A stretch of DNA of 33,037 nucleotides from an uncultured bacterium (lineage in GTDB: Bacteria; Bacillota; Clostridia; Lachnospirales; Lachnospiraceae), in assembly GCA_947651225.1 (NCBI GenBank), contig CANSYK010000038.1, positions 1 to 33,037 on the forward strand, given 5' to 3'. The notes under the pieces are model-generated. The model worked only from the letters and a program-made list of their open reading frames with translations. It was not told where the DNA came from and did no database searches. Both the position numbers and the translations under genes were made by a program. Below are positions 1 through 33,037 of the stretch, in pieces. The first letter of the stretch is position 1, and each line of letters opens with the position of its first letter.

Positions 1-77
1 ATAAAATAAGGATGTAACGGCTTTTTGCTGTCTATACACTGTCAAAGACGGGATTTTATCATCTAACAGCATATCGG

Positions 78-428
78 TCAATTTCTTTCACCTGCAATGC
101 CATGTTCACGGAAATCTCCTGTAAACAAAATTTTCTTTCCGTCAATTTCTATCAGAAACATACAGGCATCCAGAGCAGAATGATCAACCACAAAGGGTGT
201 TACATGAATATCCCCAAATTCAGAAATCTTCCGTCCAGGGCTAAACCCTTTCATCCTCTGTACTCTTGGCAAGCCTTTTTCCACTGTCTGAGGAATAGAA
301 TCCAACTTCTCGGTTAGGATTTCCAAAATTTTCTTAGCTGTAGAACCAATATATTGTGGGACATTCCCAGGTATGCTTTTATACATTCCAATATGGTCAC
401 CATGATAATGGGTAGTATCTAAGTAAAA
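78..428 (-). pseudogene. Metallo-beta-lactamase-fold hydrolase, internal fragment
   Basis: Reading the minus strand from about 428 gives a metal-binding motif, DTTHYHGDHIG, then a stretch ending in DHSALDACMFLIEIDGKK and FTGDFREHG before a stop at 78-80. HxHxDH and the later TGDFR segment are hallmarks of the metallo-beta-lactamase fold (RNase J-like hydrolases of Clostridia). The first ATG inside the fragment (386) lies after the HxHxDH motif, so that ORF alone could not bind metal. No beginning of the gene is found upstream: beyond about 428 the same bases read as an unrelated gene on the plus strand. The C-terminal half is also absent. This is a remnant cut at both ends, not a working enzyme. 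Confidence 0.7.
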
Positions 429-670
429 ATGACAGAGGATACAGCAACATCCTGAAATTTGTAGAGGATTTTAAACAAATAAACGGCATTATGCTGGCAG
501 ATAAATTCCATCCTGTAATAGCGAATAAGGCAACAGATATATTATCCGTCATGAATGATAATAACCTTAACGATATCCACTATGATATAGCAAGTTATAA
601 GGTAATTGAAAAGTTAGACATTTCACGAAATGATACACTCTCTGACCTTTTACAGGGAAAACAGATATAA
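416..670 (+). pseudogene. 3' remnant of an unidentified gene
   Basis: An open frame runs from just after an in-frame stop (413-415) to a TAA at 668-670. From about 431 it reads as convincing protein: DRGYSNILKFVEDF, then MLADKFHPVIANKATDIL and a tail ending in SDLLQGKQI. No start codon with a ribosome binding site lies at its 5' end. It abuts the metallo-beta-lactamase fragment, which runs the other way. I read it as the C-terminal ~80 residues of a longer protein, left by a deletion or insertion. Its style resembles accessory proteins of integrative elements, but I do not recognise the family. Confidence 0.45.
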
Positions 671-712
671 GTCGAAATACTTATGCGACAAATTTGAATG
701 GAGATGCTAATA

Positions 713-1234
713 ATGAGTTATACAAGAACCGGCAGGATTTTATGTTTGTTTCACATTTTCTATTTTTATGGCATAGTTACTTTGAATGACATAAGGGAGT
801 ATATTCCGGAGAATGAGATAAGCAAGAAAACAATTCTCAGGTATATCAGGTTTTTGGAAGATGCAGGTTTGATAAGACTGTGGTATTCTCACATAGAGAA
901 GGCATATGTACCTATTCATAATAATTTTGTTCCACAACAGGGAGAATTTTATCCGGCAAAATTGCCTGATAAGAAATCCCAAAGATTGTATATGAAAAAA
1001 ATCATACGGCTATGTACCCTGATGATACAGGTGATGGATTGGGAAAGTTGTGGAGAGAACGATCCTATCGCCTGGTACCGAAAAAAGTATCCTGAATTAT
1101 CAGACCGTATGCGACAAAGAGATTTTAAACAGCTTAGAGAAATTGGCTATTGTATTACATATTTGCCGGCAGACAAAGATACACCTGCCGGATATGATTA
1201 CACCTATCCTTATGGTGATGACCTTTTATTGTAA
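713..1234 (+). CDS. Winged-helix (HTH) DNA-binding protein, unknown target
   Basis: The product is 173 residues. The region ~15-62 (FYGIVTLNDIREYI, then SKKTILRYIRFLEDAGLI) reads as a helix-turn-helix followed by a wing, as in DeoR/HTH_11-type domains. The rest has no sensory domain I recognise; it holds a charged helix region and an aromatic C-terminus ending DYTYPYGDDLLL. I chose the ATG at 713 because GGAGA at 700-704 lies 8 bases ahead of it; the in-frame ATG at 698 has no such site. The gene starts 42 bases after the upstream gene remnant ends and is followed by a strong terminator. It probably belongs to the same accessory DNA as the fragments to its left. Confidence 0.65.
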   Translation: MSYTRTGRILCLFHIFYFYGIVTLNDIREYIPENEISKKTILRYIRFLEDAGLIRLWYSHIEKAYVPIHNNFVPQQGEFYPAKLPDKKSQRLYMKKIIRLCTLMIQVMDWESCGENDPIAWYRKKYPELSDRMRQRDFKQLREIGYCITYLPADKDTPAGYDYTYPYGDDLLL

Positions 1235-1259
1235 GCGCTCTACAACAGAATACCTAGAT

Positions 1260-1307
1260 GGGGGAAAAAGATGAATTTTTATCATCTTTTTCCCCCTTTG
1301 TTTTATG
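1260..1307 (+). terminator. Intrinsic terminator of the winged-helix gene
   Basis: A perfect 15-bp stem, GGGGGAAAAAGATGA (1260-1274) with its complement at 1282-1296, encloses a 7-base loop and is followed by a T-rich run (TTTGTTTT). It lies 25 bases after the stop at 1234. The T-run is on the plus-strand side only. Confidence 0.85.
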
Positions 1308-1364
1308 TAAGCTTCTGCCGTTTGGAGAAGCTGTGTTCCAATCCCCTCATGTTTATGTTTTCTT

Positions 1365-1403
1365 ATGATGTTTAGAACAACCTACATGCTAGTGAATAGT
1401 AAC
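1365..1403 (-). repeat. Interspersed repeat, copy 1 (diverged)
   Basis: On the minus strand this begins GTTACTATTCAC (1403-1392) and continues to TCTAAACATCAT (1376-1365). Both blocks occur in the same order in the copies at 12259 and 18468; here they are separated by a longer, diverged spacer. It begins 3 bases after the zinc-ribbon gene's stop codon. Confidence 0.6.
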
Positions 1404-1406
1404 CTT

Positions 1407-1784
1407 CTATGACAACCTCTGTCCACACTTAGGACAAAAATCATAATTCTCCAATGTTCGAAATCCACAACTGCTGCATTTTCTCATCCTGACAGAATAT
1501 CCTGCATTTTGTAATCTTTGCAAATCTTCTGGCTGTATCTGAACCTGCTCACCTCTGGCAATTCTCTTACCAACACTTTTATCCAATCCATACACCGTAT
1601 GACAGCAGCCTGTCTCCACATAATATTGCCTGTTCCACTTAAAACAGGGGATAAAGAATAAAGACAATACCATATAAGTCATATATACATGATAATTACT
1701 ATATAAACCACAAACTGGGCAGGTAATTACCTGATTAAAATTCAAATCTTTTCTTCCATTTGTAATTCCCATCAGGAAAAACAT
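1407..1784 (-). CDS. Small zinc-ribbon membrane-associated protein
   Basis: The product is 125 residues. An N-terminal CPVCG knuckle (~22-26) is followed by a hydrophobic/aromatic stretch (~33-48, MTYMVLSLFFIPCFKW) and a CC pair (~59-60) that may complete the first zinc site. A C-terminal zinc ribbon has CSSCGF (~103-108) paired with FCPKCG. Similar small zinc-ribbon proteins are common in Lachnospiraceae; their role is unknown. I kept the ATG at 1784 although its ribosome binding site is weak, because the MFFLMGI start fits relatives as I recall them. It lies 60 bases downstream of the DUF4317 gene on the same strand and is probably co-transcribed with it. Confidence 0.75.
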   Translation of the reverse strand: MFFLMGITNGRKDLNFNQVITCPVCGLYSNYHVYMTYMVLSLFFIPCFKWNRQYYVETGCCHTVYGLDKSVGKRIARGEQVQIQPEDLQRLQNAGYSVRMRKCSSCGFRTLENYDFCPKCGQRLS

Positions 1785-1844
1785 AATCCATCATCCCTCT
1801 CCAAAAAACGAATCCAACAGGAAACTGTTCTAAAAATGGCAAAT

Positions 1845-2468
1845 TCACTGACATCCCAGTATCTTTTCTATCTCCTTGTGTGGATGCTCCAAATCTGATT
1901 GAAAAACCGCAATATGGTTGCTGTCACTGCTTCTGTCTGTAAATGCCGGAAATAAAAAACCGCATTTTGGCTCTCCCGGCTCAAACTCACCCTCCATAGA
2001 ACAAACCGCACAGATTAGGAAATCATAAACCTCCTCCGATTCATCCTGCCGCTCTTTATCGGTTCCCTTAACAGGAACATCATAACAGGCATGAAATACC
2101 ATCACTGCATAGTCTTCTTCTGTCTGATACTTTGCTGCTATCATCTCATAAAAAATCTCCATCAATGCATCATTTTTTAACCAGCCAGACTTCATTGCCA
2201 TCAAAAGCTGCCACATACTGTCCTTTCCCATTTTTTCTTTTGAAAAAGCATATAACTTAAGATTTTCATTGGTCGGAGAAAATGGTATTGTTTTTGCAAT
2301 TGCCATGTTTTTCTCTTTCTCTTGTATCGGTAGATTTAAAAAATTAGTGTTGAAAGTCCCAAGGTTTTCCCCTTCTTTGTCCATGTAACAGCCAGCAATC
2401 CGGGTAAAACAATTTCTCTTTGGTGTCATCCTTCTGGTCAGCTCCAGCATATCTTCCCTGTTTATCAT
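1845..2468 (-). CDS. DUF4317 family protein, C-terminally truncated
   Basis: The product is 207 residues. The N-terminal pattern (REDMLELTRRMTPKRNCFTRI then GCYMD), the DVPVKGTD segment, EEVYDFLICAVC and GFLFPAFTDRSSD match DUF4317, a Clostridia-specific family of unknown function. Family members are, to my knowledge, around 400 residues long. This one ends at EKILGCQ with a clean TGA, where relatives continue past the equivalent LGC. No continuation is readable in other frames before the next gene. It is a shortened gene that may still express an N-terminal domain; whether it functions is unknown. The ATG at 2468 has AGGAA close upstream. Confidence 0.7.
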   Translation of the reverse strand: MINREDMLELTRRMTPKRNCFTRIAGCYMDKEGENLGTFNTNFLNLPIQEKEKNMAIAKTIPFSPTNENLKLYAFSKEKMGKDSMWQLLMAMKSGWLKNDALMEIFYEMIAAKYQTEEDYAVMVFHACYDVPVKGTDKERQDESEEVYDFLICAVCSMEGEFEPGEPKCGFLFPAFTDRSSDSNHIAVFQSDLEHPHKEIEKILGCQ

Positions 2469-2530
2469 TACTTCCTATCGCTTCCTTCCTGTCCATCTTT
2501 TTTCCACTATTTCTTAGGACCTGTCACCCG

Positions 2531-2561
2531 GAAAAACATCCGGCTATGCTGTCTGGCGCTG
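2531..2561 (+). repeat. Interspersed repeat, 3'-half fragment (copy 2)
   Basis: GAAAAACATCCGGCTATG followed by CTGTCTGGCGCTG matches the second half of the repeat at 18468-18531 with few changes. The first half (GTTACTATTCAC) is missing. It lies in the 162-base gap between the DUF4317 gene and the end of the ABC-cassette operon. Locally it can fold as CCGGA/TCCGG. Confidence 0.6.
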
Positions 2562-2630
2562 CAAAACCAGCAGCTTTTCATTTACCTATACTTTACAACT
2601 TATAAGCTGTATTGTCAAAGAAATTTTCCG

Positions 2631-3434
2631 TTACACTTTTAAAGCCACTTCCATATTGCTTTCCATATTTTTTAAAAAATGCCTATATTGATAATATCCG
2701 AACTCTATAGCTGCTATCAAAAAAAGAATGGCGCAACAAAACAATCGATTTCCCTTTTTCCAGTTTTCCAGGCCAACAGATTCAATCGCTGATTTTTTAG
2801 CATTTTTTGCCAGTTCTTCCGCTTTTTTATGTTCCTTAAAATTTTGTTTCCAACCATCAAAATCAGACCATTTGCCTGGAATCATTTCACTCACCCAGGA
2901 AAGGCTTCCCAGATAATCAAGACGGAGCACATAAGCTGAAATACCATACTGGCTGATAAAATTTTCCCCCTTTAACCGTCTGTCCTCCCCCTTTTCCAGC
3001 GGCAGGCTTATTCTGTCAAACGGAATCTGATCTGCCAGCTTCTTTCCGATGATACAACCAGAAGAATCCTCTATTGTCAGATTTTTTCCAAAAGGAAGTA
3101 CATTACAGGAGGAACCACAGACAGCAATCACATCTGTGTTATAACTCCTTCCACTGAAATCTTCAAAAACATTTTCATTCTTAAGCTCTGTCCAAACAGC
3201 GAAAGAAATTCCGTCTTCTGCAAGTTCCTCTGCATTATTCTTATTTGATTTCTCTGTAAAAAAAGATTTTATCCACTGATACGCAAAAGACTCCCCTTCC
3301 GCTTCCAGCGTCAAATTCCTTAAAAAATCATTTCCCTGCCTGCGAAAATATCTTCCTGCCAGAAAACAGGCAATTGACAAAAATAGGCATACAACAAACA
3401 GAACCGCATACCAGATTTTTCTCTTTTTTAACAA
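2631..3434 (-). CDS. MacB-periplasmic-domain-like membrane protein without FtsX core
   Basis: The product is 267 residues. A transmembrane segment lies at ~8-26, a large extracytoplasmic domain at ~30-225, and a second transmembrane segment at ~231-248 with a short cytoplasmic tail. The segment FSGRSYNTDVIAVCGSS, then NVLPFGKNLTIEDSSGC and IIGKKLADQ, resembles the periplasmic core domain of MacB-type ABC permeases. The three C-terminal helices of an FtsX permease are absent. The start is TTG, directly after the adaptor gene's TAG (TAGTTG). A ribosome binding site (AGGTG) sits inside the adaptor's last codons, so the two are probably translationally coupled. It is the last gene of the cassette. 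It could be a degenerate permease or a dedicated partner of the adaptor. Confidence 0.6.
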   Translation of the reverse strand: MLKKRKIWYAVLFVVCLFLSIACFLAGRYFRRQGNDFLRNLTLEAEGESFAYQWIKSFFTEKSNKNNAEELAEDGISFAVWTELKNENVFEDFSGRSYNTDVIAVCGSSCNVLPFGKNLTIEDSSGCIIGKKLADQIPFDRISLPLEKGEDRRLKGENFISQYGISAYVLRLDYLGSLSWVSEMIPGKWSDFDGWKQNFKEHKKAEELAKNAKKSAIESVGLENWKKGNRLFCCAILFLIAAIEFGYYQYRHFLKNMESNMEVALKV

Positions 3435-4781
3435 CTACTCACCTTCCTTCAAACGCACCCGGTCCCCTGATTCTACAAAACGGTCACTTTCTGCGACAAT
3501 ACGGCTTTCACTATCCAGTACATCAGGGTCTAATGCGGCATATGTGCCGTTTTTTTCCAACACCTTGATCTCCATTTTTCTTGCAACCTCCTGCTTTCCA
3601 AGTATTGTGTCTTCTTTCTGTACCAGATAAACATATGCTTTATTATTATCCTGATATACTGCGGTAGCAGGAACCGTACAAGGATAACTTTCCGACTCCT
3701 GCACAATCTGTAGCAATGCCGTTTCTCCCAGCGAAAAGGACTTTGCAGGAAGCAATGCCGTTATCTTCATAAATTCCTGGCTCTCGTCTATCTCCAGAGA
3801 TGTTACGGAAACTTCTTCTTCCCGTTCTGTGGTATGCAGCGTAACCAAATCACCAGTTGATACATACTTTGCATCTTCTAACGTAAGCTGGCCAACAAAT
3901 TTCAACCCTGCGCTGTCATCTGTCATATTAAATATTCCAGAATCCGGCGTCCTCTGCCCGACATTTACAAAAATCCCGGTAATCACACCATCTTTTGGCG
4001 CTAAAATCTTTCCATTCTGTTTTTGTACTGTCTGTAACTTCTGCAGTTCTTTATTCAGATTTTTTATCGTAATCTGATGAATCGCAGCGCTATTGTCAGC
4101 AGGAACATCTGTCATAGCATCTTCTATCGCTCTATTTGCTGCCTTCTCTTCTGCCTTTCCACTTTCCTTTCGCTCCTGATATGCTTTTCTTTTTTCCTCT
4201 GCCAAAGCCTGCAATTCTTTTACCAAATCTTCTCCTTTCCCTGTTTCGTTCTTTTTCTCTTTTTTCACTTTCCTCAGTTTTTCTTTTGCTTTATCCAGTT
4301 CTTTTTTAGCACGGGCAAGCGCTTTCTCATTTTTCTTTTTCAATTCCTCATAATCTTTTCTTGCTCTGAAAATCTCCTGCTGCCGCTTTTTCTGCTCCTG
4401 CCTTTTATTTGCTTCTGATGCTGCATTCTCCAATTCCAAAGTCCTTTTTTCATCCTGAATTTTAGCAATCTGTTCTTTTAAACTGCTCTTATCAAGTTTT
4501 GCCAGAACTTCTCCCTTTTTTACCCTCTGCCCTTCATTTACCTGTATACTTTTCACAAGAAGGTCTGGACATGTCAGAATAGAAATTTCACGGTTCTTTT
4601 CAATTCTTCCTTCTGCAGACACACGATATTGCAGTTTCCTTGCTAAAGGAGATACAACGCTTACCTTTGCTACCGTAAAAGTATCTGCCGCTCTTGATGC
4701 TACTGTAAAAAGAAACATTACCACAAGCAGCCATACAAAACCTTTTAACCAGAAAGCCGCCTTTTGTCCTTTCTGTTTCAC
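3435..4781 (-). CDS. HlyD/MacA-type membrane fusion (adaptor) protein
   Basis: The product is 448 residues. A membrane anchor lies at ~11-29. It is followed by half of a lipoyl-like domain (LLVKSIQVNEGQRVKKGEVL, ~75-94) and a very long Lys/Glu-rich coiled coil (~100-245). The second lipoyl half begins at GKILAPKDGVITG, and a beta-barrel region completes the protein. This is the order expected for periplasmic adaptors of export systems. In Gram-positive bacteria such proteins pair with MacB-like ABC exporters. Here the downstream partner is only a MacB-domain-like protein and the upstream genes are importer-type permeases. The start is GTG, with AGGGG 9-10 bases ahead. Expected location is the outer face of the membrane. 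Confidence 0.85.
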   Translation of the reverse strand: MKQKGQKAAFWLKGFVWLLVVMFLFTVASRAADTFTVAKVSVVSPLARKLQYRVSAEGRIEKNREISILTCPDLLVKSIQVNEGQRVKKGEVLAKLDKSSLKEQIAKIQDEKRTLELENAASEANKRQEQKKRQQEIFRARKDYEELKKKNEKALARAKKELDKAKEKLRKVKKEKKNETGKGEDLVKELQALAEEKRKAYQERKESGKAEEKAANRAIEDAMTDVPADNSAAIHQITIKNLNKELQKLQTVQKQNGKILAPKDGVITGIFVNVGQRTPDSGIFNMTDDSAGLKFVGQLTLEDAKYVSTGDLVTLHTTEREEEVSVTSLEIDESQEFMKITALLPAKSFSLGETALLQIVQESESYPCTVPATAVYQDNNKAYVYLVQKEDTILGKQEVARKMEIKVLEKNGTYAALDPDVLDSESRIVAESDRFVESGDRVRLKEGE

Positions 4782-4868
4782 CGTCTCATCCCCTTTCCAA
4801 AATGATTCATATCTATCCCCCGTCTTTCTGCCTTTTTTAATCCAGATATTTCCTTAGGATCATACCTT

Positions 4869-5708
4869 TTACTCCTTTACAGCAGCGGAAGCAATTCCCT
4901 GTTCCAGGTAATCCTGCCCCGACAAAAATACAATAACTGCAGGAAGCAGCGCCGCAAAAGAAGCACATAATGATAATCCTGCATTCCCATCCTCAATTTC
5001 CGGCAGAAAAAGCGACAGAGGCCACAGGCTTTTTGTTTCTAAAAAAGTCATGGACTGTTCCATCATACTCCAACATTCCAGAAAAGAAAGCACCATAGCA
5101 GAAATAATCCCTGCTGCGCCAAGCGGAATACCAAGCCTGAAAAAAATCTGAAATTCCCCTGCCCCATCAATCCTTGCTGCTTCCAGAATACTTTCCGGGA
5201 TTCCGCAAAAAAAACGGTACATAATAAATACAGAAAAAGTAGAAAATATTCCTGGCAATATTATGGCAGAACTGGTATCTAAAAGTTCCAGCCTGTCAAG
5301 TACCAGATATTCTGATAGCATTGTCACCTGAAAAGGCATCATCATCATAATAATATAAAGCATATAAATTATCTTTTTTCCTGTAAACGAATACCTTGCA
5401 AGCCCCCATGCCGCCGGCATCCCAAAAATAAGCTGGCCTGCCAGAATACCACCTGCAATTTTTACAGAATTCCAGAACATTTGAAAAAATTCCGGCGAAT
5501 CCAGTAAAAGCTCCACTATATTTTTCATAGTTGGAAACACAGGGAACAATTTCCAGGAAGCATATCCATCCCCTTTTTTTAAGACAGGAGCAACACACTC
5601 CACAATCTCCTGATTTCCCATAAAAGTACCCGCCAGAAGGAACAATACCGGACTGATTTCTAACAGGGCAAAAGAAAACAAAATAACATACCGTATTACT
5701 TTTTTCAT
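4869..5708 (-). CDS. Carbohydrate-type ABC permease, MalG-like
   Basis: The product is 279 residues with about six transmembrane helices and the ATPase-docking EAA loop ESILEAARIDGAGEFQIF, typical of the MalG subunit of CUT1 importers. I placed the start at the ATG at 5708, which follows a GAGGAGG-type site; the longer open frame only overlaps the previous gene. It begins 25 bases after the MalF-like gene ends. No ATP-binding subunit is encoded in the window, so if active it must borrow one (an MsmX-type shared ATPase is the known precedent in Firmicutes). The substrate cannot be told from the sequence. Confidence 0.85.
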   Translation of the reverse strand: MKKVIRYVILFSFALLEISPVLFLLAGTFMGNQEIVECVAPVLKKGDGYASWKLFPVFPTMKNIVELLLDSPEFFQMFWNSVKIAGGILAGQLIFGMPAAWGLARYSFTGKKIIYMLYIIMMMMPFQVTMLSEYLVLDRLELLDTSSAIILPGIFSTFSVFIMYRFFCGIPESILEAARIDGAGEFQIFFRLGIPLGAAGIISAMVLSFLECWSMMEQSMTFLETKSLWPLSLFLPEIEDGNAGLSLCASFAALLPAVIVFLSGQDYLEQGIASAAVKE

Positions 5709-5733
5709 TTGAAATCCTCCTCGTACCATAACT

Positions 5734-6573
5734 TCAAACTTCTTTATCCCAGCTTCTTTGCAGCAAAAACACAAATACGACAAGCACGATACAAAGCAGG
5801 ACAGATCCTGCCGCCATTTTGTCAACAGAAAGTTCCAAAAACCAGTTATTAAATACATGCTGTAAAAGATAAATCTTTTCCTGCGGATAATTTCCCACCA
5901 CCAGATATGCCTCACGGAATACCTTAAACGAATTCAGAAAAGATAGAATAATAATGGTAAAAGCCACGGGACGGATATTGGGAAGCGTAATATAAAAAAA
6001 ACATTTCCATGCCCCTGCTCCATCTACCTTAGCCGCCTCATATATACTTTCTGAAATCCCATGAAGTCCTGCCATCCATAAAATCACATCATATCCAAGA
6101 TTTTTCCAGATATAACTAAAAACCAATACACCAAAAGCTGCCCCCGAATTCATCCAATCTTTTCCCTTCAAATGGAAAAAAGAAAGAATCCCATTTAACA
6201 TACCAGACTGGTCAAAGACAATATTCCAGAGAAGCACCACGCTTGCCGCCGGAATGGCAAGAGGAACCAGGTAAGCGCTCTTTAAAAAATTTTTTCCCTT
6301 TTCCTGCCCCTGTAACAAAACAGCAATCCCTAAAGAGAGCCCCAACAATAATGGCAGGCAGACAAGCACAAAGCGAAGGGTGTTGCCTGCCGCCAAACAA
6401 AATGCCTGATTCGAAAGTACCTGATGGTAATTTTTCATTCCGGCGAACCCACTTCCAACCGCCTGTACAAAAGAACGCCTTACCACATCCCCAAAGGGAA
6501 TCACATAAAAGACAAAAACTCCTAAAAGGCCTGGCAGAACAAATAAAAAACCTGCTTTCTTCCTCTTTACCAT
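5734..6573 (-). CDS. Carbohydrate-type ABC permease, MalF-like
   Basis: The product is 279 residues with about six transmembrane helices. The EAA loop reads ESIYEAAKVDGAGAWKCF. The N-terminal KRKKAGFLFVLPGLLGVFVF is typical of the UgpA/MalF subunit of CUT1 importers. The ATG at 6573 has GGAG 9 bases ahead; the TTG at 6600 has no better site. It starts 33 bases after the lipoprotein gene ends, in the same operon. It should form a heterodimer with the MalG-like protein. Confidence 0.85.
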   Translation of the reverse strand: MVKRKKAGFLFVLPGLLGVFVFYVIPFGDVVRRSFVQAVGSGFAGMKNYHQVLSNQAFCLAAGNTLRFVLVCLPLLLGLSLGIAVLLQGQEKGKNFLKSAYLVPLAIPAASVVLLWNIVFDQSGMLNGILSFFHLKGKDWMNSGAAFGVLVFSYIWKNLGYDVILWMAGLHGISESIYEAAKVDGAGAWKCFFYITLPNIRPVAFTIIILSFLNSFKVFREAYLVVGNYPQEKIYLLQHVFNNWFLELSVDKMAAGSVLLCIVLVVFVFLLQRSWDKEV

Positions 6574-6606
6574 CGCTTTTATCTCCTCATCGCTTTCCAA
6601 TCGTTA

Positions 6607-8895
6607 CTATTCTGCCAAATACAGATTCACCTTCTGCAAAATAGCCTCTACCGCACTTTCCAATTCCTGCTCCCCTAACAGATATTTATCCCCCTGCTCC
6701 AAAACAATCTCCTGAATCACACGGTTTGTCATAGAAGGCTGTGTCAGGCTTTTTACAATTTCAGTCAGTTTATCTACCTCTTTTTGCGTCAGATTGCGGT
6801 ATTCAAAACCATATACCTCTTCCCCTCCACCATCTCCAAATGCCATAGACAGTCCTTCCTTTACATGAGGGTCATCCATTTTTTCTTTGCAAAATACGTC
6901 AAAAGCTGCTATGTTAACCGGAAATCCCGTTGATTCATTGGTATTATCTGCCTCTGCCTGCTTGCCAAACAGGAACTTTACAAACAGCTTTGCTGCCTCT
7001 GTATTTTCTTTTGCCACCACACCAGCCGACAGATATGGAATATAGGATTTTACAGTCTCTCCATTCATCAGGCAATAATCTGCTTTTGTCTGGCTCCATG
7101 TGCTGCACATCCCCTGGAACTCCAAAAAGCTGGTAATAGAACCAAAAGAAAACTTGCAGCTTTTATTAATCAATGCAGCACTGTCATTCGTCCCAGTCTT
7201 TACGCCAGAAGAGGTTCCATCCCCAATGGACGCATCCCTGAAATCTTCTTTTTTATCTGATTGATCAACATTATAAATCCGTTTTGCATTTTCCAGAAAT
7301 TTTGTCATTCTCCCCTCATCAAGGCTGCCATCTTCTTTTTGCCATGTGGCAGAATCCGCATAATACAAATCACGGAGTAAAGTCTGTGTTCCTTTATGCC
7401 CTGGTATCACATTGGAAGAACTGTCTTTCTTCTTTAGTTCCTCTGCCCTTTTTGCAATATTTTCCAGACTTCCCCCTGCTTTTAGCGTTTCCTTATCCCC
7501 CTCAACAATGGAAAACAGAAAACGGGCAGGCATGGCATAAATCTTTCCATCCTTTTTACTTCCTTCTATAATATTGGAAAAAATGCCCTCCTCTTTCTCT
7601 ACCTCTTCTACAATATTGGTAATATCCTCAAGCACCCCTTTTTCAATATAGCTGTCCACCGACATACCGTCTAAAATCAAAACATCTGGTCCTTTCTTGG
7701 CAAGAATATTCGTATTCAATACCGACAAAGCATCTTCCAGTGTCACGCCATCTTTTCCAGACAGGCCAAATTCCAGATTCACATGAATATCAGGATTCTT
7801 TTTCTGAAACAAGGCCACAGCTTTTCTCAGATAGGAAGATTCATCTAATGCATAAACTGTCAGCTCCTGTTCTGGCACCGACGCCGCTTTTTCATCATAA
7901 GAATAGTAGTAGAACTCCGAACCGCTTCCTGCGATAAAAATATTCTCATTATCAAAAACTACCATATCCTGCAATATCACGTCTCCACTGCCAAAACTTG
8001 TAAAAGTGCTGTCCATCAACTGTTCAATCACGCTTCCGCCCCTCGTGAAATGGAAAATTCCATCTGCATTAGCAAACAATATATCATTTTCCTGTGTTCC
8101 CTCTGAAAATACCATCGGCTGCCCCGAATCGGTATCCACAGATGCCAGTTTTTTATCCTTTATGATTAAATCATTCAGAGTCCCCTCTTCTTCCAGCAAT
8201 TCCTGTTTCTCTGTGTCAAACAAAAAGATACCTTCATTATGTACTGCCAGCAGAAGTTTACCTGCTATTCCAAAATAGTTAATTCCCACTCCTTTAGTGT
8301 CAAACAATTTCTTACAGCTTCCATCGTCACCAACCTCCAAAAGAGTTCCCTCAAAATCTCTGACAATCAGCCTTCCATTGGCATCATAAGCTGCCTGTAA
8401 AACCCGGTTTTCCTTGCTTTTTTCTGGTAATGCAAGAGAAATGGCTGTTCCTTTCCCTTTTGCATCAACAAGATGTGCTTTCACTGTTCCATCCTCTGGA
8501 TAATCAAAAAATGCTGCCGTTCCATCTGGTGACATTGCCGCACATGGTTTATAACCGGTTCCTATATTCTTTATTTTTGTTTTTTTCCACTTTTTTCCAA
8601 AGTCTTTGCCCTGCAGAAGATAATAAACCCTTTCTCCCGAATCTTCACCTACCGCACCAAGACTTCCATCTGACAATTTTTTTAATGATTTTATCCTGTC
8701 GATTCCATCAGGAAGTGTTATTTCATTTTCAAAAAAGCGCCCGCTTCCTGCCTTTGCCTCTGTTCCCTGCCCCTGCTTTAAACCGCCTCCATCTGTTTTC
8801 TTTTTTTCCGTCCCGCCACTGCTGCATCCTGCAACCAATGTTACCACCATTGCCAGCATCATAAGCAGCGCTGTCAACTTCCTTTTTTTCCTCAT
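6607..8895 (-). CDS. Solute-binding lipoprotein with N-terminal propeller-like domain
   Basis: The product is 762 residues. A lipoprotein signal peptide ends in a lipobox (LVAGC, Cys 24), followed by a Gly/Lys/Thr-rich linker. Residues ~60-335 show repeated short beta-blade-like units (MSPDGTAAFFDYPEDG, DANGRLIVRDFEGTLLEV, HNEGIFLFDTEKQELL). From ~343 (ELTVYALDESSYLRKAV, FQKKNPDIHVNLEFG, GPDVLILDG) it reads as a family-1 extracellular solute-binding protein to the C-terminus. Ordinary sugar-binding proteins are about 400-450 residues, so the propeller-like half is an addition. It is the first gene of the operon and is divergent from the response regulator. It would sit on the outer membrane face and feed the MalF/MalG-like pair. 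Confidence 0.8.
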   Translation of the reverse strand: MRKKRKLTALLMMLAMVVTLVAGCSSGGTEKKKTDGGGLKQGQGTEAKAGSGRFFENEITLPDGIDRIKSLKKLSDGSLGAVGEDSGERVYYLLQGKDFGKKWKKTKIKNIGTGYKPCAAMSPDGTAAFFDYPEDGTVKAHLVDAKGKGTAISLALPEKSKENRVLQAAYDANGRLIVRDFEGTLLEVGDDGSCKKLFDTKGVGINYFGIAGKLLLAVHNEGIFLFDTEKQELLEEEGTLNDLIIKDKKLASVDTDSGQPMVFSEGTQENDILFANADGIFHFTRGGSVIEQLMDSTFTSFGSGDVILQDMVVFDNENIFIAGSGSEFYYYSYDEKAASVPEQELTVYALDESSYLRKAVALFQKKNPDIHVNLEFGLSGKDGVTLEDALSVLNTNILAKKGPDVLILDGMSVDSYIEKGVLEDITNIVEEVEKEEGIFSNIIEGSKKDGKIYAMPARFLFSIVEGDKETLKAGGSLENIAKRAEELKKKDSSSNVIPGHKGTQTLLRDLYYADSATWQKEDGSLDEGRMTKFLENAKRIYNVDQSDKKEDFRDASIGDGTSSGVKTGTNDSAALINKSCKFSFGSITSFLEFQGMCSTWSQTKADYCLMNGETVKSYIPYLSAGVVAKENTEAAKLFVKFLFGKQAEADNTNESTGFPVNIAAFDVFCKEKMDDPHVKEGLSMAFGDGGGEEVYGFEYRNLTQKEVDKLTEIVKSLTQPSMTNRVIQEIVLEQGDKYLLGEQELESAVEAILQKVNLYLAE

Positions 8896-8999
8896 CCTCT
8901 CAAATCCCCTTTCCTTATAGAAAATTTTCCTGTAAAAAACCGTATCATAGCTTTTCGATTTCTTACGATGGTTTGTAACAACTACTACTTTACCCGTAG

Positions 9000-9054
9000 T
9001 TTCTTTAAATAATCTGAAAATCTTTCTTTAATTTCCCAAAAAATTTAAAGGAAA
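9000..9054. promoter_or_regulatory. Candidate response-regulator operator in divergent promoter region
   Basis: TTTCTTTAA occurs at 9000-9008 and again at 9023-9031 (23-base period). A near-complementary TTTAAAGGAAA lies at 9044-9054. OmpR-family regulators bind direct repeats, and this gap separates the regulator from the operon it would be expected to control. TATGAT at 9072-9077 is a plausible -10 for the regulator gene. I see no convincing -35 for either direction, as is common for activated promoters. Confidence 0.35.
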
Positions 9055-9121
9055 TTTTAAGACTTCTATGGTATGATGCTACTGTAACATCTTTTCCAAG
9101 CAAAAAAGACGGGGTTTAAAA

Positions 9122-9817
9122 ATGAAAATTTTATTAATTGAGGACGATAAAAATTTATGTGAACTGCTCCAATACCAGCTGCAAAAGGAAATGCACCAGG
9201 TAGATTACTGTCATGACGGCCGGGATGGCCTTGATTTATTTTTACAAAATGCACATGATCTGGTATTACTGGATCGGATGCTGCCCACCATGAACGGGCT
9301 TCTTGTCTTAAAAAAAGCACGGAATGCAGGGCTTACGACCCCTGTCATTTTAATTACTGCGTTAGGTGAACTTTATGACCGAATTGAAGGGCTGGACAGT
9401 GGAGCTGATGATTATATTGTAAAACCTTTTGAATATGAAGAACTTTCTGCCCGAATCCGTTCTCTGGGGAGGCGGAGCGGAAGTTTTGAAGACAATGGCC
9501 TTTTACAGGTTGGAGATATCACTTATGACAGCTCGCTTCGGATTCTGTATGGTCCAAAGTGCGAACTGCAGTTATCTGGCAGGGAAGGGCTTTTATTGGA
9601 AGTCTTTCTCAGAAATCCTTCCTGCACGATAAAGCGTATGGTTATTTTTTCAAAAGTCTGGGGTGTGGATGCCCCGGTGGAAGAAAGCAATTTAGATACC
9701 TATATCCATTTTTTAAGAAAACGGCTCCGCTATGCCGGAAGCCGCTTAAATTTAAAGACAATACGGGGTAACCTCCGTCTGCCTTTTCTTTGCAGAAGAC
9801 AGTATGAAAACAAATGA
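9122..9817 (+). CDS. OmpR-family response regulator with altered C-terminus
   Basis: The product is 231 residues. The receiver domain has the acidic pocket (IEDD, 6-9), phospho-acceptor D51 in LVLLDRMLP, T79 and K101 (KPF). The winged-helix output domain runs ~125-220 (SGREGLLLEVFLRNPS, NLDTYIHFLRKRLR). The protein should end with KTIRGVGYRL-type residues. Instead it reads KTIRG then NLRLPFLCRRQYENK. Shifted by one base, that tail DNA reads TSVCLFFAEDSMKTND, which looks like the end of the first membrane helix of the partner kinase. A deletion therefore seems to have joined the regulator's last strand to the kinase gene. The wing is incomplete, so DNA binding may be impaired. The start has a GGGG ribosome binding site. 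Confidence 0.85.
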   Translation: MKILLIEDDKNLCELLQYQLQKEMHQVDYCHDGRDGLDLFLQNAHDLVLLDRMLPTMNGLLVLKKARNAGLTTPVILITALGELYDRIEGLDSGADDYIVKPFEYEELSARIRSLGRRSGSFEDNGLLQVGDITYDSSLRILYGPKCELQLSGREGLLLEVFLRNPSCTIKRMVIFSKVWGVDAPVEESNLDTYIHFLRKRLRYAGSRLNLKTIRGNLRLPFLCRRQYENK

Positions 9818-10626
9818 CTATTCTGCCTTTTTACAACAGTTAAATTCTGCCCTGACTCATTTACAGGAGCAGGAAGCCATTTCCCATGAATGGTTGAATC
9901 AGATGCAAAAAGATGGTTCTCTTTTGCTCTATCTCTATGACAATAACAAGCCTCTTTATTACCAGGTCTATCACCAGTCAAAACAGGAACTTAAGGCAGC
10001 AAAAGAGGCAGTTTCTATTGCGAAAAAGAAGCATCAAATGGATATTTTTTCTGGAAATGTCCATCAAATTATCGCCCATACAGAATTTGATTTTACTTCC
10101 TCTGACAAAGAAAATTACTATGCTTCTGCTGGCAAATGCAGATTCTGACCACCTTCCCATGCAAATGGAACTATGCCAGCCAGATGAACTCCTGCTAAAT
10201 GCCTATGAAAAATATGAATCCCTTGCTGCCAAAAAACAGATTTCCCTGCTCATCTCACTTCCAGATACACTCTTTCCAGACTGCTATTGCGACAGGGAAC
10301 GCATCATGCAGGTATTTTCCATCCTGTTAGATAACGCCCTTTCCTATACCCCCTCTAATGGAACAATACAGCTTTCCCTTACACTCAATAAAGCCTTCCT
10401 GTGCTTTGTTGTTTCTGATACCGGATGCGGCATTGCAGAAGAAGACAAAAAGCGGATTTTTGACCGCTTCTACCGTTCCGACCAGGCGCACACTGATAAA
10501 ATGCACTTTGGCCCTGGTCTGTGTATTGCAAAAGAAATCGTTACAGCACATCAGGGCAAAATCTGCGTGGAAGATTCTGCTGAAGGCGGAAGCTGCTTTT
10601 TCGTGGAACTGCCAATCCATTGTTAA
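9804..10626 (+). pseudogene. Sensor histidine kinase, deleted remnant
   Basis: Two pieces remain in different frames. Piece one (9804-10148) has part of an extracytoplasmic sensor region (LTHLQEQEAISHEWLNQMQ, LLYLYDNNKPLYYQ). Piece two (from about 10115 in the frame ending at 10626) begins MLLLANADSDHLP and holds the ATPase domain: N box (QVFSILLDNALSYTP), G1 box (VSDTGCGIAEEDKKRIFDRF), and a G2-like GPGLCIAKEIV. Missing are the first membrane helix, the second membrane helix, HAMP and the whole HisKA domain with the phospho-accepting His. The frame switch at ~10100-10115 marks an internal deletion. It cannot autophosphorylate. It overlaps the regulator gene by 14 bases. Confidence 0.8.
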
Positions 10627-10656
10627 CCACTTGTTAGATGCAAAGAAAAAAAGATG

Positions 10657-10679
10657 GTTACTATTCACGGAATAGTAAC
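10657..10679 (+). repeat. Interspersed repeat core as a perfect palindrome (copy 3)
   Basis: GTTACTATTC (10657-10666), centre ACG, then GAATAGTAAC (10670-10679) form a perfect 10-bp inverted repeat. The first half plus centre equals the repeat core found elsewhere in the window. It lies 30 bases after the kinase remnant and 7 bases ahead of the MATE promoter -35. Confidence 0.75.
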
Positions 10680-10686
10680 AAAAAGA

Positions 10687-10715
10687 TTGCATTTGTATGT
10701 AAATTATTGTAGAAT
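10687..10715 (+). promoter_or_regulatory. Sigma-A-type promoter for the MATE gene
   Basis: TTGCAT (10687-10692), a 17-base spacer and TAGAAT (10710-10715). Transcription would begin near 10722, giving a leader of about 265 bases before the MATE start codon. Confidence 0.6.
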
Positions 10716-10730
10716 AATGGCATTATAAAG

Positions 10731-10860
10731 TGAAACGGCACTTTTTTGCCACCGGGTAAAAAAGACAGGATGCTGTCAGGCGATTAACAGAATCATTTCC
10801 TAAATCTTGTTTGCAAATAAATTTTCAAACAAGATTTAGCTGACAGTTCCAAAGCGTCAG
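10731..10860 (+). promoter_or_regulatory. Putative riboswitch aptamer and antiterminator (guanidine-IV/mepA-like?)
   Basis: The leader holds a small hairpin GGCA/TGCC (10737-10750), then ACCGGGTAAAAAA, then a hairpin GACAG/CTGTC (10764-10777). CTGTCAG (10773-10779) can instead pair with CTGACAG (10840-10846), extending a 14-bp stem, CTAAATCTTGTTTG (10800-10813) with its complement at 10826-10839. CTGAC (10840-10844) can also pair with GTCAG (10856-10860), which is the base of the terminator. These pairings exclude one another as in a riboswitch. The MATE/MepA context and the loop sequence CACTTTTTTGCCACCGGG recall the guanidine-IV (mepA) class, but I could not align it to the consensus. The leader is the only stretch above 300 bases without a gene. 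Confidence 0.5.
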
Positions 10861-10944
10861 ACTTTCTATCATTAGGTCATAGAGCGTGTTAGAGAATTTA
10901 TTTTCAAACACACTAGAGAAGATAGGAAGGTCTGGCGTTTTTTT
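10855..10944 (+). terminator. Leader terminator upstream of the MATE gene
   Basis: CGTCAGACTTTCTATC (10855-10870) pairs with GATAGGAAGGTCTGGCG (10921-10937), 16 pairs with one bulged G and two G-U. An inner GTGTT/AACAC stem (10886-10911) lies within. Seven T follow at 10938-10944. It ends 41 bases ahead of the MATE start and after its promoter, so it must attenuate that gene rather than end an upstream one only. Confidence 0.75.
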
Positions 10945-10985
10945 GTGAAAAGCACATTCAAAATTAAGAAAGACGGGGTATAAAA

Positions 10986-12314
10986 ATGAAATCAAATCTT
11001 AAAGAATTTATCCGATATGTCTCCTTGGACGTTTTAGGAATGATTGGTCTGTCCGGTTATATCCTTGCTGACACCTTTTTTATTGCAAACAAACTGGGTG
11101 CCAATGGTTTGACAGCATTAAATCTTGCCATTCCCATTTACAGCTTTATTCATGGAGCCGGACTGATGCTTGGAATGGGTGGTGCAACAAAATATTCTAT
11201 TTTAAGAGGACAAAAAGAGCATAAAAAATCCAACCAGATTTTTACCAATACACTGTATCTTGCAGCCATCTTTGCAGCTTTTTTTATTCTTACAGGAATC
11301 TTTCTTTCTGGAAAAATAGCTGCTTTCTCAGGCGCTGACGGTGCTGTTTTTTCAATGACCAAAACTTATTTGCAGATTATTTTGCTCTTTTCCCCTGCAT
11401 TTCTGCTCAATGAAATTTTCATCTGCTTTGTAAGAAATGACAGCAATCCAAAACTTTCCATGCTTGCGATGTTAACAGGCAGCGTGTCGAATATTTTATT
11501 AGACTACCTTTTCCTGTTTCCACTCCATATGGGGATATGGGGTGCGGTATTAGCAACAGGCTTTGCCCCTGTCATCAGCATCAGTATTTTATCAAAACAT
11601 TATTTGAAAAAGCAGAATCAGTTTCATTTGGTAAAAACAAAGTTTTCCCCTTCCCTGATTGGAAATATACTGTCCCTTGGACTTTCCTCCCTGATTACAG
11701 AAGCTGCCTCCGGTATCGTTATAATTGTTTTTAATATGCTGATCCTTGACCTAAATGGTAATACAGGCGTTGCCGCTTATGGAGTGATTGCCAATTTATC
11801 TCTTGTGATTCTCTCCATCTATAACGGAATTGCCCAGGGAACACAGCCGATGATAAGCCGCATCTATGGAAAAGGGGATCAAAACGGCTTACGGCAGATT
11901 TTGAAATATGCCGTTATAACAACGGAAGTCCTTTCCATCTGTATCTATCTTTTATTCTTTCAGATGGCACACCCGATAGTAAATATCTTTAACAGCGGGC
12001 AGAATATGCAACTGCAGCAGATTGCCGTTACCGGACTGAAATTATATTTTACTGCCATCCCCTTTGCAGGCTTTAATATTATTCTGACAATATATTTTGC
12101 CGCAACAGATCATGCACTGCCAGCGCAGGCAATTTCCCTGACAAGAGGATTGTTTCTAATCCTCCCTGCAGCTTTCTGCCTTTCCTGGCTTGCCGGAATG
12201 ACAGGAATATGGCTGTCCTTTCCCATTACAGAAGGCATTGTAACTGTAATCAGCAGTTGTTACTATTCACGGCTATCTAAACATCATGCGAAAAACCATC
12301 CGGCTATGCCATAA
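10986..12314 (+). CDS. MATE-family multidrug efflux transporter, MepA-like
   Basis: The product is 442 residues with about twelve hydrophobic segments in two homologous halves. The conserved MATE patterns are recognisable: GYILADTFFIANKLGANGLTA in the first half and NGIAQGTQPMISRIYGKG in the second. MATE proteins export cationic compounds across the membrane using Na+ or H+ gradients; MepA is the closest subtype I recognise. The ribosome binding site is GGGG 9-10 bases ahead of the ATG. Expression is probably controlled by the structured leader just upstream. The last 18 residues (CYYSRLSKHHAKNHPAMP) are encoded by a copy of the interspersed repeat, so the native C-terminus has been replaced. 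Confidence 0.9.
   Translation: MKSNLKEFIRYVSLDVLGMIGLSGYILADTFFIANKLGANGLTALNLAIPIYSFIHGAGLMLGMGGATKYSILRGQKEHKKSNQIFTNTLYLAAIFAAFFILTGIFLSGKIAAFSGADGAVFSMTKTYLQIILLFSPAFLLNEIFICFVRNDSNPKLSMLAMLTGSVSNILLDYLFLFPLHMGIWGAVLATGFAPVISISILSKHYLKKQNQFHLVKTKFSPSLIGNILSLGLSSLITEAASGIVIIVFNMLILDLNGNTGVAAYGVIANLSLVILSIYNGIAQGTQPMISRIYGKGDQNGLRQILKYAVITTEVLSICIYLLFFQMAHPIVNIFNSGQNMQLQQIAVTGLKLYFTAIPFAGFNIILTIYFAATDHALPAQAISLTRGLFLILPAAFCLSWLAGMTGIWLSFPITEGIVTVISSCYYSRLSKHHAKNHPAMP
12259..12314 (+). repeat. Interspersed repeat, copy 4, inside the MATE 3' end
   Basis: GTTACTATTCACGGCTAT at 12259, then CTAAACATCATGCGAAAAAC and CATCCGGCTATGCC. This is colinear with the copy at 18468-18531 with a few substitutions and stops before the GTCTGGCGCTG tail. 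The MATE stop codon lies at its end, within the repeat. Confidence 0.75.
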
Positions 12315-12385
12315 AATCTGCCCGTTTTGTCGGTATGAGTTGAAAAGATTGCCAAAAAGTGCTATTTTATTATGTAGAAAGGCTT

Positions 12386-12428
12386 TGTTTCACAATATCT
12401 TTCAATAACCCAAAGATGCCATGAAACA
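12386..12428. promoter_or_regulatory. Symmetric two-tier inverted repeat in the CoA-transferase leader
   Basis: TGTTTCA (12386-12392), 4 bases, ATCTTT (12397-12402), a 9-base centre, AAAGAT (12412-12417), 4 bases, TGAAACA (12422-12428). Both arms match perfectly with equal internal gaps. It ends 45 bases ahead of the CoA-transferase start. No T-run follows, so it is more likely an operator or mRNA hairpin than a terminator. Confidence 0.45.
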
Positions 12429-12473
12429 GAACTTTAAAAATGAGTGGTATAAAATTATTTATGGAGGTAAACT

Positions 12474-13817
12474 ATGGACTTTAAAACAATGTATGAAAAC
12501 AAGTTAACGACTGCGGACGAAGCAGTAAAATCAGTAAAATCCGGAGACTGGGTTGATTTTGGCTGGTGTGTCACCACGCCGGTTGCACTGGATGCTGCCA
12601 TGGCAAAAAGACTGCCGGAACTGACAGATATCAACTTCCGCGGCGGAATCTTAATGTGGCAGCCGGAAATTTTCCAGATTGAGGAGCCTGCAAAACATAT
12701 GACCTGGAATTCCTGGCATATGGGTGGTATTGAGAGAAAAGCAATCGCACAGGGATTTTCTTTCTATGCCCCAATCCGCTATTCAGAACTTCCACGTTAT
12801 AACCGTGATTCAAAAACCCCTTCTAATGTGGCTATGTTCCAGGTTGCACCAATGGACGAGCATGGTTTCTTTAATTTCGGGCCAAGCGCCTCCCATATGG
12901 CAGCCGTATGTGAACGTGCTGAAACAATTATCGTGGAGGTAAATGAAAACATGCCTCGCTGTCTGGGTGGTTTCGAAGAATCCATCCACATCAGCAAAGT
13001 AAATATGATTGTAGAAGGCGACAACCCTGCCATTGCTTCTATGGGCAAAAGTGCCCCAGCTACAGCAGTTGATGAAGCCGTAGCAAAATATATTGTCAAT
13101 GAAATTCCTAATGGGGCATGCCTCCAGCTTGGAATTGGCGGTATGCCAAACGCTGTCGGTTCCCTGATTGCACAGTCTGATTTAAAAGACTTAGGTGTAC
13201 ATACAGAAATGTATGTAGATGCCTTTGTTGACATTGCAAAAGCCGGAAAAATCACTGGAAAGAAAAAGAATATTGATAACGGGCGCCAGGCATATGCATT
13301 TGCAGCAGGAACCCAGAAATTATATGACTATTTGGACAACAACCCAGAGTGTATGAGTGCCCCTGTTAACTATACCAATGATATCCGTCAGATTTCTGCT
13401 TTAGATAACTTTATTTCTATTAATAATGCAGTCGATATTGATTTATTCGGCCAGGTCAACGCAGAGTCTGCCGGAACAAAACAAATCAGCGGAGCTGGCG
13501 GACAGCTCGACTTTGTACTTGGCGCTTACCTTTCAAACGGCGGCAAGTCATTTATCTGTATGTCCTCTACTTTTACCCAGAAGGACGGCACTGTAAAATC
13601 AAGAATCAATCCTACACTGAGCAACGGCTCTATTGTTACCGATACCCGTGCCAATGTACACTATTTTGTTACAGAATACGGTATTGTAAACTTAAAAGGA
13701 CTATCCTCCTGGCAGAAAGCCGAAGCAATCATATCCGTTGCACACCCTGATTTCAGGGATGAACTGATTGCCGAAGCAGAAAAAATGCATATCTGGAAAC
13801 AGAGTAATAAACGTTAA
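12474..13817 (+). CDS. but: Butyryl-CoA:acetate CoA-transferase
   Basis: The product is 447 residues, the usual length. It moves CoA from butyryl-CoA to acetate, the last step of butyrate formation in Lachnospiraceae, in the cytoplasm. Family I CoA-transferase marks: the expected catalytic Glu (E245 in [18 protein letters not shown]), a CoA-binding glycine stretch ([14 protein letters not shown], ~218-230) and [16 protein letters not shown]. The N-terminal [27 protein letters not shown] and [12 protein letters not shown] agree with the butyrate-specific branch as I remember it, rather than 4-hydroxybutyrate transferases. The start has GGAGG 7 bases ahead. It is monocistronic: hairpin leader before, terminators after. 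The related 4-hydroxybutyrate or propionyl-CoA enzymes are the main alternatives. Confidence 0.9.
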
Positions 13818-13820
13818 CTG

Positions 13821-13885
13821 AAGAACGCAAAACAGCGTTCTTTACAGATCCTTAGCTCCCCTAAGACTTTGAAGGGGAGCTATTT
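13821..13885 (+). terminator. Double terminator after the CoA-transferase gene
   Basis: Hairpin one is AAGAACGC/GCGTTCTT (13821-13842) followed by TTTAC. Hairpin two is TAGCTCCCCT/AGGGGAGCTA (13853-13882) followed by TTTC. Both start within 40 bases of the stop codon at 13817. Confidence 0.7.
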
Positions 13886-13918
13886 CAAAATATTTCCCTA
13901 AAAGGAGAACTGTTCTCA

Positions 13919-14098
13919 ATGAAAGATATTACCATAACAGAAATTGAAAGTATGATCAAAGAAAAAGGAATTAAATATACTGTTATCGATGATCGAGATT
14001 TCGATCAATCTACTATAAATAAAGATAAAAAAACAAAAACACTTGCTATTAATTTCAATGATGATGGGATTGTCACAGGATACACATTATATGAATAA
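13919..14098 (+). CDS. Small orphan protein, 59 residues
   Basis: The frame begins MKDITITEIESMIKEKGIKY and ends AINFNDDGIVTGYTLYE. A clear ribosome binding site (AAGGAGA at 13901-13907) lies 11 bases ahead of the ATG. The product is acidic, soluble and rich in Asp, Ile and Lys, with no signal peptide or Cys. The spacing, codon use and predicted helix followed by strands look like a real gene. I do not recognise the family. It sits alone between the CoA-transferase terminator and a long hairpin at 14139. Confidence 0.6.
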   Translation: MKDITITEIESMIKEKGIKYTVIDDRDFDQSTINKDKKTKTLAINFNDDGIVTGYTLYE

Positions 14099-14138
14099 TG
14101 AAAAAATAAGAGAAAAGGGAATAAAACCTGCCGCTACA

Positions 14139-14176
14139 TAACAAGAGCTGGTTTATTATGTAACCAGCTCTTGTTA
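14139..14176. terminator. Perfect 15-bp hairpin between convergent genes
   Basis: TAACAAGAGCTGGTT (14139-14153) with its exact complement at 14162-14176 and an 8-base loop. It lies between the orphan ORF (+) and the thioesterase (-), where a shared terminator is expected. Neither flank has a strong T-run, so termination efficiency is uncertain. Confidence 0.5.
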
Positions 14177-14201
14177 TCAAATAAAAGAAGCGCCCTGCTT
14201 T

Positions 14202-14588
14202 CTATCCAAGTTTCTTATCTGCTTTTTCCTGAAACTTGTTATTCACAATAATGAATCGCTCATGGATTCCTTCCCCAATCAAACCTGTTTCATCATAAGC
14301 TTCTACTTTAAAAGTAAGTTTCCTTCCTTCTACACTTTCCAGTTCTGACTGACAGGTAATTTTCATGCCGACTGGTGATGCTGCCACATGCTTTACATTC
14401 ATCAAAGTTCCAACACTTCCCGAACCCTCGTCAAGATCCGAAGCTACGCTCTTATATGCTGTTTCTTCCATTAACGCAATCATGGCAGGGGTTGCATAAA
14501 CGTCCAGTTCACCGCTCCCCATTGCCTTTGCCGTATTTTCCTGTGTTACTATACTTTCCCCCGTTCCCCTGATTCCCTTTTCTAACAT
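14202..14588 (-). CDS. Hotdog-fold acyl-CoA thioesterase, FlK-like
   Basis: The product is 128 residues. Residues T33 (ATPAMIALMEETA), E41 and H67 (KHVAASPVG) have exactly the spacing of the catalytic Thr42/Glu50/His76 of fluoroacetyl-CoA thioesterase FlK. The same scaffold occurs widely in Firmicutes in enzymes without known fluoroacetate chemistry, so the substrate is probably a small acyl-CoA. GGEGIHERFII-type features of the family are seen as GEGIHERFIIV near the C-terminus. It starts 3 bases after the 77-residue gene ends and is last in its operon. It is cytoplasmic. Function as a thioesterase is likely; substrate is unknown. Confidence 0.8.
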   Translation of the reverse strand: MLEKGIRGTGESIVTQENTAKAMGSGELDVYATPAMIALMEETAYKSVASDLDEGSGSVGTLMNVKHVAASPVGMKITCQSELESVEGRKLTFKVEAYDETGLIGEGIHERFIIVNNKFQEKADKKLG

Positions 14589-14591
14589 AAG

Positions 14592-14825
14592 TTAATCCTC
14601 CTCAAATGTGACAACGACATAAAACCCACGTTCCGTATGTTTAACTTCTTTGACAATTCCTGTCCTTGTTTTCAATCTTTGATTTACTTTATAACAGCCA
14701 GACATCGCAACTGCCGGTTCAATAATATACGAATAGTTTAGTGCTGTTTTCTTTTCACTGATTTCTACCGTATCGCCAGCCGAGACAAGCCCCGGCCGCT
14801 CCATTTTAAATGTCATTTCCCGCAT
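14592..14825 (-). CDS. Conserved-looking 77-residue protein, unknown function
   Basis: The frame reads MREMTFKMERPGLVSAGDTV, then a beta-rich body with TRTGIVKEVKHTERGFYVVV and an acidic end. No membrane segment or metal motif is present. The strand-rich pattern with paired glycines suggests a small beta-barrel (SH3- or KOW-like); this is a guess from pattern only. The ATG at 14825 has GAGG 7 bases ahead. Tight linkage (3 bases) to the thioesterase suggests a joint function or coupled translation. Confidence 0.65.
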   Translation of the reverse strand: MREMTFKMERPGLVSAGDTVEISEKKTALNYSYIIEPAVAMSGCYKVNQRLKTRTGIVKEVKHTERGFYVVVTFEED

Positions 14826-14847
14826 TCTAAAACCTCATCCTCATTTA

Positions 14848-15507
14848 TCAGCATAGTATTCCATTTCCACCACTGCAATAATAACTACTGCCGCAGCAGA
14901 AATTACACAATACACTGGTATAACAGATTTGCATACAAAAATCTCCTGCATCCATATGGTTCATTTGATATGGATTCTGCATTTCCTGATACCAGGTTCC
15001 ACCAGCTTCCAATTGTGCCACAAGCTGGCGGTACTGCAGATTCTCCGGCTCCAAAAGTACCGCTGTCTTCGCATGTTCCAATGCCATAATATTATTTCCC
15101 ATGCCGGCATTGGCAACTGCGCTAAGATAGTACCAGGCTCCCGTTCTGTCTTCCATCTGCCTTAATACATTATCTGCTTCTTTGAAATATCCATTTTGAA
15201 TATAATTTGCTGCCGCTCTCAGATGCATCTGATAAGCATCCGAATCTGATTCATGGTAAAACTGACGGTTGGAAAATTCCTCAAAACCAGAACGCCAACT
15301 TCCCTGCCCTCCCATGTATTCTCTTTCATTCATAATATTCTGATAGGCCTGTTGAATTTCTTTAAATTTTTCCTCTGCTTCTTTTTTATCAGGATTGTTT
15401 ATATTGGCATCTGGATGATACTTACGGCTAAGTACACGATACGCCCGTTTTACTTCATCATCAGAAGCCGTCGGAGAAACTTCTAACACTTTATATGGAT
15501 CTGCCAT
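14848..15507 (-). CDS. DnaJ-domain/TPR protein with Cys-rich tail
   Basis: The product is 219 residues. An N-terminal J domain ([23 protein letters not shown] motif in [11 protein letters not shown]) is followed by TPR-like helices (~90-175, [51 protein letters not shown]). The last ~30 residues hold eight cysteines ([25 protein letters not shown], split here by family pattern). J proteins stimulate DnaK; this one lacks the DnaJ zinc centre, so it is a specialised co-chaperone. I chose the ATG at 15507, which has GGAGGA 5-6 bases ahead; the longer frame only reads into the previous gene. It overlaps the DUF5685 gene by 17 bases. Confidence 0.85.
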
Positions 15508-16360
15508 TTTTGTCCTCCCGCTTCTCTCCCCCTTGTTCCCTTTCCTTTCTCTTTTTTCCAATACAGAAAAATTTCTCCCAGACACCTACATACAAAATAT
15601 TACGTAGTATTCCTGCCTCTTCTATGACTGGCAGCTTCTCAAACTCTCTGCTGGCTTCTGCTATCATCATTTTTAGCAGCTCATAGACCCATTCCTCAAA
15701 ATCCTTCCTCTGCTCAAAAGCAAAAAAGGGATTATAGCAACACCTCTCCCTGTCCCGCTCCAAATCATCATACGCATCCAGAAGATAAATAAATTTCCCC
15801 ACATAAAATCCAATTTTTTGCAGGGAAGCCTCCCACTGGCTGTCATAGACAAAAAGCTCTGCACAGATATTTCCGAAACATCCGGCTGCCTCATCCAGAT
15901 TTTGGCTGTTCCTTTCTTCATAATCAGAAAGATCTTTTAAATACCCTTGAATCCGTGCTGCCTTTTCAGGATATTTTTTGCAGACCTTTCTCCCGGAAGA
16001 AAAGAGAAGCTTCCCATACGCAGACTGAAATAAATTCCGCTCATCCTTCCAATCATCCATACATTTATAATAGGTCAGAAAAATGTTCATATCTGCCGCA
16101 TAGTCCAAATATTGATTTTGTATCACCAGACGCTTTTTAGCAGGATGCAAAACACAGCGATGCATCTTCCTTAAACTCTCTGGCTCATAAAGCGCTGTCA
16201 GAAGCAATGCCAAAAATGTCATATCATAATTTAAAGAAAGACGTCCTAAAAAATGATACTGCTTTTTTAAAGCCAGACAAAGTCCACAATAATACCCCTG
16301 ATACATCTCTAATTCCCTAATCTTAAGTTCTTTCTGATCTGGCAGTACATATCCAAACAT
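15491..16360 (-). CDS. DUF5685 family protein
   Basis: The product is 289 residues. The opening [20 protein letters not shown], the CGLC pair (~25-28), [11 protein letters not shown] and [14 protein letters not shown] match DUF5685, a Clostridia family of unknown function. The pattern of mostly helical segments with a DAYDDLERD acid cluster is reminiscent of all-alpha terpenoid-synthase folds, but I see no second Asp-rich motif, so this is only a resemblance. The C-terminus is strongly basic ([18 protein letters not shown]). It has a good ribosome binding site (AGGAG, 5 bases). The gene is coupled by overlap to the DnaJ-TPR gene, suggesting the pair work together. Confidence 0.8.
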
Positions 16361-16388
16361 AAGGACTCCTTAGAACTGTTTTTCAGGA

Positions 16389-16415
16389 ATTGTCACCAAA
16401 TAAATGATTGACAAT
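16389..16415 (-). other. Intercistronic hairpin
   Basis: ATTGTCA (16389-16395) and TGACAAT (16409-16415) can form a stem directly after the zinc-ribbon gene's stop, before the DUF5685 gene. No T-run follows on the minus strand, so it may set mRNA stability or reduce read-through in the operon. Confidence 0.4.
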
Positions 16416-16418
16416 CCC

Positions 16419-16826
16419 CTAACTTCTTTTAATAAACTCTGTCCTGCATTTTGGACAGGTTATTGCAATCTTTCCCTTTCCCTTTGGAACCCGGATTGCC
16501 TGCCTACAAGATGGACATTTATAAATACGATGTGTCCTCCTCTGCTCCATATGGCTTTTTTTCCGTGCAAAAAAGAAACGTACTTTATTGAAGTATTTCA
16601 TATAGCGTTCATTTTCTGCATAGCGCTTATAATGATTTTTAGACAAAATCCGGAAATAAGCATACATTAAAAGTAAAAGACCTGCTGTGCTGAGTCCGGA
16701 CCGGATATAAGCTTTCGGGATAAACAGCTCAGCCACCATCAGGATTAATGCAAGTATTACCAAGAAATTGCTGAATTGATCTACCCCATACCGCCCCTGC
16801 ATAAATCTTGCTATACGTTCCCGCAT
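16419..16826 (-). CDS. Membrane protein with C-terminal zinc ribbon
   Basis: The product is 135 residues. Two hydrophobic segments lie at ~20-34 (FLVILALILMVAELF) and ~42-58 (STAGLLLLMYAYF). A basic linker follows, then a zinc ribbon, YKCPSCRQAIRVPKGKGKIA with a partner TCPKCRTEF. The start is the ATG at 16826, preceded by AAAGGAA; an upstream in-frame TTG (16844) is less likely. It is the first gene of the operon leading to DUF5685, DnaJ-TPR, the 77-residue protein and the thioesterase. Zinc-ribbon membrane proteins paired with DUF5685 genes suggest a linked envelope or chaperone task, which remains inference. Confidence 0.75.
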   Translation of the reverse strand: MRERIARFMQGRYGVDQFSNFLVILALILMVAELFIPKAYIRSGLSTAGLLLLMYAYFRILSKNHYKRYAENERYMKYFNKVRFFFARKKSHMEQRRTHRIYKCPSCRQAIRVPKGKGKIAITCPKCRTEFIKRS

Positions 16827-16962
16827 AATCACTGTTCCTTTCAAAATGCTATCCGATATTTCTATCTATATATTTTAAATAGTTTCTACCAAAATACAAT
16901 TATCTAAATAGGAACAATTCTAATATTTTTATAAACTGCTTCGCAATTTCTACGGTAAACCA

Positions 16963-18417
16963 TTATGATTCTTTCGCCGCCTGTAATAGCTTTGTTTTCA
17001 ACTGATAATAATCTGGCGTCATATCCAGATAATGGACATGAGGATTGACAAAACGCTGCTCTTCCTCCCAGATTTCCTCTTTTAACTGATAACTGACATA
17101 ATTTCTGATTTCTGCCGCACTGACCCGCTCTTTTACAAGCTTTCCACCTAGAAATACCGGCTCTAACAATGGACGGAACGTGCAATTTTCAAAAGAGTGG
17201 TTCTTCCATGGCTTTTGGGGGTCAATATAGACTACCGATTTTCCATCTTCCAGCTCTTCCTCCCTACAGGCAATCAGATCCGCAATCGCCTTATGCTCTT
17301 TGTCATAAACACGATACAGCATTTTATACCCAGGATTGGTAATTTTTTCCACATTTTCAGAAACCTTTATTCTTGGATCGAAAACACCATTTTTCTGAAC
17401 AGCCACAATCTTATAGACAGCGCCAAAAACGGGTTCTGATTTAGATGTAATCAGACGTTCTCCCACACCAAAACTGTCAATACATGCCCCTTGGTCAATC
17501 AGGGATTGAATCGTAAATTCATCCAGACTGTTAGAGGCTACAATCATACAGTCATTCAGCCCTGCCTCATCTAGCATCTTGCGTGCCTTTTTGGATAAAT
17601 ATGCCAGATCTCCACTATCTAACCGGATTCCCTTTAAGCGTTCCCCCATTGGCCCTAAAACTTCCTTTGCCACACGAATTGCATTTGGAACACCACTATG
17701 CAGCACATCATAGGTATCAACAAGCAAAACAGTCGCATCCGGATACATCTGTGCATATTTCATAAACGCAGTATACTCGTCCGAAAAATACATTACCCAG
17801 CTATGCGCCATCGTACCACTGACTGGTATATCAAAAAGCTGCCCTGCTAATACGGTAGCCGTCGAAGCCGCCCCGCCAATATAAGCCGCCCTTGCGCCAT
17901 AAATAGCAGCATCCATATTATGCGCCCGCCTTGCCCCAAAATCCGATACCAGCCTGTTTCCTGCCGCATTGCAAATACGGCGTGCCTTTGTAGCAACCAG
18001 CGACTGATGATTGATTTCTAAAAGAATTGCCGTTTCGATAAGCTGGGCATCAATAACGGGGGCAACAACTGTAATAATCGGTTCATTGGGATACATCACA
18101 GTTCCTTCTTTTAATGCATAAATATCCCCGCTAAAATGAAAATTTGCAAGATATTCCAGAAATTCTTCCCGAAAAATCTTCTGCTGCCGTAAATAAGCAA
18201 TATCTTCTTCGGAAAAATGAAGATTTAAGATATAATCAATAATCTGTTCCAATCCCGTAAAAATAGAATATCCTCCATTATCCGGGTTCGAACGGTAAAA
18301 TACATCAAAAACAACTATCTCCTGCTCTTTTGCGTTAACAAAATAGCCATTGCTCATTGTGAGTTCATAAAAATCCATAACCATGGACAGATTTCTTTCC
18401 TCATGCTGGCCAACCAT
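16963..18417 (-). CDS. pncB: Nicotinate phosphoribosyltransferase
   Basis: The product is 484 residues. It makes nicotinate mononucleotide from nicotinate, PRPP and ATP, the first step of NAD salvage. Family marks are the N-terminal LSMVMDFYELTMSNGYF, the phosphorylated-His region (GTMAHSWVMYF), LLVDTYDVLHSG and GIRLDSGDLAYLSKKAR, and SNSLDEFTI near the phosphoribosyl site. I placed the start at the ATG at 18417 because GGAGGG lies 7 bases ahead; the ORF extends to 18450 through an ATG (18438) and a TTG without such a site. A copy of the interspersed repeat lies just upstream, before the tRNA-Gly genes, with which it may share a promoter. Confidence 0.93.
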   Translation of the reverse strand: MVGQHEERNLSMVMDFYELTMSNGYFVNAKEQEIVVFDVFYRSNPDNGGYSIFTGLEQIIDYILNLHFSEEDIAYLRQQKIFREEFLEYLANFHFSGDIYALKEGTVMYPNEPIITVVAPVIDAQLIETAILLEINHQSLVATKARRICNAAGNRLVSDFGARRAHNMDAAIYGARAAYIGGAASTATVLAGQLFDIPVSGTMAHSWVMYFSDEYTAFMKYAQMYPDATVLLVDTYDVLHSGVPNAIRVAKEVLGPMGERLKGIRLDSGDLAYLSKKARKMLDEAGLNDCMIVASNSLDEFTIQSLIDQGACIDSFGVGERLITSKSEPVFGAVYKIVAVQKNGVFDPRIKVSENVEKITNPGYKMLYRVYDKEHKAIADLIACREEELEDGKSVVYIDPQKPWKNHSFENCTFRPLLEPVFLGGKLVKERVSAAEIRNYVSYQLKEEIWEEEQRFVNPHVHYLDMTPDYYQLKTKLLQAAKES

Positions 18418-18467
18418 CCCAAATCCCTCCAGACACATTATTTTTAACAACCAAATACATCGCCGCT

Positions 18468-18531
18468 GTTGCTATTCACGGCTATTCTAAATATCATGCG
18501 AAAAACCATCCGGCTTTGCCGTCTGGCGCTG
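18468..18531 (+). repeat. Interspersed repeat, most complete copy (copy 5)
   Basis: Reads GTTGCTATTCACGGCTATTC at 18468, then TAAATATCATGCGAAAAACC, then ATCCGGCTTTGCCGTCTGGC and GCTG to 18531. It contains both the 5' core and the 3' half seen separately elsewhere. CGGC/GCCG can form a tiny hairpin in its 3' half. It lies between tRNA-Gly and pncB. Confidence 0.7.
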
Positions 18532-18568
18532 TATTTTCTTAATTTTCTAAATAAGAGAATTAAAAAAA

Positions 18569-18639
18569 GCACGAGACGGGATTCGAACCCGCGACCCTCG
18601 CCTTGGCAAGGCGATACTCCACCACTGAGCCACTCGTGC
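18569..18639 (-). tRNA. tRNA-Gly (GCC), second of two
   Basis: On the minus strand, 71 bases from GCACGAG to CTCGTGC. D arm is GCTCAGTGGTGGAGT, the anticodon loop TTGCCAA gives GCC, and the T arm contains GGTTCGAATCC. CCA is not encoded. A T-run (TTTTTTT) follows directly. The sequence is identical to the copy at 18752. Confidence 0.95.
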
Positions 18640-18751
18640 AAAACTCTTTGTCCGAAAAACCGTTTATAAATATCCTCTACAAAACTATGTCTTTTACTTC
18701 TAAACAGTTTCTGAAACAAAGACAATATGTAATTGTCTGGGGAAAACCCAA

Positions 18752-18822
18752 GCACGAGACGGGATTCGAACCCGCGACCCTCGCCTTGGCAAGGCGATAC
18801 TCCACCACTGAGCCACTCGTGC
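18752..18822 (-). tRNA. tRNA-Gly (GCC), first of two
   Basis: The same 71-base gene as at 18569, 112 bases upstream on the minus strand. The space between them shows no clear second promoter, so both are probably cut from one transcript starting at the promoter at 18854-18882. Confidence 0.95.
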
Positions 18823-18853
18823 ATCACTGTGCTCTATCCTGAACACAATGAGT

Positions 18854-18882
18854 ATTTTACATGAATTGACAGCAATTGTCAA
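18854..18882 (-). promoter_or_regulatory. Strong promoter for the tRNA-Gly pair
   Basis: On the minus strand, TTGACA (18882-18877), 17 bases, TAAAAT (18859-18854). The -35 is the first arm of a palindrome TTGACA-attgc-TGTCAA. It begins only 14 bases after the purL stop codon. Confidence 0.75.
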
Positions 18883-18896
18883 CCACTTTTTTCAAA

Positions 18897-21800
18897 TTAT
18901 TTAAAATAATCCACACCTGATTCAAAAATATGCTGGTTTTGTTCTCCATAAATATTCATTGCCACACCATCACCAATACGCTCAGAATGTGCCATCTTGC
19001 CGAACACACGCCCATCCGGACTTGTAATGCCCTCAATCGCTGCATAAGAAGCATTTGGATTGAAATCTTCATCCATCGTCGGATTCCCCGCCAGATCAAC
19101 ATATCTGGTCGCTACCTGTCCATTTTCAAACAGCTTCTTTATCATCTCATCGGAAGCCACAAAACGCCCTTCCCCATGGGAAGCCGGAATCACGTAGACA
19201 CCACCAAGCTCTGCTTTGGAAAGCCACGGCGATTTATTGGTGCAGACCTTTGTATAGACAGACTTTGAAATATGGCGGCCAATGCTGTTCGTAGTTAAAG
19301 TAGGGGCATCTGCAGTCTGTGGCTTAATTTTACCATAAGGCACAAGACCAAGCTTAATCAGCGCCTGAAAGCCATTACAGATACCAAGCGCCAATCCGTC
19401 CCTCTTTTCAAGCAATTCGTGTACTGCATCCATAATTCCCGGATTCCGGAATACCGAAGCAATAAACTTTGCAGAACCATCCGGCTCATCCCCTGCGCTA
19501 AATCCGCCGGAAAACATCAGAATCTGTGATTCCCGGATTGCTTTTTCAAATGCATGGGCAGATTCTGTAATCTGGCTTTCTGTCAGATTGCGGAATACAA
19601 CCGTCTGAACCTTAGCGCCTGCTTTTTCAAATGCCCGCTTTGTATCATATTCACAGTTTGTCCCCGGAAATACTGGAATAAACACCTTTGGACGTGCTAC
19701 TTTATTTTTTGCTGTATAAACAGTCTTCGCATCAAATAAAGAATCCTCCAGTTTATCTTGTTTCACGCCAGAACGTGTCGGGAACACGCTTTCTAACCGT
19801 CCGCTCCATGCCGTAAGCGCTTCCTCCATAGAAATCGTTGTACCATAGGCGGTAAATTCTGCCCTTTCAGTAATCACAGCAATTTTCTGATATTCTGCCG
19901 TAATCTTATCTAAATCCTCTGGTGATACCTCTGCGATAATATCACCGTAATCCTTTGCAAACAGCATTTCCTTGGAAACACTATCTTCTATTGCCACACC
20001 AAAATCATTGCCAAATGCCATCTTGCTGACTGCTTCACAGATGCCGCCAAAAGAAACCGCATAGGCAGATACCAACACTTTATCATGTATCATATCTGTG
20101 ATTTTGCTGTAAAGTTCCATAAGCTGCTTATAATCCGGTAAAGAATATTCATCTTTCTTAATACTGAATTTTACTATTATATTGCCCGCCTTTTTCAGCT
20201 CCGGCGTTACAATATCAGAAAGCCTGGCCACATCTACCGCAAAAGAACAAAGTGTCGGAGGTACATCAATCCGGTCAAAGGTACCAGACATACTGTCCTT
20301 TCCGCCGATTGACGCAAGCCCAAGATTCATCTGTGCATCATATGCTCCAAGAAGCGCTGCCATCGGCTCTCCCCAACGGGCAGCATCTGAACCAAGGCGG
20401 CGGAAATACTCCTGGAACGTAAAACGGATCTTACAGTAATCCCCACCGGAAGCAACAATCTTTGCCACCGAAGAAATCACCGCATATACTGCCCCATGAT
20501 ATGGGCTCCAGCTTGTCAGATATGGGTCCATGCCATAACTCATCATGGTAACGGTATCACATGTACCAGAAGAAACCGGAAGTTTGGCAATCATTGTCTG
20601 TGTCGGGGTAAGCTGCTTTTTACCGCCATATGGCATAGTAACCGTAGCCGCTCCAATGGAACTGTCAAACATCTCCACAAGCCCTTTCTGCGAGCAGACA
20701 TTCAAATCACTTAACGTATCTAACCATGCTTTTTTCACATCCGATACATCCGTTTTCTGTTCAAAATAATTGTCCTCTTTTACAGGCATTGTCACCCGTA
20801 CATCTGTTTCTTGATGTGCCCCGTTGGTATCTAAAAACGCCCTGGAAAGGTTAACAATTACATTCCCTCTCCATGACAATACAAGCCTTGGCTCTTTGGT
20901 CACTGTTGCAACCGCAACTGCCTCCAGATTTTCCTCTGCGGCAAACGCTAACATTTTGTCTACATTTTCCGGCGCAACAACAACTGCCATACGCTCCTGC
21001 GACTCTGATATAGCTAATTCCGTCCCGTCCAGGCCAGCATATTTTTTCGGCACTTTATCAAGATCCACGGTAAGCCCATCTGCCAGTTCACCAATCGCAA
21101 CAGAAACACCACCTGCTCCAAAGTCATTACATTTTTTAATAATAGAGCTGACTTCTTCCCGGTAAAAAAGCCTCTGTATTTTTCTTTCGGTTGGCGCATT
21201 TCCTTTTTGAACCTCTGCACCACAAACATCAATTGATTTTGTAGTATGCGCCTTAGAAGAGCCAGTTGCCCCTCCGATTCCATCACGTCCGGTACGGCCT
21301 CCCAGAAGAATAATAATGTCGCCCGGATCGCTGTTTTCCCGAATGACATTACGGCGTGGGGCAGCTCCCATAACAGCGCCGATTTCCATACGTTTTGCCA
21401 CATAATTCGGATGATAGATTTCATTGACAAGGCCTGTCGCAAGCCCAATCTGGTTTCCATAAGAACTATACCCCTGCGCTGCGCCTGTTACAATCTTTCG
21501 CTGGGGAAGTTTCCCTTTTAATGTATCTTTCATTGATACAGTTGGATCTGCCGCACCTGTAACACGCATGGCCTGATAAACATAGCCGCGGCCGGAAAGA
21601 GGATCTCTGATTGCTCCTCCAAGACAGGTAGCCGCCCCGCCAAAAGGCTCGATTTCTGTTGGATGGTTATGGGTTTCATTTTTGAAAAATACCAGCCACT
21701 CTTCTTTTACACCATCAATTTCTACTGGAACAACAATGGAACAGGCATTGATTTCATCGGACTCCTCCATATCCTCTAACTTGCCTTCTGCCTTTAACTT

Positions 21801-22652
21801 CCGCATTGCCATCAATGCAATGTCCATTAACGAAACATATTTATCTGTTCTGCCTTTGAATATCTCTTTATGGGCCTTTTCGTAATCTTCATATGTTTTC
21901 TGAATCAGATCTTTATAATAACCGTCCTCAAATATGACATTCTTTAGCTCTGTTAAAAATGTCGTATGGCGGCAGTGGTCAGACCAATAGGTATCTAATA
22001 CCCGAATCTCTGTTACAGAAGGATCTCTCTTTTCTTCTGATTGGAAATAATTCTGGATATGTAGAAAATCCTGAAAAGTCATGGCAAGGTTCAAAGAAGC
22101 ATAAAGATCTTTTAACTCCTGTTCTGGCATGGAAATAAAGCCCTCAAAGATAGAAACATCTGCAGGCTCATCAAAATTCTGAACCAGTGTATCTGGCTTT
22201 TCTTCATTGGTTTCCCGTGAATCCACTGGATTAATACAGTAATCCTTGATCCGTTCTGCATCTGCTTCACTGATGTTTCCCTCAAAAATATAAGTCGTCG
22301 CAGAGCGGATTACCGGCTCTTCCTTTTCGTTTAAAAGCTTTACACACTGTTCTGCGGAATCTGCACGCTGGTCAAACTGTCCCGGCAGATATTCCACAGA
22401 AAAAACAAGTGCTTCTTTTGGCGTATCTAACACTTCTTCGTAGCAAACATCTACAGGCGGTTCAGAAAATACAGTACCAAGCGCCTGTTGATACGTTTTT
22501 TCACTTAAATTTTCCACATCATAGCGGCTTAACACACGAACTGCCTCTAAAGCTTCAATCCCAAGATAATTCCGTATTTCTTCTTTCAGTTCTCTTGCAC
22601 GGACTGCATATGGTTCCTTCTTTTCCACATAAACTCTTCTTACGCTTCCCAT
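18897..22652 (-). CDS. purL: Phosphoribosylformylglycinamidine synthase, single chain
   Basis: The product is 1251 residues. It turns FGAR, glutamine and ATP into FGAM, the fourth step of de novo purine synthesis. The order is an N-terminal PurS-like region, two AIR-synthase-like ATPase halves (LDTYWSDHCRHTTFLTEL and FFKNETHNHPTEIEPFGGAA, then GGKDSMSGTFD), and a C-terminal glutaminase with nucleophile Cys in LGICNGFQ (~1085) and HGEGRF. It is the fused form found in Clostridia and Gammaproteobacteria, not the split PurS/PurQ/PurL of Bacillus. Start: ATG at 22652 after GGAGGG; the longer frame runs into the foldase gene. No other pur genes are adjacent, and no purine riboswitch is seen. It lies 19 bases after the foldase gene. 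Confidence 0.95.
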   Translation of the reverse strand: MGSVRRVYVEKKEPYAVRARELKEEIRNYLGIEALEAVRVLSRYDVENLSEKTYQQALGTVFSEPPVDVCYEEVLDTPKEALVFSVEYLPGQFDQRADSAEQCVKLLNEKEEPVIRSATTYIFEGNISEADAERIKDYCINPVDSRETNEEKPDTLVQNFDEPADVSIFEGFISMPEQELKDLYASLNLAMTFQDFLHIQNYFQSEEKRDPSVTEIRVLDTYWSDHCRHTTFLTELKNVIFEDGYYKDLIQKTYEDYEKAHKEIFKGRTDKYVSLMDIALMAMRKLKAEGKLEDMEESDEINACSIVVPVEIDGVKEEWLVFFKNETHNHPTEIEPFGGAATCLGGAIRDPLSGRGYVYQAMRVTGAADPTVSMKDTLKGKLPQRKIVTGAAQGYSSYGNQIGLATGLVNEIYHPNYVAKRMEIGAVMGAAPRRNVIRENSDPGDIIILLGGRTGRDGIGGATGSSKAHTTKSIDVCGAEVQKGNAPTERKIQRLFYREEVSSIIKKCNDFGAGGVSVAIGELADGLTVDLDKVPKKYAGLDGTELAISESQERMAVVVAPENVDKMLAFAAEENLEAVAVATVTKEPRLVLSWRGNVIVNLSRAFLDTNGAHQETDVRVTMPVKEDNYFEQKTDVSDVKKAWLDTLSDLNVCSQKGLVEMFDSSIGAATVTMPYGGKKQLTPTQTMIAKLPVSSGTCDTVTMMSYGMDPYLTSWSPYHGAVYAVISSVAKIVASGGDYCKIRFTFQEYFRRLGSDAARWGEPMAALLGAYDAQMNLGLASIGGKDSMSGTFDRIDVPPTLCSFAVDVARLSDIVTPELKKAGNIIVKFSIKKDEYSLPDYKQLMELYSKITDMIHDKVLVSAYAVSFGGICEAVSKMAFGNDFGVAIEDSVSKEMLFAKDYGDIIAEVSPEDLDKITAEYQKIAVITERAEFTAYGTTISMEEALTAWSGRLESVFPTRSGVKQDKLEDSLFDAKTVYTAKNKVARPKVFIPVFPGTNCEYDTKRAFEKAGAKVQTVVFRNLTESQITESAHAFEKAIRESQILMFSGGFSAGDEPDGSAKFIASVFRNPGIMDAVHELLEKRDGLALGICNGFQALIKLGLVPYGKIKPQTADAPTLTTNSIGRHISKSVYTKVCTNKSPWLSKAELGGVYVIPASHGEGRFVASDEMIKKLFENGQVATRYVDLAGNPTMDEDFNPNASYAAIEGITSPDGRVFGKMAHSERIGDGVAMNIYGEQNQHIFESGVDYFK

Positions 22653-22671
22653 TCCTTTTCCTGCCCTCCAT

Positions 22672-23925
22672 TTATTCTTCACTTGAGCCAGCAGCATCAG
22701 AGGAATCTTCATTCATCTTTTCCAAATCTTCCGCTGTTACAATATCCGTTGTTACCGTTCCAATGGTTACATCTGTCCATATATCTGTATTTACAACAAC
22801 ATCATAACTCTCTTCTTCCTTCTCATACCATGTCTGGTATGCCTCATTCTGCTTTGCCTCAATTGCGTCGTCACAGGCATTTTTGTACGCTTCATCTGAA
22901 TTGTTATTTACCATCTTTACCACAACATAATAATTTTCATCCAGAATGGCCTCTGATATCGCACCATTTTTCATTTTTTTAATCTTCTTTAAATTATCTT
23001 CTGAAACATAAGACCAGCCGTCTTTTTCTGTAAAGTTTCCGTCTTTTTCCAAAGTAATACTACTCTCATCCTCGCCGAGCAATGTTGTAAAATCCTCTGC
23101 TGTCTTTGCCTTTGACGCAATGTCTTCCATCTTCTTTGCAAGCTCTTTCTTCTCATCATCGGTCAGCTCTTTTGTTTCGCCTTCTTCTGTACTTGTTGTC
23201 AAAGGTGCATAATAATACTGGATATCATACTGACGGTAATCTTTTTCACTGATATCAGCAATTGCTGCTGCTTCGTCCACATCTTTATTCAAGGTTTCCT
23301 GCTGATCCTCTTTAAAACGGTCCGCAAGCGCCCTCTTCTCAAAACGGTCAGTCAATTTAGATGCTGATACATTAAGCTGCACCTTCTGAAGCCAGGAAAG
23401 CCCTTCTAATTCTTTGTCTGCCTTTTCCTTTGCATCTTTCTTCTCATCTTCTGTCAGTTCGTATTTTGCATCTACTGCCTTCTGATATAATATTTCATAT
23501 TGCACTTCTGTATTTAACAGTTCCTGCTTCCAGCCAATCGAATTTGATACGCCGGACATCGTTCCCTCTTCACTTTGATAGTCAGCCTCCCAGATTGATT
23601 TACCTGTCATGGACTGATACCATTCATCATATGGCAAATAATTGCTTTCCAACTCATAAATTGGATACATCATATCATCTAAGGTAAGTTTTTTATCGCC
23701 TACTGTCACTACAACCTTAGGCTTAAACTGCTGTATAGCGACCCCGATACATAAAACCAGAACCAGCACAACACACAAAACAGTTAAGATAATCGGTTTT
23801 AACTCCCTTCCTGCCAGAAAACCTCCTGTCTGCTTTAACTTCTTTTCCGGTACAGCCGAAGAGTTTTTCGCCTTTTTGTCCTTGTCCTGGTTTTGTTGAT
23901 TTAAAATATTTTTTGATGAATTCAT
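22672..23925 (-). CDS. Membrane-anchored PrsA/SurA-like foldase
   Basis: The product is 417 residues. A charged cytoplasmic tail (1-40) precedes one transmembrane helix (~43-66, PIILTVLCVVLVLVLCIGVA). A large extracytoplasmic SurA_N-like region follows (VVVTVGDKKLTLDDMMYPIY, QKAVDAKYELTEDEKKDA) with a parvulin-like PPIase segment (~245-335, EDFTTLLGEDES, DGWSYVSEDNL). It has no lipobox, so it is held by the helix, unlike PrsA of Bacillus. It should help fold secreted proteins. The Ser/Glu-rich tail is likely disordered. A GGAGG site precedes the ATG. The purL gene follows within 19 bases, an unexpected partner probably reflecting read-through. Confidence 0.8.
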   Translation of the reverse strand: MNSSKNILNQQNQDKDKKAKNSSAVPEKKLKQTGGFLAGRELKPIILTVLCVVLVLVLCIGVAIQQFKPKVVVTVGDKKLTLDDMMYPIYELESNYLPYDEWYQSMTGKSIWEADYQSEEGTMSGVSNSIGWKQELLNTEVQYEILYQKAVDAKYELTEDEKKDAKEKADKELEGLSWLQKVQLNVSASKLTDRFEKRALADRFKEDQQETLNKDVDEAAAIADISEKDYRQYDIQYYYAPLTTSTEEGETKELTDDEKKELAKKMEDIASKAKTAEDFTTLLGEDESSITLEKDGNFTEKDGWSYVSEDNLKKIKKMKNGAISEAILDENYYVVVKMVNNNSDEAYKNACDDAIEAKQNEAYQTWYEKEEESYDVVVNTDIWTDVTIGTVTTDIVTAEDLEKMNEDSSDAAGSSEE

Positions 23926-23986
23926 GTCAATTCCTCCACTTGTATTTCTTTCACTACTGTTTCTAAAAACTAATAGTCTATTCTAT

Positions 23987-24014
23987 ATTCTAGCGAAAAT
24001 CCGAAAGAAGTCAA
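23987..24014 (-). promoter_or_regulatory. Promoter of the foldase-purL transcript
   Basis: On the minus strand, TTGACT (24014-24009), 16 bases, TAGAAT (23992-23987), about 60 bases ahead of the foldase ATG. Confidence 0.55.
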
Positions 24015-24133
24015 GATATATTATTTATACATCAATTACGAATCTATCCATCTGCTTTCCCTTCTGCCAAACTTTTCTGATTCAGCCAGTAAAGAGCTGT
24101 ATCACGTTCCACAGATGTTCCCATTTCAGGATG

Positions 24134-25042
24134 TTATTCCCATTCATACGGCGTATTCTGATAAACATAATAATTAATCCAGTTGCTGTAAAGTGCGTTC
24201 GAAGCACCACGCCATCGCAGCAAAGGCCTCTTCTGGCAATCATCCTCTGGATAATAATGTTCTGGCAGTTCCACTGGCAGATTTTTTCCTGTATCTCTTC
24301 GATATTCTGTATCCAATGTCATTCTGTCATACTCCAGGTGGCCAAGCACAAAAACCTGCTTTCTGTCTTTGGATATTACAATACACTCTCCCAGTTTCTC
24401 AGAGTCCGCCAGAACTACCAAATCTTTACAACAGGCAATCTCTTCATGGTCCATATAAGTATAACGGGAATGTGGAGCAAAAAAAACATCATCAAATCCG
24501 CGGAGTAATGGCTCTTTTCGGTGATGTACATAAAATTCATAGACTCCTGTCACCTTTTTCTCCAAAAGGTGTTTATGTATTCCATAGTGATAGTACAATC
24601 CTGCCTGCGCCCCCCAGCAGATATGGAAGGTACTGGTCACATTAATCTTAGACCATTCCATAATCTTTACCAATTCCTCCCAATACTGCACCTCTTCAAA
24701 CTGCATTTTTTCCACTGGCGCCCCTGTTATAATCAGGCCATCAAACCTTCGGTTTTTTACTTCCTCATATGTTTTATAAAACTCATCCAAATGGCTGGTT
24801 GGTGTATTTTTTCCAATATAAGATGCCGTCGTTAAAAAAGTAATCTCAATCTGAAGCGGAGAATTCGACAGGCTACGCAAAAGCTGCACCTCCGTATCCT
24901 CTTTTAATGGCATAAGGTTGAGTATGGCAATATACAGCGGACGAATATCCTGCGTGGCTGCTCTGTTTGTATCCATCATAAAAATATTTTCTTTCTCCAT
25001 GATCTTCTTTGCTGGAAGATTACTCTTAACCTTAATTGGCAT
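24134..25042 (-). CDS. metAA: Homoserine O-acetyltransferase (MetA family)
   Basis: The product is 302 residues. It acylates homoserine for methionine synthesis, in the cytoplasm. The catalytic residues are C142 (STFHICWGAQAGLYYHYG), H236 and E238 (FVLGHLEYD). Residue 111 is Glu (TGAPVEKMQFEEV). In the MetA family, Gly at this position (E. coli) goes with succinyl-CoA and Glu (Bacillus cereus) with acetyl-CoA, so I predict acetyl-CoA as donor despite the usual O-succinyltransferase label. The ATG has AGGAG ahead. No SAM riboswitch or T-box fits in the 99-base gap to ligA, which instead carries a repeat copy. Confidence 0.92.
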   Translation of the reverse strand: MPIKVKSNLPAKKIMEKENIFMMDTNRAATQDIRPLYIAILNLMPLKEDTEVQLLRSLSNSPLQIEITFLTTASYIGKNTPTSHLDEFYKTYEEVKNRRFDGLIITGAPVEKMQFEEVQYWEELVKIMEWSKINVTSTFHICWGAQAGLYYHYGIHKHLLEKKVTGVYEFYVHHRKEPLLRGFDDVFFAPHSRYTYMDHEEIACCKDLVVLADSEKLGECIVISKDRKQVFVLGHLEYDRMTLDTEYRRDTGKNLPVELPEHYYPEDDCQKRPLLRWRGASNALYSNWINYYVYQNTPYEWE

Positions 25043-25106
25043 CTAAATCCACTCCTCTCGTTTCAGAACTAAATAACCTAAAAGTTAGTGTTCCTAACCA
25101 TTATTT

Positions 25107-25133
25107 GTTACTATTCATGGCTATCCTAAACAC
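25107..25133 (+). repeat. Interspersed repeat, 5'-half copy (copy 6)
   Basis: GTTACTATTCATGGCTATCC then TAAACACC matches the first ~27 bases of the repeat at 12259 with few changes. It ends 8 bases before the (minus-strand) ligA stop codon. Confidence 0.65.
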
Positions 25134-25141
25134 CCTCAAAA

Positions 25142-27097
25142 TTATGAAAGTGTAAACATTGACATAAATTCTTCCTCAGTCAGAACAGGAATATTTAATT
25201 CCTTAGCTTTTTTATTTTTGGAAGAATTGCTTGTATTATCATTGTTAATCAGATAACTTGTCTTACCAGTTACACTTCCTGTCACTTTTCCGCCACGACT
25301 TTCAATCAGCGCTTTCATTTCATTTCTATTGGTAAAATGGTTTAAACTTCCTGTAATGACAAACTGAATTCCTTCCATATCGCTGACGCTGTTTTCTTCC
25401 TCTTTTTCCAGTGTAATAACAGAAAGCAGGTCATCAATTGTACGATTATTCTGTTCGTCTTGAAAAAAGGCAACAAAAGCCTTTGCAATGACGCTTCCAA
25501 CACCATCTACCTCAACCAGTTCTTCCTCCGTCGCATGGCGCACCCGCTCAAAATCCTGCGCAAAAGACCTGCAAATCAATTTTGCATTAGAAGCTCCAAT
25601 ATTGGGAATCCCAAGACTGTATAAAAAACGGGCAGGCGTTGTCTTTTTCGCTGTCTGGACAGCCTCCCATAATTTTTCATAAGATTTTTCCCCAAAGCCA
25701 TCCATCGACAAAATTTCCTCTTTATGCTCCTGAATCCGAAACAAATCCCCTAACTGATGAACCAGCCCCTTCGCCAAAAGTTTCTCAATGGTCGCCTCCG
25801 ACATCCCGTCAATATTCATGGCATCTCTACTGACAAAAAGTGAAATGGATTTCAACTTTTTCGCCAGACATTCTTTATTTTCACAAAAAAGTACCTCCAC
25901 ACCATTGTCTTTGTGAATCTTTGTCGGCTCCTGACAGACCGGACAAACCTTAGCAGGTTCCAGATTCCCGGAACGTGTCAAATTTTCAGCAATCTGAGGG
26001 ATAATCATATTTGCTTTATAGACCTGAATCGTATCGCCAATCCCAAGCTCTAACTGCTTTACAATACTAAGGTTGTGTACACTGGCACGGCTTACTGTTG
26101 TTCCTTCCAACTCCACCGGATCAAAAATTGCTACTGGATTAATCAGGCCTGTCCGGGAAGCACTCCACTCAATTTCCTGCAGTGTCGTTTCCGCTATCTC
26201 ATCCGCCCATTTAAAGGCAATCGCATTTCTTGGGAACTTTGCCGTCGCACCAAGCGATTCCCCATAGGCAATATCATCAAATAGAAGCACAAGTCCATCC
26301 GACGGAAAATCGTTTGTAGCAATTTTTTGGGAAAATACTCCCACTACATCTGTTATATTTTCTGCCGTAACTCTCTCATATTCCACAACCTCAAAGCCCT
26401 GCTCCTTTAAAAAAAGGTACTTCTGCTCCTGCGAATTGTGAAAATCAACTCCATTTGCTGTAACTAGGGAAAAAGCAAAAAACTTTACATTCCGCTTTGC
26501 CGTAATCTCGTTATTTAACTGCCGCACTGTACCACTGCACAGATTACGGGGATTTTTATACTGCTCTTCTTCTGGCAGCTCTTTGTTAATCCGCCTAAAT
26601 TCAGAATAAGGGATTACTGCCTCTCCCCTTAAAACCACCTGCTCCCTGCAAGGAATTTTTAAAGGAATATTCTGAAATACCTTTGCATTATTGGTAATTA
26701 CTTCCCCTATCTGTCCGTTTCCACGGGTTACTGCCTTTATAAGTTCTCCATTTTCATATGTTAACACCACCGTCAGCCCATCTAATTTCCACGACAAAAG
26801 ACCTTCCTGATTTCCAAGCCATTCCGCAAGTTCTGCCGTCTCCTTCGTCTTATCCAAAGAAAGCATTTGTGAAAGATGCCGCTCCTTTGGCAGTTCGCTT
26901 AAAACCTCATACCCTACTTTCTGTGTCGGACTTTTGGCAAGAACAACGCCACTTTCCTTTTCTAACGACACAAGCTCATCATACAATCTGTCATACTCCA
27001 GATTGCTCATAATCTCGTCCTGCCCCTGATAATATACCATAGCAGCATGATTCAACGTTTTTACAAGCTCTTTCATCCGATCTGTTTTATTTGACAT
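25142..27097 (-). CDS. ligA: NAD-dependent DNA ligase
   Basis: The product is 651 residues, near the family norm. It seals nicks in replication and repair using NAD+. In order: domain Ia (YYQGQDEIMSNLEYDRLYDEL), adenylation domain with the AMP-accepting Lys K104 (SWKLDGLTV, where most LigA read KIDG/KLDG), the OB fold (ASVHNLSIVKQLELGIGDT), a four-Cys zinc finger (CPVC ... CENKEC), helix-hairpin-helix repeats (GIPNIGASNAK, EVDGVGSVIAKAF), and a C-terminal BRCT domain (IQFVITGSLNHFTNRNEM). It starts inside the end of the pseudouridine synthase gene (11-base overlap), with GGAGGG ahead. It may be the chromosome's only ligase; that cannot be told here. Confidence 0.94.
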   Translation of the reverse strand: MSNKTDRMKELVKTLNHAAMVYYQGQDEIMSNLEYDRLYDELVSLEKESGVVLAKSPTQKVGYEVLSELPKERHLSQMLSLDKTKETAELAEWLGNQEGLLSWKLDGLTVVLTYENGELIKAVTRGNGQIGEVITNNAKVFQNIPLKIPCREQVVLRGEAVIPYSEFRRINKELPEEEQYKNPRNLCSGTVRQLNNEITAKRNVKFFAFSLVTANGVDFHNSQEQKYLFLKEQGFEVVEYERVTAENITDVVGVFSQKIATNDFPSDGLVLLFDDIAYGESLGATAKFPRNAIAFKWADEIAETTLQEIEWSASRTGLINPVAIFDPVELEGTTVSRASVHNLSIVKQLELGIGDTIQVYKANMIIPQIAENLTRSGNLEPAKVCPVCQEPTKIHKDNGVEVLFCENKECLAKKLKSISLFVSRDAMNIDGMSEATIEKLLAKGLVHQLGDLFRIQEHKEEILSMDGFGEKSYEKLWEAVQTAKKTTPARFLYSLGIPNIGASNAKLICRSFAQDFERVRHATEEELVEVDGVGSVIAKAFVAFFQDEQNNRTIDDLLSVITLEKEEENSVSDMEGIQFVITGSLNHFTNRNEMKALIESRGGKVTGSVTGKTSYLINNDNTSNSSKNKKAKELNIPVLTEEEFMSMFTLS

Positions 27098-27818
27098 GAT
27101 ATTCCCTCCAACCGCATTCCCGTTTCAATTCTTTAATTTCCTGTGCCGTCAACTCCCGGTAACGGCCTTTTTTTAAGCCCTCTAAAGTAATATTCATTAC
27201 CCTGTCCCTCCGCAAATATACAACACGATATCCAAAATACTCACACATCCGCCGGATCTGGCGGTTCAACCCCTGTGTCAGAATAATATGAAAACTTGTC
27301 TCACTTTCTTTCCATACCTTACAGGGTTTTGTGACTGTATCAAGAATTGGAACTCCTTTTTTCATGCCCTGTATAAATGATTCCTCCACTTTATGGTCCA
27401 CTTTTACAAAATATTCCTTTTCATGCCCATAGCGGCTCCGCAAAATCTTTTCCATCACTTCTCCCTGATTTGTCATAAGAAGAAGCCCTTCTGAATCTTT
27501 ATCTAACCTTCCCACTGGATAAACCCGTTTGGGATATTGAACATATTCTACCACATTTTGAATTTTTTCTCCATGTTCCGTGTCTGCTGTTGTACAGACA
27601 ACCCCTTTCGGCTTATAAAAGGCAAGAAAAATCTCTTCCCCTTCCCTACTTACCACCTTTCCATCAACTGCTACTTCCTGCCCCTCTGACACTTTATCAC
27701 CAGGTATAGCAGTTCGCCCCGCCAATAAAACACGTCCCGCCTGAATCAATCGGTCTGCCTCCCGCCGGGAACATATTCCTGCCTCACTCAAATATTTATT
27801 AATCCGAATCCCTTCCAT
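27087..27818 (-). CDS. RsuA/RluB/RluF-type pseudouridine synthase
   Basis: The product is 243 residues. An N-terminal S4 RNA-binding domain (MEGIRINKYLSEAGICSRRE, ADRLIQAGRVLLAG) is followed by a catalytic domain with the conserved Asp in VGRLDKDSEGLLLMTN and QGLNRQIRRMCEYFGYRV. It isomerises a uridine in ribosomal RNA. The RluF branch (large-subunit rRNA) looks closest, but the exact target is not certain. I chose the ATG at 27818, with GGAGGA 5 bases ahead; the ORF begins earlier at a GTG without a site. It is translationally coupled to ligA. Confidence 0.88.
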   Translation of the reverse strand: MEGIRINKYLSEAGICSRREADRLIQAGRVLLAGRTAIPGDKVSEGQEVAVDGKVVSREGEEIFLAFYKPKGVVCTTADTEHGEKIQNVVEYVQYPKRVYPVGRLDKDSEGLLLMTNQGEVMEKILRSRYGHEKEYFVKVDHKVEESFIQGMKKGVPILDTVTKPCKVWKESETSFHIILTQGLNRQIRRMCEYFGYRVVYLRRDRVMNITLEGLKKGRYRELTAQEIKELKRECGWREYHVK

Positions 27819-27945
27819 TACTTCCTCCACGCACACACCATTATGCTATAACACAATTTTCTGATAATTTAAAAATCCGAGACAGCCAAAGACATTACCA
27901 CATGTTTTTCTTCGGACTATCCCGGACTTATAAACCCGCTTTTAT

Positions 27946-28665
27946 CTATTTCTTTGTTGGAGAAGGACTTGCAGAAGCTGCGTTTCCTCCCTCCTGACTA
28001 ATATTTTCATTATCCTCTTCGTCGTCTTCCAAATCAGAGCTTTCTAACATCTGGTAAAAATCACGCACATCTGCATTTTTACTGACAATCTCCTCCAGAT
28101 TTTTCTGCACGGAATCAATCATCTTCTGAACTTCCTGACTATTATCAAGCGCTTCAATTGCCTCCTGATCCTCTGCCTTGATTGCACTAAGATAAATCGA
28201 AAACTTTCCATCCTCATCTGAAGTAATATAAAGTGCGGTAAGGGATGGCGCTAAAGTATCAATATCATAAATCTTAGCTTCGTAATATACATAAACACGA
28301 TAGGCACCTTCCTGTAATCCCTCATGCAGTATAGTACATTCAATATTTTTATATTCCTCAATAAACTCAGCCTCTGTTACCAGACTTTTTTCGTCCACAT
28401 GAGAAATATCACTGACGCATTCTGCTAACTCCGTCATATCCACTCTCTGCTTTGCGTCGAAATAATTTTTGACCAGTGTTGTGATACTCGCCTCAATCTC
28501 TTTATCAGACATTGTAGACAAAGCACCTGTCGATGGAGCCTTTTCATCCTCCCCTTTCACAAAAGAAAAATTGGTAGAAGGCGCAATCAGCGAAAAAGTT
28601 CCCATCCCAATTAACATAATCGCCAAAGTAAAAATAATAATTAATTTTTTGTATCGTAATCGCAT
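27946..28665 (-). CDS. Membrane-anchored extracytoplasmic protein, unknown function
   Basis: The product is 239 residues. An N-terminal transmembrane helix (~7-27, LIIIFTLAIMLIGMGTFSLIA) is followed by an exported domain (~50-190; DKEIEASITTLVKNYFDAKQ, GAYRVYVYYEAKIYDIDTLA) that looks like an NTF2/lumazine-type alpha+beta fold. An acidic, low-complexity tail ends EDDEEDNENIS ... ASASPSPTKK. Lachnospiraceae carry similar proteins, to my memory without function. The ATG at 28665 was chosen over the TTG at 28686; AAAGGA lies ahead. It follows the tRNA-Arg gene by 49 bases on the same strand and may be read through from it. Confidence 0.7.
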   Translation of the reverse strand: MRLRYKKLIIIFTLAIMLIGMGTFSLIAPSTNFSFVKGEDEKAPSTGALSTMSDKEIEASITTLVKNYFDAKQRVDMTELAECVSDISHVDEKSLVTEAEFIEEYKNIECTILHEGLQEGAYRVYVYYEAKIYDIDTLAPSLTALYITSDEDGKFSIYLSAIKAEDQEAIEALDNSQEVQKMIDSVQKNLEEIVSKNADVRDFYQMLESSDLEDDEEDNENISQEGGNAASASPSPTKK

Positions 28666-28714
28666 AAAATGCGCACATCCTTTCAAAATTTCTTATCGCA
28701 AAGTAAAACACAAC

Positions 28715-28786
28715 GCACCTGAAGGGACTCGAACCCCCGCCACATGGTTCCGGAAACCATTGCTCTATCCACTGAGCTACAGGTGC
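28715..28786 (-). tRNA. tRNA-Arg (CCG)
   Basis: On the minus strand, 72 bases from GCACCTG to CAGGTGC. D arm AGCTCAGTGGATAGAGC, anticodon loop TTCCGGA read as CCG, T arm GGGGGTTCGAGTCCC. No CCA is encoded. Confidence 0.94.
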
Positions 28787-28815
28787 ATAAGATTAAAAAA
28801 GCGTACTGCTTTTCT

Positions 28816-28844
28816 AGTATACCACATTAGACTTCAAAAGTAAA
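28816..28844 (-). promoter_or_regulatory. tRNA-Arg promoter
   Basis: On the minus strand, TTTACT (28844-28839), 17 bases, TATACT (28821-28816), about 30 bases ahead of tRNA-Arg. Confidence 0.6.
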
Positions 28845-28852
28845 GGCATTCG

Positions 28853-28895
28853 TAAAATAAAATAGAGCAAACTCTCTTTAAAGATTTGCTCTATT
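28853..28895 (-). terminator. tRNA-Leu terminator
   Basis: AATAGAGCAAA (28861-28871) pairs exactly with TTTGCTCTATT (28885-28895), followed on the minus strand by TTATTTTA. It starts 5 bases after tRNA-Leu. Confidence 0.7.
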
Positions 28896-28900
28896 GATAA

Positions 28901-28984
28901 TGCGGAAAAAGGGACTTGAACCCTCACTCGGTATCCCGAACATGAACCTGAATCATGCCTGTCTGCCAATTCCAGCATTTCCGC
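28901..28984 (-). tRNA. tRNA-Leu (CAG)
   Basis: On the minus strand, 84 bases including the discriminator A. Acceptor GCGGAAA/TTTCCGC, D arm with TTGGCAGACAGGC, anticodon stem CATGA/TCATG with loop TTCAGGT (anticodon CAG), long variable arm TTCGGGATACCGAG, T arm GGGTTCAAGTCCC. A class II tRNA, as expected for leucine. Confidence 0.92.
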
Positions 28985-29011
28985 AATTGAATTCTTTCGA
29001 ACACAAGATAT

Positions 29012-29040
29012 ATAATAACATTGTTTGCCAAAAAAGTCAA
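29012..29040 (-). promoter_or_regulatory. tRNA-Leu promoter
   Basis: On the minus strand, TTGACT (29040-29035), 17 bases, TATTAT (29017-29012). The -35 lies within the loop and inner stem of the hairpin at 29022-29058. Confidence 0.65.
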
Positions 29041-29058
29041 ATACTTTTTTGGCAAACA
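29022..29058 (-). terminator. Perfect 16-bp hairpin after rubrerythrin
   Basis: TGTTTGCCAAAAAAGT (29022-29037) pairs exactly with 29043-29058 around a 5-base loop. On the minus strand it is followed by TATTATATATCTTG, a poor T-run. Likely the rubrerythrin terminator, superimposed on the tRNA-Leu promoter. Confidence 0.6.
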
Positions 29059-29061
29059 GCA

Positions 29062-29073
29062 GTGAATAATAAC
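29062..29073 (-). repeat. Interspersed repeat core, short copy (copy 7)
   Basis: On the minus strand GTTATTATTCAC, one base off the GTTACTATTCAC core, in the 3' region of rubrerythrin. Too short to be certain it belongs to the family. Confidence 0.4.
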
Positions 29074-29130
29074 AAAAACCGTCCAAAATTCTTATTCGGC
29101 AAAAAGCAGTGACAATGTTATCTGGCTCTT

Positions 29131-29763
29131 TTATTTTCCTAAGTCCTGTGGACGTTTCACATCCATTGCTTCATCTGTCATGGTTGCCAGTGATAAACGG
29201 ATAAAATATCCCTGGGAACTGTCACAGATCGGACAATTCTGTGGTGCTGTCGTCGATTCGATTACATACCCACAGTTTAAGCACATCCAGCCTGTTTTAA
29301 CATCAGAAGCAAACAGCTTGCCTTCTTTTAATAAATCATAGAATCTCTGAAACCTCATTGCATGGATTTTTTCAACATCTGCAATCATATAAAATTTTCC
29401 TGCAATCTGCTTAAAGCCTTCCTGCAATGCAATGTCGCCAAAGTTCCGATAAACATCATCGCTTTCTTTTGTTTCATTTTCTAAGGCATTTTTAAGCTGC
29501 ACTTCTAAATTCTCGGAAGTATTCACCGGATACGCAGCGGCATCCAGAGAAATCTCCTGCCCTTCAAATTCTTTCAGATAACTGTAGAAAACTTCCGCAT
29601 GTTCCTTTTCCTGCTCTGCTGTCAGGTCAAATACTTTTTTCACTACGTACAGGTTATTTTTCATGGCAAGTTCTGCCGCAAAGGTATAACGGTTCCGTGC
29701 CTGGCTTTCTCCTGCAAAAGCACGCATTAGATTTTCCTTTGTTTTACTGTCCTTTAATTCCAT
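29131..29763 (-). CDS. rbr: Rubrerythrin
   Basis: The product is 210 residues. It reduces hydrogen peroxide in anaerobes using a di-iron centre and a rubredoxin-like FeS4 site. The N-terminal four-helix domain shows the iron ligands in AFAGESQARNRY, TAEQEKEHAEVFY and ADVEKIHAMRF. The C-terminal rubredoxin knuckle is CLNCGYV paired with CPICDSSQGYF. I moved the start to the ATG at 29763: GGAGGA lies 7-8 bases ahead of it, whereas the ATG at 29778 contains that site and has none of its own. A terminator separates it from rpsU upstream. Confidence 0.92.
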   Translation of the reverse strand: MELKDSKTKENLMRAFAGESQARNRYTFAAELAMKNNLYVVKKVFDLTAEQEKEHAEVFYSYLKEFEGQEISLDAAAYPVNTSENLEVQLKNALENETKESDDVYRNFGDIALQEGFKQIAGKFYMIADVEKIHAMRFQRFYDLLKEGKLFASDVKTGWMCLNCGYVIESTTAPQNCPICDSSQGYFIRLSLATMTDEAMDVKRPQDLGK

Positions 29764-29853
29764 CTTCTTTTCCTCCATACTTATAAAATCAAGAATCTAA
29801 AAATGTTCTTTGCTATTAATATGGACATTTGGAAAATATATATACCTGCTTTG

Positions 29854-29884
29854 CAAAAGAAAAAGAGGACTGTCATCAGTCCCC
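29854..29884 (-). terminator. rpsU terminator
   Basis: On the minus strand GGGGACTG (29884-29877), loop ATGA, CAGTCCTC (29872-29865), 8 pairs with one G-U, then CTTTTTCTTTT. It lies 20 bases after the rpsU stop. Confidence 0.8.
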
Positions 29885-29904
29885 TATAGGATATCGCTGT
29901 TATT

Positions 29905-30078
29905 TTAATACTTGCGCTTACGAGCTGCCTCAGACTTTTTCTTGCGACGAACGCTTGGCTTCTCATAATGCTCTCTTTTACGAATTTCCTGCTGGATACC
30001 CGCTTTCGCACAATTTCTCTTGAAACGACGTAAAGCATTATCCAATGTCTCATTCTCTTTTACGATCACATTTGACAT
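29905..30078 (-). CDS. rpsU: 30S ribosomal protein S21
   Basis: The product is 57 residues: [20 protein letters not shown], then [20 protein letters not shown] and a very basic tail ending SEAARKRKY. This is the full-length, highly conserved S21, part of the small subunit near the 3' end of 16S rRNA, helping translation start. AGGTG lies 7 bases ahead of the ATG and a stronger GGGGAGG further upstream. The gene is monocistronic with its own promoter, a ~100-base leader with alternative hairpins, and a terminator. It has fewer than 60 codons and is easily missed; a longer frame over the same bases (29781-30053) is spurious. Confidence 0.96.
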
Positions 30079-30100
30079 AGTCTCACACCTAACCTCCCCT

Positions 30101-30136
30101 CAGTTGTAAATTATGCTTCCAATACACAACTGTGTA
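30101..30136 (-). promoter_or_regulatory. rpsU leader with two exclusive hairpins
   Basis: TACACA (30123-30128)/TGTGTA (30131-30136) is one hairpin. ACAACTG (30126-30132)/CAGTTGT (30101-30107) is another that uses the same bases. The second ends directly before GGGGAGG, so folding could affect ribosome access. Confidence 0.35.
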
Positions 30137-30187
30137 GGGTAATATTTTACCATGAAAGAAACAATATCTCTCATACGCACAAAAAAC

Positions 30188-30215
30188 ATTATACCACATT
30201 TTTCAGAAAGGTCAA
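30188..30215 (-). promoter_or_regulatory. rpsU promoter
   Basis: On the minus strand, TTGACC (30215-30210), 16 bases, TATAAT (30193-30188), about 110 bases ahead of the rpsU ATG. Confidence 0.7.
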
Positions 30216-30291
30216 CCATTTTTTTGCATTTATATATCCCGTCTTTCCCAATCTTGAATGCCCTCTCAAAATTGAGAAAGCTTTCATAAGT

Positions 30292-30314
30292 AGTTTGAAA
30301 GGAACTTTCAAACT
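30292..30314 (-). terminator. Hairpin directly after the membrane-protein gene
   Basis: AGTTTGAAAG (30292-30301), loop GAA, CTTTCAAACT (30305-30314), starting at the base after the stop codon at 30315. A second short hairpin, TCTCAA/TTGAGA, lies just beyond. There is no long T-run. Confidence 0.5.
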
Positions 30315-30836
30315 TTACTCTCTTCTCTTCCTTTTAAAAGATGGCACTACGGCTAACAGTGTCAGCAAATATCCAAACAACAAATCATGCAGATAGCCTT
30401 CATTAAATTCACTGGATACTTCTCTTAAATCAGGAATAGACTGGTATGCTGCCACAAAACTGATATCCAGTTCCTGCATCACTTCAACCGCAACAGAAAT
30501 GTTATGTGCAAAATAAACGGCTACCAGAACAAGCAGGATACAGATTACCGCACCCACAATATTCATTCTGCCTCCAAGCAGTTCAAATCCTTTAAATGCA
30601 CAGATCATCATAACAAAACCAGCGATTCCCGCAATAAATCCCATCTGGTATATTACAACCCAGAGCACAACGCCAATCAACACACCAACAAAGGCTCCTA
30701 CAATGCCCGTTATCATGTTTATCGGTTTTTCCTCCATAGGAGGTACAGGATTTTGTCCTCCATAAGAACTTACAAAATCTGCCGCACTCGCATTCTCCTG
30801 TGCTCCCTGTTCCTGTTTTTCAAAATTCTCTTCCAT
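30315..30836 (-). CDS. Multi-pass membrane protein, unknown function
   Basis: The product is 173 residues. A hydrophilic, Gln/Glu/Ala-rich N-terminus (1-38) precedes about four transmembrane helices (MITGIVGAFVGVLIGVVLWV, MGFIAGIAGFVMMICAF, NIVGAVICILLVLVAVYFA, LLFGYLLTLLAVVPSF) and a basic end, FKRKRRE. Glycine-rich helices suggest tight packing. The pattern recalls small Clostridia membrane proteins annotated without function. The ATG at 30836 is preferred (AGGAGG, 5 bases); an ATG at 30851 precedes that site. Its own promoter and terminator make it a single-gene unit. Confidence 0.7.
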   Translation of the reverse strand: MEENFEKQEQGAQENASAADFVSSYGGQNPVPPMEEKPINMITGIVGAFVGVLIGVVLWVVIYQMGFIAGIAGFVMMICAFKGFELLGGRMNIVGAVICILLVLVAVYFAHNISVAVEVMQELDISFVAAYQSIPDLREVSSEFNEGYLHDLLFGYLLTLLAVVPSFKRKRRE

Positions 30837-30871
30837 TATTTCCTCCTTCATTTGTTTTTTTATCGACCTCT

Positions 30872-30877
30872 ATTATA
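30872..30877 (-). promoter_or_regulatory. -10 element for the membrane-protein gene
   Basis: On the minus strand TATAAT (30877-30872), with a poor -35 (TTTTCA) 17 bases upstream, about 36 bases ahead of the start codon. Confidence 0.5.
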
Positions 30878-30954
30878 CCATTAAACAGCCTAAATGAAAA
30901 GTCTCTTTTATTATTTTTTTGAAATCATCTGTTTTACTATTTATAAATATTTTC

Positions 30955-30983
30955 TTGCCGATTCTATCCTATCCGGTTATAAT
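30955..30983 (+). promoter_or_regulatory. ABC-F gene promoter
   Basis: TTGCCG (30955-30960), 17 bases, TATAAT (30978-30983). Transcription would start near 30990, giving a leader of about 47 bases. Confidence 0.7.
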
Positions 30984-31036
30984 AAAAAATACACTTTAAG
31001 AAATTACTATTTTTCAAAAAGTCAGGAGGAATACAC

Positions 31037-32980
31037 ATGATTTTACAATGCAGCCATATCCACAAGGCTTTTATTACAGAAGTTGTCTTATCCGACATCT
31101 CTTTTCATATAAATGAGAACGAAAAAGCGGCAATCGTAGGAGTCAACGGCTCTGGAAAATCAACTTTAATAAAAATTATCATGAACGAACTGTCAGCAGA
31201 CAGCGGCGATGTCATCATCGCTAAAGATACCAGCATTGGCTATCTGGCGCAGAATCAGGAATATGAATCCAATCACAGTATTATGGAAGAAATGCAAAAT
31301 GCCAAACCAGAAATCTTACAACTTGAAAAACAGCTTGAAAAACTTTCCGCTAAAATGAATGAGGTTTCCGGTGAAAGCCTGCAAACTTGTATCAGGCAGT
31401 TTGATACAGCACAACAGCGCTTTGACCAGTTAAACGGCTATGCCTACCAAAGCGAATTGACTGGCGTCTTAAAAGGACTTGGATTTGCTGCAGAAGATTT
31501 TGACAAACCAGTTTCTTCTTTATCAGGAGGAGAAAAAACAAGGGTAGCCCTGGCAAAAATGCTTTTAACCGCTCCTGATTTAATTATTCTTGATGAGCCT
31601 ACCAACCATTTGGATTTAAATGCCATCCACTGGCTGGAAGGTTATCTTGCCCAGTACCGGGGAGCTGTATTAATTGTAGCACATGACCGCTATTTCCTGG
31701 ACAAAATTGTTACTAAAGTTGTTGAACTGCGCAGTACCAAAGCGACTGTATACAGCGGTAACTATACAGATTATTCCCTAAAACGGCAGGCAATGCTTGA
31801 CACTATGATGAAACAGTACCTGAACCAACAGGCCGAAATTAAGCATCAGGAAGAAGTTATTACAAAACTTCGTCAGTTCAACCGTGAAAAGTCAATTAAG
31901 CGTGCTGAAAGCCGTGAAAAGCAATTGGATAAAATAGAACGCCTCGAAAAGCCAACAGAAGAACACACCCAGATGCAGCTTCTTTTTACTCCCCGAATAC
32001 AAAGCGGCAACGATGTACTGACAGTGGAGAACTTGAGCAAAAGCTTCGACAGCGTCCCTCTTTTTGAAAATATAAACTTTACATTAAAACGCAAAGAACA
32101 TGTTGCCATTATCGGTGATAACGGCACTGGAAAAACAACACTGCTTAAAATTTTAAATGAATTGATTCCGGCCGATACAGGCACTTTTACTCTTGGCACA
32201 AATGTCTGTATTGGTTACTATGACCAGGAACATCACGTTCTTCATATGGAAAAAACCGTCTTTGAAGAAATTCAGGATACCTATCCCCATATGAACAATA
32301 CGGAAGTGCGAAATGTCCTGGCGGCATTTCTTTTTACTGGAGATGATGTTTTTAAACAGGTAAAAAGCTTAAGCGGCGGGGAACGTGGACGTGTTTCGCT
32401 TGCTAAACTAATGTTATCCGATGCCAATTTTTTAATATTAGACGAGCCTACCAACCATTTAGATATTGATTCTAAAGCAATTTTGGAACATGCTATTAAC
32501 CAGTTTGAAGGAACGGTGCTTTATGTGTCGCATGACCGCTATTTTATCAATACAACAGCCCACCGCATCCTGGATTTGACCAATCACTCTCTGTTAAACT
32601 ATATTGGAAACTACGATTACTATTTAGAAAAAAAAGAAGCCGTCGAGCAGGCACATCAAAATCTGTCCGCTGTATCTTCTTCTGCCCCTGCTTTTACAAA
32701 AAACAGTTTGGCAGACGATGAGAAAAAAGAAAACAAACTTTCCTGGCAGCAGCAAAAAGAAGAGCAGGCACACCTCCGAAAAATCAAAAACGAACTGCAG
32801 AAAGTAGAAAAAGAGATTGAAACCTTAGAAGAAGAAAATAAAGAAATTAATGAAGCGCTCTGCAATCCTGCAAACGCTACCAACAGTGCCTACTTGCAAG
32901 AACTTGCAGAAAAAAAAGCCGGGAACGACTCCCGGCTTGAAGAATTAATGGAACAATGGGAAGAACTGTCTGACAGCTAG
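31037..32980 (+). CDS. ABC-F family ATPase
   Basis: The product is 647 residues. It has two ATPase domains and no membrane segments. Domain 1: Walker A GVNGSGKST (~35-43), signature SSLSGGEKTR, Walker B LIILDEPTNHLDL. Domain 2: Walker A GDNGTGKTT, signature KSLSGGERGR, LILDEPTNHLDID. The interdomain linker (~245-300; KLRQFNREKSIKRAESREKQ) is the ABC-F hallmark that reaches into the ribosome, and a C-terminal coiled coil (~560-645, Lys/Glu-rich) follows a low-complexity joint. ABC-F proteins act on stalled or starting ribosomes; some give antibiotic resistance. This one resembles the housekeeping Uup/YdiF-type more than the Vga/Lsa resistance types. The ribosome binding site is AGGAGG, 7-8 bases ahead. 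Confidence 0.9.
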   Translation: MILQCSHIHKAFITEVVLSDISFHINENEKAAIVGVNGSGKSTLIKIIMNELSADSGDVIIAKDTSIGYLAQNQEYESNHSIMEEMQNAKPEILQLEKQLEKLSAKMNEVSGESLQTCIRQFDTAQQRFDQLNGYAYQSELTGVLKGLGFAAEDFDKPVSSLSGGEKTRVALAKMLLTAPDLIILDEPTNHLDLNAIHWLEGYLAQYRGAVLIVAHDRYFLDKIVTKVVELRSTKATVYSGNYTDYSLKRQAMLDTMMKQYLNQQAEIKHQEEVITKLRQFNREKSIKRAESREKQLDKIERLEKPTEEHTQMQLLFTPRIQSGNDVLTVENLSKSFDSVPLFENINFTLKRKEHVAIIGDNGTGKTTLLKILNELIPADTGTFTLGTNVCIGYYDQEHHVLHMEKTVFEEIQDTYPHMNNTEVRNVLAAFLFTGDDVFKQVKSLSGGERGRVSLAKLMLSDANFLILDEPTNHLDIDSKAILEHAINQFEGTVLYVSHDRYFINTTAHRILDLTNHSLLNYIGNYDYYLEKKEAVEQAHQNLSAVSSSAPAFTKNSLADDEKKENKLSWQQQKEEQAHLRKIKNELQKVEKEIETLEEENKEINEALCNPANATNSAYLQELAEKKAGNDSRLEELMEQWEELSDS

Positions 32981-32984
32981 AGCG

Positions 32985-33037
32985 GGTGTGTAGAATAAAC
33001 TGTGTATTTATCACAGAAAATTCGACACACCACTTTT
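32985..33037 (+). terminator. ABC-F gene terminator, cut by the window end
   Basis: Nested stem: GGTGTGT (32985-32991)/ACACACC (33025-33031), an inner GAAT/ATTC and CTGTG/CACAG, followed by ACTTTT at the window edge. It starts 5 bases after the stop codon. Confidence 0.7.

Follow-up and report, generated by a model that had tools for sequence, protein, structure and literature searches.

Guanidine-IV riboswitches, also known as the GGAM-1 or mepA motif, consist of two hairpins joined by a loop-loop pseudoknot, in which the 3' hairpin serves as the terminator, and they are described as ON switches (PMC7736828; PMC11611296; PMC12186494). In the published account, the kiss between the two loops strains the short linker between the hairpins P1 and P2, and the outer P2 pairs are kept from closing; the halt to termination is explained by this linker strain, the detail of which is still open (PMC7736828; PMC11611296). 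The transporter families reported with the class are MATE, SugE and PnuC (PMC7736828; PMC12186494). The KD reported for guanidinium binding by guanidine-IV RNAs is about 0.06-0.3 mM. MATE genes are linked both to guanidine-IV and to its variant Gd4v, and the Gd4v report sets the two apart as follows: SugE-linked guanidine-IV RNAs have G at position D1, a base never seen there in transaminase-linked Gd4v RNAs, whereas a hairpin in loop L2 is never found in the former set and always in the latter (PMC9788692).

The leader described here (10741-10944) precedes a MATE gene in a stretch of 33,037 nt from an uncultured bacterium of the Lachnospiraceae (contig CANSYK010000038.1), the whole of which is referred to as the window. 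It is a candidate transcriptional riboswitch of the guanidine-IV type, and it resembles the published class (PMC7736828) in having P1 and a terminator hairpin P2, an L1-L2 pseudoknot, conserved loop bases, a U-tract and a downstream MATE gene. It differs in the distance between P1 and P2, which is 89 nt in the window but 0-11 nt in 95 relatives, with one at 23 nt, and in a 36-nt palindrome within L2, a loop that measures 11-14 nt in its entirety in the relatives. We put the probability at roughly 0.72 that the leader acts as an ON riboswitch of the guanidine-IV type, made larger by two added hairpins, and serves a MATE exporter. The class is known; hairpins inserted in the linker and in the sensing loop are unusual, and on the basis of the L2 hairpin the leader is filed as a guanidine-IV variant.

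Architecture of the leader and its gene

The elements of the locus are listed below.

10687-10715, + strand: possible promoter, TTGCAT - 17 nt - TAGAAT, spotted by eye; the -35 element is weak (3/6)
10741-10764, + strand: P1 hairpin, CTTTTTTGCC-ACCG-GGTAAAAAAG, with the conserved loop L1 (model R1, 26.9 bits, E 1.6e-4; 10 pairs in the minimum-energy fold)
10751-10753, + strand: L1 half of the pseudoknot (ACC), partner 10875-10877
10768-10850, + strand: additional domain of hairpins lying in the linker between P1 and P2 (GGA/UCC, GCUGUCAG/CUGACAGU, CUAAAUCUUGUUUG/CAAACAAGAUUUAG), edges uncertain by a few nt
10854-10870, + strand: 5' arm of terminator hairpin P2 (R1, 47.2 bits, E 3.6e-9), partner 10921-10938
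10871-10883, + strand: 5' portion of loop L2 (ATTAGGTCATAGA), including pseudoknot GGT at 10875-10877 and G10882 (conserved loop columns)
10884-10919, + strand: 36-nt palindrome inserted in L2, one member of a repeat family present in the genus (approximately TAGAGCGTGTTTGARAATNNATTYTCAAACACGCTCTA), missing from four aligned relatives
10921-10944, + strand: 3' arm of P2 and U-tract, with seven T at 10938-10944 (fold and R1 match)
10986-12314, + strand: MATE family transporter, 442 aa, presumably the controlled gene (Pfam MatE 1.1e-32, 113.4 bits)

The minimum-energy fold of 10723-10945 reaches -74.9 kcal/mol (z -8.2), a value that none of 200 dinucleotide shuffles attained. A covariance model, R1, built from relatives with the window excluded, was scanned across the whole window and matched P2 at 10832-10944 and P1 at 10736-10800 on the same strand, while a third match, at 6233, had an E of 0.32. 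The R1 matches and the seven T thus place P1 ahead of a terminator hairpin P2 with its U-tract, which is the guanidine-IV order. R1 breaks the window into two matches, the better of which scores 47.2 bits, compared with up to 99.3 bits for other members. The elements that are read directly from the sequence are the P1 loop RCCG, the GGY in the P2 loop, a covarying 3-bp L1-L2 pseudoknot, the conserved loop bases and the seven U. A promoter scan of 10600-11000 reported no promoter on the + strand.

A sequence-only reading of the locus had placed the switch ahead of a 'MepA-like MATE pump'. The MATE assignment is borne out by the Pfam score, which lies well above the cut-off of 24.9 bits, and 'MepA-like' is loose, given an NCBIfam MepA score of 101.3 against a cut-off of 850; the best NCBIfam scores for the protein, PRK09575 and FepA, are each under their cut-off. 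A repeat element overlaps the end of the gene and encodes its final codons (..CYYSRLSKHHAKNHPAMP; 12259-12314), and so seems to supply the C-terminus of the protein. The repeat motif GTTACTATTCACGG occurs at 10657-10670 and 12259-12272, with near copies at 18469-18481 and 25108-25120, and is matched 67 times in the forward and 69 times in the reverse orientation in the own genome (reversed control, 0). In several of 10 inspected loci it opens a longer element, GTTACTATTCACGGCTATTCTAAACATCATGCGAAAAACCATCCGGCTATGCCG..., which in some cases has a partner in inverted orientation, and the short hairpin form seen at 10657 also occurs in L212. Upstream of the leader, the sensor kinase behind a response regulator (9122-9817) is apparently split over two reading frames, 9804-10148, which Pfam does not match, and 9913-10626, which carries a HATPase domain; the cause within 9804-10626 is a frame break or else an error in the sequence. 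Directly after the pump gene, 12474-13817 encodes a butyryl-CoA:acetate CoA-transferase (TIGR03948, 908 bits, above cut-off).

Relatives of the leader

MATE orthologues were taken from 61 genomes (loci for the best ones) and from named genomes (23 loci), and the comparison set comprised 31 other MATE loci with an identity of at least 46% (L002-L010, L031-L052). The pattern CCRCCGGG followed by AGGYC was found upstream of 25 of these 31, within some 650 nt; for L035, L037, L041, L045 and L049 the distance from the pattern to the matched gene is about 450-650 nt. It was unmatched at L006 (with 35 nt of upstream sequence only), L009, L043, L048, L051 and L052, where diverged forms could escape the pattern, and two false matches (L038 5214-5315 and L044 6827-6928) were removed before counting. 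Alignment A3, from which R1 was derived without the window, holds 17 of the 28 pattern rows, leaving out the two false matches, the duplicates L037, L041 and L049, and the six shortest (L034, L035, L038, L040, L042 and L044). These 17 leaders fold into P1 and the terminator hairpin P2, with compensatory changes at 20 of the 26 pairs. Members of the class occur in 75 of the 295 genomes searched in the order and in 23 of 398 of the phylum sample, the own genome lying within both, and a variable-gap scan of viral_contigs added one further class member, L059.

A larger alignment, A5, was given 96 loci, of which 95 matched (L175 fell short of 1e-6), yielding 92 distinct rows. It includes most of the 17 leaders used to train R1 and omits 23 non-window loci that were short, weak or redundant (including the longer-linker members L130 and L134), as well as six places from the phylum-sample search, the own genome among them. 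In its helices 94.3% of cells are paired and double changes occur at 27 of the 29 pairs, where cells count sequences rather than events; the covariation is 0.745, compared with 0.256 for shuffled and 0.115-0.141 for slid versions. The L1-L2 pseudoknot, which lies outside the model, is paired in 99.3% of cells, and its first pair is A-U in 46, G-C in 39, G-U in 7 and broken in none of the 92 distinct rows (again sequences, not events). The genes downstream of the 95 rows are MATE in 52, SugE in 12, PnuC in 11 and of no given family in 20. These labels were assigned by BLAST with short seeds, and Pfam, run on 3 of the 12 SugE and 1 of the 11 PnuC proteins, returned the SugE-type Multi_Drug_Res domain for 3/3 and the PnuC-type NMN_transporter domain for 1/1. 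L103 was rejected as a SugE-linked row (E 0.003), its protein being a PnuC relative. With MATE downstream, the window fits the gene context of the guanidine export families SugE, MATE and PnuC. Across the 12 SugE-linked rows, 15 L1/L2 columns are invariant, seven of them G, and the window carries no mismatch at any; all 15 are also matched by 56 of the 83 other rows, so that the window sides with the majority.

Assignment to the class is therefore supported by a window-free covariance model that matches both halves in order and on one strand, by the shared pattern upstream of 25 of the 31 other MATE loci, and by the 12 class members, out of 95, that have a SugE gene downstream. The sequence-only reading had already guessed at guanidine-IV (mepA) or a relative, acting as an ON switch before a MATE gene, and these results argue for that guess. 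It had also looked to Rfam models to settle the class. At the gathering level, Rfam produced no riboswitch family match in the whole window, nor at E up to 10 in 10600-11000; the guanidine-I to -III models are absent both from the gathering-level matches in the window and from the 12 matches to E 10 at 10600-11000. The same gathering-level search of 17 relatives' loci, included as a control, likewise gave no match, so the silence of Rfam on the window is uninformative, and the copy used presumably lacks a guanidine-IV model. Searches of the own genome for guanidine-I (RF00442) and for the SugE family gave no match, although at 96.7% completeness such absence is no proof.

Some members depart from the common layout. 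Six compact ones of 75-79 nt (L034, L035, L038, L040, L042 and L044) seem by eye to have a P1 3' arm that overlaps the terminator 5' arm, and P1 and the terminator foot would therefore be mutually exclusive. L116 (157-242) lies ahead of a gene (263-1348) with ArgZ-like C-terminal domains (PF21570, 220.7 bits), and the protein start at L124 is similar to that at L116.

Two inserted hairpins

Aligned with L003, L032, L007 and L008, the window has about 85 more nt in the linker, in an insert missing from all four, and 36 more nt in L2. The distance between P1 and P2 is 89 nt when measured from the P1 of the fold and 90 nt by model columns. Linkers of 5 nt are the commonest among the 95 A5 rows, the usual tether is 4-6 nt, the single 23-nt linker belongs to L107, and an L2 above 14 nt occurs in 0/95. 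All observations on the inserts come from one copy in one genome, and covariation is accordingly not obtainable for their stems.

The fold of 10737-10854 has a z of -7.1. The linker insert closes between 10768 and 10850, leaving ACA beside P1. On the P2 side, the full fold has AAA (10851-10853) paired to the U-tract; this AAA would be free once the terminator foot is open. Because the insert folds on itself, the tether outside the hairpins would be 3-6 nt, near the usual length of the class. L107, as well as L130 and L134 (from one genome, outside A5), have longer linkers that seem by eye to hold a small P1-P2 hairpin, and a longer linker thus has a precedent.

The point of entry of the L2 insert, between loop columns 84 and 85, is on the 3' side of the pseudoknot bases. 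Palindromes of its family occur in 4 of 28 genus genomes, with 17 forward matches in G004 and five places in the own genome, including the window copy, whereas the reversed control pattern gave 0 matches in the 28 genomes. Three other copies in the own genome were inspected and all are intergenic. We take the L2 palindrome to be akin to REP-like short palindromic repeats, with which it shares a short palindrome, multiple genomic copies and a location between genes for the other copies inspected; it differs in that the window copy sits within a riboswitch loop. The linker insert shares the core TGTTTGNAAATNNATTTTCAAACA with the L2 insert, and the outer arms differ. Its version with its own arms had no other match within one mismatch in the 28 genus genomes, and the next matches, at 2-3 mismatches, are members of the L2-insert repeat family; its origin is for this reason the less certain of the two. 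Among the papers listed by literature searches on repeats inside riboswitches or inserts in guanidine-IV, none addressed the subject.

A possible mechanism and its alternatives

By analogy with published work on the class, P2 would zip fully and stop transcription when ligand is absent; guanidinium or a close relative would stabilise the L1-L2 kiss while P2 is being synthesised, and the kiss would hold the outer P2 pairs apart so that RNA polymerase reads into the pump gene. In the window, the linker insert closes on itself and would leave a tether of 3 nt (ACA) plus AAA, close to the usual 4-6 nt, so the kiss may still act on P2. As the L2 insert lies between columns 84 and 85, 3' of the pseudoknot bases, the binding bases should still be able to meet.

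The sequence-only reading had explained the ON switch differently, by strand exchange among three states: ligand holds GACAG/CTGTC as a first hairpin, leaving CTGAC free to open the foot of the terminator. All the strings it named are exact (GACAG 10764-10768, CTGTC 10773-10777, CTGTCAG 10773-10779, CTGACAG 10840-10846, GTCAG 10856-10860), every pairing is present, the long hairpin is strong, the seven T stand at 10938-10944 as stated, and both the long hairpin and the terminator appear in the minimum-energy fold of 10723-10945. The competing pairs, GACAG/CTGTC and CTGAC/GTCAG, are at chance level: a single 5-bp hairpin whose loop is 3-8 nt long lies in 10731-10853, and at least one such hairpin is seen in 52% of 1000 mononucleotide shuffles, while a 5-nt match to the 5' foot of the terminator arises in 27% of 5000 shuffles. 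An upstream match of this kind is found in 16 of 95 class leaders compared with 13.4 expected from shuffles, and is thus no class feature; in the relatives P1, P2 and the pseudoknot covary, and the pairs of the earlier reading follow no class trend. Forcing GACAG/CTGTC costs 6.8 kcal/mol, and forcing CTGAC/GTCAG 9.4 kcal/mol, relative to the minimum, in equilibrium folds that leave room for a transient co-transcriptional state. CTGTC and CTGACAG belong to the linker insert, which is particular to the window and missing from the aligned relatives. The published mechanism, moreover, works through a pseudoknot between the loops and through strain on the linker (PMC7736828; PMC11611296), not through strand exchange, which gives the conserved L1 and L2 bases no role. 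The earlier reading mentions neither P1 (10741-10764) nor the pseudoknot, and it passes over the loop insert. On the constrained folds and mononucleotide shuffles we reject it, and we find it scarcely credible.

An improbable alternative is a Gd4v-type variant that senses another ligand, for which the shared link to MATE genes could be cited. The contrast drawn in PMC9788692 makes the L2 hairpin of the window count against the guanidine-IV assignment. This loop hairpin (10884-10919) is here a repeat copy missing from the aligned orthologues, and its position may differ from that in true Gd4v RNAs. At the seven loop columns where the 12 SugE-linked rows invariantly carry G, the window carries G throughout, and if D1 is one of these seven, the window departs from the Gd4v feature that D1 is not G. 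No transaminase lies beside the leader. Matches to the PRK07324 transaminase (NF005593) over its family cut-off were obtained in 2 of 146 genomes sampled from the order and in 6 of 398 sampled from the phylum. At these eight loci R1, although no model of Gd4v, scored nothing above 10.9 bits, and the 360-420 nt upstream of them showed no motif by eye, so they yielded no Gd4v example for direct comparison.

The chief rival is decay, in which the insertions have broken ligand control of a former guanidine-IV riboswitch and left a mostly constitutive terminator with leaky read-through. Either insert could have spoilt the switch: inserts so large occur in 0/95 relatives, four of them aligned, and in the minimum-energy fold U10877, a pseudoknot base, and G10882, a conserved loop G, pair with the foot of the L2 insert in helices of 2 and 3 pairs, which could reduce ligand affinity if the predicted fold holds. 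Against decay, P1, the pseudoknot bases, the 15 SugE-invariant columns, the full P2 and the seven U are all intact, the folded linker insert leaves a tether of 3-6 nt, and longer linkers with possible small hairpins are also found in L107 (23 nt) and, by eye, in L130 and L134. We therefore consider decay unlikely; the leader probably still functions, and guanidinium is its putative ligand.

Implications

The fuller reading, that a working guanidine-IV riboswitch acquired palindromes at two sites which tolerate changes of length, with a genomic repeat as the source of one or more of them, is tentative and well short of an even chance. If it is true, the kiss can break the terminator via a folded helical bypass rather than a short linker, and an apical hairpin like that of Gd4v can arise through repeat insertion, which suggests a route from the guanidine-IV to the Gd4v architecture. 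A natural member whose 89-nt linker folds back to a tether of 3-6 nt offers a ready test of the linker-strain model. The leader would connect guanidine to a MATE pump in a genome in which SugE gave no match, and it would show that repeat palindromes can settle in a ligand-sensing loop.
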